In this document: in pieces, positions 1 through 64,000 of the stretch
How positions within the stretch are numbered: position 1 is the first letter of the stretch
How the letters are laid out: each line of letters opens with the position of its first letter
Source of the DNA: Candidatus Obscuribacterales bacterium
Lineage (GTDB): Bacteria; Cyanobacteriota; Vampirovibrionia; Obscuribacterales; Obscuribacteraceae
Direction: 5' to 3'
Length of the DNA: 64,000 nucleotides
NCBI GenBank assembly: GCA_020050685.1
Contig: JAGVKG010000008.1
Span: 1-64,000, forward strand
The notes under the pieces: model-generated
The model's input: the letters and a program-made list of their open reading frames with translations, nothing else
The model's database searches: none
What the model was told of the DNA's origin: nothing
Position numbers and translations under genes: made by a program

Positions 1-1832
1 CAGGCACCAAATATCGTGGTGAATTTGAAGAGCGCTTGAAGAAGATCATGGACGAGATTCGCTCGGCAGGCAATGTCATGCTTGTGATTGACGAACTTCA
101 TACATTAATTGGTGCTGGTGCTGCTGAAGGTGCAATTGACGCTGCCAATATTTTGAAGCCGGCATTGGCACGTGGTGAGTTGCAATGTATCGGTGCCACC
201 ACAATGGATGAGTATCGCAAACACATTGAGCGCGATGCTGCTTTGGAACGCCGCTTCCAGCCAGTAATTATTGATCCGCCATCAGTGGAAGAAACAATTG
301 AAATCTTGCGTGGTCTCAGACCGAAATACGAAGAGCACCATCGCTTGATAATTTCGGAAGAAGCCATCGATCAGGCAGCCAAATTGTCTGACAGATATAT
401 TTCGGATCGGTATTTGCCAGACAAAGCTATCGACTTAATTGACGAAGCTTCCTCGCGGGTTCGTTTGCGTGCTTCATCGTTGCCGCCAGAAGGCAAGGAA
501 GTTGAGCGCGAGCTGCGTAAAGTGCGTCGCGATAAGGAAATGGCAATTCGCAATCAAGAATTTGAGAAGGCTGCTTCCTTGCGTGAGCAAGAAACCAAGC
601 TCTCAGAGAAGATTCGCGAGATTCAAACTCAGTGGAAAGCACAACAGGAAACCGAAAAACCGGTTGTTTCCGGTGAAGAAGTTGCTTACGTTGTCAGCTC
701 TTGGACGGGCATTCCGTTGCTCAAGTTGACCGAAGGCGAATCGGAAAAGCTTCTACATATGTCAGATGTGTTGCACCAACGCGTCATCGGTCAAAACGAT
801 GCAGTTGATGCTGTCTGTAAAGCGATTCGTCGGGCTCGCGTCGGTTTGAAAAATCCCTTGCGCCCAATTGGCTCGTTCATTTTCTCCGGACCAACCGGTG
901 TGGGAAAAACTGAACTTGCGAAAGCTTTGGCTGGGTACTTCTTCGGCTCGGAAGATGCACTCATCCGTATCGACATGTCCGAATTTATGGAGCACCACAC
1001 AACTTCCAAGTTGATTGGTTCACCTCCGGGTTATGTCGGCTATCAGGAAGGCGGTCAATTGACCGAAGCCGTGCGCCGCAAACCATATTCGGTTGTGCTA
1101 TTCGACGAAATTGAAAAAGCGCACCCTGATGTATTCAATGTGCTTTTGCAAATTCTTGACGATGGTCGTCTGTCAGACAGTAAGGGCAGAACGGTTGACT
1201 TCAAGAACACGATTATCATCATGACCTCAAACGTTGGTGCGCAATTCATTGATAAGAGCGCCTTGGCAATTGGCTTCCAGCAAGCTGCCAAGGAAAGTGA
1301 AGCGCACGAAGAGCGTTATAAGAAGATCAAGGATCTGGTAATGGATTCGATGAAGAAGACATTCAGACCGGAGTTCTTAAACCGCGTCGATGAAATCATT
1401 GTTTTCCAACAATTGACTCAGGAAGAAATTCGCCGCATCGTCGATATTATGTCGACCGATTTGCAAAGCCGCATCAAATCACAAGGCATGGAATTGGTGA
1501 TCACCGACGAGTGCAAGGACTTCATCGCTAAAGATGGATACAATCCAACTTATGGTGCAAGACCATTGCGCAGATCCATCCAACGCTATTTGGAAGACGC
1601 TCTTGCTGAACAAGTGCTGCAAGGCAAGTTCAAGGAAGGCGACACCATCATGACCTCGTTTAAGGATGACACCATCGAGTTTGAAAAGGGTGCTGAAAAA
1701 AAGCAGCCTGTCAAAGCCGGTAAGGATGCATCCGACAAACGCGAAAAAGGCGAAAAGAGCGACAAGAACGGTAAAGGAAGCGACAAAGCTGAAGAAAAAA
1801 GCGGCGAAGAAGCTTCAAGCTCTAAAGACTAA
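1..1832 (+). CDS. clpC: ClpC-type AAA+ unfoldase, 5'-truncated by window edge
   Basis: The reading frame is already open at base 3, so the N-terminal domain and the D1 Walker A lie outside the window. What remains is the D1 Walker B region ([12 protein letters not shown]), a UVR-like coiled segment typical of ClpC (around bases 520-640), the D2 Walker A GPTGVGKT (about base 888), Walker [14 protein letters not shown] and the C-terminal D2 small domain. An AIGF tripeptide loop near base 1267 matches the (I/L/V)GF loop that docks on ClpP, so a ClpP-dependent unfoldase is more likely than a ClpB disaggregase. The last roughly 45 residues form an unusual Lys/Glu/Ser/Asp-rich low-complexity tail. 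The stop codon overlaps the start of the next gene by one base, indicating translational coupling. Confidence 0.93.
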
Positions 1833-2668
1833 TGCTTAATTTCAGGCAAGACGTCCAGAGCGGCTTTCCCTTTCTCGAAAAAAGTGTCAACGAACATGCG
1901 GTTCTCGTCATAGCCTATTTGGTTATGAGCGTATTTGCTGCGCTCATTCCTGGCGCGACAATGATTGCAAGCTTCATTGCCTCTGTGCTTTTGTTGATTC
2001 TTTTCTGTCATGTGATTCGCACTGTTTGGCAAGAAATTGGCGAACAGAAAACCGATCTGAGTTTTCGCAAGCAAGGAACACCACTTTTGAGTTTGGTGTT
2101 CCTGCAAGTTCTCTATGGCATTCCCACATTTCTAATTAACTTCATTAGAGAATTGCTCAGCGAATACATGTGGGGCATGGCAATCTTCATCATTTTGTTG
2201 CCGCCAGTTTTGTGGTGGATGGCTAAATCGTCATTGGCAATTGTTCTGGTTGTGATTGAAGAAATTGGCGCCATTGCCGCACTGATTCGCAGTCATAAAC
2301 TGATGGACAAGCCATTCTGGGATTGCGTGAAATATTTGGCGCTAGTGAATCTGCTCGTCAGCGTTCCCGCTCTGATTATCATGTTCGGTCTAGAGGCCTG
2401 CATGAACTTCATGTACACCAGAGCATTTTCCTGGCCAATCATGCTCGGTGCCAAAGCAATTATTTCTTTACTCAAAGCCGTGTTCTGGTTCATCTCGCAA
2501 ATGCTTTTGATGAATTGTTTGGTGCGCTTGTATGAAGACATTAGGGACAACAAACAAACGAAGCAGGAAGCGCAGACCGCAAGCAATACCACACTGCCTC
2601 AGCCAGATCAGATCACCGCTCATGAAATAGACGTAGCAGAAAACACCACACAGTCCGAACAGCAATAG
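1832..2668 (+). CDS. Multi-pass membrane protein, coupled to clpC
   Basis: A 278-residue protein with about six hydrophobic segments, including AYLVMSVFAALIPG, IASVLLLILF and AIFIILLPPVLWWM, followed by a polar Gln/Thr-rich C-terminal tail of about 45 residues. The ATG shares its A with the last base of the clpC stop codon, so translation is probably coupled. No catalytic motif was recognised. The overall look is like the helical membrane domains of DUF975 or glycerophosphodiester-phosphodiesterase-type proteins, but this is only an impression. Coupling to clpC suggests a role in membrane proteostasis or simple co-transcription; neither is shown. Confidence 0.8.
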   Translation: MLNFRQDVQSGFPFLEKSVNEHAVLVIAYLVMSVFAALIPGATMIASFIASVLLLILFCHVIRTVWQEIGEQKTDLSFRKQGTPLLSLVFLQVLYGIPTFLINFIRELLSEYMWGMAIFIILLPPVLWWMAKSSLAIVLVVIEEIGAIAALIRSHKLMDKPFWDCVKYLALVNLLVSVPALIIMFGLEACMNFMYTRAFSWPIMLGAKAIISLLKAVFWFISQMLLMNCLVRLYEDIRDNKQTKQEAQTASNTTLPQPDQITAHEIDVAENTTQSEQQ

Positions 2669-2694
2669 TGCCGCATGGGTATTTTTGATCTCAG

Positions 2695-2720
2695 TCAAAA
2701 ATACTCGCGAGTAATTTTGA
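2695..2720. other. 26-bp near-perfect palindrome after the clpC operon
   Basis: Centred on ACTCGCGAGT, with flanking TCAAAA/TTTTGA arms and one mismatched pair. It lies 27 bases after the membrane protein stop. It could act as a weak bidirectional terminator (A-rich arm, T-rich arm) or as a protein-binding site. The rest of 2669-2954 shows no gene. Confidence 0.45.
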
Positions 2721-2954
2721 CTCTAGGCAAAAACACTCGTAATCACAAAGGAATTGAAATGCCTCAAGGCGCGTTTCTCGTCAAGTGAGGCCTGGCAAAT
2801 TTCTGCTGTTGGAAAGAAAGACGATCTTTCTGGAGAGGGTATACGCGTTTGTCCATCTCTGCCTTTTTTGCAGACTCTGATCTAACTTTTGGAAATACGC
2901 GTACGGAAAACTTACTACATACACAATCTCATCCATCATAGACAGAAAGGGCAG

Positions 2955-3185
2955 TCAGTCGTTGACCGGTTCCAATAGTTCCCGCGGAAGCCAGTAATCC
3001 TCATCCAGGTCTTCAATATAGACACCATATGCAACGTCATCATTTTTTCCGCCAAGTACTTCAACTCCGCTTGAAGAAGGAATGGATGTACCGAGAACCT
3101 CGCCTAACAGTCCGGCGAGCCCTCTTTCTTTTGTGATCGTCGTGGAGACAATTTTTACGGTTGCTCCAAAAGCTATTTTTTTCAC
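2955..3185 (-). CDS. Small acidic SH3-like/immunity-like protein
   Basis: A 76-residue protein with a GTG start preceded by a clear GGAGG site (CGGAGGTTTGCTGTG). It is predicted all-beta with a Gly-rich core and an acidic C-terminus (EDLDEDYW, RELLEPVND). Short proteins of this look, with a G-x-x-G-x-V repeat and a WxxPELLE-type end, are frequent hypothetical proteins in bacterial genomes. It is the last same-strand gene downstream of the Rhs locus, beyond the broken Rhs fragment, so it could be an orphan immunity protein left from an earlier toxin cassette. That role is inferred from position only. Confidence 0.6.
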   Translation of the reverse strand: MKKIAFGATVKIVSTTITKERGLAGLLGEVLGTSIPSSSGVEVLGGKNDDVAYGVYIEDLDEDYWLPRELLEPVND

Positions 3186-3386
3186 AGCAAACCTCCGGTT
3201 GGTGCAAAGATGATTCTCGCAAAAATCTAGACGATAATTTTACCCGAAATGCTCACCGTTCTGCATAATATATGGCTATCGGACACTGGAAACACACAGG
3301 CGGATAATAACGCCACCATTAGTGGTATCACTTTTCAGGATCAAAAAATGTGGCCATGCCAATCAAATGTCAACCGTCCGAACGGA

Positions 3387-3600
3387 CACTTCCAGCCACC
3401 GAGAGAAGTGTTTACCGAATTGCGCCTTGCCGTACCATATGACTGGTGGCTAATTGCTCCAACAAAGTGGTGCAGCACGGTGTTGCATTTAGCCATGCGC
3501 GAGAGCATATTGAGTCCGAGCGAGGCTTGTCCGATGAAGTTGTCGAAGAGAAGGAGAAGCGAAATTCCCAGCATGTTTTCGGCATCGGCGGCGGTGCCTG
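3387..3600 (-). pseudogene. Broken duplicate of an internal Rhs segment
   Basis: About 210 bases are clearly homologous to positions about 10317-10530 inside the large Rhs gene, roughly its residues 438-508. The shared protein stretch includes FDNFIGQASLGL, MLSRMA and YGTARRNS. The frame has stop codons just outside the homologous block on the upstream side, no start site is visible, and the similarity ends abruptly on both sides. It is therefore a non-functional fragment. Several substitutions separate the two copies, so the duplication is not recent. Flanking sequence (3600-4112) shows no credible gene. Confidence 0.75.
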
Positions 3601-4112
3601 GCGGTCTTCATCAAACGGTACTGAACCAATATCGAATGCCACCGTATATGGTGCTGAATGGTTTAAAAAAGTAGACTGAGGTGAGCTCTCATAAGACTCA
3701 TTCCTCTCGCCTAACGCAAACATTACACTAAAGTCCGCGTCCTAAGTGTCTCACTTATTATTGGCACAGAGGGCAGTAACAATCAGCGCGGAAAGACGAC
3801 TGAGCCAGAGAGACAAAGCGACGCTCACTCACTTGTATCAAGCATATCCGCGCAGCCGCCACTACATTATAGAAGCCCCTACTGTTACAGAGGAAAGAAC
3901 TCCAGATGCGGCTACAATCAAGCACAAGATTTTTGATACGAGATCACGTTATTTGGTGGGTATCTAGAACAAAGAAAAGATAGATAGCCAGAACCGCATC
4001 ACAACCCGCCTGGTGCCGCACGATTTCCGTTTGCTAGGTGTGATCAAATGATTTTGCAAAAACAAAGTTTCCTGCAAATCACGCTGCCTATCGATCCTTG
4101 GCGGACTCACTG

Positions 4113-5423
4113 CTAGTATAGACTTCTAGCGTCTTTGAGCTTGTTGTTTTGGCCAATACTGTGCCATGTATCAATTGCCCAATCACGGAGGTTCTCGTCC
4201 TCGAAAGCAATTGTAAATGTAGCATAGTTGCGATCTGCGGCTGCCATTCCGTGGAGCATCCAATATTGTCCAGTTTCATCTTCTGTATACTTTAGGAAAG
4301 CCTTAGATTGTACTTTATCATTTTTGTGTTCTAGTGGCATTGGCTCACAGATCTTCTGATACTTTGCAAACCGCTTTCTTAAAGGCGTTTTAAAAAAATG
4401 TGTGTCCCTATACGGTGTTAGACGAAAGTTTCGGTGCAAATTGTCGTACCCTAAAAAAGTGGTGCGGTCGTTTTCTGTGTCATGACAAAATGATCCTGGA
4501 AGTATCACGTGCCACCCAAGAGGAAGATTTACCTGTGCGCGGTAGCGTCTATAACCTATTGGTTCACGCTTCATATGTTGGGCTGCTCTGCGCTGCGTTG
4601 TTTCTAATAACTCTCCATTTATTTCAAGTAGTTGCAATATTTCTCCCCACTCTTCCCAGGGCAAGCGTAAAGCAGGATCTAGTTGGTGAGCTGTCTGTAA
4701 TTGTCTAGAAACGTTATTCAGAAGATCGGTCTCATCGTCAACAATTGGTTTTCGCCAGCGGACCTCGTTCCACATATTAGTTAGCGCGTGGCCCAAATGA
4801 TATGAAGCTCCGAATCCAGGTTCCCACCACGGACAAATATCGATATTATCTAATTCTCGTGAGGCAATGGCCTCTAACCAGGCGCTGTGCCGCGGACCCA
4901 GTTGTGTAAGCAAAGAGTGTTGCAAATCTGGATAGAAAGAGTCTGAAGGCATGCATATTGCATTGCCGGCTCCTTTTGATTCACTGTTTAATATATCCTG
5001 AGCCAGTTCTCCGAACCAGTTGATGAAGCTCAGATTGAGAAGCGATAGATCCTGTGTCTGAAAATATTTTGTTTGATCTGCTTGTTGGCTTGCAATCCAG
5101 GAAATATCAAGATCCTTTCCTAATTGTATTATGAGGTCGCAAAGATAAGCGTGATAACCAGGGCCGGCCGCAGAGGTTCGTGCTCTAATGTGTACACAAT
5201 CTCCGCGATCGATAGAGAATTTGACTGACTCCGCACCGGGATGCAAATCAAGCCAGGAAGCAACCATCGCGGAAGATGAATTCAAATCAGAATCAGTCAC
5301 CTTTGGTGAAATTATAGCGGAATGATCTGCGAACCAAGAGTTTGTTTCGGCGAGCAGTTTTATTCGATCCGCCCCACTGATGCGCTTTCTTAGAGTGCCC
5401 TTTATATCAAGCTTTATTGCCAT
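4113..5423 (-). CDS. 436-aa orphan downstream of Rhs; candidate immunity protein
   Basis: A 436-residue protein, Trp-rich and rather acidic, with no signal peptide or membrane segment. The N-terminal half alternates beta-like stretches (ESVKFSIDRGDCVHIRART); the middle is helical around LPWEEWGEILQLLEINGELL. No family was recognised. It is the first gene downstream of, and on the same strand as, the Rhs toxin gene, with a 264-base spacer containing a hairpin. Rhs immunity genes normally sit exactly there, so cognate immunity is plausible by context, although it is larger than most immunity proteins. The ATG at 5423 has no strong Shine-Dalgarno sequence. An alternative is an unrelated cytoplasmic protein. 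Confidence 0.7.
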   Translation of the reverse strand: MAIKLDIKGTLRKRISGADRIKLLAETNSWFADHSAIISPKVTDSDLNSSSAMVASWLDLHPGAESVKFSIDRGDCVHIRARTSAAGPGYHAYLCDLIIQLGKDLDISWIASQQADQTKYFQTQDLSLLNLSFINWFGELAQDILNSESKGAGNAICMPSDSFYPDLQHSLLTQLGPRHSAWLEAIASRELDNIDICPWWEPGFGASYHLGHALTNMWNEVRWRKPIVDDETDLLNNVSRQLQTAHQLDPALRLPWEEWGEILQLLEINGELLETTQRRAAQHMKREPIGYRRYRAQVNLPLGWHVILPGSFCHDTENDRTTFLGYDNLHRNFRLTPYRDTHFFKTPLRKRFAKYQKICEPMPLEHKNDKVQSKAFLKYTEDETGQYWMLHGMAAADRNYATFTIAFEDENLRDWAIDTWHSIGQNNKLKDARSLY

Positions 5424-5642
5424 TGGCTGATTCCCATAACCTCAACACCCCGATGTTACATCGTTTGATTTGTGTATGTAAACCCCAAGAGTCATATAAT
5501 GAAAAGCGTTTCTAAATGCTGGCGCAAGCTGGAAGTCTAGCCTAGCAAATTTTATTTTTGTATCTGTGGCCGGTGTATTTGCGATCTCATATATCCACGC
5601 TTTCCATGGTAGTTGTATCTATATCCTGTTACTAAAGGAGGC

Positions 5643-5676
5643 GGTACGCACAGGCTTATCATCGCATGTGCGTACC
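5643..5676 (-). terminator. Hairpin between Rhs gene and downstream orphan
   Basis: A perfect 9-bp stem (GGTACGCAC/GTGCGTACC) with a 16-base loop lies 12 bases past the Rhs stop codon. On the minus strand it is followed by CGCCTCCTTTAG, with no long T run, so termination may be partial and the downstream orphan may be co-transcribed. Confidence 0.5.
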
Positions 5677-5687
5677 TTTATCTCAAC

Positions 5688-8600
5688 TTATATCCTTGGA
5701 AGACGCTGATACGTGTTTACAAAGATATCGCCGACTTTCTTTCCTACCGCCTCCATTTTCTGTGCATAGTTGGCAACCTGTCTTATTCCTCTCACGATTT
5801 GTAAGAGAGAGTCAGGCTTAACCTCTATGATATGTCCTTCGAGCAAATGATACCAGTCAATTCTTAGGCGTGTTTCCGGAATCGGGAAATTCTTTTTCCA
5901 ATTGGGATCATTTGGATCTGGGGACAGATTGTGCTGCTCACGCCCATACTGAGCATAGCGGTTATTACCGCTCGTGGAAGATTTAGCCCACAGGATGCGA
6001 TCACTACTCACAGAGGACGCGGGCGCGGACTGATTTTGATAGCTAGGCGTTGGCAGGGCTTGAGGTGCGGCCTTCGGGAGCAGAGCAGCCATTTGATTGG
6101 CCACTATGTTGTCGATGAGTGTCTTCTGGGCTATGGCCACTATCTGAAGTGGAGACAATCCAGATGATGACATTGCCCCATGCAACACAATTCCGGTTGC
6201 GATGGCGCCACCGACAATGGCTGCGCCCAAGAGTACTGGACCAGCTCCTATGCTAGCTCCTCCTATGACGGTACCTACCAGGATGTCAGTCGCAGCAGCC
6301 GCTTCGAAGAGTTCGGTGATGGCGATAGCACCACTGAGAAGTATTTCAGGACCGAGCCCGAGTGGATCGCTGGCGTTCACCGGATCGCTTCCGCAGTACT
6401 CGTACAAGTTCAGTCCGCCTTTGTAGCCGATGGGATCGGGTTGGAGGAAGCGGCCGAGCTTGGGTGAGTAGTGGCGAGCTTTGTAGAAGTAGACTTCTAC
6501 TTCCGGCTCGTAGAACTGCCCGGTGAAGCCGACTGATATATCGGACAAGGAACCGGAAGTTAGTTCTCCCCAGGGCGAATACACGTTGCGATTAATCGGC
6601 GTGCCGGTCTGATCGGTGGTTAACACTGTGGAACCGGTTTCGTCTGCGTGCAGGTAAGTGACGTCTTCTGTCGCGGCATCAACCACGAACAAACATTCGT
6701 CAAGTCCTGCGCCCCAAACGTAGCGTTTCAACAAAGCACCAGTGTTTCCGTTGTATTCTTCAATCCGTTGCATGCCGGAATAGAGATAACGGGTTTTGTT
6801 TGAACCGATGGTTTTCAGCGTTAAGCGGCCGAAAGGATCGTACTTGAAACTGACGGTGCCACCAGGGGTGGTGACAGACACGAGCCTATTTGCATGGTCA
6901 TAGGCGTAGGTGTTTGTGCCGTCGTCCGTGAGGCAGCCGTTGTCGTCATAGATGAAATCGTCGTTTTCGACAGATGGATACTGGTTCAAGTTATTGGCTT
7001 GCCCGTATTGGGTAGTGTGCATTTCTTCCACATTCGGTTGCCAGAGGAAGGCATCATCGTTGCAGGATTTGCTCACAGTTTGTCCGATGTCGCTGATTCC
7101 ATACGCGAGTTCAATTCGCGGCGGGGTGCCAAGCGACACATTTGGTTTCAAGCCACCGATTATCATTGAATGAAGATTGTCCACGCGGTCGAACCAGTAG
7201 CCTTGACCGGTGCCGTTGCCGTTTGATTGCGACGTGCGCCGTGAAGCGGAGTCGTAAGCAAAAGAAACAGAGGCACTGAAACCGGAAATAGAAGTAACTC
7301 TATCCAGTTCGTCGAAGGTATTGGTGATGGTCGAGGCATCAGGATATTTCAACTGCAAGACATTGCCGTTGTCATCCATAGAAGATATCTCAACTACCTT
7401 GACCTCTGCTTCGCGTTCATACCGTTCCTTGACCATGCGCCCGGCGCTATCGTAGAACATTTGGAATGTTCCAGTGGAAGGATCGCCTGAGACAACAGGC
7501 GTGGATACGCTAATGGTTCTGCTGGCAAGGTCGTAGCTAAAACTTACCGTCGGTTGCCCGTATGGAGTTTTGCTTTCGAGCCTGCTGAGAACATCGTATT
7601 CAAACGTGTACACAAGTCCAGCACGCGTGGTTGCCGTGAGAACATTGTCGCGCACGTCAAAGGTAACTTCTTCCGTTGTGGAATCCGGATAAGTTACCAC
7701 CACCGAACGATCAAAACCATCGTAGTCATATTCGGTCATGTTGTCCTCAGCATCAGTGACCGAGGCAACTTTGCCGTTGTCTGTGTACGTTATCGATTGC
7801 CGAGTGACACCATTGATCGCACTTGACACCGGTCTTGATATTGCATCGAAGACAGTGGTGGCAACATTGCCCAGTGGATCGGTCACCGACTTTACTCTCC
7901 GCATCTCGTCGTATTCGTAACGGACTGGAATCGGCTGGCTTGCCTGTCCGAAGTTAACAGGTCCTGTAACCGTGAGCACCTTGCCATCAATGGCATAGGT
8001 TTTTGTGGTTGCTTGAGTGTTCGGATCGGTGGAGGCGAGGCTGCGAGTTTCGATAACGTTGCCGTTGTCATCATAAGTGATGTAAGCCACCTGATTGAAC
8101 GGCGTCGGTCCGGTTACTTGCGTAACCCAACGGTTGGCATTGTATGCCGCCGTCGAAACGTTGCCGTTCGGGTCGGTGGTGGTGAGGACGTTGCCGACAT
8201 CGTCGAAAGTAAACGAAGTGGCTATGTCCAGACCGTTAGGATTTTCCGTAGCATCATATGGGTCCACGATAGTGGACATCAGATTATGCGTTGGGTTCTC
8301 GCCGGTTGAGTCATAGCTGTTTTCGGTTACAAGCCAGACTTCATCTTCCGGGGTTTCATCCTCCACAACCTTAACAGCAGTTCTCGTCACTTGACCAATG
8401 CTGTTGTATTCAACAATGGTGGTTGGAGTGCCCTCAGCAACTTCTTCGAGGGTGATCTGAGTGACCTTACTGGTGGTGGCATCAAATGTTTTAGTTGTCA
8501 CCTTGCCGGCAGGGTCTGTTATTTCATCCGGTTGACTTGGCCAGTTAGTGTCCCCGTAAGCAAACGAGGTGGTTCTGTCAGAAAGTCCGGAGCCGGGTTT

Positions 8601-11600
8601 GGCGTGTTGCGTTACCGAAAGTACACTGCCGGCGGCATTGTACACAGTCGATACGCTATTTCCTTCGGGCATGGTCACAAGAATCGGGCGCTCATTGCCG
8701 TCGTATTCGGTTGTTACCGATTGACCAAGAGCATTGATTGTGCGAATGGCGCTTCCTCTTTTGTTGAAGTAGAGGATGCGGCTTGTGCCTTCGGTGGCGG
8801 GAGCAACTGCCGGTGCAACTTCTTCGGAACGAGAGCCTGCCAGAAAGAACTGCCAGACGTTTCCGTAGGCATCTTCTTGTTCTTTCACCCGCGAGAGACT
8901 GTCATATACATTTGTGACAATCGGGTCGTTAGGGTTGGCGGATTTCTTGATCACGGTCATTCTGCCACGCTGATCATATTCGTAGTGAGTGTTGCTCACG
9001 GGAAGAGGATCGCTGACAGCAGTGAGGTTGCCGGTGTTGTAGTCGATGGTGAGTTGAACTTGGCGACCATTACCGTCATCAATCGTGGAGAGTTGATTGT
9101 AGAGGTCGTATTCGAAGTTAAGCTCGCGGAAGCCGTTGGTGACTCTCACAAGCCTGTTGTTCACGCCCTCGTATTCAACATCGATTGTCACACCGAAAGG
9201 ATAAGCGATCGATGTAAGCAATCCATCCGGATTATACGTGTGCACCACTTTCTCGGCGGTAGTGAATTTCCAGTGGCTGTCTTCCTCTGGATCTTCGACA
9301 ATCCATTCAAGAAGCGATGCTGCATGCATACCCATGGGAGGCAGATAGCTGTCGTCATGCATTTTGGTGAAGACAGCGAAGCCGCCACCAAATTGCAAGC
9401 GTACAACATTGTCTACCAGCCGTGCTGCCAGGAAGTCCTGGACGATGCAGGCGGTGACGATGTTTTCAATCGGCCAATCATCGTTTTGATCAAGTTGCAT
9501 CGCGAGAGCGCGAGTGACGAACAAAGCGACGATTGCAGGGACTGCGGCAAGCACTTGTTGGTCGCCGAGGGCAATGAAGCCGTCACTATTTTCAGAGGCC
9601 TTCATCTGCCAATTGTGACACCAGCCGAAGCCCATATCCTGGAAGGTCAATCGCAGAGCAGAGTTGTAGCTGCGAGTGAACGACAGTTCATACGGAGCAC
9701 CCTGATTGCCGACGGTCATGTCCGTGCTTGAGTATTCGTACCGGCCATTTAGCATGTTGACGCGGGCGGACTCATATGCGGTGACGGAAGGCGCACCGAA
9801 GCCGTTGACTTGGCGAGCGTTGTCGGCAGCGGCCCCATTGGTGCCGGCTTCGTCTTGATCGCCCGTGGAAACGGAGCCTTTGGCGCCGAACCATGTTTGA
9901 CCGATGGTCGTGGAGTCGGAACCGGAAGGGCCGAATGCCAGGTAGCCGTAGAAGTCGGTGGTATCACCGATGGTGATATTGGAATCTGCGGGCATTGCAA
10001 CACGCCATGCAGGAGAGCCGTTGATGAAGATATCTTCGATTGAATCGAGGACAGCAGAGTCATATCCGGCGGTTTCCATGATGCCGCGAACATCGGTGCC
10101 TGTGTCCCAGTTTGACGCATCAGCGTTATATATCGGAACACGGTCACCAGTTTGTTCATCAATCACCTTCAAGTTGGCGACTTTAACCGCCTTGATGATA
10201 TCGGCAGCTTCAACTCCGCTTACTTGTTGGTGAGCGGCACTTTCCAGTATTTGGAAGAACATGGAGGATGTGACACCGACGGATCTGGTATCAGTGGTGT
10301 CATCCAACGGTGAAACATTCCAGCCACCAAGGAAAGTGTTGATGGAGTTGCGTCTTGCGGTGCCATATGTCTGGTGACTTATCACGCCGACGAAGTGGTG
10401 CATTGCGGAGTTGCAGTGCGCCATGCGTGAGAGCATATCCAGACCGAGCGAAGCTTGTCCGATGAAGTTGTCGAAGACAAGGAGAAGCGAAATTCCCAAC
10501 ATGTTTTCGGCATCGGCGGCGGTGCCTGCGGCAACCGCTTCGTTCTGAACAAGCTGGTGAACTGCTGCCATGTCTTTGGAAGACACGCCCCAAGCATTGC
10601 CGATGATGGTCTGCCCGCCTGTGCGGATCGGCACATGTTGCACGGCATCGGCAAAGTCATCAGCATACGGATGACCGATCGTGATGATCAGGTCCTCATA
10701 GTCACCGGCAGTCATTTGTCCCGATGGACCGTCCACGACTTCACCATCGAGATACAAGCTTGCCATTCGGTCTTCATCAAACCAGAGTGTCATGCGCTTG
10801 GAATAAATATCGCTGGAGAAGAATCCCATGTCTATTCTATAGTGCGTACCGGTCCAGTCGTATTGCACAAGCATGACTGCTTTGCTTTTGTCCGGAATGG
10901 CGTCAACTACGGATGGAGTGGTGCCTTGATCTTCGTAGGCAAGTTCGGTGTCACGCACCGCATCTTCGCCGACAATGGAAACAATTGATCGCCCACCTAA
11001 AACCTCATTCATACTCGCGCCAGGCATGTTGTCCTGGATGTGATCAATTAGGTTGTTGCAGTAGGCGGTCAGATTGCTTGTGATGTTGGCATCATGGATG
11101 TTCTGAGCATAATCGGTGTTATATGTAGCACCGGACTTAGCATCATCCAGGAAGTCGGATATGTCATTGTTCTCCCCTAATATGGCATCTTCCAGGTTGG
11201 TGATGCCTGCGGTGCTGGCGTATTGTTTGAATGACGGGTCAAAAACATATTGTGTTTGACCAATCGTTGCTTGTACCCAGCAATGTTCAAGCTTGATCTT
11301 GCCGGTTTGCGTGTCTATGGTGTGGCCGATGCCGCCGTTTGCCAGTAGTTGGCTGGCAATGGTGATGGCAGTTTGTTCTTGCAGGTCAATTCCGAGCCAG
11401 TTGGACCATTGTTCGTCTTCCAGATCGATCAAGCCAATCACGAAGTTTGCCGTGTAACCGGATTCTCGCAAAAGCCTGACCATGAGATCGGACTGATCAA
11501 ACGAGTTACCGGAGCCGTCGATCATGGCACCGAGTCCTCCCTTGTGCAGTCCGTAGGTTGGCAGGAATTCAATTTGGTCGTGGACAAATTCGTAGATGAG

Positions 11601-11843
11601 ATCCACGCTGTTCTTGAGAGCACGCGCTTGTTCGATGATGCGATCATCTTCTGGCGGTTCAGATTCAGGATCTTCGGGATCTTCAGGAGCCGGCTCATAC
11701 ATGTTGCTTGGCAGTGTCCTGCCGTTGCGATATGTTTGAGCGTTGGTCGGAGTGACGGCGGATTGCTGCGGTAGCATGCCGAATTTTGTTGGGTCGAATT
11801 GACTTGATGGTGTTGGTGAAAGACGTTTCTTCTTTCTCTTCAT
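5688..11843 (-). CDS. Large Rhs/YD-repeat polymorphic toxin, nuclease-like tip
   Basis: This 2051-residue protein starts after AAGGAG at an MKRKKKR N-terminus and has no signal peptide. In order it shows: a transglutaminase-like domain (about residues 75-215; His in LEHCWVQA and Asp in FDPSFK kept, but the nucleophile region reads GSGNSFDQS without Cys); a long unique head; a DUF6531-type entry domain (FTRSYNSALR); many YD repeats (about 850-1700); and the Rhs core ending in YKGGLNLYEY...DPLGLG at about 1830. After the core come hydrophobic segments (about 1833-1890) and a C-terminal tip. The tip has Asp1996 and E2007-V-K2009, matching a PD-(D/E)XK-like nuclease arrangement, followed by RGIRQVANYAQK. 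By family knowledge, the YD shell encloses the toxin tip and releases it. The target and delivery route are unknown, and no secretion-system genes are nearby. Confidence 0.92.
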   Translation of the reverse strand: MKRKKKRLSPTPSSQFDPTKFGMLPQQSAVTPTNAQTYRNGRTLPSNMYEPAPEDPEDPESEPPEDDRIIEQARALKNSVDLIYEFVHDQIEFLPTYGLHKGGLGAMIDGSGNSFDQSDLMVRLLRESGYTANFVIGLIDLEDEQWSNWLGIDLQEQTAITIASQLLANGGIGHTIDTQTGKIKLEHCWVQATIGQTQYVFDPSFKQYASTAGITNLEDAILGENNDISDFLDDAKSGATYNTDYAQNIHDANITSNLTAYCNNLIDHIQDNMPGASMNEVLGGRSIVSIVGEDAVRDTELAYEDQGTTPSVVDAIPDKSKAVMLVQYDWTGTHYRIDMGFFSSDIYSKRMTLWFDEDRMASLYLDGEVVDGPSGQMTAGDYEDLIITIGHPYADDFADAVQHVPIRTGGQTIIGNAWGVSSKDMAAVHQLVQNEAVAAGTAADAENMLGISLLLVFDNFIGQASLGLDMLSRMAHCNSAMHHFVGVISHQTYGTARRNSINTFLGGWNVSPLDDTTDTRSVGVTSSMFFQILESAAHQQVSGVEAADIIKAVKVANLKVIDEQTGDRVPIYNADASNWDTGTDVRGIMETAGYDSAVLDSIEDIFINGSPAWRVAMPADSNITIGDTTDFYGYLAFGPSGSDSTTIGQTWFGAKGSVSTGDQDEAGTNGAAADNARQVNGFGAPSVTAYESARVNMLNGRYEYSSTDMTVGNQGAPYELSFTRSYNSALRLTFQDMGFGWCHNWQMKASENSDGFIALGDQQVLAAVPAIVALFVTRALAMQLDQNDDWPIENIVTACIVQDFLAARLVDNVVRLQFGGGFAVFTKMHDDSYLPPMGMHAASLLEWIVEDPEEDSHWKFTTAEKVVHTYNPDGLLTSIAYPFGVTIDVEYEGVNNRLVRVTNGFRELNFEYDLYNQLSTIDDGNGRQVQLTIDYNTGNLTAVSDPLPVSNTHYEYDQRGRMTVIKKSANPNDPIVTNVYDSLSRVKEQEDAYGNVWQFFLAGSRSEEVAPAVAPATEGTSRILYFNKRGSAIRTINALGQSVTTEYDGNERPILVTMPEGNSVSTVYNAAGSVLSVTQHAKPGSGLSDRTTSFAYGDTNWPSQPDEITDPAGKVTTKTFDATTSKVTQITLEEVAEGTPTTIVEYNSIGQVTRTAVKVVEDETPEDEVWLVTENSYDSTGENPTHNLMSTIVDPYDATENPNGLDIATSFTFDDVGNVLTTTDPNGNVSTAAYNANRWVTQVTGPTPFNQVAYITYDDNGNVIETRSLASTDPNTQATTKTYAIDGKVLTVTGPVNFGQASQPIPVRYEYDEMRRVKSVTDPLGNVATTVFDAISRPVSSAINGVTRQSITYTDNGKVASVTDAEDNMTEYDYDGFDRSVVVTYPDSTTEEVTFDVRDNVLTATTRAGLVYTFEYDVLSRLESKTPYGQPTVSFSYDLASRTISVSTPVVSGDPSTGTFQMFYDSAGRMVKERYEREAEVKVVEISSMDDNGNVLQLKYPDASTITNTFDELDRVTSISGFSASVSFAYDSASRRTSQSNGNGTGQGYWFDRVDNLHSMIIGGLKPNVSLGTPPRIELAYGISDIGQTVSKSCNDDAFLWQPNVEEMHTTQYGQANNLNQYPSVENDDFIYDDNGCLTDDGTNTYAYDHANRLVSVTTPGGTVSFKYDPFGRLTLKTIGSNKTRYLYSGMQRIEEYNGNTGALLKRYVWGAGLDECLFVVDAATEDVTYLHADETGSTVLTTDQTGTPINRNVYSPWGELTSGSLSDISVGFTGQFYEPEVEVYFYKARHYSPKLGRFLQPDPIGYKGGLNLYEYCGSDPVNASDPLGLGPEILLSGAIAITELFEAAAATDILVGTVIGGASIGAGPVLLGAAIVGGAIATGIVLHGAMSSSGLSPLQIVAIAQKTLIDNIVANQMAALLPKAAPQALPTPSYQNQSAPASSVSSDRILWAKSSTSGNNRYAQYGREQHNLSPDPNDPNWKKNFPIPETRLRIDWYHLLEGHIIEVKPDSLLQIVRGIRQVANYAQKMEAVGKKVGDIFVNTYQRLPRI

Positions 11844-11905
11844 AATTTTGTCTCCTTAAATTGAAGGAAGTGTTATTTCGTTTTTTGCAAAGCAAAGACG
11901 AGCTT

Positions 11906-11936
11906 GCACAGCCGTGCGCAGTTGCGTTAGCTGTGC
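11906..11936 (-). terminator. Hairpin between the YD-RCC1 gene and the Rhs gene
   Basis: A 7-bp stem (GCACAGC/GCTGTGC) lies inside a longer imperfect inverted repeat (CAAGAC.../...GTCTTTG) in the 121-base spacer between the two genes. There is no T run, so read-through into the Rhs gene is possible. Confidence 0.4.
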
Positions 11937-11964
11937 TTAGATGAGCTTGTCTTGCGCCGATGAA

Positions 11965-13563
11965 TTACGGCATGAAGCTGATCTTGGACCAGGCGGTGTT
12001 GGCCTGCATGCTGTCAGAATTCACCCCGCCGGTGCAGATGGCGTTGGAGTTTTGGCCGCAGGCGTAGAGATTTCCAAGGTCAGTTAGAATGAACCATCTT
12101 TGTGTGGTGGATGTTCCGTGCACGAAAACATCGGTGATGCTTTCCCGCCCATCAATGATGGCCCGCGGTGTCGGGATGTACTTGTATGCGCCGGGAGTGA
12201 CCGAATTGTCGATCCCGATTTGACCATTACTTTCACCACAGTAGGCAAGTATGCCCGAAGTGGTCTGAATGATCATTTGTGCATTCGTCGATAGATTATT
12301 TCCTTTCGGGAAGAATATCTTCGATGCAGCACCCGGTGTATAAGTAGCTTGCGCGGGAGTGGTTACGGACATTGTTGTTGAGTTCTGAAATAAATTATTT
12401 TTATTCCCATAGCCCCAAGTTTTCAGCGTGCCCGAATTGTCGATCGCGTACCCATATCCGTTAAAACCGCCACCAAGCTCCGCCGTCACGATATTGCTCA
12501 GCGCGGTTACTTGAGTGAAGTAGTTGCGATCATTAGTGTCACCTAGTCCGAGAACGCCTTTCGCTCCAGAGCCGACAGTCCACACATCACCTGCGGAATC
12601 AACCACGAGTGCGTTTCCTGCATTGGCGGCGCTATAACCGGCATTAGCGGAAATTGCTGTTACGCCCGTCATATTTGTGCTTGAACCCGTCTTGGCATTG
12701 ACGAATCCACCGGTAACGTTGCTAGCGTTACCTCGCGCTAACTGGCCTTGCCCATTAAAGCCGGCCACGAGAAGCTCGTTATTATCGATGAGCATGTAGC
12801 AGCTAAAGTACGTACCTGAGCAGGCGATGGCTACATCGGTGACGTAATTTGTAGTGTACGGGACGCCGTTGCAAAGCACCGGAGTGTTCTGGTCCGTAGT
12901 GGGATTTGTCGAATTGCCAAGATTCCCAGCTGCGTTCGCACCACAGGCGTACATGCGCTTGTTTGTAGCCTGGAAGTAAACACATCCGGATCCGTTGGTC
13001 GTACCGTAGCCGCCGCAAGCCCAGACCTTTTCTATGGCTATGCTGTTGGTGACGAAATACTCGATGCGCTTAAGTTGATTGCGAGCGACTGTATCACCAT
13101 GTCCGAGCGCGCCATAGCTTCCTATGCCGGCCGAATAAATCCAGTTGTTGTCGAACACAATGTACAAGGCGCCATTCGTCATGGCCCAGTCGATAATTTC
13201 GGCATCGTCCGGGGGCAGGGTGCTATTGGGATCGAAGGTCACCTCTTGCACAATCGCGGTTGTGCTGGTGGCAACCCCATTCGCCAAAACTCCGATTGTG
13301 TTTGAGCCCCATCCCACGATCTTTTTGTTGCTGAGCAAAACCAGCATCTGATTATTCTTTAGATCGCCCTGTTGCCGTTTCGGCAGTTGGGCAACCGTGG
13401 GAATTTCCGGAACGGGCGGATCTAATGATGGCGGAAATTCAACGACCGTTTGTCTGTTTCCGTTTTGATCATAATTATAGGTGACGTGCGAGCCGTCCGT
13501 GTAGCTTATTTCCACAAGGCGGCCAAACTCGTCGTATTTTGCTGTTGCCGTTTTTCTAGCCAT
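11965..13563 (-). CDS. YD-repeat head fused to RCC1-type beta-propeller
   Basis: This 532-residue protein starts at ATG 13563 after GAGGAAA. The first about 40 residues are YD repeats (KYDEFGRLVEIS, TYNYDQNGNR). A Pro-rich linker (PPSLDPPVPEIP) follows, then about seven RCC1-like blades of about 60 residues with typical Gly pairs (VGWGSNTIGVLANG, IGSYGALGHGD, VGSGAKGVLGLGD, YACGQNSN). RCC1 propellers are protein- or nucleotide-exchange-binding scaffolds in eukaryotes and common of unknown function in bacteria. There is no signal peptide. It lies immediately upstream of the giant Rhs gene on the same strand, 121 bases apart, so the two are probably co-expressed. An adaptor, chaperone or partner role is inferred from the shared YD module only. 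Confidence 0.85.
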   Translation of the reverse strand: MARKTATAKYDEFGRLVEISYTDGSHVTYNYDQNGNRQTVVEFPPSLDPPVPEIPTVAQLPKRQQGDLKNNQMLVLLSNKKIVGWGSNTIGVLANGVATSTTAIVQEVTFDPNSTLPPDDAEIIDWAMTNGALYIVFDNNWIYSAGIGSYGALGHGDTVARNQLKRIEYFVTNSIAIEKVWACGGYGTTNGSGCVYFQATNKRMYACGANAAGNLGNSTNPTTDQNTPVLCNGVPYTTNYVTDVAIACSGTYFSCYMLIDNNELLVAGFNGQGQLARGNASNVTGGFVNAKTGSSTNMTGVTAISANAGYSAANAGNALVVDSAGDVWTVGSGAKGVLGLGDTNDRNYFTQVTALSNIVTAELGGGFNGYGYAIDNSGTLKTWGYGNKNNLFQNSTTMSVTTPAQATYTPGAASKIFFPKGNNLSTNAQMIIQTTSGILAYCGESNGQIGIDNSVTPGAYKYIPTPRAIIDGRESITDVFVHGTSTTQRWFILTDLGNLYACGQNSNAICTGGVNSDSMQANTAWSKISFMP

Positions 13564-13566
13564 GAT

Positions 13567-13650
13567 TTATTTCCTCATTTGGTGTGTGTACCTTTCGTTA
13601 TGCCGATCAAAAATCCACGGCAGAGAGCATGAATAAAGCAGGGGTCGCAT
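13567..13650 (-). CDS. Possible 27-codon leader ORF upstream of the YD-RCC1 gene
   Basis: An ATG at 13650 follows GGAGGAGCAGCA and opens a 27-residue frame that ends in TAA only three bases before the ATG of the YD-RCC1 gene. The Shine-Dalgarno of the downstream gene (GAGGAAA) lies inside the last codons. A hairpin (AAGCAGG/CCTGCTT, about 13635-13672) covers the start. This is compatible with a translated leader or coupling ORF, but such short frames also arise by chance. Confidence 0.3.
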   Translation of the reverse strand: MRPLLYSCSLPWIFDRHNERYTHQMRK

Positions 13651-14891
13651 TGCTGCTCCTCCTGCTTCATTGGTTGTAGTGCTTTGTTGCTTCTCTAGCT
13701 ATATAATTCCGGGATTTTGATGGGCAAAACTTATGTGCCTTCAACCTACTTAGTGGCACTACGCGTTTGCAAGCACCGCGCGGTTAATCGCCATTAAGGA
13801 CAAGCATGTAACGTATAGTGAACCGCTGGCGGGCGGCGGTGTTCAGCGAACATCGCAGGAAAATGATTTTCCATGAACCAAATATGAATATAGTTCATGA
13901 AGCTAGCGCATGGCAGAAAATGGCTGGATTAGCTGGTGTCAAGAAAAGATATGTGTATATTGTAGAGAACAGGTAGTTGGTACCACTGCATGATGTCAGT
14001 ATTGTGATGAGTACACAAAACAATACCCTCGATTTTGTATTTCTGCATCGAGCGTACTGAGCTGTTGTCGTCGCCACCGTTTGAGTTGATCGTATACGTT
14101 GTAACGCAACGTCAGGAATCACACGCGGTGGTGGACGCATTTAAGTGTGTGGTATCAATTCAAATTATTTGTAGGGTCTCTCTCGGCGAGCACTGTCTAT
14201 AGTTACAGAAAGTAGCGAACACCTTTTACAAGGTTAGCCTGACATTTCCATACCCCTACGGATTTCAGCTTAGCCCTGATTGACGGATATCCCCGTCTTC
14301 ACGGGACCGCACGACAATAGCGACTTCAGCCTTACAAGCCGGATAGTATATATCATTCTCTTGATTACGGACGTGAGGAGAAGATCATTTAGTCTGAGAG
14401 CACGGCAGCGCGCTCAAGCGCTTGGCTAGCCGAGCCGCGCCAATCATGATACACAACTAATTGAACAGATGGTTAAGAGTGCCACGGGCCCGTGCGGGCA
14501 AAGTTGCATTTGGCCCTTGAAGATCTATAGGATGAGTCTACTTGTCTCTACCCACATTCATAGAAATCACTTCAAACCCGAAATCGCCAATCCCTATTGT
14601 TACTTAGTTCACTCAGCCGTCATGATTTCGGCTTGAGGATTTGAACGACGTCTATTCCGGGTGCCGATAGGTCGGAGCAAGAAAAGTTTTCCTGGCTCAC
14701 CTGGTGAATCTGCTTGCAGACACATCGAGTGATCCATATCCATCGTTGTTCGCTTGCGAGCTGCGGGATTCTCTAAGCGGTTTGGCGAACGTAAGTTCAT
14801 TAAATCGTTTGTCTGTTTTGTGGAGTCGATGTTTTGCATCGGCTCCCAGTTTCTTTGGAACCACAGTACGAAAATGAGTGGAGGATAACTC
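13651..14891. other. 1.2-kb region without a supported gene
   Basis: No frame here has both a convincing ribosome binding site and protein-like composition. Visible structures are a palindrome GGAAAATGATTTTCC (13858-13872), an inverted repeat ATGAAC/GTTCAT (13873-13898), GTTC/GAAC (13841-13851) and CACGGGCCCGTG near 14486. It looks like decayed or regulatory DNA separating the Rhs locus from the next gene cluster. Confidence 0.5.
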
Positions 14892-16013
14892 ATGCCACAA
14901 TTTGGTCTATTCAAGTCCAGCAAAGGAAAAAATCAAATCAAGAAAATGACGCAATGCCTAGCAGAACTGTTAGCTGTAGGAGTACGGCGCGCAGAAGGTG
15001 CAGGCGACAAAGTCGATGTCAATCCAGATCGGTTTGGCAAAGTTTATGAAGGAAAGCTCACGGTTCAGGTAACTGACGATAAAGCCGAAGACATGCCGCA
15101 CGCACATTCGCTAGAGTTCTCTGCCGAATACAGCGGTGGCGATGCCGAGGCAAGCGGTTTGTATAACAAGGGCGATATCGTCAAATACATTGCCGAATCT
15201 TTGATCTGCAAAATCTTTCGTCGTCTGACCAGACCGGACGAAACAATGGTTACACTGCAATTCACGACGAGCGCTTGCTCCGCTCGACCAGCAAAAGAAT
15301 ATCAAGTCGTCGCGAAGTCCAAAAACGGAATGGTGTTTGTGGAATTCTGGTTCTTGGCGAACGGACAGAAAATCGACGAAACGGAACACGTAGTCAGCAT
15401 TAAGAAAAGACATAGACAGTGCGGCGTCAAGAGTTTTGCGCAAACAGAAAAGGCAGACGAACCTGAATACGAAATGTTCAAGGATCACAAAGCCAAAGGA
15501 CGCATCAAGCAACGCTGTAGCGATCTCAGCAAGAAACTAGCAGTCGGTATTCGTCGAGCTGAAGGTCATGGCGATGACCCCACGGATGGCGACATGCATG
15601 AAGCGACTGTTTTCGACAGCTTCTTGGTGGTCGAAACAAAAGACGGCAATCCGGGCGATCCCGCGGAAGAGCGCTTCAATTTGCGAGGAAGCTACAAAGG
15701 TGGCGAATCGCATCGACCGGGGCTCTATGCCAGCAGCGACATGATCGGAGACGGAGAAAGCGAAGTCGACATTGCAATTGCCGATTTGGTGCGCTACGTT
15801 TTCCATCGTCTAACCAGACCGGAAGAGGCTAATGTGGAAATGCTCATCCGCCTACGAGCCTGCCCGATGAAAACGCCAAAGGCCTACAACGTCTCTGCCT
15901 CGTGTGTGGACGAAAAGATCAGTATGTCCTTTTGGTTCTGGAACGCGATAGACAACCAAGACGAGAAGAAAATCTACGTCAAGGTCATACCGCTCCAGCG
16001 CAAAACTAACTAA
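14892..16013 (+). CDS. Orphan protein made of two tandem homologous domains
   Basis: A 373-residue protein with a strong GGAGG site 7 bases before ATG. It contains an internal duplication: LAVGVRRAEG...KIFRRLTRPDETMV...FVEFWF in the N-terminal half is repeated as LAVGIRRAEG...YVFHRLTRPEEANV...MSFWFW in the C-terminal half, about 185 residues apart. Each unit is mixed alpha/beta with no signal peptide. The family was not recognised. It is followed by a hairpin and then a DUF2252 gene on the same strand. Codon use and composition resemble the neighbours. Confidence 0.8.
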   Translation: MPQFGLFKSSKGKNQIKKMTQCLAELLAVGVRRAEGAGDKVDVNPDRFGKVYEGKLTVQVTDDKAEDMPHAHSLEFSAEYSGGDAEASGLYNKGDIVKYIAESLICKIFRRLTRPDETMVTLQFTTSACSARPAKEYQVVAKSKNGMVFVEFWFLANGQKIDETEHVVSIKKRHRQCGVKSFAQTEKADEPEYEMFKDHKAKGRIKQRCSDLSKKLAVGIRRAEGHGDDPTDGDMHEATVFDSFLVVETKDGNPGDPAEERFNLRGSYKGGESHRPGLYASSDMIGDGESEVDIAIADLVRYVFHRLTRPEEANVEMLIRLRACPMKTPKAYNVSASCVDEKISMSFWFWNAIDNQDEKKIYVKVIPLQRKTN

Positions 16014-16037
16014 GTTGTTCTGAGAGCCCGATAGTAG

Positions 16038-16065
16038 CCTGCCAAAGAATCCCCTCTTTGGCAGG
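16038..16065 (+). terminator. Intercistronic hairpin upstream of DUF2252 gene
   Basis: A perfect 11-bp stem (CCTGCCAAAGA/TCTTTGGCAGG) with a 6-base loop lies 25 bases after the previous stop. It lacks a T run, so it is more likely an mRNA-stabilising or processing hairpin or a weak terminator. Confidence 0.5.
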
Positions 16066-16125
16066 TGGCTGTCGCTGGGCCCTGCCCTTCTCGGGACGAC
16101 TATCTTCTTCTCGAAGGAGGGAATT

Positions 16126-17205
16126 ATGAGTATCATAAAGCGTACTAAGCAATTTGAAGACTGGATGCGCCGGCAGACGGAAGTCATTGATAAAGGTCTG
16201 GCTAAAAAGCATGAAGAAATGGCTGAGTCGCGCTTCCTCTTCTTGCGCGCTACTCCATACGATTGGATAAAGTCTTTTGTGAAGCATTGTCCTCAAATAG
16301 CCAAAGCACCGCAAGTGCTGGCCTTGGGCGATGATCATATCGGCAACTACGGAGTGTGGCTCGATGCGAAAGGTCGTGCCGTATTCGGAATCAACGATTT
16401 CGATGATGCGTACAACCTTCCTTACACGCTCGATCTGAGCCGGCTTGCCACAAGCATTCCCGGTCAATTCACGGTTGAATTTGATCAAGCATGTGCAAGC
16501 ATTCTGAAAGGTTACGAATCGGCGCTCGCCACTGGCGGCAAACCGATTCTTCTGGAGGAAGATAAGGAGCTTGCACGCATTCTCTCTGTGTTCAAACCAA
16601 AGAGCGCGGACGAGTACTGGAAGAAAATCGAATCACTGCCGGCATGTGACGCACCAGAAAGCGCACTGCAAGTATTGAAAGACGAATTGCCCGCTGATTC
16701 TCGCGTGATTAAAGTGGTATCACGCTGGTCTGTCGGTCGAGGCAGTCTTGGCCGCATGCGCTTTGCGATTCTGGCAGAATCTGCTGGTGAACGCATTGGT
16801 CGCGAGGTGAAGGTGTTGATACCATCGTCTGCCGCTTGGATGATGAATGACGATTCCGGCAAAACCTATGTCGACGCCATTCTCAAGCAAGCCATTCGTG
16901 CCCGCGATCCTTTAGCAGGAGTGCGCGGCAAGAAAGATAAGTGGATCTTGCGCGGGCTCTCGCCAGCCTCTGGTCATATCGAGACCAGCAAGTTGGATAA
17001 GCTGCCGGCAAAAGATCAGTTGTACATACTCGAAGCTATGGGCTTTGATCTGGGCAACATTCACTTGGGCACACCAGAGGCAACAGCAGATATTCTGGCG
17101 GATTTAAACTCCCGCCCGAAGAACTGGCTTTTGGATACTGGTGAGAGGATGGTTCACATCACCGACAAACACTGGAAAGTATGGAGGGAATATTTCGAGT
17201 CATAG
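16126..17205 (+). CDS. DUF2252 (kinase-like fold) family protein
   Basis: A 359-residue protein starting after GAAGGAGGGAATT. Family hallmarks are visible: FLRATPYDW (about 39-47), GDDHIGNYG (68-76) and GINDFDDA (88-95), then RWSVGRGSLGRMR and a C-terminal MGFDLGNIH. DUF2252 proteins have an atypical protein-kinase/aminoglycoside-phosphotransferase-like fold. Biochemical function is not established. Here the protein is shorter than many actinobacterial members (about 420-450 residues). Neighbouring same-strand orphan genes give no pathway clue. Confidence 0.88.
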   Translation: MSIIKRTKQFEDWMRRQTEVIDKGLAKKHEEMAESRFLFLRATPYDWIKSFVKHCPQIAKAPQVLALGDDHIGNYGVWLDAKGRAVFGINDFDDAYNLPYTLDLSRLATSIPGQFTVEFDQACASILKGYESALATGGKPILLEEDKELARILSVFKPKSADEYWKKIESLPACDAPESALQVLKDELPADSRVIKVVSRWSVGRGSLGRMRFAILAESAGERIGREVKVLIPSSAAWMMNDDSGKTYVDAILKQAIRARDPLAGVRGKKDKWILRGLSPASGHIETSKLDKLPAKDQLYILEAMGFDLGNIHLGTPEATADILADLNSRPKNWLLDTGERMVHITDKHWKVWREYFES

Positions 17206-17308
17206 ATATCGCAACAGTAGTACATGCTGCTGCGAATGTTTCCTGGGTGGGAGGGGTGTCTTCGGATACCTCTTCTTCTCACCCACTTTTGAATTTGAGG
17301 TAACGATT

Positions 17309-18718
17309 ATGGAACTCTTGATTCTCATAGCCATTATTTGGCTTTTCGCAATTGGGCATTTCGCATCGTGCGGGAATGTGCCGTCACGATCAACAGCGGA
17401 AACCGCCGAGTTTGCCAATGGGCATTCGGCGCATACACTGACCGTAGATAAAACCGAAGGCGAAGATTATATATTGCTGATTGGGCCGGAACAGTTTGTT
17501 CACCTGAAGTTGGCCGGACAGGATTCAAACACGAAGAAGTTTGAAATAGGACATCGGTCGGGAAACCTAAATAAAATGCACGAAGGAAGCGACTGGTTTT
17601 CATTTCAGTCCAAATCCGTCTCACCAACTCCGTCGCATGGCTGCTTGCAGATTGATGCCGTTGCCAGAGATGGCAGCAAAAAACGATTTGTATTCATCCA
17701 TGTTATGGTTGTGCCCGGCCGCAGCGTGGCTTGTCTCATAAAGTATTCGAGCGGTTTGGATGCTGAAGACATTATTCCGCCAAGTGATCCCTCATGGAGA
17801 TTTGCCGGGACAGACCGTGCATTTGAAATTGAGCGCGGAAAGATTTATTTTGCTGTTGGTTCTCCGGGGTGCGTTTTGAACTTCAAATTTCGCGATGACT
17901 CTCAGTTTGGTTTTCCGACTGTTGAGTTTCAAAACAATGTGGCGGCATGCGAAGGCATTTATCCAACCAATGAGGCTCTCAGTGAATATGTCTATTCGTG
18001 GAAAATCGGTGATCGTCCGGAAGGTGGATGGGGATGGTGTCACTTTCCCTCGAAGGATGGCAAAAGGAGCAAACGGACCTGCATCTTCGTGGTGCCAATT
18101 GATGGCTTGTTGCCTCCTGGCGTGTGGCGCGCTAAGCTAACCACGGATCCGGCTAATCCATTCAACTTTTCGCCTGTAACCATAAGCGCGGGACCGAGTC
18201 CGAATACACCAAACCAGGATAAACGACTAGGCGGACGGAGCCGCTATAGCAATGTGATCCAGAGTCATTTGCGTGGTTATTTGGGTGGGGCTCCCATCGA
18301 AAGTTATCCTGGATTCCGCCCGAGTAGTGGAAGTTATTCTGGATCCGGCTCTGGGAACGAGAGTGTCTCCAGTGACTCCCGCAGATCTGCAACAACTAAA
18401 GGTGCGCAGCAATCAAAAACGACATCGTGTGGATGGATCTCACCTGAGTTTAGCGATTTTGTTGGCGGCATCCCGAATGATATTGACATAGTGCCGCACA
18501 TGCAGCGCAGCTCGTCTGGGTCTCTTTATTCGACTTACAGAGGTCAATCAGTTAGAGGCACACGCCAATCTGGTGGCTACAGTATGGGTATCCGTTCTGG
18601 CACCGGTGGAGGTTGGGGCGCACGTATGACGTCAAATATTCCCCGTCGCGATAAACCGTGGGGAAAATCCAGCTTCACCGTTGGTGGTGGCAAGGGATAC
18701 GGAAAGGGCCGCCGTTGA
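17309..18718 (+). CDS. Exported or membrane-anchored orphan, Gly/Ser/Arg-rich C-terminus
   Basis: The preferred start is ATG 17309, where MELLILIAIIWLFAIGHF forms an N-terminal hydrophobic segment. The frame extends further upstream but overlaps the DUF2252 gene. The segment ends in ASCG, a possible but imperfect lipobox with Phe at -3. The 469-residue product has a beta-rich middle and, from about residue 320, a low-complexity Gly/Ser/Tyr/Arg region ending in GGGKGYGKGRR. No family was recognised. A UUCG-capped hairpin (about 17255-17270) precedes the gene. The Gly-rich basic tail could bind nucleic acid or polysaccharide; nothing supports either specifically. Confidence 0.75.
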   Translation: MELLILIAIIWLFAIGHFASCGNVPSRSTAETAEFANGHSAHTLTVDKTEGEDYILLIGPEQFVHLKLAGQDSNTKKFEIGHRSGNLNKMHEGSDWFSFQSKSVSPTPSHGCLQIDAVARDGSKKRFVFIHVMVVPGRSVACLIKYSSGLDAEDIIPPSDPSWRFAGTDRAFEIERGKIYFAVGSPGCVLNFKFRDDSQFGFPTVEFQNNVAACEGIYPTNEALSEYVYSWKIGDRPEGGWGWCHFPSKDGKRSKRTCIFVVPIDGLLPPGVWRAKLTTDPANPFNFSPVTISAGPSPNTPNQDKRLGGRSRYSNVIQSHLRGYLGGAPIESYPGFRPSSGSYSGSGSGNESVSSDSRRSATTKGAQQSKTTSCGWISPEFSDFVGGIPNDIDIVPHMQRSSSGSLYSTYRGQSVRGTRQSGGYSMGIRSGTGGGWGARMTSNIPRRDKPWGKSSFTVGGGKGYGKGRR

Positions 18719-18729
18719 TAGAGGTCGCA

Positions 18730-18759
18730 AAGAAAGTCGATTATATGATCGACTTTCTT
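18730..18759 (+). terminator. Terminator-like hairpin
   Basis: A 12-bp perfect stem (AAGAAAGTCGAT/ATCGACTTTCTT) starts 11 bases after the stop codon and is followed by GATTTTG. It probably ends the 14892-18718 cluster. Confidence 0.65.
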
Positions 18760-18861
18760 GATTTTGTGCGCAAATACGACACACAATAGTAGAAATTTGA
18801 AAAGAACAAGACACCAAATATGGTGCCCGGTTCTTTCCCTTGTGTGAAGGCTAGCTTCGCA

Positions 18862-20079
18862 TTACTTGTTGTTGGGGTTGGTTATGCGCCCAGCGAACAG
18901 TTGCGTTTGGTGAAGCCTGGTTCCCTTGCCGTATGGTCTTTCCTGCTCGGCGCAAACGTAGAAGGCAAACGGTCTGTTCACTTCCATCGTGAAATCGAAA
19001 CTGTCTACCGGCATGCTGGTCTTTTCGAATACAGCACCAGTTACGGCTGCTCCTTCGAAACCGGTTTCGTCCACTTTGACATAAGTCTTGTGGATGATGT
19101 CCGATATGAAAACGCCATGCGGGTTTGCAAACATTTGCGAGAAGTCTGCGCTACCGGAGAATGCTTCTGTCATGCCGGCGCTCGCGAGCACTCCCTTGAG
19201 CGAGGTCTCGAAACCGACTTCGAAGCGTGGAAGCAGAAGTTTGCCGTATCCTTCTTCCATTCTGGAAGCAAGATGCAGCAAGTTGGCTGGAACCATCCAA
19301 TCGATCACTTGTGTCTTGTCGTTTCCGCATCTTCTCCAGTGCGGCAGAATGATGTAGACGCAGAATTCTAGATTGGAAGTATCTGATTTCTTTTCCCAAG
19401 GCGAGCTGCCGAGAGGCAAGCGAATGATTTCTACTCCGTCGGAGTTGAGATATTTGAAATCGCCCTTGTCCATCATCATCTGAACTTTGGTTTGTTCGCC
19501 AGTGGCCATGCGGAAACCTTGTTCTTGAGTGCGATGTTTTTCGAACGTTCTCAGCCAGTCTCCCTTCATGTATAGAGCGTTGAGCAGAAGTGCCACCACG
19601 GACGAGGGAAGCTCATCGAGGATCTTCTCGATCTTGTTGTGGGTTTTTTCACTAACCCATTGGTTGGCTTGGGCGGCGCTTTTCAGTTCTGCCAGCTCGG
19701 CATCGAAGCCTGATTTTGCCAGCTTTTCGTATGAGGGCAGAAGATTGATACCGCGCTTGTGGAATACAGCGTTGGCGAGGCTGAGCTGAACTTTCGGATC
19801 GGCGGTCTGTAGAATGCTTTGCAAAAAGTTGCAAGCCCCAGCCAGTTGATTGCCACTCGGTAGCGATTCTTCAAACTCGAATCCGAGTTGGAATAACATC
19901 TCCCTTCTGGTTTCCTTGCTGGCGCCGAGCGCGGCGAGATGCAGGAGAAGCGAGATCGACAGCGGAGAAATTATCACATTCTCTTTTGGCTGCTCTTGGA
20001 TTAGCGAATTGAAGCACATCGAACCGAGGTCGTTTGCTCCGTAGTTTACGCTTTCGTATACGTTACTGTTCATTTGCAT
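18862..20079 (-). CDS. Serpin (serine/cysteine protease inhibitor family)
   Basis: This 405-residue protein has a complete serpin fold: VIISPLSISLLL near the N-terminus, ANAVFHKRG, NALYMKGDW, the hinge VDETGFEGAAVTG (about 336-348), NRPFAFYV and C-terminal LFAGRITNP. The start is at ATG 20079 after GAAGGAAA. There is no signal peptide, so it should be cytoplasmic. By alignment to alpha1-antitrypsin numbering, E338 is P17, F341 is P14 and T354-S355 is P1-P1', with Lys at P2. P14 is normally a small residue (Thr/Ser) needed for loop insertion; Phe here is unusual and may slow or abolish inhibition. It is followed at its 3' side by a convergent gene. Confidence 0.93.
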   Translation of the reverse strand: MQMNSNVYESVNYGANDLGSMCFNSLIQEQPKENVIISPLSISLLLHLAALGASKETRREMLFQLGFEFEESLPSGNQLAGACNFLQSILQTADPKVQLSLANAVFHKRGINLLPSYEKLAKSGFDAELAELKSAAQANQWVSEKTHNKIEKILDELPSSVVALLLNALYMKGDWLRTFEKHRTQEQGFRMATGEQTKVQMMMDKGDFKYLNSDGVEIIRLPLGSSPWEKKSDTSNLEFCVYIILPHWRRCGNDKTQVIDWMVPANLLHLASRMEEGYGKLLLPRFEVGFETSLKGVLASAGMTEAFSGSADFSQMFANPHGVFISDIIHKTYVKVDETGFEGAAVTGAVFEKTSMPVDSFDFTMEVNRPFAFYVCAEQERPYGKGTRLHQTQLFAGRITNPNNK

Positions 20080-20181
20080 TTTTTCCTTCTTTTCGAACCT
20101 AACTCAAAGAAACAGATGGGCCACCATACGGCAGCCCAAGCTGAGGTGCGCAGTGTGCGATGCAGTTATGCTGCGCGGCGA

Positions 20182-20436
20182 CTACAAGATGATGTCGCCG
20201 TAGTCTTTGATTTCGTTACTGGCGAATACTTTGTACTCACCAAACAGGGCGGGCGGAAAGTGAGCTTTGCGCGCTGCCAAAAAGCTTTCCTTGCTGTGAA
20301 AAATCACGTTGATGATTATTTCGCCGGCTGCGCCGAGATCTCCGCCAACGGTTGCTTTGTATTGGCTGAGCTCTTTGTCGTACTGTGTTTTGAATGCTTT
20401 CATTGCATCCATGAGTTCTTTTCTTGTACTGGACAT
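20182..20436 (-). CDS. Small orphan protein
   Basis: An 84-residue protein with an AAGGAG site before ATG. The N-terminal half is an amphipathic helix (RKELMDAMKAFKTQYDKELS), followed by a beta-like segment IIINVIFHSKESF. It lies between the 348-residue orphan and the serpin gene on the same strand. The family was not recognised; given the shared operon position it may work with either neighbour. Confidence 0.7.
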   Translation of the reverse strand: MSSTRKELMDAMKAFKTQYDKELSQYKATVGGDLGAAGEIIINVIFHSKESFLAARKAHFPPALFGEYKVFASNEIKDYGDIIL

Positions 20437-20477
20437 TTTTGTACTCCTTGTTTTGTTTTTGATTTGAAAGAGAAAGT

Positions 20478-20519
20478 GAACGGGCCAGAGTTTTCTGCGG
20501 AGAATCCTCTGGCCCGTTC
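20478..20519 (-). terminator. Perfect 13-bp intercistronic hairpin
   Basis: GAACGGGCCAGAG pairs perfectly with CTCTGGCCCGTTC around a 16-base loop, between two same-strand genes. On the minus strand it is followed by ACTTTCTCTTTC, so it may be an intrinsic terminator or a 3'-end stabiliser. Confidence 0.6.
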
Positions 20520-20551
20520 GTCAGTGATGTTTGTTGCTGACAGTCGTGAGA

Positions 20552-21598
20552 CTAGCTTTCGCTGGTGTCCGTGTCGTCTTCTTTAGCTAAATGCAGACGC
20601 ACGCTTACGTGTCGATCCTTGATGGTCGGAAACGCATCGTTCGTGACCAGCATTTCAATTAGATACGGGAAGGAGTAGGCACCACCAGTGCTTGCCAAAA
20701 CCTTTTCAATCGTATCCATCGAGATACCGTTTGGCATAAGCTTGTTTTCAAATGCACGCAAGACAAACGCGACGAAAGCCGCCTTGTCGTTTACCTTCGT
20801 TACTTTGGTGTCGCCTGCAGCGCTTTGGCGGTACTCGTACTCTAAAGTCAGAGCAACCATTTTTCTTTTGCGTCGCTTTGAAGTCGGTATGAGAGGTAGC
20901 TTGTGCGTTACGTTTTTGAAGCCGGCTTTGATTTCAAGCCCATCAACGATGGGACTTCCCCATTGCCCGTCTCTGCCTTCATTGCGGGAAATGCTCGGAA
21001 GCATTTCGTCATAGGCTTGGCCGATCAGTGTCTCAACAATTTCTCGTCCGTGCGCGTTGAAGAAAGTGAGTTCCGCCAAATCGTCCTTGTCCATATTTCT
21101 TTCGTTTGTGATTGTGGCTTCAAATGCCCGCGAGATTTCAGCGCGTTTCTCTAACGCATTTACGAACTCTTCGCTATTTTGACTGCCCAATATTTCTCGG
21201 ACGGACAGGACTTTGTTCTGAATTCGCATCGCCAACATATAACTTGTGGCACCCGCCCCACCGTTCTTGAGGGACTCAATGAGTTGGTTCACGAATGTCG
21301 CAAGTTTTCTGCAAGCGGCCTCTGCGTCTCCCGCCCAAGAATCAAACACAACTTGTATCTGCTCTTTGCTCAGGCTCTCCACGCGGAAAGGGTTGGTCGC
21401 GAGATAAATTTCGTCGAGGCATGCCTCAAGCAAATCGCGCCTAACTTCCGGCGAGCGTCCTTCCTGCTCTTGCGCGATCCATAGTTTGACTTGCTTGTGC
21501 TCGTCTTTAAATAGTTTTTTGGCGGCCTGCAAAAGCTCATGCGCCTCGGCGCTATAAACTTTCTGGTCGTACTCGTAGCGAACTGAATGCATTGTCAT
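20552..21598 (-). CDS. Orphan 348-aa cytoplasmic protein
   Basis: The start is at ATG 21598 with TTGGAG upstream. The protein is predominantly helical in the N-terminal 200 residues (EAHELLQAAKKLFKDEHKQ) and then has a basic stretch (TSKRRKRKMVALTLEYEYR) and a mixed C-terminal region. No signal peptide, membrane segment or known motif is visible. It is the first gene of a three-gene minus-strand set ending with the serpin. Confidence 0.75.
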   Translation of the reverse strand: MTMHSVRYEYDQKVYSAEAHELLQAAKKLFKDEHKQVKLWIAQEQEGRSPEVRRDLLEACLDEIYLATNPFRVESLSKEQIQVVFDSWAGDAEAACRKLATFVNQLIESLKNGGAGATSYMLAMRIQNKVLSVREILGSQNSEEFVNALEKRAEISRAFEATITNERNMDKDDLAELTFFNAHGREIVETLIGQAYDEMLPSISRNEGRDGQWGSPIVDGLEIKAGFKNVTHKLPLIPTSKRRKRKMVALTLEYEYRQSAAGDTKVTKVNDKAAFVAFVLRAFENKLMPNGISMDTIEKVLASTGGAYSFPYLIEMLVTNDAFPTIKDRHVSVRLHLAKEDDTDTSES

Positions 21599-22120
21599 AA
21601 TTATTCTCCAAGTGATCGGAATTGCTCATACGCTTGTTCGCAACCAACGGAAAGAACTCGAAAAGAATCCGGAGAAAAAGGCGCAGCAGAGAAGTCGCCT
21701 CAGTCGGCAATCGAAAATCAGTTCGCGCAAAGCTGGGCAAACTGAACTTGGATTGATGGCAATTAGTGGCGAGGTGGTGCGGGCTTTTGTACTAGATAAT
21801 CTCAAATTTGTGCGGTTGCAAAGAAACGAACATCTAAGCCTATGAAACTTGCCCCGGCAAATTCAACTTGCGCGAGCGCGGGGCAGCCTATAAATAGAGA
21901 TATTTCTCGAAGTTAAACTTGCACCGCTTGCGCGAATAACGCTATCTTGGCAAGTCGCGAGCGCTTTTCGAAGATGAATTGTGGGTAGCGCGAGTGCCTG
22001 ACAACGGGCTAAAACAGCGTCGTTTTGCTAATATGTGCGTGCATATGCGAGTTTGAGGCGCGGATAGCGTGCCTGCAAAGTGCTTGTGCATTATCGGGTC
22101 AATACACAAGGAGTTTTGTT
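21599..22120. other. Intergenic region upstream of the thiolase gene
   Basis: A divergent spacer of 522 bases. It must carry the promoters of the thiolase gene and of the 348-residue orphan, but I could not assign them confidently. A short plus-strand frame at 21612-21845 is very basic and lacks a ribosome binding site, so I do not call it. Confidence 0.4.
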
Positions 22121-23359
22121 ATGGCTGAGAAGCGCCGCGACCTGGAAAAAGTTTGGTTGATTGCTGGCAGTCGCACACCAATCGGGTCCTTCGGAAGAAC
22201 ACTCAAAGACGTCACCGTGGACAAATTGGCGGAGCACGTTTTGAAACACGCAATTCGCCGATCGGAAATAAACGCCAGTCAGTTTGACGGCATTGTTCTC
22301 GGGCACGGATATCAGTCGGCTTACACTCCTAACACGGCTCGCTTCGCGGCGCTCAACGCCGGTCTGCCTGCCAGCATTCATGCTATGACTGTGCAGCGTC
22401 AGTGCGGCTCCGGTATGCAAGCGGTGACTTTGGCTGCTAACGACATCGCGCTCGGAAATGCGGACTTATATATTGCCGGCGGCGCTGAGTCAATGTCCTC
22501 GGTACCTTATTTGATACCAGGCAAATTGCGCTTCACTGGCATCATGGCTAATAAGTCAGTGACAAAATATATTCCGGCTGTCGGTCCTCGCCCGGTGGCG
22601 ATGCTTGCCGATGGTGGCTTGGTGCCAATGTGTTTGTTTGGCGACATGAAGTCGACCAATATGTCCGGCACGGCACAACGTTTGGCTGACACTTATGGTA
22701 TCACTCGCGAACAATCAGATGAATACGCCTTGCGTTCGCAGCAATTGGCGACGGCGGCAATTAAGTCTGGTCGCTTTGAAGAGGAAATTGATCCAATTCA
22801 AACCACAAGTGGCAAGTTCTTCGTTTCTGATGAACACCCGCGCGATACCAACATGGAAAAATTGGCGAAGCTCAGACCGGTATTTAAGACAAGACAAATT
22901 ACCGCCGGCAATAGCTCTGGTATCAACGACGCGGCCTGCGCTCTGGTAGTTGCTTCCGATAAGAAGGTCAAGGAACTTGGCTTGAAGCCGATTGCCCAGA
23001 TTGTTGATAGCTGTGTGGTTGGACTTGATTATGAGCAAATGGGTTTGGGCCCAGTGCTGGCTATCAGAAAGATTTTGGATCGCAATGGTTTGAAGATGGA
23101 TGATATTGATTTGATCGAGATAAACGAAGCATTTGCCGTTCAGTATCTTGCATGCGAAAAGTTGTTGGAACTTGATCGCAATAAGGTAAATGTGAATGGC
23201 GGAGCAATTGCGCTTGGACATCCAATTGGCATGTCCGGTGCGCGGTTAATCCAGACTCTGGCAATTGAGCTTGCGAAGCGCGGCAAGAAGCGTGGTATCG
23301 CTGCTTTGTGTATCGGCGGCGGCATGGGCATTGCCACTCTTGTTGAATCACCCAATTGA
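22121..23359 (+). CDS. fadA: Thiolase (acetyl-CoA acyltransferase)
   Basis: This 412-residue enzyme starts at ATG 22121 after AAGGAG; the frame continues upstream but lacks a site there. Catalytic features are visible: nucleophile Cys95 in QRQCGSGMQ, NEAFAVQ, the GHPIGMSGAR His motif and a C-terminal LCIGGGMG Cys. It catalyses either the thiolytic last step of beta-oxidation or acetoacetyl-CoA formation. The next gene encodes the FadB/FadJ-type bifunctional enzyme 73 bases downstream, which favours the degradative role as the beta subunit of a fatty acid oxidation complex. Symbols atoB or fadI are equally possible. Confidence 0.93.
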   Translation: MAEKRRDLEKVWLIAGSRTPIGSFGRTLKDVTVDKLAEHVLKHAIRRSEINASQFDGIVLGHGYQSAYTPNTARFAALNAGLPASIHAMTVQRQCGSGMQAVTLAANDIALGNADLYIAGGAESMSSVPYLIPGKLRFTGIMANKSVTKYIPAVGPRPVAMLADGGLVPMCLFGDMKSTNMSGTAQRLADTYGITREQSDEYALRSQQLATAAIKSGRFEEEIDPIQTTSGKFFVSDEHPRDTNMEKLAKLRPVFKTRQITAGNSSGINDAACALVVASDKKVKELGLKPIAQIVDSCVVGLDYEQMGLGPVLAIRKILDRNGLKMDDIDLIEINEAFAVQYLACEKLLELDRNKVNVNGGAIALGHPIGMSGARLIQTLAIELAKRGKKRGIAALCIGGGMGIATLVESPN

Positions 23360-23386
23360 TAACAAATCCAAGCAACCAAATTGAAA

Positions 23387-23413
23387 TTTGTAGGGGCGGG
23401 GCTTCCCCACCCA
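23387..23413. repeat. GTAGGGGCGGGG short dispersed element
   Basis: TTTGTAGGGGCGGGGCTTCC followed by CCACCCAG, between the thiolase and fad genes. Related copies lie at 57311-57338, and within the compound repeats at about 47697 and 58345. GGGGC...TCCCCAC can form a small hairpin. Confidence 0.55.
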
Positions 23414-23432
23414 GTAAAAAAGGAAATTTCCA

Positions 23433-25628
23433 ATGACAAAGAATGCAACACAAGTTTTAGAAGAGAAAGCCAACGTGAAATCAAGCGATCAGAAATCAGT
23501 CAAGTTCGAAGTCCTCGACAATGGCATTGCGAAGGTCACACTTGATTTGCCAAACAATAAAGTGAATTTGCTTGGTCCGGTGATGCTGGCAGAAATTCAC
23601 GATGTGATTAACAAAGTGCTGGTCATGCCTGCTATTAAAGGTATGGTGATCATCTCTGGCAAAGACGATAACTTCATTGCTGGCGCCGACGTCAAAGAAA
23701 TTGTCGCTCTGCAATCCGAGCCGGAAATGCACGCTTTTGAAGCGGCACAATTAGGCAAGCAGATTTTCGACAAGATGGAAAAGCTTCCCTTCAGAGTCGT
23801 GGCAGCAATTCATGGTACTTGCCTTGGTGGTGGCACAGAGTTTGCTCTGGCTTGTCACTATCGCGTTGCAAGCAAGAGCGCGAAGACAAAGATTGGTTTG
23901 CCGGAAGTGAATCTTGGTTTCATTCCTGGTTGGGGTGCTTGTGTTCGCCTGCCTAAACTGGTCGGTTTGATGAAAGCGCTTGAGCTTATTCCAGCTGGAA
24001 AAATTCTTGATTCAAAGCGTGCCTGGAAGTGCGGCATGATCGATGAAGTGGTGAACGATGAGGAATTGTTTGCCCGTGCGCAAGCCATTGCTCTTGGTGC
24101 AAATCCGAAGAAAGCCAGCCAACCATTCGATATTCAAAAATTGCTTTTGGAAACCAACCCAATTGGCCGCAAGATGCTTGCCAATGTCTCTTTGGGAATG
24201 GTGAAAAAGCAAACCAAAGGTAATTACCCCGCTCCAGTAGAAGCAGTAAAACTAATTCTCAAGACGGCAGATGAGCCGGCTGAGAAAAGTTTTGAGCGTG
24301 AGTCGCGCACGTTTGCCAAATTGGCATCGACTCGTGTATCGAAAAACCTAGTCGGAATTTTCTTTGCTCAAAATGAATCGAAGAAGATGCCGGAAGGTGC
24401 TAAGCCTGCTGTGCAAATCAAAACTGTTGGCGTGCTCGGAGCTGGTGTTATGGGTGCTGGTATTGCCCAAGCTGCAGCTAAAGCAGGATACAAAGTTGTC
24501 TTGCGCGACATCAAGCAAGAATTTGTCGACAAGGGCATGAAAACAATCAATGGGTTGTTCGATGGTCTGGTTGAGAAAAGGAAGATGACCCGCGAAGAAG
24601 CAGATGGCATCATCGCTAACATCACTGCAACAACTGATTACAAAGACTTCGCCGATTGCGATCTGGTAATCGAAGCAGTGCTTGAGAGAATCAGTGTCAA
24701 GAAAGAAGTTCTTTCGGAATTGCAAAAGGTAATCACCAAGGACTTTATCTTTGGTAGCAATACATCCTCGTTGCCTGTAACCGAAATTGCCGAAGGCGCA
24801 CGCAAGCCTGAGCACGTGGTTGGCATTCACTTCTTCAACCCGGTACACAAAATGCCGCTTGTGGAAATCGTACGCGGCAAACTTACCGATGATGGTGCCG
24901 TGGCTGCAGCGATGTCCTTTGCCATGAAGCTTGGCAAAACGACAGTGATTACAGCTGATGCTCCAGGTTTTGTCGTCAATCGCATTCTCACGCCATACAT
25001 TCGCGAAGCAGCGATTTTGATGGAACAAGGCGTGCCAATGGAAGAAATTGAAAAGGCAATGACCACATTCGGAATGCCGATGGGACCACTGGCTTTGATT
25101 GATGAAGTGGGCATGGATATTTCTGCGGAAGTCTGTCGCGTCATTCATGGCAAGATAGGCGAACGTTTGAAGCCACCAACCATTCTCAATACATTGGAAG
25201 GCATGAAGTTGCTTGGTAAAAAAGGCGGCAAAGGTATTTATCTTTACGACGAAAATGGCAAACGCGTTTTTGACAAGGAAACGAAGAAGTATGTCTTCAA
25301 TCCGGACGTGGTGGCAAAAGTTGAAGCGAAGAAAAATCCGCTCATGCGTAGCGTGATTCAAGACCGCATGGTGTTGATTATGCTCAACGAAGCAGTGCGC
25401 TGCTTGGAAGAAGGCGTAATTAAAGAGCCATCGCAACTTGATCTGGCTTTGATCATGGGCACTGGCTTCCCGCCATTCCATGGTGGCATCTTGCGTTGGG
25501 CAGACACAGTTGGTATCAAAGTCGTCTACGAAAAACTAGATTGGCTCTCCAAAGTTGCCGGTCCAAACTACGAACCAGCCAAGCTGCTAAAAGAAAAAGC
25601 CGCCAAAGCGGAAAACTTTTACAAATAG
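23433..25628 (+). CDS. fadJ: Bifunctional enoyl-CoA hydratase/3-hydroxyacyl-CoA dehydrogenase
   Basis: A 731-residue FadB/FadJ-type alpha subunit, of normal family length. The N-terminal crotonase domain shows FIAGADVKEI (oxyanion hole), GTCLGGGTEFALA and GLPEVNLGF with the two catalytic Glu. The dehydrogenase half begins at about residue 330 with the NAD-binding GVLGAGVMGAGIA, then HFFNPVHKMPLVE carrying the catalytic His, and a C-terminal second 3HCDH domain ending in GTGFPPFHGG. It carries out hydration and oxidation in fatty-acid beta-oxidation, passing 3-ketoacyl-CoA to the thiolase encoded just upstream. FadB versus FadJ cannot be decided from sequence reading alone. Confidence 0.94.
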   Translation: MTKNATQVLEEKANVKSSDQKSVKFEVLDNGIAKVTLDLPNNKVNLLGPVMLAEIHDVINKVLVMPAIKGMVIISGKDDNFIAGADVKEIVALQSEPEMHAFEAAQLGKQIFDKMEKLPFRVVAAIHGTCLGGGTEFALACHYRVASKSAKTKIGLPEVNLGFIPGWGACVRLPKLVGLMKALELIPAGKILDSKRAWKCGMIDEVVNDEELFARAQAIALGANPKKASQPFDIQKLLLETNPIGRKMLANVSLGMVKKQTKGNYPAPVEAVKLILKTADEPAEKSFERESRTFAKLASTRVSKNLVGIFFAQNESKKMPEGAKPAVQIKTVGVLGAGVMGAGIAQAAAKAGYKVVLRDIKQEFVDKGMKTINGLFDGLVEKRKMTREEADGIIANITATTDYKDFADCDLVIEAVLERISVKKEVLSELQKVITKDFIFGSNTSSLPVTEIAEGARKPEHVVGIHFFNPVHKMPLVEIVRGKLTDDGAVAAAMSFAMKLGKTTVITADAPGFVVNRILTPYIREAAILMEQGVPMEEIEKAMTTFGMPMGPLALIDEVGMDISAEVCRVIHGKIGERLKPPTILNTLEGMKLLGKKGGKGIYLYDENGKRVFDKETKKYVFNPDVVAKVEAKKNPLMRSVIQDRMVLIMLNEAVRCLEEGVIKEPSQLDLALIMGTGFPPFHGGILRWADTVGIKVVYEKLDWLSKVAGPNYEPAKLLKEKAAKAENFYK

Positions 25629-25855
25629 TGTGTGAGTTAGCGTAACTGCGCTAACGTTGATGTTGCGATCGCACGCCTAGCGATGCCTTGGCGCGGGAAT
25701 GCTTCGACGTCCCAATGCGTTCCCCTGATAAACATTTATACAGATCTCTTTAAATTGAATATGCGAAGTTGCTAGTGTAAATGCACTATCAATTTAGTTC
25801 TATACGAAAGCAACCAAAAAAACACCGCAAGTCCGCAACTCATAAGAATTACCAT

Positions 25856-25890
25856 CAACCCTCTTGGCACTAAGCGCCTTGCGAGGGTTG
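25856..25890 (+). terminator. Intrinsic terminator
   Basis: An 8-bp stem (CAACCCTC/GAGGGTTG) is followed by TTTTGTTATTT. It lies 230 bases after the fad stop and 37 before the next ATG. It could end the fad transcript or attenuate the next gene. A second small hairpin (GTTAGCG/GCGCTAAC) sits right after the fad stop, around 25636-25655. Confidence 0.6.
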
Positions 25891-25926
25891 TTTTGTTATT
25901 TCCTCACTTTGTAAGGAGAACGTCTC

Positions 25927-26457
25927 ATGCCAAATACACACAGAAACAATCGATGGAGAATCACAGGTGCCGCTCACGTGATCGGTTTTGTCCTAGCGCC
26001 GATAGCTCTTATATTGGTCTCCATTGCTGCGCTGGCAGTAAGCATGTCAATCGAAAGCGATCGCCTCAGTCCCAAGTCCTACGAAGTTCAGACCGTGCTC
26101 AACCGAGATATCTCGACAGCTATCGGTCACGGCATGTCCGTGTATTTCGAATCGCTGAGAAAAGAGCCGCGGAAGAAATATGCACGCGAATGCGCCGGCA
26201 AGCTACGAGCGAAACTGTTCGACATCAGCTTGATCACAGACAAGGATCTGGACAAGACAGCCTCAGGCGGTGCGAGACGTTCGTGGGATGAAGTTCGTAG
26301 ACTCGTGACTTCTGCAAATTCCTCATCCAACGATCTCAACCGCGAACTATTAAAGCGCAATCCCAACTGGAAGAAAGTCAACAACCTTTCTCGCTCAGTT
26401 GCCGACACCTTGATGGAGTCCGGCGATCCACATCAAATGGTTGTGGATAACAAGTAA
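25927..26457 (+). CDS. Single-pass membrane-anchored orphan
   Basis: A 176-residue protein with GTAAGGAG 8 bases before ATG. The N-terminus is basic, followed by a membrane segment (about 20-43, VIGFVLAPIALILVSIAALA). The remaining 130 residues are polar, basic and helical with no recognised motif. Topology is likely N-in, C-out. It stands alone between two terminators, so it is monocistronic. Confidence 0.75.
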   Translation: MPNTHRNNRWRITGAAHVIGFVLAPIALILVSIAALAVSMSIESDRLSPKSYEVQTVLNRDISTAIGHGMSVYFESLRKEPRKKYARECAGKLRAKLFDISLITDKDLDKTASGGARRSWDEVRRLVTSANSSSNDLNRELLKRNPNWKKVNNLSRSVADTLMESGDPHQMVVDNK

Positions 26458-26482
26458 ATTGATGAGTCGAAGGAAGGATCCG

Positions 26483-26522
26483 AGACAAAAGACGCACCAC
26501 GGCCGTGCTTCTTTTGTCTTTT
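26483..26522 (+). terminator. Intrinsic terminator
   Basis: A 10-bp stem (AGACAAAAGA/TCTTTTGTCT) encloses an inner GCAC/GTGC stem and is followed by TTTTG. It starts 26 bases after the stop codon. Confidence 0.75.
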
Positions 26523-26641
26523 GATTTGAACTACTATAGGGCCTCGCAGGAGTGTTTAAAAGAAAGTACAATCAAAATACGTTGATGAGGTGCAGGGGCC
26601 CCAGCATGCTGTAGTCCCTGCACCTATATCACCAACCTATT

Positions 26642-27109
26642 CTACGGTCGTTCACTTGTGCTTTCCTTAGTAGCAGGTGGCGGCTGATCTATCGTAACAT
26701 CAAGATCGTGCATGCGCGCAAGTTCGGACAGACTCCACAACAAATAGAACGGTAGAATTGGGCCGCTTTCGATGACGACTCTTCCTGTGGCACCCATGGG
26801 TCCCGCTCGAAACAAACCAAGATCGTAGTCGATGGCTTGCAGCGCTTGATCGTCCCAGCTTTTATTTGTCAGCCAGGCAATGGCGTTGAGCTTGCGGAAC
26901 TGGATGATTTCGCCTGGATAGAGATGAATGCCTGTGCGCGCATATTGCCGATAGGTCTTCGATGTAATTATCAAATCCGGTGTCGGCAGATTGCGCTCTG
27001 TTTTTGTTGAACACTTCGATGCAGCAATTGCTGATTGCTGCGGAATCGCAAGCGCGCAAGCAACTGAGAATGCGGAGAGTGTGATCGCGGTGAAAATATT
27101 TGCCTTCAT
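26642..27109 (-). CDS. Secreted orphan, 155 aa
   Basis: The start at ATG 27109 follows AGGAGAATTCAC. A Sec signal peptide is clear (MKANIFTAITLSAFSVACAL, then AIPQQSAIAA, cleavage near AIAA-S). The mature part contains TSKTYRQYARTGIHLYPGEI and a hydrophobic GPILPFYLLWSLSEL segment, ending in a Pro/Thr/Ser tail. The family is unknown. It is the last gene of a five-gene minus-strand cluster (29221 to 26642) in which most genes are separated by hairpins. Confidence 0.75.
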   Translation of the reverse strand: MKANIFTAITLSAFSVACALAIPQQSAIAASKCSTKTERNLPTPDLIITSKTYRQYARTGIHLYPGEIIQFRKLNAIAWLTNKSWDDQALQAIDYDLGLFRAGPMGATGRVVIESGPILPFYLLWSLSELARMHDLDVTIDQPPPATKESTSERP

Positions 27110-27128
27110 GTGAATTCTCCTCTGTGTG

Positions 27129-27156
27129 TTTCAGTCGGAGCTGTGTCCGACTGAAA
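27129..27156 (-). terminator. Perfect 11-bp intercistronic hairpin
   Basis: TTTCAGTCGGA/TCCGACTGAAA with a 6-base loop, between the 83-residue and 155-residue genes of one cluster. On the minus strand it is followed by ACACACAG rather than Ts, so mRNA processing or stability is as likely as termination. Confidence 0.55.
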
Positions 27157-27189
27157 CTGTTTGATCACATCGGATTCCCTGGTCGTTTG

Positions 27190-27441
27190 TTAACCGCACC
27201 TCCCGCTTGATGCGCATTCACTGCACAATCGAGTAAAGATGTCGATTTCTTTTGGCTGCATGCAGCAACTGCAAACGCCATCCGTTTTTCCCTGTGTCGG
27301 TCCAAAGGCCGGCTCGGCGAGCGGCTTCGTTTTGGCCGCGTCAATCTGATGCAGGTAGTTGATGCCAAAACTAATGTGGACTGAGGAGGGTTTCTTGCAA
27401 CCACAGTCCTTCTTCTTTCTGTATTTGTTTTCTTCACACAT
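27190..27441 (-). CDS. Small Cys-rich protein, possible metal binder
   Basis: An 83-residue basic protein starting after GGGGAG. It contains CGC near the N-terminus and a C-terminal Cys cluster CSCCMQPKEI...LCSECASSGRCG, which together offer CxxC-like pairs suited to zinc binding. It has no signal peptide, so the cysteines should be reduced. The family was not recognised. A competing longer frame overlaps on the same strand, but this one has the better ribosome binding site. Confidence 0.6.
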   Translation of the reverse strand: MCEENKYRKKKDCGCKKPSSVHISFGINYLHQIDAAKTKPLAEPAFGPTQGKTDGVCSCCMQPKEIDIFTRLCSECASSGRCG

Positions 27442-27478
27442 GGTATGGTCTCCCCAAGTGAGGGCAAAGTGGGAACGT

Positions 27479-27525
27479 GGTGGTGGTAAAACGCAAGTTC
27501 GTAGAGCCTGCGTCTTACCACCACC
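27479..27525 (-). terminator. Long intercistronic hairpin
   Basis: GGTGGTGGTAA pairs with TTACCACCACC (11 bp), with an inner ACGCA/TGCGT stem, between two same-strand genes. There is no T run. Confidence 0.55.
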
Positions 27526-27551
27526 GGTCGCCTTAGGCGACGTCTGTTGTT

Positions 27552-27938
27552 CTAGCTGAGCACTGCAGCAATGATGCCGGGCAGTGTCTTGAGAAACTCT
27601 CGGCTTGCGGCTTCCTGCTCGGCTGTCAGGCCGGTTGTTTTTAGCAGGTTGCAGACTTCCTTGTCGTTCGCTGTTACTGCGAATTGAGCAACGAAGTCTT
27701 GGTGCCTCAGCACAACATCGAAGATAGAATCGCCAAGATCAAGCGACACTGGTGATTTCACTTCTTGTTTTGCGAAAGCGTTACCTATGCGTGCGAGCAC
27801 CTCGTAAGGATCCCCGAAGGTATCCCCTGGTGTTAGCAGCCAGCCCATATCCCCTTGGTTTTGCAATGAACCCAAGCTCATGTCGCCGCCATGCGGCAGA
27901 CCACCAATAAATTGGACAGACACGAATCGTTTCTTCAT
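27552..27938 (-). CDS. Orphan 128-aa protein
   Basis: The start at ATG 27938 follows AGGAGAAATACTGAA. It has an N-terminal beta segment RFVSVQFIGGLPHGG, an aromatic middle and a C-terminal helix ending KTLPGIIAAVLS. There is no signal peptide. It is the third gene of the 29221-26642 cluster. No function can be read from the sequence. Confidence 0.7.
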   Translation of the reverse strand: MKKRFVSVQFIGGLPHGGDMSLGSLQNQGDMGWLLTPGDTFGDPYEVLARIGNAFAKQEVKSPVSLDLGDSIFDVVLRHQDFVAQFAVTANDKEVCNLLKTTGLTAEQEAASREFLKTLPGIIAAVLS

Positions 27939-27972
27939 TTCAGTATTTCTCCTGTGTGTTTGTCGGTGCTGA

Positions 27973-28665
27973 TTAGCTACTGTGCTGTTTCAGCTGTTTG
28001 TGGCGCGCAATTGAATTGCTTTCCATGCGCTCAAACCAGGGATCGTGAGATTTTTTGATTTGGTCATGAGCGATGCGGCATTCGGTGATGATTGGTGATG
28101 GCAAAGCCATCATCACGTCAACGCCTTCTGCCAGCAGGTCGTATCGTTTGACGTCCTGCTCGTGTCCGAGATTGCGCGCCCGTTCTCTCTCGGACATTAT
28201 GAAGTTTTTGAAAATGGAGATGCGGCTGATCAATTCGCTGGCTCGATTGCGCACATACTCGTACTGTCCAAGAATGTGTTCTCTGTACGAATAGCGCAGC
28301 GTTGACTCAAGTTCGTCGAGACGATTCGAGAGACGCGTTACACTAAGCCGACGATTCTGTGCTTGCACGTCGTCGTCCGGCACCAGATTGGCAAGCGCAT
28401 CGATTTCGTCTTCGTAAAGTTCCGCGAGATCTTCATAGCGTTCCATCATCTGGTGCATGGTGGCAGTCTGTTTTTCCAGCAATTGCGCCGACTTGCATGA
28501 TTCGGCGATATCTTTGGCTAGCTGTTTGCAGTCTTTCCGCGTTACCAGCTTTTTGGAAAGGCTCTCACAAATTCCTGCTTGCGCACTGAGGTCCTGAAAC
28601 CTTTGTCCTGTGATTTGCGCGAGCACTTCTGCTTGGTGCTTCTGTTTTTTGGTCGGCTTCTTCAT
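27973..28665 (-). CDS. Coiled-coil orphan, 230 aa
   Basis: An almost entirely helical, charged protein with heptad-like stretches (MMERYEDLAELYEDEIDALA, LSNRLDELESTLRYSYREHI). It has a Lys-rich N-terminus and a His/Lys-rich C-terminus. The start lies only 10 bases after the stop of the preceding gene, so the two are co-transcribed. The ribosome binding site is weak (GGTAATCC), so translation may depend on the upstream gene. No family was recognised. Confidence 0.72.
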   Translation of the reverse strand: MKKPTKKQKHQAEVLAQITGQRFQDLSAQAGICESLSKKLVTRKDCKQLAKDIAESCKSAQLLEKQTATMHQMMERYEDLAELYEDEIDALANLVPDDDVQAQNRRLSVTRLSNRLDELESTLRYSYREHILGQYEYVRNRASELISRISIFKNFIMSERERARNLGHEQDVKRYDLLAEGVDVMMALPSPIITECRIAHDQIKKSHDPWFERMESNSIARHKQLKQHSS

Positions 28666-28675
28666 GACGGATTAC

Positions 28676-29221
28676 CTATTTGATTGTGTTGACTACTTCG
28701 ATGTTGAGCACCTGCGGCGTTTCCGGGTAGAAGTTCGGACCTTCACCCATTTGTCCGGCAGTGAGCGTTAGTGTGCATTTGCCAGCCTGCAAATTCGTAA
28801 GCTTTAGGGTGTACGGTTTGGTTCTGTTTTCTCGCGGCATGAGATTGACCCGTTCGATGTCGAATGCACAGGCCGGGCTTACGGAATATTGGACATCGCC
28901 GTAGGGCAGCGAGTACGCCGACACATCAATCGAGTACTTGCCTCCGACTTCCAGTTGAAGCCAGGATTTGCCTTTGTTGTCGCGATAGTTTGATACGGGC
29001 GAAGATGTGTCTTCGCTAACAATTTCGAAGTTCATGGGCGTGCCTCGCTGTTTGTGAGTTGAGGGGGAAGATAGATTGTTCGGTGGCTGCGTTTGTGCCG
29101 CGGCGCGAGGTTCGCCCGAAAGAGAAATTGCGCTAACCGCCAAAAGGCAGAGCAATGTTCTTGCAGGCGAATTACACGCAGATTGGCACCGAGTTCGGTT
29201 TTTCATAGCCAAAGTCCTCAT
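28676..29221 (-). CDS. Secreted orphan, 181 aa
   Basis: Two in-frame starts are possible. ATG 29221 follows GGAGCGCTTAA; ATG 29206 follows GAGGACTTTGGCT. Both give a signal peptide with core TLLCLLAVSAISLSG ending near AAAQ. The mature protein looks like an Ig/beta-sandwich domain, with YSIDVSAYSLPYGDV, a single Cys pair (ACAFDIE, GKCTLTL) and the C-terminal strand VLNIEVVNTIK. Similar folds serve as periplasmic or surface domains. It heads the five-gene minus-strand cluster. Confidence 0.72.
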   Translation of the reverse strand: MRTLAMKNRTRCQSACNSPARTLLCLLAVSAISLSGEPRAAAQTQPPNNLSSPSTHKQRGTPMNFEIVSEDTSSPVSNYRDNKGKSWLQLEVGGKYSIDVSAYSLPYGDVQYSVSPACAFDIERVNLMPRENRTKPYTLKLTNLQAGKCTLTLTAGQMGEGPNFYPETPQVLNIEVVNTIK

Positions 29222-29827
29222 TTAAGCGCTCCGGCGCCGATGCAAAGCATCAGCTTCTCCGCGCGTTGATACGCTGCGCTACAGACGCCTCCTCGGCGCC
29301 TTTCGCTTTGCTGTTGTTTCGCATGGTGTTACTAACTGTGTTTGGTGGTTTTTAGCCGCGCTACTTAGTTCAGTGAAAGTTACTGACTACAACCTAGTCA
29401 ATTTGAAATAGAAATTGCAAGTAGAGGCGAGATCTACTTACTAAAGGAACTTCGCGCAGCGTGAATAACACCACATTTGATGAGAGCCGATTCATGCGGT
29501 GGTTTGTTAGCAGAGCTAGCGCAATGAAGAAGAAAGTGATCAACTGCCGGTTTTATCGCCATTCTTCCAAAACAGGACCAAAGATTCCCGAATATGTAAT
29601 TGATAATTGATCTTTGAATTTTATAGTCTGTATTTATAGTTGCAGTTTTTGCACATCAGTTTCGGAAGAACAACTCAGATAACGTAAAGCAAGTCAGGAA
29701 CTCGAAAGACAAATTCGCTCACCGCATTTTTATGCGATGGGTTGTTTCGTGTTGTTCGCAGCAGCAAGGTTTAAGGCATCGCTAGCGGTGCTCAAGGTAG
29801 CAGTCTTATTAGTGGAGGAACACTTTT
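29222..29827. other. Divergent intergenic region, no gene seen
   Basis: 606 bases between divergent genes. Visible elements are GC-rich small inverted repeats near 29230-29310 (GATGC/GCATC, GGCGCC) in the leader of the minus-strand cluster. No promoter could be assigned with confidence. Confidence 0.4.
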
Positions 29828-30454
29828 ATGAATTTAGATGATAGTCTTCGCGCTGTTAGCGCATATGAAAGAGCCAAGGCTGTGGAGAACGTACTTCTCG
29901 GTCCAGACTTCCCGCAGAAAACACCCGTGACCAAGTCAATGCTCATCGATCTGATCCCGGACAAAGATGCTGGAAAGCTCCTTGACCAGGGATTGGTTCG
30001 GCACATGATCGCAAATCTGACGCGCATTGCCATTCGTCGCGATACGGAAACGCCGACAGAATATCCGGTTGGTGACGACGGCAAGGCTGTGATCATTCTT
30101 GATCCGGGCACGCAAAGATTGCCCTTGGGTTTCAACTTGGTTGGAGCCGCAAACAAGGTGCAGATCAAACAAATTGACGGTGTGCACGGACGGCACGGTA
30201 GCATGAAGGCTGACGCCAAGTTTGTCGAGCTTATTGAAATTGCCGACAAGGTCACTCAAGCTCGAGTGCTTCTCAATACAGCCTTCGGACCGATTGAAGT
30301 GAAAGGCCAGATCAAGCCGGACAATCAGATCGTCTGGACGCATCAAATCTACATGAGACCGAACACGTTTCTCGGTCTTGGTGGCGGGCTTTCGGATGAA
30401 GAGTTGTACGAACTCGGCGAAGGCAATCTGCCGAGCTGGGCTCAAGCAGTCTAG
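29828..30454 (+). CDS. Orphan 208-aa cytoplasmic protein
   Basis: The gene has GGAGG 10 bases before ATG and its own strong terminator, so it is monocistronic. The protein begins with a helical segment and has a beta-rich middle (KAVIILDPGTQRLPLGFNLV, VQIKQIDGVHGRHGSM) and an acidic C-terminus (SDEELYELGEGNLPSW). There is no signal peptide, membrane segment or recognised motif. Confidence 0.78.
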   Translation: MNLDDSLRAVSAYERAKAVENVLLGPDFPQKTPVTKSMLIDLIPDKDAGKLLDQGLVRHMIANLTRIAIRRDTETPTEYPVGDDGKAVIILDPGTQRLPLGFNLVGAANKVQIKQIDGVHGRHGSMKADAKFVELIEIADKVTQARVLLNTAFGPIEVKGQIKPDNQIVWTHQIYMRPNTFLGLGGGLSDEELYELGEGNLPSWAQAV

Positions 30455-30476
30455 AGTTGTTGTCGGAATCTCAAAA

Positions 30477-30511
30477 GCAGGGGCCCTAGCGGGCTCCTGC
30501 CTCTTTTTTTT
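30477..30511 (+). terminator. Strong intrinsic terminator
   Basis: A 10-bp GC-rich stem (GCAGGGGCCC/GGGCTCCTGC, one G-T pair) with a TAGC loop is followed by CTC and eight Ts. It starts 22 bases after the stop. Confidence 0.9.
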
Positions 30512-30556
30512 GACGTGAATGCATACTACACCAAGTAGCACGTGTGACATAAATGC

Positions 30557-30597
30557 AAAAAAAACGCAGCACGCTGGTTTCCCAAACGTGCTGCGTT
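30557..30597 (-). terminator. Strong intrinsic terminator for the minus-strand gene
   Basis: An 11-bp perfect stem (AACGCAGCACG/CGTGCTGCGTT); on the minus strand it is followed by a run of eight Ts. It ends transcription of the 87-residue orphan and probably of the upstream YD protein gene. Confidence 0.88.
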
Positions 30598-30642
30598 GAT
30601 TTTGGTTGAGCCTAGTTTTCTGTGTGTGAACTTGTTGAAGAG

Positions 30643-30906
30643 TTACTTCTTGACCGACTCGCTGTCGGGCAGAAGGTCTACGAGTGCGCCGCCGGTCAAA
30701 TCGTGGGCAAGACATGTGAGCATGTCGGTTGCGTCCCATACGGGCGTCATCGCTTTGTTGATTGGTTCCCGCAGTTTCGGGCAGACCAAAGCCAGAGCAT
30801 AGACTGGTGAGAATGTAATGAGTGTTGCGGCACCGGCGGTGGCTAGCATCGCTTGTTTTTTCAATTGACTGGCGAACTTGAGTGCGCTGATTGCGTTAAT
30901 GTCCAT
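30643..30906 (-). CDS. Small orphan with one hydrophobic segment
   Basis: The chosen start, ATG 30906, has AGAGGACACAACA upstream; the frame is open further upstream but overlaps the preceding gene without a site. The product has 87 residues: a short amphipathic N-terminus, then a hydrophobic stretch AMLATAGAATLITFSPVYAL, then Cys-containing ALVCPKLREP and a C-terminal polar part. It may be an inner-membrane or periplasmic peptide. It follows the secreted YD protein gene by 91 bases. Confidence 0.62.
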   Translation of the reverse strand: MDINAISALKFASQLKKQAMLATAGAATLITFSPVYALALVCPKLREPINKAMTPVWDATDMLTCLAHDLTGGALVDLLPDSESVKK

Positions 30907-30997
30907 TGTTGTGTCCTCTTTGTAAGTTGGGAGTAGACGAAGTAGATCAAGCTCGCCGTATCTGTCAGAAGCGACGTGCTTGATCTGTCTTGAACTG

Positions 30998-32518
30998 TTA
31001 TGGAGCCAGATAATAATCTTCACGGCAATTCCGGTGACAGTTTCCACGTGGCCCATCGCACTGATTCGTGCAATGCTCTCGTGAAATGTGACCGGGAAGA
31101 GTGGTGGCACTTATGGTTCTGGTTGAGGATTGATTATCTGTTTTGAAAACGGCAGCATAGCCAAAGCTGTTTTGCGATGTGGAAGATGAAACGTAATAGT
31201 CACCATTCAAGATGATGTGTTTGCCGTTCTCGTCGTTCTGATTTGCTTCCCACTTTTCTTTGTCTTTCTTGCTCCAAATCCACGAATTGATATCCGTGAA
31301 TTCCACAAGTTCCGGCGCATTGAACCAACTGCCGGAAGTGTGTTTGAAAGAACGACTGGTTCCATCGGCATAGAAGACGTATTCGACTACATAATTTTTC
31401 CGGCTGTAGATTGTAGTTCCACAGGCAGATTCAAGAATTATGCCGTCGTCGCCTTCCCACCAGAGTGAACCAAAACCAAAGTCGCTCGACATTTCTACAT
31501 CGGCAAACTTTCCTTTGCGTTTTACTTTGCCGTCTTCCGACAACCACGTCTTGCCATCGCTTTGTAGAGTGAATTTGGTGCCGTTCAATGTACGCACCGA
31601 AGTCAGCGTTTGCGACAACAAGTTCTTGGTGGAAGCAGTGGCGGATTTGGCAACAGATTGACTGTAGCCAAATTCAATTGTCCTTCCGTCTGCGGTGGTT
31701 GTTTTGATTGGACGTTTTGACTCCGGATCGACTAAGACTTCGCAGCCAGACGGCCGAATCACCCGAGCTATTCGCTTGTTCTCTGTTTCAAACACAAGCG
31801 ATCCGTATCCAAGGCAGGCGCGAATATCCGACCAGGTATAGATATCCGAAACGGCATAAATCTCGCCTTTCCAAATAGCACCGCTTTTGTCTAGCCATTC
31901 CTTGTCCTTTTGCTTTGTCCAAGAAAAGTTTGGGCCGGTTATTTTGTTCGGCTTGTTGGGCTTGCGCAAACCAGTGGTGCCATAGGTGAGCTCGTATACT
32001 TGACCTTGGGTGCCTGTGATTTTGGTGATATCGCCGTTGTTGTTTGTTTCCACTGTGTAGCCAAGCGGGTGTGCGACAACCGCATAAGTGTCATTGTCTC
32101 GCAAAAGATACAATGTTCCCGGACGAAAAGTAGCGTTGTGCGTTCGTTGCTCCAGGTAGAAATTGCCGTCCAATTCCCGTTGCCCGTCGTTCCATTTCTT
32201 GCCGTTACGCGTGTATACTCTGCCAGACGCTGAGTTGATTTTGTTCAGTTCATGATAGATGCTGCCAAAAGGTCCGTGTTTCTCCTCATACCCAAATTGC
32301 CAAACCTGATTGTTCGGATACGTTGCTTTCGTGATCACATCGTTCTTGTCGTATTCAAAAACGGCATAGGGCGCTGGCGTAGAAGTAGCGGCAAGCTTGG
32401 TCTGTTGCGGCAGATGCTTCGATGCAATTGGCAATTGGTGAAAACAAAAATGCGCAGCTAGCGCGGATAAGAAAACCGCTAGCGCAATGTTTAAGTTGTA
32501 AATTCGTTTGATGTTCAT
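30998..32518 (-). CDS. Secreted YD-repeat-like beta protein
   Basis: A 506-residue protein with GGAGG before ATG 32518 and an N-terminal signal sequence or anchor (LNIALAVFLSALAAHFCF). Degenerate YD/Rhs-like repeats are visible: VFEYDKNDVITKATYPNN, ETNNNGDITKITGTQG, TTADGRTIEFGYS. Several W-x-S-E/D-G-K-x-W-K-G motifs also occur (TWLSEDGKVKRKGK, KWNDGQRELDG). The C-terminus carries two CxxxC pairs (CTNQC, CHRNC) that could form disulfides outside the cytoplasm. It is much shorter than the 2051-residue Rhs protein and has no core DPxG cleavage motif, so it is more like a surface or periplasmic YD protein than a toxin. Confidence 0.78.
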   Translation of the reverse strand: MNIKRIYNLNIALAVFLSALAAHFCFHQLPIASKHLPQQTKLAATSTPAPYAVFEYDKNDVITKATYPNNQVWQFGYEEKHGPFGSIYHELNKINSASGRVYTRNGKKWNDGQRELDGNFYLEQRTHNATFRPGTLYLLRDNDTYAVVAHPLGYTVETNNNGDITKITGTQGQVYELTYGTTGLRKPNKPNKITGPNFSWTKQKDKEWLDKSGAIWKGEIYAVSDIYTWSDIRACLGYGSLVFETENKRIARVIRPSGCEVLVDPESKRPIKTTTADGRTIEFGYSQSVAKSATASTKNLLSQTLTSVRTLNGTKFTLQSDGKTWLSEDGKVKRKGKFADVEMSSDFGFGSLWWEGDDGIILESACGTTIYSRKNYVVEYVFYADGTSRSFKHTSGSWFNAPELVEFTDINSWIWSKKDKEKWEANQNDENGKHIILNGDYYVSSSTSQNSFGYAAVFKTDNQSSTRTISATTLPGHISREHCTNQCDGPRGNCHRNCREDYYLAP

Positions 32519-32654
32519 GATTAGCCTCCAAAGGACTATGTGAAACTAATGTTCAGAACCAAAATCAACCATAGTTGGCGCCAAATGCCGCTCCCGGTGG
32601 CACTACGTGCCAAGGACGATGGCTGGTTTTGAATCTGATACAACCCGGTTCTGA

Positions 32655-32660
32655 TATAAT
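32655..32660 (+). promoter_or_regulatory. -10 element of rnpB
   Basis: A perfect TATAAT ends 7 bases before the predicted 5' end of RNase P RNA. A TTGAAT at 32629-32634 is the best -35 candidate, but the spacing of 20 is long. Confidence 0.7.
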
Positions 32661-32667
32661 TTGTGGC

Positions 32668-33030
32668 GAAGTAACGCAGACCGTCGCGTCTACCAAAGGA
32701 AACTTTGGCTGGATGAGGAAAGTCCGGGCACCATAGGGCTGGTTGCTGGGTAATGCCCAGTGCGAGAAATCGTGAGGATAGTGCCACAGAAATGAAAACC
32801 GCCTATTTGCGCAAGCAAATATGGTAAGGGTGCAACGGTGCGGTAAGAGCGTCACCAGCAGAATCGAGAGGTTCTGGCTAGGTAAACCCCGCTGAAGGTG
32901 CAAGGCGAAGGTATATTTCAAGATAACAGTGGCCCGCTGCCTTGAAATGCCGATGCTGCTAGAGGGTTCAGGTAACTGAACTTCGAGAGAGATGACGGTC
33001 TATAACAGAACCCGGCTTATGCGTTACTTC
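32668..33030 (+). ncRNA. rnpB: RNase P RNA (bacterial type A)
   Basis: The catalytic RNA that matures the 5' ends of tRNAs. The universally conserved block GAGGAAAGTCCGGGC lies near 32740, with CAGTGCGAGAAATCGTGAGG and GTGCCACAGAAA downstream (CR-I to CR-III regions). The second conserved half includes GGTAAACCCC and an AGAGAGATGACGG-like 3' region. The ends GAAGTAACGC (32668-32677) and GCGTTACTTC (33021-33030) are perfectly complementary and form helix P1, which defines both termini. The length of about 363 nt is normal for type A. Confidence 0.96.
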
Positions 33031-33053
33031 AAAATTTTTTTCGCAAGCCAGAT

Positions 33054-33092
33054 AAATCAACCGCCCGGAACGTGATTCCAGGCGGTTGATTT
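33054..33092. terminator. Bidirectional terminator between rnpB and the convergent gene
   Basis: A perfect 12-bp stem (AAATCAACCGCC/GGCGGTTGATTT) with a 15-base loop. On both strands the stem is preceded by As and followed by T-containing sequence. It also lies right after the minus-strand gene ending at 33107. Confidence 0.75.
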
Positions 33093-33106
33093 GTAAACGA
33101 GATGAA

Positions 33107-33622
33107 TCAGCATCCTTCGATGTCTGCATCGCCTTGTGGACGCAATTGTGCGGCGGCTTTGCTCAACTGCGAGAAGAAATCCTCGTTGAACTCAGATTCG
33201 TTTGAGCTCTTTGTGGTTTCCGCAGATTGAGTCTCGCTCTCGCCCGGTTCTGAGGAATCTATTTCGGTTATCGAATTCTCCATGAATGATTGCCGCGCCG
33301 ATTCGTAGTCTTGCTGCTGGCACCATAAAGTCATAATGAATGCTGCGGCCTCGGCGACTGATTCTTCAGAGACTTCGAATGTGCCCAAGCAGATTTCGAA
33401 ATCGACAAAGACAGCGACTGTGAATTCGAATCGTTGGAATTTCTTATTGGTTGGAAAGTCTTCGTTGTCGTCACAGACTTGGACTCGAATATCTGACAAG
33501 CCAAAAGTGCCTTTCAACTGATCTTTTACTTTATCGACAAGACGAGTTGCAATCGCCACATTTCTCACACGATTGTGGCTAACAGATGGCGTAAAAATCC
33601 GGACGTAAGGTTCATGACCCAT
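33107..33622 (-). CDS. Orphan 171-aa acidic protein
   Basis: The start ATG 33622 is set by TTAGGAGGGCACAGC; the frame is open further upstream, but that part lies in repeat DNA. The N-terminal 100 residues are alpha/beta (EPYVRIFTPSVSH, FEFTVAVFVDFEICLG). The C-terminal 50 are a disordered acidic Ser/Glu/Thr-rich tail with SSEPGESETQSAETTKSS. It has no signal peptide. Function is not recognised. Confidence 0.7.
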   Translation of the reverse strand: MGHEPYVRIFTPSVSHNRVRNVAIATRLVDKVKDQLKGTFGLSDIRVQVCDDNEDFPTNKKFQRFEFTVAVFVDFEICLGTFEVSEESVAEAAAFIMTLWCQQQDYESARQSFMENSITEIDSSEPGESETQSAETTKSSNESEFNEDFFSQLSKAAAQLRPQGDADIEGC

Positions 33623-33726
33623 GCTGTGCCCTCCTAAGTAAACGCGCAGCACCACAGGCGGTGCCACACGTGAAAGAGTGTTTTGTTGACGCCTATTCGG
33701 CGATGAAGCAGACAGACACAAAAGTT

Positions 33727-33798
33727 TGTCATCCTGAGGAGCGCCGAGCGACGAAGGACCTCTCATTGCTTTGAGGTCCCTCGTCGGTCGATCGCTCG
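33727..33798. repeat. REP-like dispersed repeat, copy A, with inverted extension
   Basis: Starts TGTCATCCTGAGGAGC and continues with GAGCGACGAAGGACC, then an imperfect inverted copy (GAGGTCCCTCGTCGGTCG), so the unit can fold into a long hairpin. Other copies lie near 34462, 34761, 47715 and 58317. Confidence 0.75.
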
Positions 33799-33818
33799 TG
33801 AAATAGCTCGGTTACGAA

Positions 33819-34250
33819 CTACTTGGCCTTTTTGTTGGCGTCGGCTTTGGCGATGGTTTCATCGGTCCAGGCCTCGAGCTCCTCGTAGGTCTGAGGATAG
33901 TCCTTGCGCTCGGCAAGTCGGCGCGCGCCGGTGCCACGGTCTCTTTGCCAGCCGTAGTCGTCTATGCCAAGATACGGAGCGCCGCACTGACCGAACTTCG
34001 TGCACATCGGATCTTTCTCGTCGTCGCTTGGTTCGACTTGGACGTCGCTGCGATTCTTGTAGTGTTCGGCGAGTCTACTGGAGTAGTCTTTGCCAGGCCA
34101 TTTGGAGCCAGCGTAGACCATGTCGATGTGATAGTTGAAGTCGTACTGGTTGCGATTCGGATTTTCGTCATTGGGATTGCCGGCGGCAAATGCTGCGGCG
34201 ATTCCGATGAGTAGGGTTACGATCAACGCCGTAACAATCTTGATGTTCAT
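33819..34250 (-). CDS. Secreted orphan, 143 aa
   Basis: GGAGG precedes ATG 34250. A Sec signal peptide is evident (MNIKIVTALIVTLLIGIAAA, cleavage near AFAAG). The mature protein is strongly charged and hydrophilic with Asn/Asp/Tyr-rich stretches and one Cys pair in MCTKFGQCGAPY, ending in an Ala/Lys tail. It is flanked on both sides by the dispersed repeat. No family was recognised. Confidence 0.75.
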   Translation of the reverse strand: MNIKIVTALIVTLLIGIAAAFAAGNPNDENPNRNQYDFNYHIDMVYAGSKWPGKDYSSRLAEHYKNRSDVQVEPSDDEKDPMCTKFGQCGAPYLGIDDYGWQRDRGTGARRLAERKDYPQTYEELEAWTDETIAKADANKKAK

Positions 34251-34461
34251 GATAAAAAACCTCCGGTATGGAAAGTAGAGCTACCCCGCACCACACTGTG
34301 GACGAGGTAAAAGCGAGAAGTATTGCTTAGGTTGCGGGTTAGGCTAGTAGTTGCAATGAAAATGGGAAAGGACTATTGCTCTCACGCTAACAAAAGAAAG
34401 CCACCTAAATAAATCTTGATAACTGGTTTGTAAGAGGAAATTTAGTAATAAGTATAAGTAT

Positions 34462-34501
34462 GAGAGGTCCTTCGTCGCGCATAGCGCTCCTCTGGATGAC
34501 A
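34462..34501. repeat. REP-like dispersed repeat, copy B
   Basis: The inverse orientation of the same element: GAGAGGTCCTTCGTCGCGC...GCGCTCCTCTGGATGACA. It lies in the gene-free stretch 34251-34865. Confidence 0.75.
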
Positions 34502-34684
34502 GTGAATTGCGGTTGAAGGCGACATACTTCGCGGAGGTGCGAGAGGTTCCAATAAAGCAGGCATCACCATTCATTTTGCCGCCTATGTTTGGTCATAATA
34601 TTTTATGACAAACTTATTTTTTGCCGTTTTGAAGATCGAGTCCAGGAGCAGCTTTTCGGATGCTGGAATTTTGGCAGTAGATTA

Positions 34685-34708
34685 AAGGTCATCAAATTTG
34701 ATGACCTT
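34685..34708. other. 24-bp perfect palindrome
   Basis: AAGGTCATCAAA followed immediately by its exact reverse complement TTTGATGACCTT. It is not part of a terminator-like context and lies between two dispersed-repeat copies. It is compatible with a dimeric regulator site or a cruciform. Confidence 0.6.
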
Positions 34709-34760
34709 GACTAAGAGCGAAAATTCAATGGGTCAAGGAAATCCAATGAAGAGGGATTGA

Positions 34761-34795
34761 GAGATCCTTCGTCGCTTTGCTCCTCAGGATGACAA
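34761..34795. repeat. REP-like dispersed repeat, copy C
   Basis: GAGATCCTTCGTCGCTTTGC then TCCTCAGGATGACAA, the same orientation as copy B and about 300 bases from it. It lies 70 bases beyond the trmD stop. Confidence 0.75.
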
Positions 34796-34865
34796 TTTGG
34801 CAGACAAGTTTACGGAGGACAGCCACACGAACAGCAATTGCGTGATTGTGTTATGTACAAGCGCG

Positions 34866-35591
34866 TTACGAGTTTTCCAATTCTTCAATAAACAGGCGCT
34901 CATCGTCGGTTAGGTCGACTTCGCGCAAAAGCTCTGGTCGTCTTTCGAATGTGCGTTTGATTGCTTGTTGCCGGCGCCAACTGGCAATTAGTTGATGATT
35001 GCCGGAAAGCAAAACCTCAGGCACTTCCATGCCGCGAAACTCCGGTGGCTTTGTGTATTGCGGCCCTTCAAGCAAACTATCGTTGAAAGATTCATGCGCA
35101 AGAGAAATCGATTTACCAATCACACCAGGCACTAATCTGCCCACCGCATCAATTACCGCGAGCGCTGGAAGTTCGCCGCCTGTAAGGACATAGTCGCCCA
35201 TCGTGATCTCGTGTGTGGCGAGCGTGCGAATCCGCTCATCAAAACCTTCGTAGTGTCCACAAATAATTGTGATGTCCGATGATTCGGCAAGCGATTCCGC
35301 TAATTCTTGTTTGAATGGAGTGCCTTGCGGCGTCATCAACAAAACCGGTGTGTCCTCTTTTTTTCGAATTGATTCGAATGCAGCAAAAAATGGTTCCGGT
35401 TTCAGAACCATGCCAGCCCCGCCGCCATACGGAGTATCATCCACCTTGCGATATTTATCCAGGCAAAAATCACGCGGATTGTATGTGTTTATCTCAATTG
35501 ATTTTGCCTGCACACCCCGACCGATAATACTCGTCGAGCAATACGTGTTGATCAATTCTGGGAAAAGCGTGATTATGTGAAAGCGCAGCAT
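34866..35591 (-). CDS. trmD: tRNA (guanine-37-N1)-methyltransferase
   Basis: A 241-residue SPOUT-class enzyme that methylates G37 next to the anticodon of tRNAs reading CNN codons, using SAM. Conserved TrmD features: FHIITLFPELI at the start, NPRDFCLDKYRKVDDTPYGG, GGAGMVLKPEP, GHYEGFDERI, and the knot segment EITMGDYVLTGGELPALAV. The start is placed at ATG 35591 because TrmD proteins begin with LRFHIIT-like sequence; a GTG seven codons upstream is also open. It stands alone, without the rpsP-rimM-trmD-rplS order common elsewhere. Confidence 0.95.
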   Translation of the reverse strand: MLRFHIITLFPELINTYCSTSIIGRGVQAKSIEINTYNPRDFCLDKYRKVDDTPYGGGAGMVLKPEPFFAAFESIRKKEDTPVLLMTPQGTPFKQELAESLAESSDITIICGHYEGFDERIRTLATHEITMGDYVLTGGELPALAVIDAVGRLVPGVIGKSISLAHESFNDSLLEGPQYTKPPEFRGMEVPEVLLSGNHQLIASWRRQQAIKRTFERRPELLREVDLTDDERLFIEELENS

Positions 35592-35767
35592 GTTCGTTAG
35601 ATATATCGTCACAAAAGAATCTGTTCGATCTTACACGATTGCCAGCGTAACGCCGAGAACGAAGCAACAGTGAAGCAAAGGAATGCGAGGAGCATTCCGC
35701 AGCGGAACGTCTAAACGCGCGGAGAGGGCGTCAGCCGCCGGAGCGCATAGATAACAACCTACATAAA

Positions 35768-35798
35768 AAACGAGGACCCGAATATCGAGTCCTCGTTT
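35768..35798 (-). terminator. Terminator of the HU gene
   Basis: A perfect 10-bp stem (AAACGAGGAC/GTCCTCGTTT); on the minus strand it is followed by TTTTTTATG. It lies 65 bases past the HU stop. Confidence 0.75.
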
Positions 35799-35862
35799 AA
35801 TTGTGGTTTGGAATGACTTTAATTCGATCCTAATCCAACCTGAAAAAGAATGGATCTGAAGC

Positions 35863-36267
35863 TTAGCGCTTCTTGCCTTTCTTGGTTGCTTTCTTAGCTG
35901 GCTTAGCAGCTTTCTTAGCAGCTGGCTTCGACTTTTTGGCAGCCTTAGCAGCTTTGCTTGGCGTAGAAATGGACAAAATCGGTTGGCGTGAACGGCCATT
36001 AACGATGTCCTTGAGTTCTTTGCCTGCGCGGAATGCCGGAACTTTGGCTGCTGCAATTTTGAGCGGTGCCAATGTTCTCGGGTTACGGCCTGTACGGGCC
36101 TTGCGCGAACGACGCTCGAATGTTCCAAAACCAACAAGAGTAACCTTGTCGCCTTTGGCGAGAGCGCCTGTGATTGTGTATACGAAACCGGAGAGAGCCT
36201 TGCTCACTTCGGTCTTTGCTTGTCCAGTAACCTTAGCTACTGATTCAACTAACTCGGCTCGGTTCAT
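35863..36267 (-). CDS. hup: HU-family DNA-binding protein with H1-like tail
   Basis: A 134-residue protein starting after AAGGAGGAAATTGC. Residues 1-90 are a normal HU/IHF fold: MNRAELVESVAKVTGQ, VTLVGFGTFERR, RTGRNPRT on the DNA-binding arm and VPAFRAGKELKDIVNG. From about residue 100 an extra Lys/Ala/Pro-rich tail (AKKSKPAAKKAAKPAKKATK) extends the protein by about 30 residues. This resembles histone H1-like tails that increase non-specific DNA compaction in some other bacteria. It is monocistronic with its own promoter and terminator. Confidence 0.94.
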   Translation of the reverse strand: MNRAELVESVAKVTGQAKTEVSKALSGFVYTITGALAKGDKVTLVGFGTFERRSRKARTGRNPRTLAPLKIAAAKVPAFRAGKELKDIVNGRSRQPILSISTPSKAAKAAKKSKPAAKKAAKPAKKATKKGKKR

Positions 36268-36314
36268 GCAATTTCCTCCTTAGGGAAGTGCTCACTCCAA
36301 CACCACAGCCAGGG

Positions 36315-36343
36315 ATGATAGCATCCTGTTTTTATTTCTACAA
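36315..36343 (-). promoter_or_regulatory. Candidate sigma70 promoter for the HU gene
   Basis: On the minus strand, TTGTAG (36338-36343), a 17-base spacer, then TATCAT (36315-36320), about 50 bases before the start codon. The remainder of 36344-36779 holds no supported gene. Confidence 0.5.
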
Positions 36344-36779
36344 GTGATTCCACTCTTGCGCGCCGAAAAAATTTTTTGTATCGCTATGCTCAAATATTGA
36401 TTGTAGGCAAATTTCAGCAAACTGCATTTTTTCGCTTCAAAACGGACATTGTCTAAAACAACGATGAAAAGTCAATCTCGAACATGTGTGCGAAAGCTCG
36501 AAAAGCAATACTGGTCATTCATCCAGCTTTCATGCGCTCTGTGGGCGATCGTGTTATTCAATGCAAGTTTCATTCAATCTGCAACCATGATTGGGAGCGG
36601 TTTTCAATAGGTTGCCCGCAATTCTGCACGAGAAAGTTGGCTTGCCCGGCTGTTTGCAGACTGTTACAAATCGGTATTTGATTAAGCATATTGGGTAAGT
36701 CAAATGCAGCTATAATTTGCTGCAATTGCAAATGCATCCACGGGTGCAAATATGCGGGCAAAACATGCAGGAAGAAAAA

Positions 36780-38045
36780 ATGCGCAATCAGATCATTCAA
36801 GCTAAGGTCGCTCGATCCAAGGGTATCTCAGTTACTTGCTTGGCTTTATCGCTAATGTTGGGCGCAGTTTGTGTAGTCGCGACATTGTCAACATCATCAC
36901 TGCCGAGCCTGGCGCAAGCAGTTTCAAAACAAGCAATTACCAAGCCGGATGTTTCCAAAAGTGCTTCCAAAAATGTTTCAGATCTGGCAATTAATACGGC
37001 GCCAAGCCTTTCCTGGCAGATGTTTCACCATGATCCTTCGCACATGGGTGCTGTGCTTTTAGATTCGCAATTCATGCCGCGCGGGCAAAGACGCTGGGTT
37101 TTCCCGTCTGCCGGACAAATAGATTCCTCGCCTGCGATATATAAAGGAATAGTCTATGTGGGCAGCGATGACTACAACCTTTACGCAATCGATGAGCGCA
37201 TCGGCCGCATGATTTGGCAATGTAAATTGGGCGACAAGGTTAAGTCTTCACCTTTGGTGACGGACGACACTATTTATGTTGGTTGCGAGGACGGAAAGTT
37301 TTACGCCATAAACAGCAAGAACGGCGCCATCGTTTGGAATTTGGTGACAAACGATCGCATATCCGGTTCCCCGGTAATCCAAGGCGACACGCTTTATGTC
37401 GGCGGCTGGGACGGCATTGTTTATGCGCTCGATACAAAAACCGGACAGACGAAATGGAAATTTCAGGGCGAGGGCCGCATTACTTCGTCGCCGGCAATTT
37501 CCAATAACGTGCTCTATGTTTCATCTCACGGTGGATATCTGTATGCTTTATCGCCAGCTGATGGAAAGTTGATTTGGCAATTTAAATCCGGCGGAAAGAT
37601 TTTTGCGTCACCCATGGTGATGAACAACACTGTTTATTTTGGCAGCTGGGATCATAAGTTCTATGCGCTTGATGCTGATAATGGGCACACAAAATGGAAA
37701 ATCACTTGCCAGGAAAGTTTCAGCATTTCGCCAGCCGGAGCCAAAGGACGCATTTTTGCTGGCAATGACGATTTGAAAATGTATTGTCTCGATTCGGCAA
37801 GCGGCAAGATTTTGTGGAAACAACAAATCAATTCGCCTGTGCCATTACTTTCATCATCGCCCGCTGTTGCAGGCAACATGCTCTTTATGGGTAGCTCGGA
37901 TGGCAACGTATATGCGATCGATATTCGCAACGGCGGCATCAAATGGAAATACAAAACCCAACGCGCCATTATTAGTTCTCCAGCAATTTCGCAATCCGGC
38001 ATTTGCATCGGCAGCCAAGACGGCAATCTGTATTTGCTCGACTGA
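36780..38045 (+). CDS. Exported PQQ-type beta-propeller repeat protein
   Basis: The start at ATG 36780 follows AGGAAGAAAA. A signal peptide or anchor lies at about residues 15-50 (ISVTCLALSLMLGAVCVVAT, LAQA). The rest consists of about eight repeats of about 38 residues with the pattern SSPA/V...VYVGS.DG..YA.D...G...W, e.g. IYVGCEDGKFYAINSKNG and LYVGGWDGIVYALDTKTG. This is the BamB/quinoprotein-dehydrogenase propeller type. The quinone-binding and catalytic residues of true PQQ dehydrogenases were not seen, so a scaffold role in the envelope is more likely than catalysis. Confidence 0.88.
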   Translation: MRNQIIQAKVARSKGISVTCLALSLMLGAVCVVATLSTSSLPSLAQAVSKQAITKPDVSKSASKNVSDLAINTAPSLSWQMFHHDPSHMGAVLLDSQFMPRGQRRWVFPSAGQIDSSPAIYKGIVYVGSDDYNLYAIDERIGRMIWQCKLGDKVKSSPLVTDDTIYVGCEDGKFYAINSKNGAIVWNLVTNDRISGSPVIQGDTLYVGGWDGIVYALDTKTGQTKWKFQGEGRITSSPAISNNVLYVSSHGGYLYALSPADGKLIWQFKSGGKIFASPMVMNNTVYFGSWDHKFYALDADNGHTKWKITCQESFSISPAGAKGRIFAGNDDLKMYCLDSASGKILWKQQINSPVPLLSSSPAVAGNMLFMGSSDGNVYAIDIRNGGIKWKYKTQRAIISSPAISQSGICIGSQDGNLYLLD

Positions 38046-38192
38046 GCATGTTCGCTCTACGATGGGTGCTAGTAAATAGCAAGACTCAAAAATCCGCTAG
38101 TTAAGACGGATTTTGATTGTGGGCAGGAGATGCCAAAATCCACGTTAGCTTGCTGAGCACAAGATCAATACAGTTGTGTTAGTCCTGTGTTC

Positions 38193-38242
38193 GATGCGAA
38201 CAGGCAAGAAGTGCGAACATTTTGGAATACGCCTCTGGCCCA
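38193..38242. repeat. 50-nt element shared with 40871-40920
   Basis: GATGCGAACAGGCAAG then AAGTGCGAACATTTT, about 80 percent identical over 50 bases to a second copy at 40871. Both copies sit just beyond the 3' end of a minus-strand orphan gene in a convergent spacer. In the second copy the ends form a long hairpin. Confidence 0.55.
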
Positions 38243-38289
38243 CCAGCTTCAATCGGATGCCTAGAAGAAAAACCGCTGTAGTAAAGGAA

Positions 38290-38313
38290 GAAGGCACCGT
38301 TGCTGGTGCCTTC
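38290..38313 (-). terminator. Terminator-like hairpin
   Basis: GAAGGCACC/GGTGCCTTC with a 6-base loop; on the minus strand it is followed by TTCCTTTAC. It begins a few bases after the stop of the secreted orphan. Confidence 0.65.
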
Positions 38314-38319
38314 CCTGCA

Positions 38320-38844
38320 TTAATAGGATCGATTGTCTTCAATTTCGACAACGATGCTCTGCCATCCATATTTCTTTTCAAACAAGTAGGACGGTGGAAA
38401 ATCGTTGAAATTTGAATGCTTACGTCCTGCCAGCCGGAACCCCTGTGCTTTGAGCAAGGCCTTCACTGGCTGAAATTGTCGAGGGCAAGTAGGATTGAGA
38501 TTTATTCCTTGTCCGCTGTAGGTGAGAGGTAAGATATAAGCCTGGTCGATTACATGACCGCGCCAAAGCGAGATATAGGCGCAGCCAGTGCGTCCTTTCA
38601 TTTCCACAACTGGCAGGACGGGCTGCCGTGGTCCGTAAACGCGTACGACTCTTGTTACCGACATGCCGAGCGCAGATTGCAATGCCTGGACGGATGGATG
38701 GAACAAAGTCGGTATGACTGTCACCGGCTTCGACTTATTCTGTCCGCCCACAGGTGAAGAATATGATCGCAAAGTACCAAAGGCAAATAAGCTGATAGCT
38801 AATAATGCCACCATGGCAAATCTAAGTGATGGTTTCATTTTCAT
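38320..38844 (-). CDS. Secreted orphan, 174 aa
   Basis: The start at ATG 38844 follows GAGAGGACA; a second ATG follows two codons later. A signal peptide is present (LRFAMVALLAISLFAFGTL). The mature part contains VTVIPTLFHPSVQALQSALG, RTGCAYISLWRGHVIDQAYI and a C-terminal basic/aromatic stretch. Two Cys residues may form a disulfide. No family was recognised. Confidence 0.72.
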   Translation of the reverse strand: MKMKPSLRFAMVALLAISLFAFGTLRSYSSPVGGQNKSKPVTVIPTLFHPSVQALQSALGMSVTRVVRVYGPRQPVLPVVEMKGRTGCAYISLWRGHVIDQAYILPLTYSGQGINLNPTCPRQFQPVKALLKAQGFRLAGRKHSNFNDFPPSYLFEKKYGWQSIVVEIEDNRSY

Positions 38845-39081
38845 TGTCCTCTCATGAAGTGTCCATTGTGATGTACTAGACCTCAATCGCTCTAGCGGGC
38901 ATATGCACATCTGGCATGCATATCTTCACCGGTTATGCGTTTTCCCATTCAAGGAAGATCGGGGCCCGGTATCTTTGTATAGACACCAGGCTCCTATATC
39001 ACGGGCAGAGCTTTCTCGGTCCAAGCGCGAAGGGAGCCGAGCAAGCTCGACCCATCCAAGTACATCAATCGCGCAATGAGC

Positions 39082-39711
39082 TTAGGCTTCGATTACCTCG
39101 ATTTTCTTCTTGCCGCGCGAGTTGCTCTCGCTCTTAAGAATCTGTACGAGGTATCCGTTGTTGAACGCAGCCTGAACATCAGCAAGGCGTAAAACATGCC
39201 GGCGTAAGCTCACATAAACAAGTTTCATCTTGTGCGCGTCCACACATTTAACAACCATCTTCAGTGAGTCGCCAACCTTTGGCACCTCTACCGAATTGTC
39301 GTCATTGAGGGCGTAATCCGATTTGGGTAATATTGCACGAATATCACTCACTACTTGGTGGATTACCCATTCAGGCGAGGACAGTTTGATTTCTGCGCCA
39401 TATTTGTTAACGCCTGTCACTTCACCATTGACGACATCCCCAAAGTCCACGTGAGTAGCCGGGATAAAGGCATAACCTTGCACTGGTCGATTATGTTCGT
39501 AAAGAAACAAGCCTCGATCTCCCTTAATCAGTTTGTTGCCTGGGCAGAATGCTTTGGCAGAAATGTCACCATCAGGGAAACGCCTGTTGTCGAAAAGTTT
39601 GGCTCGCACCCAGCCGTCGCCAACAGCGACGACCTCACCCCAGAAAAACTCATAGCAACTGATGATTCGTTCCGGCGAAGCATTTTGTTGTTCGGATAGT
39701 TGTTTAGACAT
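39082..39711 (-). CDS. S1-like OB-fold domain protein
   Basis: The start at ATG 39711 is fixed by CTAAGGAGGGTACTCAA; the open frame upstream is not used. The 209-residue product contains an OB-fold/S1-type motif GDVVNGEVTGVNKYGAEIKL (about residues 90-110), preceded by another beta segment FFWGEVVAVGDGWVRAKLF and followed by VGDSLKMVVKCVDAHKMKLV, which looks like a second, degenerate repeat. S1 domains bind RNA in ribosomal protein S1, PNPase and others. RNA binding is therefore plausible. The C-terminus is basic (SNSRGKKKIEVIEA). Confidence 0.7.
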   Translation of the reverse strand: MSKQLSEQQNASPERIISCYEFFWGEVVAVGDGWVRAKLFDNRRFPDGDISAKAFCPGNKLIKGDRGLFLYEHNRPVQGYAFIPATHVDFGDVVNGEVTGVNKYGAEIKLSSPEWVIHQVVSDIRAILPKSDYALNDDNSVEVPKVGDSLKMVVKCVDAHKMKLVYVSLRRHVLRLADVQAAFNNGYLVQILKSESNSRGKKKIEVIEA

Positions 39712-40005
39712 TTGAGTACCCTCCTTAGGAGGTAGGTCAGGGATAACATTGCCTGCGCTCACCGGCGTTCCGCAAAACACAGAGCAACATTTGCCCGCAG
39801 CCCAACAATAAGCTGTGAGAGATTTGTTTTTCGTGTGCCGTGCTTATCTTTTGCTAGATTAGGAATCGCTTTGGTGAATACGCAAGTAACCTGACCGTAA
39901 ATGTTGGAGGGTGCGTAAATCCATAATATTGGAGTGAATGTGGCACCCAATTAATTGAAGTCAAGTGGCGGGGCTGCGCTAGGAGGGGTGGCAAAAATTG
40001 GATTA
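39712..40005. other. Divergent spacer without a supported gene
   Basis: Between the S1-like gene and the VapBC promoter. Only the Shine-Dalgarno of the minus-strand gene and AT-rich DNA are visible. Confidence 0.4.
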
Positions 40006-40064
40006 TTGACAAGCGAGAGTTGAAGGCAGTATAATGCCTTCAATAGAGCATCATAAATGAAGGC
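40006..40064 (+). promoter_or_regulatory. Promoter and operator of the first VapBC operon
   Basis: A consensus TTGACA (40006-40011), an 18-base spacer and a perfect TATAAT (40030-40035). A perfect 9-bp inverted repeat, TTGAAGGCA (40020-40028) and TGCCTTCAA (40035-40043), embraces the -10. A third half-site GAAGGCA lies just before the start codon (40058-40064). This is the layout expected for autorepression by a ribbon-helix-helix antitoxin or its toxin complex. Confidence 0.85.
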
Positions 40065-40070
40065 AAATCT

Positions 40071-40319
40071 ATGAAACAAATTACAATCAGAAATGTTCCA
40101 GATGAACTTGCCAACGCTCTTGAGAAAGAAAAGAAACGGCAGGGAAAGTCGCTCAATCAGACGGCGATTAATCTTCTACGGCAGTCGCTCGGCGTCGGTG
40201 CTGGGCGATACAACAACGGATTGGCGAAGCTAGCCGGTACTTGGACTCGCAAAGATCTGACGACATTTGAAAAAGACACAGAGATTTTTGAGCACATCGA
40301 TGACGAGTTGTGGAAATGA
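40071..40319 (+). CDS. vapB: Ribbon-helix-helix antitoxin (VapB/FitA-like)
   Basis: An 82-residue protein. The N-terminal RHH segment KQITIRNVPDELANALEKEK forms the DNA-binding strand and first helix, followed by GKSLNQTAINLLRQSLG. The C-terminal half (LAGTWTRKDLTTFEKD...IDDELWK) is the usual acidic toxin-neutralising tail. Its stop overlaps the toxin start (ATGA), so synthesis is coupled. It should bind the inverted repeat in its own promoter. Confidence 0.9.
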   Translation: MKQITIRNVPDELANALEKEKKRQGKSLNQTAINLLRQSLGVGAGRYNNGLAKLAGTWTRKDLTTFEKDTEIFEHIDDELWK

Positions 40320-40708
40320 AACGACTGTGCCTTGATACCTCTGCTTACACGCATTTCATGGCCGGAGAATCACAAGCCGTGCAAATCATTTCGGAGGCGA
40401 AGTTTGTCGGTGTTCCGGTCATTGCTCTGGGTGAGTTGCGAGCGGGCTTCCGGCTTGGACATAAGTACGAGCAAAATGAAACCGCGCTTTGCGAGTTTCT
40501 CGATAGTCCGGTTGTTCATTGTCTTGATGTTGATGCCGACGCTTCTGTTTGTTATGCAGATATTTTTGCTACTTTGCGCCGCAAGGGAACTCCCATCCCA
40601 ACCAATGATATGTGGATTGCCGCAATCGCCATGCGAGAAGGTGCTACCGTCCTTACGTTCGATGCGCACTTCGAGCGAATTCAGCACATAGCCAAACTTT
40701 GCCTGTGA
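40316..40708 (+). CDS. vapC: PIN-domain toxin VapC
   Basis: A 130-residue PIN ribonuclease. The conserved acidic residues are present: Asp in CLDTSAY, Glu in ALGELRAG, Asp in TNDMWIAA and Asp in TFDAHF. VapC toxins cleave tRNAs or the sarcin-ricin loop of 23S rRNA and are neutralised by the antitoxin encoded just upstream. The start at ATG 40316 overlaps the antitoxin stop by four bases. Confidence 0.92.
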   Translation: MKRLCLDTSAYTHFMAGESQAVQIISEAKFVGVPVIALGELRAGFRLGHKYEQNETALCEFLDSPVVHCLDVDADASVCYADIFATLRRKGTPIPTNDMWIAAIAMREGATVLTFDAHFERIQHIAKLCL

Positions 40709-40870
40709 CCGCTCAATATCCATGCTTGCTGCAGAATTGATTAGTGAAAGACGACGCGAAGCTGCCCGCGAGACGGGCAAGAAACGATGTGAGGTGTCAT
40801 TGTCTTGCTACTGTCGGTAGTAGGGGCGGAGTTGCGAAAAGAAAAACTGGTCAAAATGTAAAATACAAAT

Positions 40871-40931
40871 GATGCGAATAGGCAAGGGGTGCGAACATTT
40901 TCGACTACACCCCTTGCCCATTTGCATCATT
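40871..40931 (-). terminator. Long hairpin; second copy of the 50-nt element
   Basis: Inner stem GGCAAGGGGT/ACCCCTTGCC and outer AATGATGC/GCATCATT around it, 9 bases past the stop of the minus-strand gene. The first 50 bases match 38193-38242. It probably forms the 3' end of the orphan-cluster transcript, facing the vapC transcript. Confidence 0.7.
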
Positions 40932-40939
40932 CTGCGATG

Positions 40940-41533
40940 CTACAAAAATACTTTCCAGTTTTTTGCAGTATCTGTGTACCGAGCCATGTGAGAGCTCAGA
41001 TTTTCCGATGTTACTCCGAGAATTCGGCCGTTGACGGCTGTTGTAACTCTTCCGTTCTCGTAGTTGTGGGTGAGATACGCTAACACCATGCGGTCACCCG
41101 CAGGCAGAGCCGGAGATTGCAGGGCCGGTTCGATCTCGGCTGAAAGTTCCAACACCTTGTTAGCATTGGTGTCGTAGCGACGCAGTTGGAACAACCTCAT
41201 GGCCGGAATCACTTTCATTCCATCGTGGAGCTCCCCGAGTCGATAGGCAGCAACCGGCGACACGATTGCCAAGCCAAGGAGTACAAATGCTCCAGTCCTT
41301 GTGACAAGCTTTTCAAAGAAACTGGGTTCCCCTAGCCTTTGCTTGAATAGATCGATCCCAAAGGCAACCAATAGTGAAACAGCTGCAGCAAATGCCACTA
41401 GCACCAGCAGCTTGCTAGGGCCCTCGGTAAAACAGTCGTAACTCGCTAGAGCAGCAAGTCCTCCACCGAAGATGCCACCAAAAACCATTTGGTCATAACC
41501 AAATCGCTCAATAATATTTTCGTTGCTACACAT
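40940..41533 (-). CDS. Membrane orphan, 197 aa
   Basis: The start at ATG 41533 follows GAGAGGTAAAACA. Three hydrophobic segments are visible: MVFGGIFGGGLAALASY, LLVLVAFAAAVSLLVAF and AFVLLGLAIVSPVAAY. A soluble C-terminal region of about 90 residues follows (YDTNANKVLELSAEIEPALQ). It is the last gene in a five-gene minus-strand cluster (44327 to 40940). No family was recognised. Confidence 0.72.
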   Translation of the reverse strand: MCSNENIIERFGYDQMVFGGIFGGGLAALASYDCFTEGPSKLLVLVAFAAAVSLLVAFGIDLFKQRLGEPSFFEKLVTRTGAFVLLGLAIVSPVAAYRLGELHDGMKVIPAMRLFQLRRYDTNANKVLELSAEIEPALQSPALPAGDRMVLAYLTHNYENGRVTTAVNGRILGVTSENLSSHMARYTDTAKNWKVFL

Positions 41534-41590
41534 TGTTTTACCTCTCTCGTTATTGCACAAGGCAATTAACAACAGCGAACCCAACACGAA

Positions 41591-41668
41591 CAGATCCGTA
41601 GGATCTGGACATACAGAGGAGAGCTCACCGCTCGACGCACAAGGTGCCGGCGGATCTGCTCTCCTCTG
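41591..41668 (-). terminator. Two intercistronic hairpins
   Basis: CAGAGGAGAGC pairs perfectly with GCTCTCCTCTG (41614-41624 with 41658-41668), next to CAGATCC/GGATCTG (41591-41607). Both lie between two genes of the same cluster and lack T runs. Confidence 0.55.
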
Positions 41669-41681
41669 GAATTCAGATGTT

Positions 41682-42338
41682 CTATCCGATATTGAGTTTC
41701 AGAATTTTGTTGTCGAGTTCTAACATATCGGTTATTCGATACTTCGTGATGATTGCTTCGTATTTATGGTTGTCATCTTCATCGTCTGTGATCTGTGCGA
41801 ATTTTACGGCCACTCGGTTTTCGCTTACCATATCGGCGAGGAGTTTATTGCAATTCGCTCTTGCCCATTCTACTTGTGATTCGTAGCCGGCTTTTCCGCG
41901 GTAGGTCGGCAAACCAGCCTCGAAGGCCCAGGTCAAGAACTCGTCTGTCTGATCATCACCCATTGTTGCAAAATGCAGAAGTGCTGACGACATGAGAGAA
42001 CTACCGGCGGTTTTTAGTTCAACATGTGCTGCGTCGAGGAAGTCTTCCTCTTCACGATCTTCGCTGACATAGCGGTTGAAGAGTTCCATCTGCACCGTAT
42101 AGCTGCTAGCCTCATCGCGGGAGTCGATTAGGCTATATCCATCTTGCGGAATGCGTAAGACGAGATTTTTATCCGCGAGCGCCTTGTTGATTCGTGGCAA
42201 AAACGAGCGTAGACTAATCCCGCATTGCACTATTGCCGAAATTGCAATTGAAAGACGTTCTTCGTCCCCGCTCAGTCTGCGATCCTCTGCCGCCTTTAGT
42301 ATTCTCTTTTTAGATTCGTTGATTAAATCGTATGCCAT
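41682..42338 (-). CDS. Orphan 218-aa acidic protein
   Basis: The start at ATG 42338 follows GAGAGGAAACACACA. It is acidic and mainly helical (SKKRILKAAEDRRLSGDEE, SEDREEEDFLDAAHVELK). The C-terminal region RVAVKFAQITDDEDDNHKYE is charged and may be flexible. There is no signal or membrane segment. It is the fourth gene of the 44327-40940 cluster. Function is not recognised. Confidence 0.7.
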   Translation of the reverse strand: MAYDLINESKKRILKAAEDRRLSGDEERLSIAISAIVQCGISLRSFLPRINKALADKNLVLRIPQDGYSLIDSRDEASSYTVQMELFNRYVSEDREEEDFLDAAHVELKTAGSSLMSSALLHFATMGDDQTDEFLTWAFEAGLPTYRGKAGYESQVEWARANCNKLLADMVSENRVAVKFAQITDDEDDNHKYEAIITKYRITDMLELDNKILKLNIG

Positions 42339-42397
42339 TGTGTGTTTCCTCTCGGTTGTATGGTCTGTAGTACGTTGAAAATTCATCAAGTGTTAGC

Positions 42398-42417
42398 CAA
42401 CACGGTTATCCGTGTCG
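42398..42417 (-). other. Small intercistronic hairpin
   Basis: ACACGG/CCGTGT extended by two GC pairs around a four-base loop, between the 157-residue and 218-residue genes. Confidence 0.4.
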
Positions 42418-42420
42418 GTC

Positions 42421-42894
42421 TTAATGAGTAAATGAGATAACTGGGATCCACCGATCTTTTTCGAAGTCTTCGCGGTCTTGATTCTCCCATTGCCAGTTAC
42501 GCGCGCATTTAGTTTTGCTGGCGTCGACGTCATAGCCGTCCTTTGTCCGTATTACCAACATTCCAGATGTCCCGCCGTAGTGACGACGATGTACCACGGT
42601 GTACTTATCTAGCCAGGGTTTTCCTTTTGCATCTATGGATAGGCACCATGGCACTGTGTAACCGGCTTCACCAACTTGCATACCCGCGATTAATTTCTCT
42701 TCGGTCACCAATCGATCTGCACGAGTTCCCACAAGTGCCGGATACCTAAAGAGTGGGCAGCTGCAAAAAATAGAACTGAGGATCGCGATGAACGCGATCT
42801 GTGAGAATACGAACCATTTCTGATTGATTTCAATGTAACCTATGCGGCGAAGTATCTCGTCTACTCGTTCCCAGAATGTGGTGTTCTTTTCCAT
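42421..42894 (-). CDS. Single-pass membrane orphan, 157 aa
   Basis: GAGGAG lies before ATG 42894. A cytoplasmic N-terminus of about 25 residues is followed by one membrane segment (WFVFSQIAFIAILSSIFCSC). The exposed domain, about 105 residues, contains WCLSIDAKGKPWLDKYTVVH and Trp-rich NWQWENQDREDFEKDRW. Cys residues after the membrane segment could be a lipid or disulfide site. It is the third gene of the cluster. Confidence 0.72.
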   Translation of the reverse strand: MEKNTTFWERVDEILRRIGYIEINQKWFVFSQIAFIAILSSIFCSCPLFRYPALVGTRADRLVTEEKLIAGMQVGEAGYTVPWCLSIDAKGKPWLDKYTVVHRRHYGGTSGMLVIRTKDGYDVDASKTKCARNWQWENQDREDFEKDRWIPVISFTH

Positions 42895-42938
42895 AATGTT
42901 TGGTCTCCTCTGTCATTAGTGTGTGTCGAGCCGCAAAT

Positions 42939-42975
42939 CAAAGCAGTCCAAAGCTCATGGCTTCGGACCGCTTTG
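42939..42975 (-). other. Intercistronic hairpin
   Basis: CAAAGCAGTCC pairs with GGACCGCTTTG (one mismatch) in the spacer between two same-strand genes. Confidence 0.45.
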
Positions 42976-42998
42976 AAGAGGGCCGGTGACGTACCTCG

Positions 42999-43682
42999 TT
43001 AATTGTCTTGCGTTTGTCTGTGTTTTGCAGTGTGGTTGTAATAGATGTAATATTCATCCGTATCAAACAACTGCTTACCATCGCTTGTCGGCGTTACTGT
43101 TTGTCGTCGCAACAGTACGTCGTGCGTTTGTTCGTTGTGTTGCTTACTCGACCGCATTATGTATGCTTTGAAGCCCTTGTGAAAAGTTTCAAGCACTGCT
43201 GGTCTGAGTTGTTTCGGTAGGTTAGCTACGAATTCATTGAACTCGTCTTCCGTTGCTTCCTCTTTCTTGGGCGGCTTCTTTGTTTGCTTGAAGCTTTGCT
43301 CTTGCTCCCGGCTGATCAAAATCCAGTAGTCGTGGATTATGATTCCACCGTAGGGTGGATAGTCGGTGTATGAACATTTTAATGTAACATCCGTGAACTG
43401 TTGTTTCCTTTCTTGCTTTTCCTTCTGCCGACTTTTGGCAGAATCGACCCAATATTCAACAGCTTGAAGTTCTTGAACTGCCGTTTGATATTCGGCAGGC
43501 AATGTTTGAATAACCTCACGCTGCTTCCTGTCTTTTTCTTGTCGGTCTTCCGGACGTGGCCACTGCTCGGTGTGCCATTTCCTTACAGACTCGGGGGTTG
43601 TGCAGTTGTAAACCAACTGCACAACCCCGACAACGAAACATAGACAGAAGACGATCATGACAAACCATGAAAATGCGCCCAT
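42999..43682 (-). CDS. Membrane-anchored orphan, 227 aa
   Basis: The start at ATG 43682 follows GAGGTAAACACT. The N-terminal membrane segment is FSWFVMIVFCLCFVVGVVQL. A highly charged helical stretch follows (about residues 40-85, Glu/Lys/Gln-rich), then a beta-like YPPYGGIIIHDYWILISREQ and a Tyr-rich C-terminus. A 15-bp perfect inverted repeat lies in codons about 19-30. It is the second gene of the cluster; no family was recognised. Confidence 0.72.
   Translation of the reverse strand: MGAFSWFVMIVFCLCFVVGVVQLVYNCTTPESVRKWHTEQWPRPEDRQEKDRKQREVIQTLPAEYQTAVQELQAVEYWVDSAKSRQKEKQERKQQFTDVTLKCSYTDYPPYGGIIIHDYWILISREQEQSFKQTKKPPKKEEATEDEFNEFVANLPKQLRPAVLETFHKGFKAYIMRSSKQHNEQTHDVLLRRQTVTPTSDGKQLFDTDEYYIYYNHTAKHRQTQDN
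43594..43628. repeat. 15-bp perfect inverted repeat inside a coding region
   Basis: GGGGTTGTGCAGTTG and its exact complement separated by TAAAC, near the 5' end of the membrane-anchored orphan gene. It would form a very stable mRNA hairpin about 55 bases after the start codon. Confidence 0.7.
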
Positions 43683-43748
43683 AGTGTTTACCTCGTGATG
43701 CTTGGTGTTTTCCAGATCACCAATCAGCAAAATTGAGATAGCGAGCGT

Positions 43749-44327
43749 TCACCAATCAATGCTGCTGGCGCGCTCAACTGGTTGTACGGAAACGCAGATG
43801 TCGAATCCGGAGATGTGGCGCTGTCCCTTGGTTTTACCGAGGGCAAAGAAGAACATCGGACAGAAATCTTCGCCGCCATCGGTGCCGTCGTAGAAGATGC
43901 ATCCGGCGGCAAGGAGATGTTTGAGTAGTGGATAGAGCTTGCAAGTTTTGAAAAACTCAGGCATGCCGCCTGGGCTCTGCATGCAGCCCATCGAAACAGG
44001 ATCCATGTAAAAATCCTTTTTGATTTCATCCAGGTGTTGTTTCAAAACCTTCGGATCGGTTGGCCTTGATTTGTAAGCAGTTAGAGCCTCCTGAAAACTG
44101 TCTTGCTGGCAAACAATTTTGACATCCACTCTATCCCAGCCATTGCACTTGTGCTTGTGCAGTCGAGCCAGCAGAATTGTTCTTTCCTTAACCGCAGTGT
44201 CGATTTCCTGGCTGGTTAGTTCATTACTTATGTTTACCAGGTTGAAATTGAATTGCTCGATTAGTGGCTTCACCAGCAAGTTCACGACATGCTGTTCTTT
44301 CTTGGTTAACCAATTATGTTGTGCCAT
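43749..44327 (-). CDS. Orphan 192-aa cytoplasmic protein
   Basis: ATG 44327 is preferred because AAAGGAG lies 8-9 bases upstream; an ATG two codons earlier is too close to the site. The protein is helical in the first half (EQHVVNLLVKPLIEQFNFNL) and contains several Cys (KCNGWD, VCQQD, GCMQSPGGM, AGCIFYD). It heads the 44327-40940 cluster. No known motif was seen. Confidence 0.7.
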   Translation of the reverse strand: MAQHNWLTKKEQHVVNLLVKPLIEQFNFNLVNISNELTSQEIDTAVKERTILLARLHKHKCNGWDRVDVKIVCQQDSFQEALTAYKSRPTDPKVLKQHLDEIKKDFYMDPVSMGCMQSPGGMPEFFKTCKLYPLLKHLLAAGCIFYDGTDGGEDFCPMFFFALGKTKGQRHISGFDICVSVQPVERASSIDW

Positions 44328-44641
44328 GATCATTTCTCCTTTGTCTATTCTCCCTTTGGGAGTTCTCTCGACAAACCAGGCCAAACCGAATAACTTCGTG
44401 GCGACAAAGCTGTCGTCGCAAAATCGTAAAAATGCAGAGCACTATTTGGTTTGGCTTGGCGTTTTGGGTTTCCTAAAGAAACTGTTCTGATGAATCAATG
44501 AATTCAACCTAGCAATTGCCAGGGTGCAATTGAAAGTTCTCTGAGCAATTGTTTATGCATGTGAATGCTGAATGTTGGTGCTTTTACGTAGGTGATCGCC
44601 CAGCGCATTGGTAGCGCAGGTGTGCTAGCCGTGCGATGTGC
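44328..44641. other. Spacer with imperfect long hairpin
   Basis: GCCAAACC-AATA (about 44381-44393) can pair with TATT-GGTTTGGC (about 44443-44456), enclosing GCGAC/GTCGTCGC. It lies upstream of the orphan cluster and downstream of the M23 gene. No coding region was seen. Confidence 0.4.
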
Positions 44642-45367
44642 CTAATTTTCCACTGGAGAGTCAGGCACCGCAGAAGTTGGTGTTTCTGTTTCCGGAGGAG
44701 CGGACTCGGGGGTTTTGTCCGGCAAATCAACAGATTCAGAATGAGTGGGCTCCGCTTTCGGTGGTGCTTTTCTGAATGCTTCCGCATTACGCATTGCCAG
44801 CCCGCGAACGTATCCTGTTTTTAGTGCCGACATGTAGCCGGGCACTTGCAACAAATATGCCATGGGCTCGATGTATTGTTTGGTGTCATTTTTGATCACC
44901 GTATAGTGCACGTGCACGCCAGTTGATCTTCCTGTCGATCCGGCATAGCCAATCACGCGGCCGCGCTGCACCCACATTCCGGGTTGAACAGCATAGGCGT
45001 TTAAGTGTCCGCAAATTACGCGAATATTTGGATACGGGCAGTAAACTTCTACAGCCACGCCTAAATTTCCGCGCCAGCCAACGCGTGTGACCACGCCCGG
45101 CATGAGGCAATAGACTTTGTCATTTAATCTGGCGCCCAAGTCAACTCCGGAGTGAAAGTCGCCTTTACCGGTAACTGGATGTACCCGAAATCCCGCCTTA
45201 GATGTCACTACTCCCATGCCAACAGGCGTGTAGACCATGTTGTCTTTCATAGGAGAAACCAGCACAGCCGGCACATAATAGCCTTGGAAATAATAAGCAG
45301 CACAGGGGAGCGCCATCAGCAAAATGGCCACTAAAGCTAGACAAGTTGTTTTGACTTGATTCCCCAT
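44642..45367 (-). CDS. M23 (LytM-type) peptidase, exported
   Basis: A 241-residue protein with an N-terminal signal or anchor (TCLALVAILLMALPCAA). The lysostaphin-type zinc site is complete: H72-x3-D76 in HSGVDLGA and H152-x-H154 in VHVHYTV. A C-terminal Pro/Glu/Thr-rich tail of about 50 residues follows. Such enzymes cleave peptidoglycan cross-links or act in cell-division control. The start at ATG 45367 lacks a strong ribosome binding site. Confidence 0.9.
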   Translation of the reverse strand: MGNQVKTTCLALVAILLMALPCAAYYFQGYYVPAVLVSPMKDNMVYTPVGMGVVTSKAGFRVHPVTGKGDFHSGVDLGARLNDKVYCLMPGVVTRVGWRGNLGVAVEVYCPYPNIRVICGHLNAYAVQPGMWVQRGRVIGYAGSTGRSTGVHVHYTVIKNDTKQYIEPMAYLLQVPGYMSALKTGYVRGLAMRNAEAFRKAPPKAEPTHSESVDLPDKTPESAPPETETPTSAVPDSPVEN

Positions 45368-45467
45368 TAAGAATTATTGTAACGCGTCCCGACGTCTTTG
45401 GCATTTGGATTTTGCTTTGGTGGTTTTGAGAGCGGGTCCAGTGCACCTTCAGCGGGGTTTTCGATCG

Positions 45468-45548
45468 TTGACACATCCTTGATATGTATATATAATGTGT
45501 AATAAAGATGTGTATAAATGGGAGTATTCAGCTATGACACATCGTGTC
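45468..45548 (+). promoter_or_regulatory. Consensus promoter and half-site array of second VapBC operon
   Basis: TTGACA (45468-45473), exactly 17 bases, TATAAT (45491-45496): a fully consensus sigma70 promoter. ACACAT-type half-sites occur as ACACATC at 45471, ATGTGT at 45495, GATGTGT at 45507 and ACACATC at 45537, the last inside the first codons. The spacing overlaps -35, -10, leader and start, consistent with tight autoregulation. Confidence 0.82.
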
Positions 45549-45758
45549 AATTTCACAATCGAAGATGGCGTCTGGCAACTGTTGCTACAGGTCCCAAAAG
45601 GGGAGCGCAGTAAATTGGTCAATGATGCCATCGTTCAGGCAATGGAAAAAAGCAAGCGCTTGGCTGCGGCAAAAAGGAGCGATGCTTGGAGGAAGCGCCT
45701 ACCACTAGTATCAAACGAAAAGGTTCTATCTATGCTGCGAGAGGACCGTAAGCGGTGA
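45534..45758 (+). CDS. vapB: Putative antitoxin of the second VapBC pair
   Basis: A 74-residue protein starting at ATG 45534 after GGGAG. The N-terminal strand THRVNFTIEDGVWQLLLQVP and GERSKLVNDAIVQAMEKSK resemble a ribbon-helix-helix domain. The basic C-terminal half is degenerate compared with the first VapB. It overlaps the toxin gene by four bases (GTGA). Assignment rests on the RHH-like pattern plus the adjacent PIN gene. Confidence 0.8.
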   Translation: MTHRVNFTIEDGVWQLLLQVPKGERSKLVNDAIVQAMEKSKRLAAAKRSDAWRKRLPLVSNEKVLSMLREDRKR

Positions 45759-46180
45759 GCAAGAAATTAGTGACGCTAGATGCATCAGTGTTGCTCAAAT
45801 GGATTGTGCCCTTCAGCGCCGAAAGCGGGGTTCGCGAGGCGTTGTTGATCCGCGACGAATATGTTCAAGGGAAAATTGATATTGTTTTGCCCGCTCTCTG
45901 GACTTACGAGGTTGGCAATACGCTCTGCCGCCTGTACCCCAAACACGCTAAAGATCTGATTAGCGATCTTCTGGCCTATGGAATCGCCGAACACAATCTT
46001 GATCAGGGCACAGCTGCTGTCGCGGCTGATTTATGCGCTAGGCACCGAGTCACATTTTACGATGCAGCCTATCATGCTGTTGCTATTGTTGGTAACGGCA
46101 CATTTGTAACGGCTGATGACAAGTACGTTGCCAAAACCAAGTCGGCAGGCAGCGTATTGTCGCTGCATAATTGGCAATAG
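45755..46180 (+). CDS. vapC: PIN-domain toxin VapC (second)
   Basis: A 141-residue PIN protein with a GTG start overlapping the antitoxin stop. Acidic residues are conserved: Asp in TLDASVLLKW, Glu in WTYEVGNTL, Asp in FYDAAYHAVA and Asp-Asp in VTADDKYV. It is not close in sequence to the first VapC (40316-40708), so the two operons are independent acquisitions rather than a recent duplication. It is convergent with gatB. Confidence 0.92.
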   Translation: MSKKLVTLDASVLLKWIVPFSAESGVREALLIRDEYVQGKIDIVLPALWTYEVGNTLCRLYPKHAKDLISDLLAYGIAEHNLDQGTAAVAADLCARHRVTFYDAAYHAVAIVGNGTFVTADDKYVAKTKSAGSVLSLHNWQ

Positions 46181-46219
46181 GATTTATTAGCCAACCCGTG
46201 AATATAAAATGCCTTTGGT

Positions 46220-47650
46220 TTACGCTAACAATTCGTCCAGCAATTTGTTGATAACCTGGGGATTGGCCTTGCCCTTGGTGGCTTTCATGGTTTCACCCAG
46301 GAAAAATTGCCGGACTTTGGTTTTGCCGGAGCGGAATTCTTCAACTTGGCTTGGATTATCAGCAAGTACTTTGGAAACGATATCTTTTAATCCAGCCTCG
46401 TCACTTATCTGAGCCAGGCCCTTTTTGTCGATGATATCTTTCACCGACCCACCATTTTGCAAAAGTTCTGTGAGAACCTGCTTGGCAGTCGTGGAGCTCA
46501 GTACATTGGAAGTTACAGCGCCTACTAGGTCGCGCATATTCTCTGGTGTTACTTTTGTTTGCGCAAGCTCCAGCTTCTCTTCGTTCAGATAGGCCGTGAT
46601 TGGACCCAAAAGAAAATTAGAAATTTGTTTGGCGGGCGCACCGAGTTTGAGAGTGCTGTCAAAGAAATTTGCTAATTCAAAAGACTCGGTAAGCACCAAG
46701 GCATCATCAGCTGATAATCCCTGCTCATCCACGTATCGCCGGCGGCGCGACTCTGGTAATTCCGGCAAAGTCTTTTCAATCTCACTCACCCAATTGCGAT
46801 CAATTACCAGTGGTACCAAATCAGGCTCGGGGAAATAACGATAATCGTGGGCTTCTTCCTTGGAGCGCATCGGATGAGTGTCGCCGGTTGCTTCATTCCA
46901 AAGTCGTGTCTCTTGTGCAATACGCTCACCTTTGTCAAGCGCGATTATTTGTCTTTCAATCTCGTACTGCAGCGCACGTTGCACAGCGCGGAAACTGTTC
47001 ATGTTTTTGATTTCGACTTTTGTGCCCAGTTCCTTTTGTCCTTCCGGGCGCAAAGAAACGTTGGCGTCGCAGCGGAAACTGCCTTCTTCCAAATTACCGT
47101 CACAAACATCGATGTAACGCAAGATGTTACGCAACTCTGTCAAATATTGGCGCGCTTCCTCCGGGCTTTCGATATCCGGCTCGCTAACAATTTCCAAAAG
47201 CGGAACGCCCGTGCGATTGTAGTCGACAAGACTGTAATCCGAGCCATGCAATCCGGCAGCTCCGGCATGCACCAATTTGCCCGCATCCTCTTCCAAATGT
47301 GCTCGGTGGATGCGGATCTTTCTGCCCTTGATCGTTAGATGGCCGGTATTGCAAATGGGCTGATCGTATTGAGAGATTTGATAGTCTTTCGGCAGGTCGG
47401 GATAAAAGTAATTCTTGCGGTCGAACTTTGTTGTGTGGGCAATTTCGCAATTGAGAGCAATACCGGTCTTGATAGCAAATTCCACAACGCGTTTGTTGAG
47501 CACGGGCAAGACACCAGGCATGCCAAGACAAACCGGGCAAACATGATCGTTAGGCGCGCCACCAAAATCCGTGGGGCAGCCGCAGAATATTTTGGACTTG
47601 GTTTTCAACTGGGCGTGTACTTCCAGTCCGATTACTGTTTCGTATTTCAT
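46220..47650 (-). CDS. gatB: Asp/Glu-tRNA amidotransferase subunit B
   Basis: A 476-residue protein of normal length. GatB features: YETVIGLEVHAQLKTKSKIF at the N-terminus, zinc-site cysteines in FCGCP and CPVCLGMPG, DYSLVDYNRTGVPLLEIVSEP, and RCDANVSLRP. The C-terminal YqeY/tail domain reads KATKGKANPQVINKLLDELL. It transamidates Glu-tRNA(Gln) and/or Asp-tRNA(Asn) as the kinase/tRNA-binding subunit with GatA and GatC, which are not in the window. The start at ATG 47650 follows GAGAG. Confidence 0.96.
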   Translation of the reverse strand: MKYETVIGLEVHAQLKTKSKIFCGCPTDFGGAPNDHVCPVCLGMPGVLPVLNKRVVEFAIKTGIALNCEIAHTTKFDRKNYFYPDLPKDYQISQYDQPICNTGHLTIKGRKIRIHRAHLEEDAGKLVHAGAAGLHGSDYSLVDYNRTGVPLLEIVSEPDIESPEEARQYLTELRNILRYIDVCDGNLEEGSFRCDANVSLRPEGQKELGTKVEIKNMNSFRAVQRALQYEIERQIIALDKGERIAQETRLWNEATGDTHPMRSKEEAHDYRYFPEPDLVPLVIDRNWVSEIEKTLPELPESRRRRYVDEQGLSADDALVLTESFELANFFDSTLKLGAPAKQISNFLLGPITAYLNEEKLELAQTKVTPENMRDLVGAVTSNVLSSTTAKQVLTELLQNGGSVKDIIDKKGLAQISDEAGLKDIVSKVLADNPSQVEEFRSGKTKVRQFFLGETMKATKGKANPQVINKLLDELLA

Positions 47651-47694
47651 TTAACTCTCAACACTTGATCGTCGTCTCATTTATTCACTGTCAT

Positions 47695-47746
47695 CCGTAG
47701 GGGCGCTCATATTTTGTCATCCTGAGGAGCAAAGCGACGAAGGACC
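47695..47746. repeat. REP-like dispersed repeat, copy D, preceded by GTAGGGGCG
   Basis: CCGTAGGGGCG followed by TGTCATCCTGAGGAGCAAAG then CGACGAAGGACC. It combines both short repeat motifs seen elsewhere in the window and lies upstream of gatB. Confidence 0.75.
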
Positions 47747-47923
47747 CAAACATTATACCGAGTTGACCTTCCTGACGTTAGCGCAAAGCGTGCTATGTGA
47801 ATTCCACTTAGTAACATGGCCAATGCCACTACTATCTATTGCTTTTGCTCACAAATTCTCTTTAGGGTGGAACTTATATATCTATTTCACGCATACGTGT
47901 AACTTAAGAGACAGCACCAGCCA

Positions 47924-47943
47924 AACCCCAATAAGTAAAGGCA
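47924..47943 (+). promoter_or_regulatory. 20-nt leader box shared with 63446-63465
   Basis: AACCCCAATAAGTAAAGGCA, 18 of 20 identical to the site upstream of the lipoprotein gene at 63533. Both lie about 70-110 bases before the start codon. A small hairpin CACCGAT/ATCGGTG (47959-47978) follows. The function is unknown. Confidence 0.4.
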
Positions 47944-48047
47944 TTTCCAGCGATTGTTCACCGATGTTCATATCGGTGGGCATTTTTCGCCGTGCTGCAT
48001 TAGTTAGGTTTTTACCCCCCACACCCCCAAGAACTGGAGGAAGAATT

Positions 48048-48620
48048 ATGGAAACTTCTAAAGACAATCGCCATATGGAAATCATGGAGTACATTCGCAA
48101 ATCGGAAGCGAAACTTGACCGGGAAGAGGCGATAAGACTGTCCAGCAAAAAGGCGATTCGCGCCGAGATGGCCAGCTGTGAAATGCATGCCGAGCATTTG
48201 CTTAGCAAGCACTCATTGGCCGAAACTGCGCCGATCAAGATGCCCGGCTTTCCGGTAGTGCCAGACGTGCCGTATCACCACTATGTGCTTCGGGTGGGAT
48301 TCGACCAACGATTCGGGCTCAACTTTGACAATTACGTCAAAGACTGGCGCGTTGTCGTTGATCCCTACGACACGTATCCAGGTGATTTGCTGGTCCGCCA
48401 GAATAACTCAGCCAAAAACTGGATGATCGTGTTCGTCAGTTTGTTTCAGGTTGGTGAAGGGAGAACGATGATTCTCTATCAACAATCGCGAGGCAACAAA
48501 CTCAATTTGATGCGCGTGATTCTCGACGTTGTTGTCGAGGCCAATCGCACCAACCTTGAGATGATCGACATGAAAACCGGGCTGGTCGTTCCTTACACCA
48601 TGAGGGAATGGCTCGGCTAA
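48048..48620 (+). CDS. Orphan 190-aa cytoplasmic protein
   Basis: The start at ATG 48048 follows CTGGAGGAAGAATT; the frame is open upstream, but that part is repeat and leader DNA. The first 60 residues are helical and charged (NRHMEIMEYIRKSEAKLDRE). The rest is alpha/beta with YHHYVLRVGFDQRFGLNFDN and NWMIVFVSLFQVGEG. It has no signal peptide. It is monocistronic with a strong terminator. Confidence 0.75.
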   Translation: METSKDNRHMEIMEYIRKSEAKLDREEAIRLSSKKAIRAEMASCEMHAEHLLSKHSLAETAPIKMPGFPVVPDVPYHHYVLRVGFDQRFGLNFDNYVKDWRVVVDPYDTYPGDLLVRQNNSAKNWMIVFVSLFQVGEGRTMILYQQSRGNKLNLMRVILDVVVEANRTNLEMIDMKTGLVVPYTMREWLG

Positions 48621-48655
48621 ACGAAAGCGGGCAAGCCGCTCTCACAATCAAATGC

Positions 48656-48688
48656 AAAGGGACACCGATTCAAGTCGGTGTCCCTTTT
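48656..48688 (+). terminator. Strong intrinsic terminator
   Basis: A perfect 13-bp stem (AAAGGGACACCGA/TCGGTGTCCCTTT) with a 6-base loop, then TGTATTTT. It starts 36 bases after the stop codon. Confidence 0.88.
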
Positions 48689-48823
48689 GTATTTTCCCTA
48701 GCTTACTAGCTTAACCAGTGTGTTGTTGCGCCCAGATAACGAGGGTTGTTCGTTCATAGCGACGCATCCTCAGGAACGTGGCAACACTTCCCGCAACTAA
48801 CTTTTTCATCAGGAGGTGAAAGT

Positions 48824-49852
48824 ATGTCGAATCAACGGATTCTAACCATCACAAACCGGAAGCCGGAGAAAAATAACCGGTTCTTGTTCGGCGACAAGCG
48901 CAGCGAAACTGTAAGCTATGCGCGCACATCCGGTTGGGTAACGAAGAACAATCTGGATATGCCGGAGTGGCTTCGTTTCTTGGCGTCATTGCACACGCCG
49001 ATTGCCGAGATGTGCTGGAAGCGCCGTTCTCCCAAGGTACACAATATCGAACTGAGAACAGAGGCGCAATTTTGGGTGGATTTGGAAGAGCTGTGCAGAG
49101 AGGCAGACACGGACGAAGTTGTTGTTTCTCTGCACGGCTTCAACATTGATGCCGAGAACGACAAGCAACGTGGTCTGGCGCATGCCAAGGCACGTGAAGT
49201 CTATGGTGGCAAGGCGATGCCGGAAATCACGCTCGATTGGGCGTGCAGCAGTGGCGTTAACTATCTCAAAGATAGTGCCAGCGCTCGCTTCGCGCGCAAC
49301 TTTGTGGTCGAAGCGATCTACGACATTGCCTCTCGCAAGAAAGTGCATATTGTTGGCTTCAGCATGGGCAATCAAATACTTGCCGATGCGCTGCCAGCTC
49401 TCTTGGGCTATGATCTGCAGATTGAAAGTATCTCTTTCGTGTCCGCAGATGTCGATCGCGAGGACTTTCTTCTGAACATTGCGCCGGATGCTGCCGCGCT
49501 TTCACAGAAGGTGTCCGTCTACATTTCAGGACACGATAAACCGCTTCGCTCGTCGGAAATTCTCCATTGCGCTCCGCGCTTAGGACAATTACCGCTGCGC
49601 CCGCGTTCACTTTTCCAAAAGGTGATCACGTGGATAACGCGAAAGAAAATCAAAGCGGAATTGGACTTGATTCCGCAAGTGTCCACAGTCAATTGGTTCG
49701 TGATAACTGAACTTAACGATCACTTCGGTCATAACGAACCGTTCGGTGCGCTGGCAGTTGTCGCCAGTGGTGCTCAAAGAACCAAGCTCGCAAAGCAGTT
49801 CTGCTTCGAAGAACTTCGAGCAGATGTGATTGAAATAACACCGAGAGATTGA
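48824..49852 (+). CDS. Alpha/beta hydrolase, DUF900-like
   Basis: A 342-residue protein with a near-perfect Shine-Dalgarno AGGAGGTGA before ATG 48824. Residues about 95-110 (VVVSLHGFNIDAEN), the nucleophile elbow VHIVGFSMGNQIL (GxSxG) and SFVSADVDREDF follow the DUF900/esterase pattern 'LHGYN...HSMG...APDVD'. A candidate His is in DHFGHNEP. It has no signal peptide, unlike many secreted DUF900 proteins. The N-terminal 90 residues are unique. The substrate is unknown. Confidence 0.8.
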   Translation: MSNQRILTITNRKPEKNNRFLFGDKRSETVSYARTSGWVTKNNLDMPEWLRFLASLHTPIAEMCWKRRSPKVHNIELRTEAQFWVDLEELCREADTDEVVVSLHGFNIDAENDKQRGLAHAKAREVYGGKAMPEITLDWACSSGVNYLKDSASARFARNFVVEAIYDIASRKKVHIVGFSMGNQILADALPALLGYDLQIESISFVSADVDREDFLLNIAPDAAALSQKVSVYISGHDKPLRSSEILHCAPRLGQLPLRPRSLFQKVITWITRKKIKAELDLIPQVSTVNWFVITELNDHFGHNEPFGALAVVASGAQRTKLAKQFCFEELRADVIEITPRD

Positions 49853-50095
49853 CCTGCGAAATAAATGCGTTTCGGAGCTCCCCAGGGATTGTAAGCAACA
49901 ATTCCTGGGCGTGTCCCGAGCTTTTAACTTAGATGTTCTAGGAGAACGATTATGGTATCTGCATTTTTTGTTGAAAAGAAATACTACAACCACTAGTAAG
50001 AAATGATATTTGAAAAGCCCATTGAAGGGCTAGCAGTACGGTCAGTGTGATAACTGCTTTGGGTTGGCCGTGCCTTTAGACAGGTCTTTCTGTCC

Positions 50096-50515
50096 TCAGG
50101 CACGCTTCTCCAATTTCTTCCAGTAACGCGCCACGCTCTTGCCGTACACTTCAAATGTCCAACCATTTGTGTGCCCGTGATTGTTGCCAATCGAGAACTC
50201 CCACTTTCCGTCACGAAAGCGTCTGCTCTTAACAAGGTGAGTGTAGATTTTACCGTGGACTTTGCATAACACGATGTCCTTCTTTTTGATTGTGCCAAGA
50301 TCGCTAATCGGGACCAATGTCTGCAACTGTCCGTTCCTAATCTTCGGTTCCATCGACGTGCCGCCCTCTTTGTAATTGATGACGGTTTTGCCGGCAAGCA
50401 GATCGGCAATTACGCTTAGCACGTAATTGTAATTGCTTCTGTCTTCGGTGACGGCACCAAAGTGAGGATCAACCTCTGGAACTGACTTCTGCTTTTTCTT
50501 TTTCTTCTTACTCAT
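50096..50515 (-). CDS. S24/S26-type peptidase-like protein
   Basis: A 139-residue protein starting after AAGGAG, with a Lys-rich N-terminus. The S24/S26 pattern is clear: GGTSMEPKI with the predicted nucleophile Ser54, IKKKDIVLCKV, a Lys96 general-base candidate in YTHLVKSRR, and FSIGNNHGHTNGW. The fold covers LexA-type autoproteases and signal peptidases. It lacks an HTH and a membrane anchor, so it is a free catalytic domain, perhaps a processing factor. The same-strand upstream gene encodes a papain-fold membrane protein. Confidence 0.8.
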   Translation of the reverse strand: MSKKKKKKQKSVPEVDPHFGAVTEDRSNYNYVLSVIADLLAGKTVINYKEGGTSMEPKIRNGQLQTLVPISDLGTIKKKDIVLCKVHGKIYTHLVKSRRFRDGKWEFSIGNNHGHTNGWTFEVYGKSVARYWKKLEKRA

Positions 50516-50547
50516 GAATTTCTCCTTTGTTTAAATGGGTATGCAAA

Positions 50548-50580
50548 AAGCGGTGCGCACCTTCTGTGGTGGCACCGCTT
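50548..50580 (-). terminator. Intercistronic hairpin
   Basis: A perfect 9-bp stem (AAGCGGTGC/GCACCGCTT) between two same-strand genes. On the minus strand it is followed by TTTTTGC, so partial termination is possible. Confidence 0.6.
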
Positions 50581-50600
50581 CTCGCATTGTTGTGTGAGTT

Positions 50601-51674
50601 TTACTTGGCGGTGAAGATGTGCTGATCGTTCACGTCCAGCACGTGTAGCGCCGGATCGCCAAGGTAGCGTGCTGGTTCTTTTGGATTGAGAAATCCACCA
50701 AAACCAAGAATGCCCTTGCCGTAGTCTTGAACCGGCACTTGCATGGCGACAAGAATGTCGTGGCAAGCGCTGATACAAGTCCAACGATGCGGCGAGTGGA
50801 TGCCATTAAGCATGCCGTGCCAATCAAATCCCGTTTCCGGTTTCTGATGAAGCTTGGCTGCTTCGATATTCGCGCTCTCACGCCAGGCGATATTCTCGTC
50901 TAACATGTGATACGCGCGTGTGGTGCCGGCAGACATTGCCTTTTCCGTCAGTGCTTTCTTCGGACGGCAAACCCAATAATCCCAACCATTGCGTTTGCAC
51001 TCGTCCACGTACTCGCTTGGCTCGCGAATTATCACTCCCTTTTCCATTCGGCAAGTGAAGATCTTGAGCGTGCCGTCTTTATCACGAATGACAATTTCGG
51101 CATGACCGAGAACCTGATGATATTTCCAATCGCTTTCATGCGAGGAAAGAAGCAGATCACCGCATTTCATTGCGGCAACCGGCGGATTCATCCAGAGATG
51201 TTTTGGCATGGGCCCTTTACCCGGAAGTTCCTCGAAGGTTTGGCAATTAGCCAAATAGAATCCGGACACGCCAAGCCAAGCAATAATGCCGGCAATGCCG
51301 ATGAACTTTTGCCAACTATGGCGCGTGTGTGCTTGCTTGATTGCCATCAAAGTTGAGATGACAGCAAGAATTAGCCCCACAAGAATGGCGACCTGAGTTG
51401 TTGTGCGCTCGATGAAGCAACCATAGTTGCGAAACCAAGCCGAAAGATTGATCACGGTTACCGCGAACAACACCAGGCTTCCCAGACCGGGCAGATTGGG
51501 AAAGCTGCTCAGTTTGTCTTGCACCCTATTTTGCCAAAGCGAAAACCGGCTTTGCGGCTTGCTGGGCAGAATAAGCAGGGCAAGAAACAACGGGAAGAGA
51601 AAGGCAACAATGGTTGTGGTGCGCAGCACGCAGGTGCCTAGAAATTCGCATATGGTCAAGATGGTTGGTGTCAT
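50601..51674 (-). CDS. Membrane protein with permuted papain-like (YiiX-type) domain
   Basis: A 357-residue protein with GGGAGGTAATTCTC before ATG 51674. Four hydrophobic segments occupy residues 1-145 (e.g. IVAFLFPLFLALLILP, VAILVGLILAVISTLMAI, FIGIAGIIAWLGVSGFYL). The soluble part has KCGDLLLSS...LGHAEIVIRD, where the His begins the site, and later WTCISACHDIL as the probable Cys helix. This His-before-Cys order is that of the permuted NlpC/P60 (YiiX/YaeF) group, which cleaves peptide or amide/lipid bonds. The exact substrate cannot be read from sequence. Confidence 0.68.
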   Translation of the reverse strand: MTPTILTICEFLGTCVLRTTTIVAFLFPLFLALLILPSKPQSRFSLWQNRVQDKLSSFPNLPGLGSLVLFAVTVINLSAWFRNYGCFIERTTTQVAILVGLILAVISTLMAIKQAHTRHSWQKFIGIAGIIAWLGVSGFYLANCQTFEELPGKGPMPKHLWMNPPVAAMKCGDLLLSSHESDWKYHQVLGHAEIVIRDKDGTLKIFTCRMEKGVIIREPSEYVDECKRNGWDYWVCRPKKALTEKAMSAGTTRAYHMLDENIAWRESANIEAAKLHQKPETGFDWHGMLNGIHSPHRWTCISACHDILVAMQVPVQDYGKGILGFGGFLNPKEPARYLGDPALHVLDVNDQHIFTAK

Positions 51675-51782
51675 GAGAATTACCTCCCGTGAGTGGGGTT
51701 ATATGGTTAAAAACTTTGGTAAGGCGGCGTTATACGTAGTTTCCTAATAGACAGCGCTCCTTTGAAATCGCAAAATCTCCCT

Positions 51783-52424
51783 ATGTTGAACACCTTGCCG
51801 AAAGTCGAATCACACCCTCAATTTCTTGCTCAGGAGAGAAGAAAGAAGGCGGTGACGCTTTTTATTCGGGCAGGAGCAATCATGGTGATTCCCGTCATTG
51901 CTTATCTGGGCTTCAACATGGTGTTTCCGCTTTGGGGCTACATTCTGTTTCTGATTGGTGCGCGACTTGCTTATACGGAAGCCGGCGAAAAATGGCTCGC
52001 GGCAAAACGGGCAGATCAAGGAGCCGCGGGTGAGGAGGAAATCGCTAAGACGTTGGAGCAACTTCCGCAAGGCTGGACAATTGAGCGCGGTGTTGTGCTT
52101 GATCGTATGGGCGATATAGACTTTCTCCTTCAATCTCCCAAAGGCACGACTTTCGTTTTAGAAGTGAAGGCGCACAAAGGCAAAATTTCTTGGAGCGGCA
52201 CCGCGTTGTGTCGGATCAGCAAGGGTGTGGGCATTCCTTTCGAGAAAGATTTCTTGACTCAAACCATTAACCAAGCAACCACCATCAGAGAGCTGAGACA
52301 GCTGTCATCTGTTGTGCCTCTTCTAGTGTTCACTCAAGCCAAAGTCTTGATTAACGAGCGCATACAGCGTCATGTGCACATCTTGCAACAGGATGAGCTG
52401 ATCAAATTTCTTGTCACTCAGTAA
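51783..52424 (+). CDS. Membrane-anchored NERD nuclease-domain protein
   Basis: A 213-residue product from ATG 51783; a TTG 21 bases upstream is an alternative, and neither has a clear ribosome binding site. Two hydrophobic segments (LFIRAGAIMVIPVIAYLGF, FPLWGYILFLIGARLAY) precede a NERD domain: QGAAGEEEIAKTLEQLP, then GDIDFLLQSPKGTTFVLEVK with the Asp and Glu-x-Lys of a PD-(D/E)XK nuclease, and QTINQATTIREL. NERD domains are nuclease-related and found in DNA-processing or stress proteins. It is divergent from the papain-fold gene. Confidence 0.85.
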   Translation: MLNTLPKVESHPQFLAQERRKKAVTLFIRAGAIMVIPVIAYLGFNMVFPLWGYILFLIGARLAYTEAGEKWLAAKRADQGAAGEEEIAKTLEQLPQGWTIERGVVLDRMGDIDFLLQSPKGTTFVLEVKAHKGKISWSGTALCRISKGVGIPFEKDFLTQTINQATTIRELRQLSSVVPLLVFTQAKVLINERIQRHVHILQQDELIKFLVTQ

Positions 52425-52908
52425 GGCGACGGTCTGGAAAAGTTTGTTGAGGTCGAGTCGTTTTTGATTTCTAGTTAACTGGAACCTGTAAACAGACGGG
52501 ATTAGCTATGAACTTATAACTCAACCTAACAAGATTGAACCTCCAAGATCAAGAATAAAAATCAAAACAAAAGCTAGCGCGAAATAGCGCGAACGAATGG
52601 AATGAAAATAGATCCAGAGGGCATCACGGCGTTCGTCAAAGCGACACCAGGCTGGGGCGCCCCTATATAACTAGCGCAGCCTTGCGGAGCGGCAAATTCT
52701 GAGGATTACCGGCTAAAGCATCTTGATTTCCTGCTTGGATAATTGTTAGGGTCGGCTTATATCAGCTAAGTATTTGAACTAGAGGAAGAGCCACAACCGT
52801 ACTATTAACTATATTTGAGCACGACCGAACAATGCAATGTATCTCTCATTCATGAGATGGAGAGGCAGGCAATGTTTGATCGGATCTACTTGTCGTGAGG
52901 AGCGAGAA
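52425..52908. other. Intergenic region, no gene seen
   Basis: 484 bases between two plus-strand genes. The only structure noted is GCGCGAA/AGCGCG near 52577-52590. No promoter or RNA was assigned. Confidence 0.4.
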
Positions 52909-53424
52909 ATGAAAATACTGAATTTAAATGATGTTGCAAAAGAATCGATTGACCGTGGTATGCGCTCCGGCCTGTATGAGAGTGATCTTGCTACATCAGA
53001 GATTGAATGGTGTTCGCACAGACCGGATTCGGAGGAACAAGACCTGGAATTGGTTATTCGTCTTCCAAAGTGGTTTGCCGAGCAACAGGTGTCTATCATC
53101 GAGCGTATGGTGCGCCGTATAGAGCTGGTAAAACAGCCGGACGGGGCGATCGATCCTGCAAATCTTATGCAGGCAGCCCATGTTGCTGGAGAAGATTCCT
53201 TTGAGATGTTGCCGTTTTCTTTGATTGATTCAATGCGAGCGCAACTGGAAAGGAATTTGAGGGATGCTGGACTTCGGGATGTCGGTGTTGAAGTGCGCCG
53301 ATATCCGCAAACAAACGATGGTGAACCAAATGCTTGGATTGCCATGTCTATCGGTAGAGACAATCACGTGATGGATTACTGTATTCCGTCGAGGGTGCGA
53401 ATTTCTTACGCGTCGCAATCCTAA
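52909..53424 (+). CDS. Orphan 171-aa cytoplasmic protein
   Basis: The start at ATG 52909 follows GAGGAGCGAGAA; the frame is open upstream without a site. It has helical N-terminal NLNDVAKESIDRGMRSGLYE, then DLELVIRLPKWFAEQQVSII and a beta-rich C-terminus with VGVEVRRYPQTND. No signal peptide or known motif was seen. It ends in a strong bidirectional terminator shared with the convergent mlaD-like gene. Confidence 0.75.
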   Translation: MKILNLNDVAKESIDRGMRSGLYESDLATSEIEWCSHRPDSEEQDLELVIRLPKWFAEQQVSIIERMVRRIELVKQPDGAIDPANLMQAAHVAGEDSFEMLPFSLIDSMRAQLERNLRDAGLRDVGVEVRRYPQTNDGEPNAWIAMSIGRDNHVMDYCIPSRVRISYASQS

Positions 53425-53436
53425 ACCGCCTTCGCA

Positions 53437-53465
53437 AAAAAGGGGATCATTTTGATCCCCTTTTT
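53437..53465. terminator. Bidirectional intrinsic terminator
   Basis: A perfect 13-bp stem (AAAAAGGGGATCA/TGATCCCCTTTTT) with a TTT loop. A and T tracts on both sides serve the orphan gene (plus) and the Mla operon (minus), which converge here. Confidence 0.9.
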
Positions 53466-53490
53466 CTACTTTTTGCACTTTTTGTGCTTT

Positions 53491-54723
53491 TTACTTCGTC
53501 ACGTCGCTTGGGTTTTTTGCTTGGGATTCTTCCACGCGGATTTTTCCTGGGCGGCCGAACATCATGTGAAGCAGTGGTGCGCGTTTGTCGAGAATTGTGC
53601 TCAGTTGTTGGGCAGCAATGTCCACATTGGAGGCGGCCGAACGCATCTTCGACATTGTGGTAGAAACATCATCCTTGAAATTGGCTGATTCCAAAAGTTT
53701 ATCTGCCTTTGTCACAGCCTCCTTGGCGTTAGCAACTGCTTCTTTGACATCGGCGCGCAAACCTTGATCTGAGGCAATCTTATCCACAACCACAAGCGAT
53801 TTGGCGATATTGGCTGTTGAGTCATTTAGCCGGTTGAGCATGGTGATCAAATCGGTGCGTGTTCCTTGATCTTTAAGCGTGGCATTAAGCTCGCTAATGG
53901 TGGCAGAAATGTTCTGCGATGTTTGACGTATTGATTGTGCTGTTTCTTTGAGGTCTGCAGAGAAATTTGGATTATCGAGCAAGGCGCTAACTTTATTGGC
54001 GGTGCCTTTGATTCCATGCATTGTTTGCGCGCCTTCAATAAAGAAGTTGTCTGCGGATGAGGCGATGGTATCGATATGCCCAACGGCTTTGTTGATTCTG
54101 TTCGATGTAGCGGTAACGCTGTCGGCGGTGATCGCTAAACGATCCATGTTCTTGCTGAATTTGGCAGAAGCGGCATCAATATTTTCAATTATCACGCCGG
54201 ATCTTTCCAAGGCGCGCGACAATTTGGAACCGCTCTTGCCGGAAGTAGCAGGAGTGATGACAGCACTAATTCTTGTGGCAATATCGTTAATCACTAATTC
54301 AACCCGCACTGGATCTTGTCCGGGGATCACTTCATTTTCTCTCAAGGCGAGAGGTGGTGATTGTCCAGGTTGAACATCAGGCAAAGTGATTTCCAAATAC
54401 TTGGCTCCGACCAAACCCAAAGTCTGAATATTCACTGTCGAACCTTCCAGCACGCGAACATTCGGCGCAGTGATTTTGACGTGAACCATGACTTGTCCGG
54501 CGGTGACCAATTGAATGTCGTCCACCACTCCGACGCGTACGCCGTTAATCTGCACATTGGCGTTTTTGTTCAAGCCGGCAATGTCGTGAAACGCAACATT
54601 GAACATTTGCGGCGGATGAAAGAGTGAGGCGCTCTTCAGCCAGCCCCAGCCCCATACCAAAAGCGCTAGTGCCACTATTGTGAACAATCCGACGCGGATC
54701 TCGTAATTTGGTTTAGCTGCCAT
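53491..54723 (-). CDS. mlaD: MCE-domain (MlaD-family) lipid-transport protein
   Basis: A 410-residue protein with one N-terminal membrane segment (GLFTIVALALLVWGWGWL) and an MCE domain at about residues 37-115 (VAFHDIAGLNKNANVQINGV, RVGVV, TLGLVGAKYLEI). Residues about 150-390 form a long helical region with Asn/Thr/Asp repeats, much longer than E. coli MlaD (183 aa). It therefore resembles the cyanobacterial/chloroplast TGD2-like and PqiB/LetB-like elongated forms. It would bind lipid in the periplasm for the MlaE/MlaF transporter encoded upstream. AAGGATAG precedes ATG. Confidence 0.92.
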   Translation of the reverse strand: MAAKPNYEIRVGLFTIVALALLVWGWGWLKSASLFHPPQMFNVAFHDIAGLNKNANVQINGVRVGVVDDIQLVTAGQVMVHVKITAPNVRVLEGSTVNIQTLGLVGAKYLEITLPDVQPGQSPPLALRENEVIPGQDPVRVELVINDIATRISAVITPATSGKSGSKLSRALERSGVIIENIDAASAKFSKNMDRLAITADSVTATSNRINKAVGHIDTIASSADNFFIEGAQTMHGIKGTANKVSALLDNPNFSADLKETAQSIRQTSQNISATISELNATLKDQGTRTDLITMLNRLNDSTANIAKSLVVVDKIASDQGLRADVKEAVANAKEAVTKADKLLESANFKDDVSTTMSKMRSAASNVDIAAQQLSTILDKRAPLLHMMFGRPGKIRVEESQAKNPSDVTK

Positions 54724-54773
54724 CTATCCTTTTTTCACCTTTTTGAATTAATCGGACTTCTAACGTTTGGGTC

Positions 54774-55538
54774 TTATATCGTACCGGTCAACATAGGACC
54801 GTCTTTGGTTGCTTTCGCAAATTGGACAATGTAAGGATTGCTTGAACGCATGGCATCATCTGGCTTCCCCTCCCAGACTATCACGCCATCGTGCATTAGG
54901 ATCGCCCTATGCGCGGTTCGCGTCCACGTAGAAAATTGGTGTGTGACCACAATGCCGGCTGCGTGCAATTGGTTCTCCAATTCAATCATGTAATCTTCGA
55001 TGATTGTGGACATAACCGGGTCTAGCCCAGTGGTTGGTTCGTCATAAAGCACGATTTTCGGATCATTTACGATAGCGCGGGCAAAGCTTGTGCGCTTTTG
55101 TTGACCGCCGGAAAGCTGGGTTGGGAATGAATCGACATAATCGGCTAGCCCGACCAGCGTCAAGTCTTCCATGATTATTCTGTCCTGCTCGCGCTTGGGT
55201 AACTTTCTCTCTCGCAGAGCTAAAGCCAAGTTCTCCCGAACAGTCAAAGAATTGAGCAAGGCCGAACCCTGGAAGACCAGCCCAATTTCCTTGGAGTTCA
55301 AAACAATTTCGCCATCGTCCGGCTCCAAAAGACCAGTGATCAACTTAAGTGTCGTTGACTTACCGCATCCCGATGGACCAATCAGGGCGAGCATTTCTCC
55401 TGGCCAAACATCAAAGCTAACGTCCTTCAAGACTTCGCGGCCGTTAAAGGACTTGCGCAAATTCCTAACGCTAATCATTGGCTCGTTAGCCTTTGAAAAT
55501 GGATGCAGTCCGCTGTGTGATGTTGTGGTGTTGCTCAT
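54774..55538 (-). CDS. mlaF: ABC ATPase of the Mla lipid transporter
   Basis: A 254-residue ATPase with Walker A GPSGCGKSTT, signature LSGGQQKRTSFARAI, Walker B IVLYDEPTTGLDP and switch His in VVTHQF. Similarity is strongest to MlaF/Ttg2A. The start is 11 bases after the upstream mlaE stop, so it is co-transcribed. An internal ATG (ISVRNLRKSF) at 55478 is an alternative start. It powers phospholipid movement between inner and outer membrane. Confidence 0.94.
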   Translation of the reverse strand: MSNTTTSHSGLHPFSKANEPMISVRNLRKSFNGREVLKDVSFDVWPGEMLALIGPSGCGKSTTLKLITGLLEPDDGEIVLNSKEIGLVFQGSALLNSLTVRENLALALRERKLPKREQDRIIMEDLTLVGLADYVDSFPTQLSGGQQKRTSFARAIVNDPKIVLYDEPTTGLDPVMSTIIEDYMIELENQLHAAGIVVTHQFSTWTRTAHRAILMHDGVIVWEGKPDDAMRSSNPYIVQFAKATKDGPMLTGTI

Positions 55539-55549
55539 TGGCGTTTGTT

Positions 55550-56359
55550 TTAGCGAGGACCTTCATAGGTGAGATCGGTAACGACGTAATTGACGATAAA
55601 CATAACTGTCATAGACCATACTACAGCGCGTGTAACCGCATGGCCAACATCTTCCGCGCCACCACGGGTGTTGAGCCCGATTGCGCACGAGTAGAAAATC
55701 ACGATGGCGGCGTTGATGGCTGACTTAAGGAAATGGACGTAAAAATCTTGATCAATGATTGTTGATTTCACAGAATCAAGAAAGACACCAAAAGAAACAT
55801 CAGCGACCACCTGGGCAATGATCATACCGGCCAAAAGTCCAATTGCCATGGAATAAATTGAGAGCACCGGCATCATGGCCATGGCGCCAATGAATCTTGG
55901 TACGACGAGGAATTTTACCGGGTCAATGCGCATAACTTTGAGAGCATCAATTTGTTCGGAAATATTCATGGTCGTCAGTTCGGCGGCAATGGAAGAACCA
56001 ACGCGTCCAGCAACAATAATCGCGGCAGTAATCGGGCCGATTTGACGAATTAACGCCAGCGAAACGACACCACCAATTGCCGACTCGCCACCAAACTGCA
56101 CAAGTTGCATGACAATTTGCAAGGACATCGCCAAACCGGTAAACAAGGAAGTGATACCAACCACAAGAAACGATTTGACGCCGATAAAATATGCCTGACG
56201 CAAGGACTCTTGCCAATCGATTTGCATGCGGAGAATGTAATAGAAAGTTTTGGCAATTACTATTCCAACTTGTCCGCACAAGCCAACGCCAACAGTCATC
56301 CAATCTTCAAAGAGAAGAAACGGACTGGCGACGATTTTTTTTGCTTGTGCTGCTTGCAT
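55550..56359 (-). CDS. mlaE: MlaE-family permease, second copy
   Basis: A 269-residue integral membrane protein. MlaE signature segments: FTGLAMSLQIVMQL, GGVVSLALIRQIGPITAAII, VAGRVGSSIAAELTTM and SEQIDALKVMRIDPVKFLVV. Five to six membrane segments. It lies 18 bases after a paralogous mlaE gene and 11 before mlaF. The conserved IRQIGP and EQIDAL stretches are the coupling regions that contact the ATPase. Confidence 0.94.
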   Translation of the reverse strand: MQAAQAKKIVASPFLLFEDWMTVGVGLCGQVGIVIAKTFYYILRMQIDWQESLRQAYFIGVKSFLVVGITSLFTGLAMSLQIVMQLVQFGGESAIGGVVSLALIRQIGPITAAIIVAGRVGSSIAAELTTMNISEQIDALKVMRIDPVKFLVVPRFIGAMAMMPVLSIYSMAIGLLAGMIIAQVVADVSFGVFLDSVKSTIIDQDFYVHFLKSAINAAIVIFYSCAIGLNTRGGAEDVGHAVTRAVVWSMTVMFIVNYVVTDLTYEGPR

Positions 56360-56377
56360 GCGGATTCAGTATGTAGG

Positions 56378-57190
56378 TTAGCTTGTGTGTAAATTGCTGA
56401 GAGCGGTAACGATGTAATTGAAAATGAAGATAAGCGTCATGGTCCAGACGACTGCGCGAGTGGTGGCATGTCCAACTTCCTCTGCGCCGCCGCGTGTGTG
56501 CAGACCAATTGCGCAAGAAAAGAAAATGATGATGCAGGCATTGATCAGCGATTTGACAATGTGTGTGACAAAGTCGCTGCCGACAATGGTTTGCTTGACG
56601 GAATCGAGGAAGATATCCGGTGGAATATTGGATTTGGCCTGGGCAACAAAAATCGCGCCAGCCAATCCGAGTGTCATCGAGTAAATTGAAAGTGCCGGTA
56701 TCATCACAAGCGCTGCTAAAAAGCGCGGCACGACAAGAAACTGCACTGGATCAACACGCATGATCTCGAGCGCATCAATTTGCTCGGACACCATCATGGT
56801 TGAAATTTCGGCGGCAATTGCCGAACCGACACGACCTGCCACCATGACGCCAGCCGTGATTGGACCAACTTCGCGAATTAGGGCGAATGCGACAACTCCT
56901 CCGACAGAAGTGTCAGCACCAAAGGCGGCCAACTCTCGGGAGATTTGTAGCGACATGGCAAAACCGGTAAACAGACCAGTGACACCAACTACATAGAGAG
57001 AGCCGACACCAATCATGTTGGCTTGGCGAAAAACTTCAGGCAAATCGATCTGTCCGGCGAGCGCGTACTTGACGGTCTTGACAGCAGTAAGAGTTGCTTG
57101 CCCGATTAGCTGCACGCCATCAGAAAACCACTTATCCAGCGCGTCGATTGGGTGAAGCCCGTTTGAGAGTTTTCTGACTGTTGAATCCAT
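56378..57190 (-). CDS. mlaE: MlaE-family permease, first copy
   Basis: A 270-residue paralog of the next gene, with the same motifs (LFTGFAMSLQISRELAAFG, ALIREVGPITAGVMVAGRVG, SEQIDALEIMRVDPVQFLVV). The two are about 50 percent identical by eye. Having two tandem permeases with one ATPase and one MCE protein suggests a heterodimeric membrane domain instead of the MlaE homodimer known from E. coli. It is the first gene of the operon, with no MlaB or MlaC gene adjacent. Confidence 0.94.
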   Translation of the reverse strand: MDSTVRKLSNGLHPIDALDKWFSDGVQLIGQATLTAVKTVKYALAGQIDLPEVFRQANMIGVGSLYVVGVTGLFTGFAMSLQISRELAAFGADTSVGGVVAFALIREVGPITAGVMVAGRVGSAIAAEISTMMVSEQIDALEIMRVDPVQFLVVPRFLAALVMIPALSIYSMTLGLAGAIFVAQAKSNIPPDIFLDSVKQTIVGSDFVTHIVKSLINACIIIFFSCAIGLHTRGGAEEVGHATTRAVVWTMTLIFIFNYIVTALSNLHTS

Positions 57191-57310
57191 AGACGCAAAT
57201 TATATTGAACTAGAGTTTCTTTTTAGTAGTTTCTTTGGCATAGTTAAGTATCATGATTTAGTTTTAATAGCAGTTGGCGCCGACGACAGAAAACCAACTA
57301 CAATGAAACT

Positions 57311-57338
57311 CCGTAGGGGCGGGGTTCCCCCGTCCTGA
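57311..57338. repeat. GTAGGGGCGGGG short element
   Basis: CCGTAGGGGCGGGGTTCCCC then CGTCCTGA, near-identical to the copy at 23387. It lies in the divergent spacer between the Mla operon and the site-2 protease. Confidence 0.6.
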
Positions 57339-57375
57339 TCGCCCAAGAATCACGCACTTAGGAAAGACGCCCCTC

Positions 57376-58308
57376 ATGGCAACCGAGCCGGATAATTCTG
57401 CAAAACGAACACCTGAAAATTCACCTGAATTTGTGCAGGAAAGTTTTGCTGTGCCTTCGGATGATCAAATACACGTATCAGATCAAGCTCCAGCGGCCAA
57501 TCAATTGCAAGAGCATCAAAGCGAACAGAAAGGCTTGGCTGCCAAAGCCGGTGTGTTCGGAGTCATTGCCGTCCTTTTGCTCAAGTTCAAAGTTTATATT
57601 TTTACGGCTCTGAAGGCTTTGTCCTTTATCAAATTTGCTTGGATTTTCAAAAGTTTCGGCACGATGGCATTGAGTGTTGGCGTTTACACAATGGTGTTCG
57701 GCTGGCGTTACGCCGTCACTTTGGTGGCATTGATCTACGTACATGAAATGGGACACTACATGTGGATGAAGTCGGAAGGCTTGGAACCACAAGCGCCGGT
57801 TTTTGTACCCATGCTTGGTGCGTACACAGCCATGCAAAAATTACCACCGGATTTGGCCACTCACGCATGGGTGGCATGGGCAGGACCTTTCGTCGGTGGT
57901 TTGGGTGCGTATCTTTGTTACTGTTTGGGAGTAATGACAAACAATGCATTTTTGGTGGCAGCGGCCAACACGGGCGCCATTCTTAATCTCTTTCAATTGC
58001 TTCCGGTTAAACCATTCGATGGTGGCTTTATTGCTCAGAGTATTTCGCGCAAGCTCATGATTCCCGGGGTACTTCTGTTTATCTGGCTCGCTTTTACAAT
58101 GCATTCAATTTTGTTGATGATAATTTGTGCAGTTTGCATTTTTGTCATGATTGCCCAGTATCGAGCCGGCGATTCGACAGGTGGCATGATACCGGCCTCC
58201 GGTACGCAAAAGATTTTTATTAGTATTGCCTTCATCGGTCTTGCCGCGGCACTGGCATATTTGTATTGGCAGTCCGAATCGATCACTCAGTCGATGATAC
58301 GACACTAA
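57376..58308 (+). CDS. Site-2 protease-type metalloprotease (M50)
   Basis: A 310-residue protein with a 60-residue polar N-terminus, then about six membrane segments. The zinc motif HEMGH is at residues 123-127 and the third ligand region LLPVKPFDGG near 210-219, as in M50 intramembrane proteases. The MWMKSEGLEP and GAYTAM stretches also fit the family. Substrates are usually anti-sigma factors or signal peptides; none is indicated here. AGGAAAG precedes ATG 57376. Confidence 0.92.
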   Translation: MATEPDNSAKRTPENSPEFVQESFAVPSDDQIHVSDQAPAANQLQEHQSEQKGLAAKAGVFGVIAVLLLKFKVYIFTALKALSFIKFAWIFKSFGTMALSVGVYTMVFGWRYAVTLVALIYVHEMGHYMWMKSEGLEPQAPVFVPMLGAYTAMQKLPPDLATHAWVAWAGPFVGGLGAYLCYCLGVMTNNAFLVAAANTGAILNLFQLLPVKPFDGGFIAQSISRKLMIPGVLLFIWLAFTMHSILLMIICAVCIFVMIAQYRAGDSTGGMIPASGTQKIFISIAFIGLAAALAYLYWQSESITQSMIRH

Positions 58309-58316
58309 TTTTGCAT

Positions 58317-58372
58317 GAGTGGTCCTTCGTCGCAATGCGGGCGAGGCAGGCCTCGCCCCTACGGATGACAAT
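58317..58372. repeat. Composite dispersed repeat, copy E
   Basis: GGTCCTTCGTCGCAATGCG is followed by GGCGAGGCAGGCCTCGCCCC, CTACGGATGACA. The GTAGGGGCG element is nested, inverted, in the centre of the TCATCC...GAAGGACC element. The rest of 58309-58718 holds no supported gene. Confidence 0.7.
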
Positions 58373-58718
58373 CAATGATTTGCTCCATAGGTTGGCTAGG
58401 TTGCGTTGGCTCGTGTGATTTGCGCTAGGCGAGTTACGTAAGAATGCGCTCAGTATTCCGCTAATATGGATAAATTCAAATTGCATTTCCACCCCTGCTT
58501 TTCATAAGGTGGATACGTAGCTTTATCCCCCGAGACTCTTTGAGAAAACACATCAACTAGGCATTCCCGAATCTCGTCCCGCCCAAAAATGATATCGACA
58601 CGTGCGATCTGTTGCATGTGGGTTGTATCGCATGGTGGACTTGATTAGGAAATTGCCCTCTGGTTGGTTGTCTTCTCGAATGAGCACATTCGTATCAGTT
58701 CAATTGAGGAGATGTCCT

Positions 58719-59402
58719 ATGAAAAATTGGAGTCGTTTGTTTTTGCTCGCGCTTGCAGTTTTGAGCGTGACTGGATCTGTTTTCACGCCAACTCAGGCAC
58801 AAGCCAGAGACTGCTATTGTTCGTCTTACATTCGGGAATGCTATTGCACCAATAGGCTCGCGTCTGCCAAGGTTCCTGCAACAGGCAGCTGCTGCGCTGA
58901 AAAGCAAGCCGACAAAAGTGCCACCACCAATGCCCTGGCCGGCCTCGGTATCGTCGGTGAGCCTGGTAAATTCGTCGGGCAAGCAGAGCTTCACGCAGCG
59001 AGCACAGCGCTTGAGCCGTCAAAAGACGAGTCGAGCAACGCGCCAGCCAAAGAAGTTCGACAACACCTGCAACAGCGTCCGCCGCAACAGGACAATCGCT
59101 ACGAAGAAAGTACGTTCCAAATCTTTCAGGTGAGCCAGTATCAGTTTTCGGTTCGCACGCAAAGCGGCGCCGTAACGATGCAAGGCGTCAACCTGATCGG
59201 AAACAGAGCGGAACTCTCGTTCCATGTTCCGACCAATGGTGATCGCAGAGCCGACGAGTATCACGACTTTGTTCTGATAAGAGCAGGTGAACGCATTCCC
59301 GCCGCCGTGCGCGACAGTTGGTCGATCGGTTTCTTCACCTACCAGAATCAAACCTGGCGGGTCATCGAGTACGTTTACAGGGACGATCGGCAACGTCGCT
59401 GA
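58719..59402 (+). CDS. Secreted Cys-rich orphan, 227 aa
   Basis: The start at ATG 58719 follows TTGAGGAGATGTCCT. A signal peptide is evident (LFLLALAVLSVTGSVF, cleavage near AQA-R). The mature N-terminus is Cys-rich (DCYCSSYIRECYC, then GSCCAEK), suggesting disulfides or metal binding. A Gln-rich linker (RQHLQQRPPQQDNRY) leads to a beta-rich C-terminal domain with FQIFQVSQYQFSVRTQSG and TWRVIEYVYRDD. The family was not recognised. Confidence 0.75.
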   Translation: MKNWSRLFLLALAVLSVTGSVFTPTQAQARDCYCSSYIRECYCTNRLASAKVPATGSCCAEKQADKSATTNALAGLGIVGEPGKFVGQAELHAASTALEPSKDESSNAPAKEVRQHLQQRPPQQDNRYEESTFQIFQVSQYQFSVRTQSGAVTMQGVNLIGNRAELSFHVPTNGDRRADEYHDFVLIRAGERIPAAVRDSWSIGFFTYQNQTWRVIEYVYRDDRQRR

Positions 59403-59415
59403 TCCGAACTTTATT

Positions 59416-59458
59416 TGAAAGCGCGCTAAGTGGAGCAATTCTGCTTAGCGCGCTTTCA
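59416..59458 (+). terminator. Long perfect hairpin terminator
   Basis: A 15-bp stem (TGAAAGCGCGCTAAG/CTTAGCGCGCTTTCA) with a 13-base loop, followed by ATGTTCTTTTG. It starts 14 bases after the stop. Confidence 0.8.
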
Positions 59459-59512
59459 ATGTTCTTTTGTCCGACCACTAAATCCAAGCGTCATCAGAAA
59501 GGAGAAATGAAA

Positions 59513-59911
59513 ATGCATCCAGGTATTTCAAACCCGGTACTAATTGCGGGCGCGCTCGCCTTTTTTGTCAGCACATTGTTTGTCGGCAATGAATTTGGGA
59601 TCAAAGCCAACTTCCCGTCTCATCGAGCCACCATTGGTGCCATCGTCGGCACGGGAATGTTCATTGCCGGCGGACTGCTTTGGCGTGCGTTCGCGGGAGA
59701 ATTTGTTATTCCCGTCTTGCCGTGGCAAGCACAACTTGCAGTTTTGTCTATGCACTTTGCCACCGGCCAATTCTTTGGACTGTGGAACGGTAAACGTGTT
59801 CGCGATGCTATTAAAAGAGACGTCACGAAATTCATGTCGGAAAATGCCGACAAGCTGCCGACGGATCAACTTTCCGCCGAGCTGATTAAAGTAATCGAGA
59901 ATGCTCGATAA
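59513..59911 (+). CDS. Membrane orphan, 132 aa (parent of the decayed copy)
   Basis: ATG 59513 is preferred because AAAGGAG is correctly spaced; ATG 59507 is only two bases from the site. Three hydrophobic segments are seen: PVLIAGALAFFVSTLFVG, IGAIVGTGMFIAGGLLW and LAVLSMHFATGQFFGLW. The cytoplasmic tail KRVRDAIKRDVTKFMSENA...ELIKVIENAR is helical. A hairpin (59924-59964) follows. A decayed duplicate of the start region, tail and hairpin lies at 61167-61550. Confidence 0.72.
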   Translation: MHPGISNPVLIAGALAFFVSTLFVGNEFGIKANFPSHRATIGAIVGTGMFIAGGLLWRAFAGEFVIPVLPWQAQLAVLSMHFATGQFFGLWNGKRVRDAIKRDVTKFMSENADKLPTDQLSAELIKVIENAR

Positions 59912-60147
59912 CTTGTAAAGGAAGTCGAAAGGGCGCTCGGGAAATTTCCTCAAGTGCTCTTTCGATGTTGTATTTACTTGAGCGATTTCCGTTTGGCCCG
60001 AATTGACCAAAAGATAAACGCAGCGGACTCGCGGATCCAGGCGAGCAAGTCCAAACAAAAACAAGAATAAGGGCCGCGAAGGGATGGAGTACATCCCTTC
60101 GCTTGTGCTCCTGGTTCATTGCCAGTAAGTAATAGGGAATTAGGAAA

Positions 60148-61155
60148 ATGAAAACAACATCAACGACAAAATTGAGGACAATAACCTCAATAGAAGATCT
60201 CAGAAAAGAAGCCGTTAAAAATCACGGCATTGTCAATGCAAATGTGGACTTACGCGGACAGCTCTTTCCCAGCCTGCCCGACGCAGTCATCGAAATCCGA
60301 GGCAATCTCTGGTGCTACAAGTGCACCGCATTGACCAGCTTTGGCAATTTGCAATCTGTCGCTGGCTATCTCGATTGCAGCCACTGCCCAGCATTAATCG
60401 ACTTTGGTAATCTGCAATCTGTTGGCAGCTACCTCAACTGCGGTGGCTGCACCGCATTGATCAGTCTCGGTAATCTGCAATCTGTTGGTAGCTATTTTGA
60501 CTGCGGGGGCTGTACTGTGTTGACCAGCTTTGGTAATCTGCAATCTGTCGGTAGCAATCTCTGGTGCTGCAACTGCCCCGCATTGATCGACTTCGGTAAT
60601 CTGCAATCTGTCGGTGGCTATCTCTGGTGCAACAACTGCCTCGCATTGGTTAGCTTCGGCAATCTGCAATCTGTCGGCAGCGATCTCAGTTGCTGCAACT
60701 GCCCCGCATTGATCGACTTCGGTAATCTGCAATCTGTAGGCAACCATCTCAACTGCTACGACTGCCCGTTGTCAAATTACGAAGAGCGGCTAATAAAACT
60801 AACAACTGAGCGAGTGTACCTGAGAAGAGATGAAGCAGGACGCCTGCATTGCGAAGACAGGCATGCGGTAGTTTCACAATCACACGGGCGAGAATGCTAT
60901 TGGCGCGGAGTGAATGTTCCGGACTACGTCATTCTCCAACCGGAGAAGATCACTATCGCCGATATCAACACAACCACAAATGCCGAAGTGAGGCGTGTGA
61001 AGATATTTCGTTATGGGCTCGGTCGCTGGTTGCATGGCACCGTTCTACGCCATGACGAACATGCGGCCATGGCTACCCCGCCAGACAGCGTCATCGGCAT
61101 TCTTCGACAAGAGTACGATTTCTTCATCGAGTTGTTTCGACAAGTAGCTGACTAA
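60148..61155 (+). CDS. CxxC-ladder LRR-like solenoid protein
   Basis: A 335-residue protein with TAGGAAA before ATG 60148 and no signal peptide. Residues 54-206 are eight repeats of exactly 21 residues with consensus CxxCxALxxFGNLQSVGxxL. CxxC motifs begin at residues 56, 77, 98, 119, 140, 161, 182 and 203 (CYKC, CSHC, CGGC, CGGC, CCNC, CNNC, CCNC, CYDC). The 21-residue period matches the cysteine-ladder LRR class of internalin J, but with paired cysteines. The C-terminal about 100 residues (WRGVNVPDYVILQPEKITI, NAEVRRVKIFRYGLGRWL) resemble the C-terminal domain I remember from DUF6745-type LRR proteins. In the reducing cytoplasm the stacked thiols could bind metal. Confidence 0.85.
   Translation: MKTTSTTKLRTITSIEDLRKEAVKNHGIVNANVDLRGQLFPSLPDAVIEIRGNLWCYKCTALTSFGNLQSVAGYLDCSHCPALIDFGNLQSVGSYLNCGGCTALISLGNLQSVGSYFDCGGCTVLTSFGNLQSVGSNLWCCNCPALIDFGNLQSVGGYLWCNNCLALVSFGNLQSVGSDLSCCNCPALIDFGNLQSVGNHLNCYDCPLSNYEERLIKLTTERVYLRRDEAGRLHCEDRHAVVSQSHGRECYWRGVNVPDYVILQPEKITIADINTTTNAEVRRVKIFRYGLGRWLHGTVLRHDEHAAMATPPDSVIGILRQEYDFFIELFRQVAD
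60307..60765 (+). repeat. 63-bp tandem coding repeat, eight units
   Basis: Near-identical units containing TTTGGTAATCTGCAATCTGT recur every 63 bases and encode the 21-residue CxxC repeat. High nucleotide identity between units points to recent expansion or recombination-driven homogenisation. Confidence 0.85.
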
Positions 61156-61166
61156 ATACGTAATAA

Positions 61167-61479
61167 TCAAGCGTCATAAGACGAAAGGAGAAATGCATAC
61201 CTATTTGGATAACGCGTGTGAGATTAAAACGCTCCCCAGTACGTTATCTGGGTTCCCCCCCCCCTTTTTTGGTAGACAGTGGTCTGAGAAAAACGCTCAG
61301 GCCGCTGTTTTACCTTTAAGCTCAAATTCCTCAGGTGTAGCATACCTAATAACGGCAAACGCGTTCGCAACAGCATTGTGAAAGATGTTGCGAAGTTCAT
61401 GGAGAAGAATCCCGCTGATTACATGCCCAACGACCAATTTACGGCCGTCTTGATACAGGTGATACGAAACGCTCGATGA
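61167..61479 (+). pseudogene. Decayed copy of the 132-aa membrane orphan gene
   Basis: The leader CAAGCGTCAT...GAAAGGAGAAATGCAT matches 59485-59518. The tail NGKRVRNSIVKDVAKFM...IQVIRNAR (61351-61479) matches NGKRVRDAIKRDVTKFM...IKVIENAR of the intact gene. The central membrane segments are missing or replaced by unrelated sequence with a run of ten C and six T (61255-61270), and the frame is interrupted. A 13-bp hairpin (ACGAAGTCGAAAG/CTTTCGACTTCGT, 61491-61546) follows, in the place where the intact copy has one. Confidence 0.8.
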
Positions 61480-61673
61480 CAAATTCCAAAACGAAGTCGA
61501 AAGTGCACGGAGCGGTTCAACCGCGCAAGCGCCCTTTCGACTTCGTTTGGTGTATTCGCCGACCAAGATGCTAGGTATATTAAATAGAACAACACTGCTA
61601 CGGGTGGTAGCAAACAGCGTTCAGTAAACTCGTCATGGCGGGTAAAAGTGTCAACTGCTGAAATCGAGTCTTG

Positions 61674-62039
61674 CTAGTCAGCGCGGCGCATGACGCCCAG
61701 CACTTCTAAGATTGCTGAGTAAACATTCTCCATGAATTCCTGACTGCATTGTAATAATGGACCAGATGCGAATCGCTCATTATCAATTGCTCGAATTTGA
61801 TCAATAAGTAAATCGGAATCTTTGCGCAACTTCTCCTGCGCGGGCACGCGAATTCGCAGCGGCTCCGCATCATCCACCAAATTAGTTGTGAGAGGAATGA
61901 TTAGTGTTGAAGGATGCATTGCGTCCAACAGGGCCGCATTCTGAATTATCAAAACGGGACGAGTCTTTCCCGCCTCAGTTCCGCGTCGTGGATGGAGGTT
62001 GGCTAACCAAATTGAACCGTGTTTACGATGATGGCTCAT
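61674..62039 (-). CDS. mazF: MazF/PemK-type endoribonuclease toxin
   Basis: A 121-residue protein from ATG 62039 (overlapping the antitoxin by 17 bases); in-frame ATGs at 62051 and 62063 are alternatives. MazF hallmarks: GSIWLANLHPRRGTEAGKTR (beta1-loop with the conserved Arg), RPVLIIQNA, HPSTLIIPLTTN and DSDLLIDQIRAID. MazF toxins cleave single-stranded RNA at short motifs. The partner antitoxin is encoded immediately upstream. Confidence 0.93.
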   Translation of the reverse strand: MSHHRKHGSIWLANLHPRRGTEAGKTRPVLIIQNAALLDAMHPSTLIIPLTTNLVDDAEPLRIRVPAQEKLRKDSDLLIDQIRAIDNERFASGPLLQCSQEFMENVYSAILEVLGVMRRAD

Positions 62040-62259
62040 TTTCAATCTCATCGAATTCGGCATTGATCGCCATGGATTCTTTTCTTACACGGTGAGAGAG
62101 TTTGACCAGTCTATTGTAGCGATCCTTGTGTACGACCTCTTTATTCATTGCTTCAATTGCTTGGCGAATGTATTCGGTGCGCGGAAGCTTAAGCCGTTTG
62201 GCTACCTTGTCGAGTTCCTTCAAAAGTTGCTCTGGTAAGCGTATAGAAACTGTAGTCAT
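62023..62259 (-). CDS. Ribbon-helix-helix antitoxin paired with MazF
   Basis: A 78-residue protein. N-terminal TTVSIRLPEQLLKELDKVAK and LPRTEYIRQAIEAM are a typical CopG/Arc ribbon-helix-helix domain rather than the AbrB-like fold of E. coli MazE. The C-terminal MAINAEFDEIENEPS is the acidic toxin-binding tail. Such RHH-MazF pairs occur in Gram-positives and Cyanobacteria. The start codon lacks a clear Shine-Dalgarno site. Confidence 0.9.
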   Translation of the reverse strand: MTTVSIRLPEQLLKELDKVAKRLKLPRTEYIRQAIEAMNKEVVHKDRYNRLVKLSHRVRKESMAINAEFDEIENEPSS

Positions 62260-62263
62260 GCGT

Positions 62264-62319
62264 GTATCTCAATATGTATCTCACAATGAGATACTAGCGT
62301 GAATGCGTAAGCCTGTCAA
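62264..62319 (-). promoter_or_regulatory. Promoter with three 12-nt-phased operator half-sites
   Basis: On the minus strand, TTGACA (62314-62319), a 17-base spacer and TAGTAT (62291-62296). Half-sites are GAGATAC-type heptamers: 62288-62294 (plus orientation GAGATAC), 62276-62282 and 62264-62270 (plus orientation GTATCTC), spaced exactly 12 bases apart from -10 to the leader. RHH antitoxins bind such phased sites cooperatively. Confidence 0.85.
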
Positions 62320-62524
62320 GTTTTGGGAGATTGGCTAGTCCAGAGAGGCTGAGAAGGGTCTCAGTGGGGAAAACCGCAAGTGGATCTGGGCTATTCGACG
62401 GGAAAGTTCCGGTGCGCCATGAATCAGGGGAATATTCCCAGTGACTTTCTTGGGTGCAGAGACTATAAAGTTAGAAAACGAAGCGCCCGCTTTGTTGTGC
62501 AATTATCGGAAGCCGAGGTAACCC

Positions 62525-63205
62525 ATGGGATCATTTGATTTGTTTTCGGAGAAAGCAGCGCGTGACAGTGGTTTTGATTCCAATGTGACCAAAGCTTTTT
62601 TGAAAGAGTCGGATGATTTGGAAAAGCGCGAGTACGCCAAACACCCACTGTTGCACGGTCAGCGCCAGACGCTTAACACCAATGACAAAATGGGACTTGC
62701 CTGCGCCGGACTTATTGTCGGCTCGCCGTTGTTCCTGCTTGGTCTTGGTGGCACATTTGCCTTTTGCGATCAAATGGATTTTAATGAGCAACAGAAACAA
62801 CTTGGGCTGGTGAAACAGCGCAATTTCAATAGACTGGCCTATCAACACGCGGCCATCAATGCGGAAAGAGAAAAGCTGTCGCGAATTCCGGAGTTTAAAC
62901 CTGGCGAGATTATCTTGCCCGTGAATAATGAAATTGCTTCCGACAAGAATCGCAAGCCGGAAAAACTGGGTGGCAAGATCGGTGGGCAAATCGGATTAGA
63001 CCAAGTTCTGTTTAGCGACAATCGTCGTAACAACCGGATGGTTTTCCGCGGCAAGAATTGGCTCGAAGCACACAAGCTTCTGAAGCTCAAAACAATTTTG
63101 GAAGATCAAATTAAAATCCTCAGTCAGAAGCAGGATTATCACACTGTCTGCAAACTCTCTTCCGAATTAGAGCTGCTTGATAAAGCGCTGAAGAGACTAG
63201 GCTAA
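62525..63205 (+). CDS. Membrane-associated orphan, 226 aa
   Basis: GAGGTAACCC precedes ATG 62525. One hydrophobic hairpin is present at about residues 56-80 (MGLACAGLIVGSPLFLLGLG). Helical, charged segments flank it (EQQKQLGLVKQRNFNRLAYQ; C-terminal KLLKLKTILEDQIKILSQKQ), likely coiled coils. A Gly-rich GGKIGGQIGLDQ lies in between. No family was recognised. Confidence 0.72.
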   Translation: MGSFDLFSEKAARDSGFDSNVTKAFLKESDDLEKREYAKHPLLHGQRQTLNTNDKMGLACAGLIVGSPLFLLGLGGTFAFCDQMDFNEQQKQLGLVKQRNFNRLAYQHAAINAEREKLSRIPEFKPGEIILPVNNEIASDKNRKPEKLGGKIGGQIGLDQVLFSDNRRNNRMVFRGKNWLEAHKLLKLKTILEDQIKILSQKQDYHTVCKLSSELELLDKALKRLG

Positions 63206-63532
63206 GAAGAACAGAAGTCGGCGGTAAATCGTTTGGGGGCGCGCTTAGCACACCCGCGCTAATGCAGTCCGAGATGATTTCCCGTTTATGCAGCCCATTT
63301 TGTGCGTTTTGCAGACCACAGGCGCTGTAAAAATTCATCACTGCACTTTAAATTAGATATTCAATATTGCTAGGGTTTGTTGTTCAGATCAACACATCGG
63401 CTTCTACGGATTTTTACTTACATAAAGCCCACCCAGTACTAACTTAACCCCAATAAACAAAGGCAACGGCAAGACTTTCTGTCTTGTCGAGTTTGTGCTG
63501 TCTTTGTTGCACCACACAGGAGGTATTGTTCT
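63206..63532. promoter_or_regulatory. Leader region of the lipoprotein gene
   Basis: Contains the 20-nt box AACCCCAATAAACAAAGGCA (63446-63465) shared with 47924-47943 and a hairpin CAAGAC/GTCTTG (about 63469-63486) before an AGGAGGT ribosome binding site. Nothing coding was seen. Confidence 0.4.
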
Positions 63533-64000
63533 ATGAAGGACATATACTCGAACGAAAAGTATCCCAACAACCTTGGCATTTTTCTGACCGCGATTTTTCT
63601 CATGACTGTGCTTTCCGGTTGTGACGGTATTCGTATGAACTCGACTGCAAATCAGTGGAAAGTTCACACAAATACCGTGCCTGCCGTCGCAGCCATCCAG
63701 CCGCCGATTGAAATTACGATGTTACTTTCACGCGAAATGCTCAAGGCGATGCGAGCCGATATTCAGGCTGCTGCAGTCGACTCCGATGCAATTGCCAAAG
63801 CATCGAGCCTGGAACAAGTGAAAGTTCGGCGCAAGCGCCTGGGCAAAAGACTCGCGCGCATAGGCGAAGCGACCAGACGATTTCGCTTGCCTGAAAGCGC
63901 CACTCCTACTCAGCAGGCTGTGTGGGAAGCGCTCGAAGTGCGAGCAGATGTTCTCACCGAAAGTTTGCTTGTCATCGACTTGTGTTCCAAGAAAGGACAA
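63533..64000 (+). CDS. Lipoprotein, 3'-truncated by window edge
   Basis: A perfect AGGAGGT precedes ATG 63533. The signal peptide ends in a good lipobox: FLTAIFLMTVLSGC, with LSGC placing the lipidated Cys at residue 30. The 156 visible residues continue with PPIEITMLLSREMLKAMRAD and basic, helical KVRRKRLGKRLARIGEATRR. No stop is reached before base 64000. The family was not recognised; it is a membrane-anchored periplasmic protein. Confidence 0.75.
   Translation, partial: MKDIYSNEKYPNNLGIFLTAIFLMTVLSGCDGIRMNSTANQWKVHTNTVPAVAAIQPPIEITMLLSREMLKAMRADIQAAAVDSDAIAKASSLEQVKVRRKRLGKRLARIGEATRRFRLPESATPTQQAVWEALEVRADVLTESLLVIDLCSKKGQ

What the first reader, a model, noticed from the sequence alone, without database searches (positions are those of the whole stretch)
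4113..11843. Rhs protein with PD-(D/E)XK-like tip and a large unknown neighbour in the immunity position
The last about 90 residues after the hydrophobic linker show D1996...E2007-V-K2009 plus RGIRQVANYAQK, a restriction-endonuclease-like arrangement. The next gene encodes a 436-residue Trp-rich orphan, unusually big for an immunity protein. No T6SS or other delivery genes are near, so export of a 2051-residue protein without a signal peptide is unexplained.
Basis: partly seen in the sequence, partly recalled or inferred. Interest (0 to 1): 0.65.

Follow-up and report, generated by a model that had tools for sequence, protein, structure and literature searches.

The report
Rhs nuclease toxin with split partner
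A predicted bacterial toxin protein that carries a DNA-cutting tip is really there; the large neighbouring gene is only a tentative antidote, and the unexpected part is a small partner gene, holding a single copy of the toxin shell's repeat, that sits just before nearly every relative of this toxin.

Summary
The 2051-aa Rhs protein (5688-11843, -) has D1996 and E2007-V-K2009 where stated, and its tip passes Pfam's cut-off for Tox-REase-9 (31.9 bits against 27.3). The host is a Candidatus Obscuribacterales genome. No T6SS or phage/eCIS sheath gene and no WXG100 gene was found in it.

The immunity reading of the 436-aa gene is only partly supported. For: it is the next gene, and like the tip it has low G+C (lowest GC3 of 86 own-genome ORFs); the next gene of a sister Rhs locus looks similar. 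Against: relatives in 14 other genomes all lie away from Rhs genes, 11 of the loci near pyrG. Its C-terminal part models as a Mog1/PsbP/DcrB-type fold, shared by Tsi3 and Eag chaperones.

The main new point lies upstream. Gene 11965-13563 is one YD repeat joined to an RCC1 propeller. In the same family, 51 of 54 such Rhs genes are directly preceded by an ORF with a single YD repeat, alone or fused to an RCC1 propeller or a tail-fibre/CBM module. It is under purifying selection, and signal peptides co-vary with the Rhs partner. I found no description of it in the open-access library. Role inferred: docking or lid subunit of the Rhs shell.

The parts
5688..11843 (-). Rhs polymorphic toxin, 2051 aa
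   Evidence: Transglut_core, DUF6531, RHS_repeat x10, Rhs_assc_core, Tox-REase-9
11244..11642 (-). Transglutaminase-like N-terminal domain (residues 68-200), nucleophile Cys position S114, His187 and Asp202 kept: probably inactive
   Evidence: Pfam PF01841; expected Cys not seen in 32 aligned relatives while His and Asp are invariant; positions
6354..6581 (-). Rhs-associated core with DPLGL end (residues 1755-1830), expected site of aspartyl self-cleavage
   Evidence: TIGR03696, 83.6 bits; DPLGL at 1826-1830; cleavage itself from established knowledge of Rhs proteins
5712..5954 (-). Tox-REase-9 toxin tip (residues 1964-2044)
   Evidence: PF15650 over cut-off; GC3 0.471 against about 0.57 in the core
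4113..5423 (-). 436-aa protein in the immunity position; candidate immunity protein, unproven
   Evidence: ORF; relatives in 14 other genomes away from Rhs; lowest GC3 of 86 ORFs; model pLDDT 78.7 with Mog1/PsbP/DcrB-like matches
11965..13563 (-). Upstream partner: one YD repeat (residues about 6-43) plus RCC1-type beta-propeller, 532 aa
   Evidence: PF05593 at residues 10-40 and RCC1 repeats; model matches UVR8/RCC1 propellers; same gene upstream of Rhs at own contigs C4 and C68 and in three other genomes
3386..3601 (-). Relic of a second Rhs gene (matches residues 440-508 of the Rhs protein, about 85% identical)
   Evidence: tblastn and blastn

Best explanation
This is a polymorphic Rhs toxin locus of a Candidatus Obscuribacterales bacterium. 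The large gene encodes an inactive transglutaminase-like domain, an Rhs (YD-repeat) shell, a core expected to cut itself, and a Tox-REase-9 nuclease tip that would be held in the shell and act on nucleic acid of a target cell. It works with the gene just upstream, which supplies one separate YD repeat. I propose that this lone repeat docks onto the Rhs shell in trans and carries a lid or binding module: here an RCC1 propeller, in relatives a tail-fibre/carbohydrate-binding module or nothing. The 436-aa gene downstream is the best available immunity candidate, probably recruited from an Obscuribacterales protein family that otherwise sits elsewhere. Shown: domains, gene order, conservation, selection, composition. 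Inferred: nuclease activity, docking, lid role, immunity, target, export route.
For: Tip: Tox-REase-9 over cut-off. Domains and inactive transglutaminase; PMC3482391 describes such inactive transglutaminase domains in Rhs toxins. Partner: a one-YD-repeat ORF lies upstream, same strand, of 51 of 54 such Rhs genes in the family, against none in 355 kb of control DNA. 18 of 31 Rhs loci outside the order also have it. pN/pS median 0.12 in 26 close pairs. Signal peptides go together: 17 pairs both, 46 neither, 9 discordant, Fisher p 3e-9. Fusions to RCC1, CBM5/12 plus collagen, and tail-fibre modules. Polymorphic tips: none of the other complete tips matches this one. Cassette composition. The 436-aa protein lies on a very long branch of its family tree (4.44 against a median of 0.087).
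Against: No contact between the YD partner and the shell has been shown. The signal-peptide test uses a simple heuristic and is not corrected for phylogeny. 13 of 31 Rhs loci outside the order lack the small partner. The 436-aa family is found away from Rhs in every other genome that has it, and the gene lies 264 bp from the tip. No signal peptide, and none of the three delivery-system markers searched, was found here. Nine other tips tested had no Pfam toxin match, so many family members may not be recognisable nuclease toxins.
Confidence: 0.55

Rival explanations
1. The 436-aa gene is an unrelated neighbour, a member of a housekeeping-like Obscuribacterales family that moved next to the Rhs locus, and the tip has no dedicated antidote here.
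For: All relatives in 14 other genomes lie away from Rhs genes, 11 of the 15 inspected loci near pyrG. The own pyrG locus lacks the gene, so this may be the displaced copy. 264-bp gap.
Against: Lowest GC3 of 86 ORFs, in step with the tip; similar pattern in the sister locus. Very long branch. No other convincing candidate antidote ORF between the tip and the gene.
Confidence: 0.5
2. The 436-aa protein is a chaperone or loading factor for the Rhs protein rather than an antidote.
For: Its C-terminal part models close to the Mog1/PsbP/DcrB fold shared by the Eag chaperones SciW and EagT6 and by the immunity protein Tsi3.
Against: Fold matches are partial (TM about 0.4-0.6 to targets, low identity). 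Relatives are not next to Rhs genes. No T6SS sheath was found in the genome. No sequence match to any solved structure.
Confidence: 0.08
3. The single-YD ORF upstream is a leftover of an ancestral longer Rhs gene or a leader peptide that only tunes translation.
For: Many copies are only about 40-60 aa and lie close to the Rhs start.
Against: Purifying selection on the peptide sequence. Presence across phyla. Signal peptides matched to the partner. C-terminal fusions to large binding modules, which a leader peptide would not need.
Confidence: 0.2
4. The Rhs protein is a cell-surface or structural protein and the nuclease-like tip is not delivered as a toxin.
For: No signal peptide and none of three delivery-system markers. 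Many tips in the family end in Gly/Pro-rich stretches, and nine tips had no Pfam toxin match.
Against: This tip keeps the family's D and ExK residues. Tips are hypervariable behind a conserved core.
Confidence: 0.2

Closest known systems
Polymorphic Rhs toxins with an inactive N-terminal transglutaminase domain (Zhang et al. 2012, PMC3482391)
   Same: Inactive transglutaminase-like domain, then RHS repeats, then a variable C-terminal toxin tip
   Different: The paper says these domains always follow a signal peptide or TM helix; this copy and most Obscuribacterales copies have none. The paper's section on these domains does not mention an upstream one-YD-repeat partner gene.
Tox-REase-9 toxin family (PF15650)
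   Same: Match over the curated cut-off; GxxxH, D and ExKP kept
   Different: YxxE element not exact (YAQKME). The published immunity partner is Imm54, whereas the 436-aa protein has no Pfam match. No second member was found in the relatives and phylum samples searched.
TcB/TcC toxin cocoons and their beta-propeller gate; T6SS RhsA plug (PMC8765631)
   Same: Rhs shell with self-cleaved tip, closed at the N-terminal end by a separate module; a beta-propeller is the gate in Tc toxins
   Different: Here the propeller is a separate protein, RCC1-type, with its own single YD repeat; the domain scans of these genes showed no PAAR or SpvB domain
Mog1/PsbP/DcrB-fold proteins including Tsi3 and Eag chaperones
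   Same: Predicted fold of the C-terminal part of the 436-aa protein
   Different: No sequence similarity found; longer, 436-aa protein, seen only in Obscuribacterales in these searches

Membership tests
Rhs polymorphic toxin | Array of RHS/YD repeats | tested here: met
   PF05593, 161 bits, 10 stretches
Rhs polymorphic toxin | Rhs-associated core with conserved end before the tip | tested here: met
   TIGR03696 83.6 bits, DPLGL 1826-1830
Rhs polymorphic toxin | Variable C-terminal tip behind a conserved core | tested here: met
   Sister gene on C4 is 56% identical over 1-1830 with a different tip; no other family tip matches
Rhs polymorphic toxin | Immunity gene next to the tip | tested here: inconclusive
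   436-aa gene in position with matching composition, but its family lies elsewhere in other genomes
Rhs polymorphic toxin | Export by a known route | tested here: inconclusive
   No signal peptide; no VipB, sheath or WXG100; other routes not searched
Tox-REase-9 (PF15650) | Profile match over the curated cut-off | tested here: met
   31.9 against 27.3 bits for the tip alone; the whole protein scores 25.8, below it
Tox-REase-9 (PF15650) | Motif GxxxH, E, D, ELKP, YxxE | tested here: inconclusive
   G-REQ-H 1967-1971, D1996, EVKP 2007-2010 present; YxxE only approximate
Tox-REase-9 (PF15650) | Nuclease activity | not testable with these tools
   Needs an assay
Imm54 immunity proteins | Profile match of the neighbour gene | tested here: not met
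   436-aa protein has no Pfam family at E <= 1
Tc toxin (TcB/TcC) | SpvB domain and integrin-like propeller in one chain, with TcA genes nearby | tested here: not met
   Pfam scan of the three genes shows no SpvB or integrin-like propeller; only a partial TcdB_toxin_midN match below its cut-off (22.8 against 24.8 bits). TcA was not searched for.

The most novel reading that the evidence does not exclude
A widespread class of Rhs toxins is a two-protein machine: a separately encoded protein with exactly one YD repeat completes or caps the Rhs shell in trans, and by carrying exchangeable modules (RCC1 propeller, carbohydrate-binding tail fibre) decides what the toxin particle binds. That would be a modular targeting system for Rhs toxins that needs no T6SS.
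Probability: 0.4. Interest if true: 0.75.

Novelty: new variant of a known kind. Interest (0 to 1): 0.5.

Why it matters
How Rhs toxins outside T6SS and Tc complexes are built, targeted and released is an open question. A conserved partner that is a single repeat of the shell itself gives a concrete, testable handle: does it dock, and does its module set the target? It also shows that a known tip family (Tox-REase-9) and a candidate antidote of unusual size occur in a little-studied cyanobacterial sister group.

Tried and rejected
A scan of genome contigs with the 436-aa protein found nothing. The tip has no relative in plasmids, phages or PDB sequences. My first regular-expression search for the upstream YD ORF was too strict and missed nearly all of them; a profile search replaced it. 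I guessed an Ntox44 tip for the sister Rhs on C4; Pfam gave no match, so the guess is dropped. Searches failed on coordinates. Promoter and terminator scans around the gap gave no more sites than expected by chance. Several apparent mismatches in the signal-peptide table (L120, L125, L126, L118) look like errors of the heuristic but were left as counted.

Full report
What was checked. The residues named in the tip are right: D1996, E2007, K2009 and RGIRQVANYAQK. The window is part of contig C10 of a 4.2 Mb genome. Its relatives, by record titles, are Candidatus Obscuribacterales / Melainabacteria.

The Rhs protein. Pfam and NCBIfam find a transglutaminase-like domain (68-200), DUF6531 (695-754), ten RHS repeat stretches, and an Rhs-associated core (1755-1830) ending in DPLGL. 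The tip matches Tox-REase-9: tip alone 31.9 bits, cut-off 27.3; inside the whole protein 25.8. In an alignment of 32 family members the His and Asp of the transglutaminase triad are invariant, but I see no Cys at the expected nucleophile position in any. This fits the 'inactive transglutaminase' class of PMC3482391. That paper says the domain always follows a signal peptide or TM helix, which is not so here. It gives the Tox-REase-9 motif as GxxxH, E, D, ELKP, YxxE and Imm54 as its immunity protein. Here GxxxH, D and EVKP are present; YxxE is approximate. No other Tox-REase-9 was found in the relatives or phylum samples.

The 436-aa gene. It has no Pfam, NCBIfam or PHROGs match. Besides the own genome, relatives occur in 14 of 193 genomes searched, all in the same family (its tally of 15 includes the own genome). 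In the 15 loci inspected (L025-L039) no ORF resembles the Rhs protein; 11 sit near pyrG and most of these also near a HAD-type gene. The own genome has only this copy, and its pyrG locus on C11 lacks one. Against dismissing it: GC3 is 0.400, the lowest of 86 own-genome ORFs sampled; the tip has 0.471 and the Rhs core about 0.57. The sister Rhs locus on C4 shows a similar step (core 0.539, tip 0.480, next gene 0.419). Its branch in the family tree is very long. An AlphaFold2 model from 14 sequences (mean pLDDT 78.7) matches Mog1/PsbP/DcrB-type structures, among them the immunity protein Tsi3 and the Eag chaperones SciW and EagT6, at modest scores. I infer from the strand order that these matches lie in the C-terminal third; Foldseek did not print query ranges. 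I put immunity at about 0.4 and an unrelated neighbour at about 0.5.

Delivery. None of the three markers searched was found in the own genome: VipB for T6SS, phage-type sheath for eCIS, WXG100 for T7SS. Other routes were not searched. The Rhs protein starts MKRKKKRLSPTPSS and has no signal peptide.

The upstream partner. The gene 11965-13563 has one YD repeat at residues 10-40 and then an RCC1-type propeller. Its model shows strands over residues 6-43, a low-confidence linker, then a propeller closest to UVR8 and RCC1. The same gene precedes the related Rhs genes on C4 and C68 of the same genome and in genomes G004, G021 and G025. A search with the Rhs N-terminal region found such Rhs genes in 31 of 50 genomes of the family. 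I fetched most of the loci and searched up to 2.6 kb upstream of each with a profile of the YD repeat. 51 of 54 have an ORF with a single YD repeat, same strand, mostly 40-130 aa; one of the three misses shows a partial repeat. Control DNA of 355 kb from the same family gave none. A named-genome scan shows the same in Proteobacteria and others: 18 of 31 Rhs loci outside the order have it, 13 do not.

Evidence that the small ORF is a working protein. In 26 close pairs the median pN/pS is 0.12. Outside Obscuribacterales both partners usually have a Sec signal peptide; inside the order usually neither has. Counted by a simple heuristic: 17 both, 46 neither, 9 discordant, Fisher p 3e-9, without correction for phylogeny. 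Within genome G035, both members of one pair (L118) have a visible signal peptide (the heuristic missed the one on the Rhs side, seen), while four other pairs (L074, L075, L119, L129) have none on either side. Some copies are fused at the C-terminus to other modules: RCC1 propeller, collagen plus CBM5/12, or tail-fibre-like sequence.

Mechanism. In known Rhs structures the shell is closed at its N-terminal end by a plug, or by a beta-propeller in Tc toxins (PMC8765631). By analogy I propose that the lone YD repeat docks on or into the shell and holds a lid or binding module. This is inference; no contact was tested. The literature searches that bear on it and the sections read did not show a description of this arrangement, but the library is open-access only and hit lists were not read in full.

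Verdict. The toxin is a new member of a known kind. The in-trans single-YD partner makes the locus a new variant. The immunity claim stays open.

Noticed in passing
window 11965-13563; loci L040, L042, L070-L081, L115-L153: One-YD-repeat ORF upstream of 51 of 54 transglutaminase-Rhs genes in the family; also in Proteobacteria with signal peptides
   Followed up: yes
window 3386-3601 (-): Relic of another Rhs N-terminal region, about 85% identical to residues 440-508, downstream of the 436-aa gene
   Followed up: partly
L115, L119-L121, L125, L126, L132, L133, L137, L138, L140-L143: Many single-YD ORFs share an N-terminal extension like APFIWGSLQDASGMQFVYQGAPFLVVNQPP; its role is unknown
   Followed up: no
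L074-L081, L115-L118, L123, L130, L134: Many standalone single-YD proteins end in a conserved Cys motif (TTCxxGxC), which could form a disulphide
   Followed up: no
L079:1-4305 (-): Several tandem ORFs of about 240 aa with similar ends lie downstream of the Rhs gene, looking like an array of immunity genes
   Followed up: no
L070:1386-4687 (+): Two YD-RCC1 genes in tandem before one Rhs gene in genome G004
   Followed up: no
G000:C20, L041:6204-18665 (-): A further Rhs protein of the same genome without a match to the transglutaminase part, preceded by a 2125-aa protein and not by a single-YD ORF
   Followed up: no
L204, L212, L223: Outside the order some single-YD repeats sit in longer upstream proteins; their other domains were not identified
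   Followed up: no
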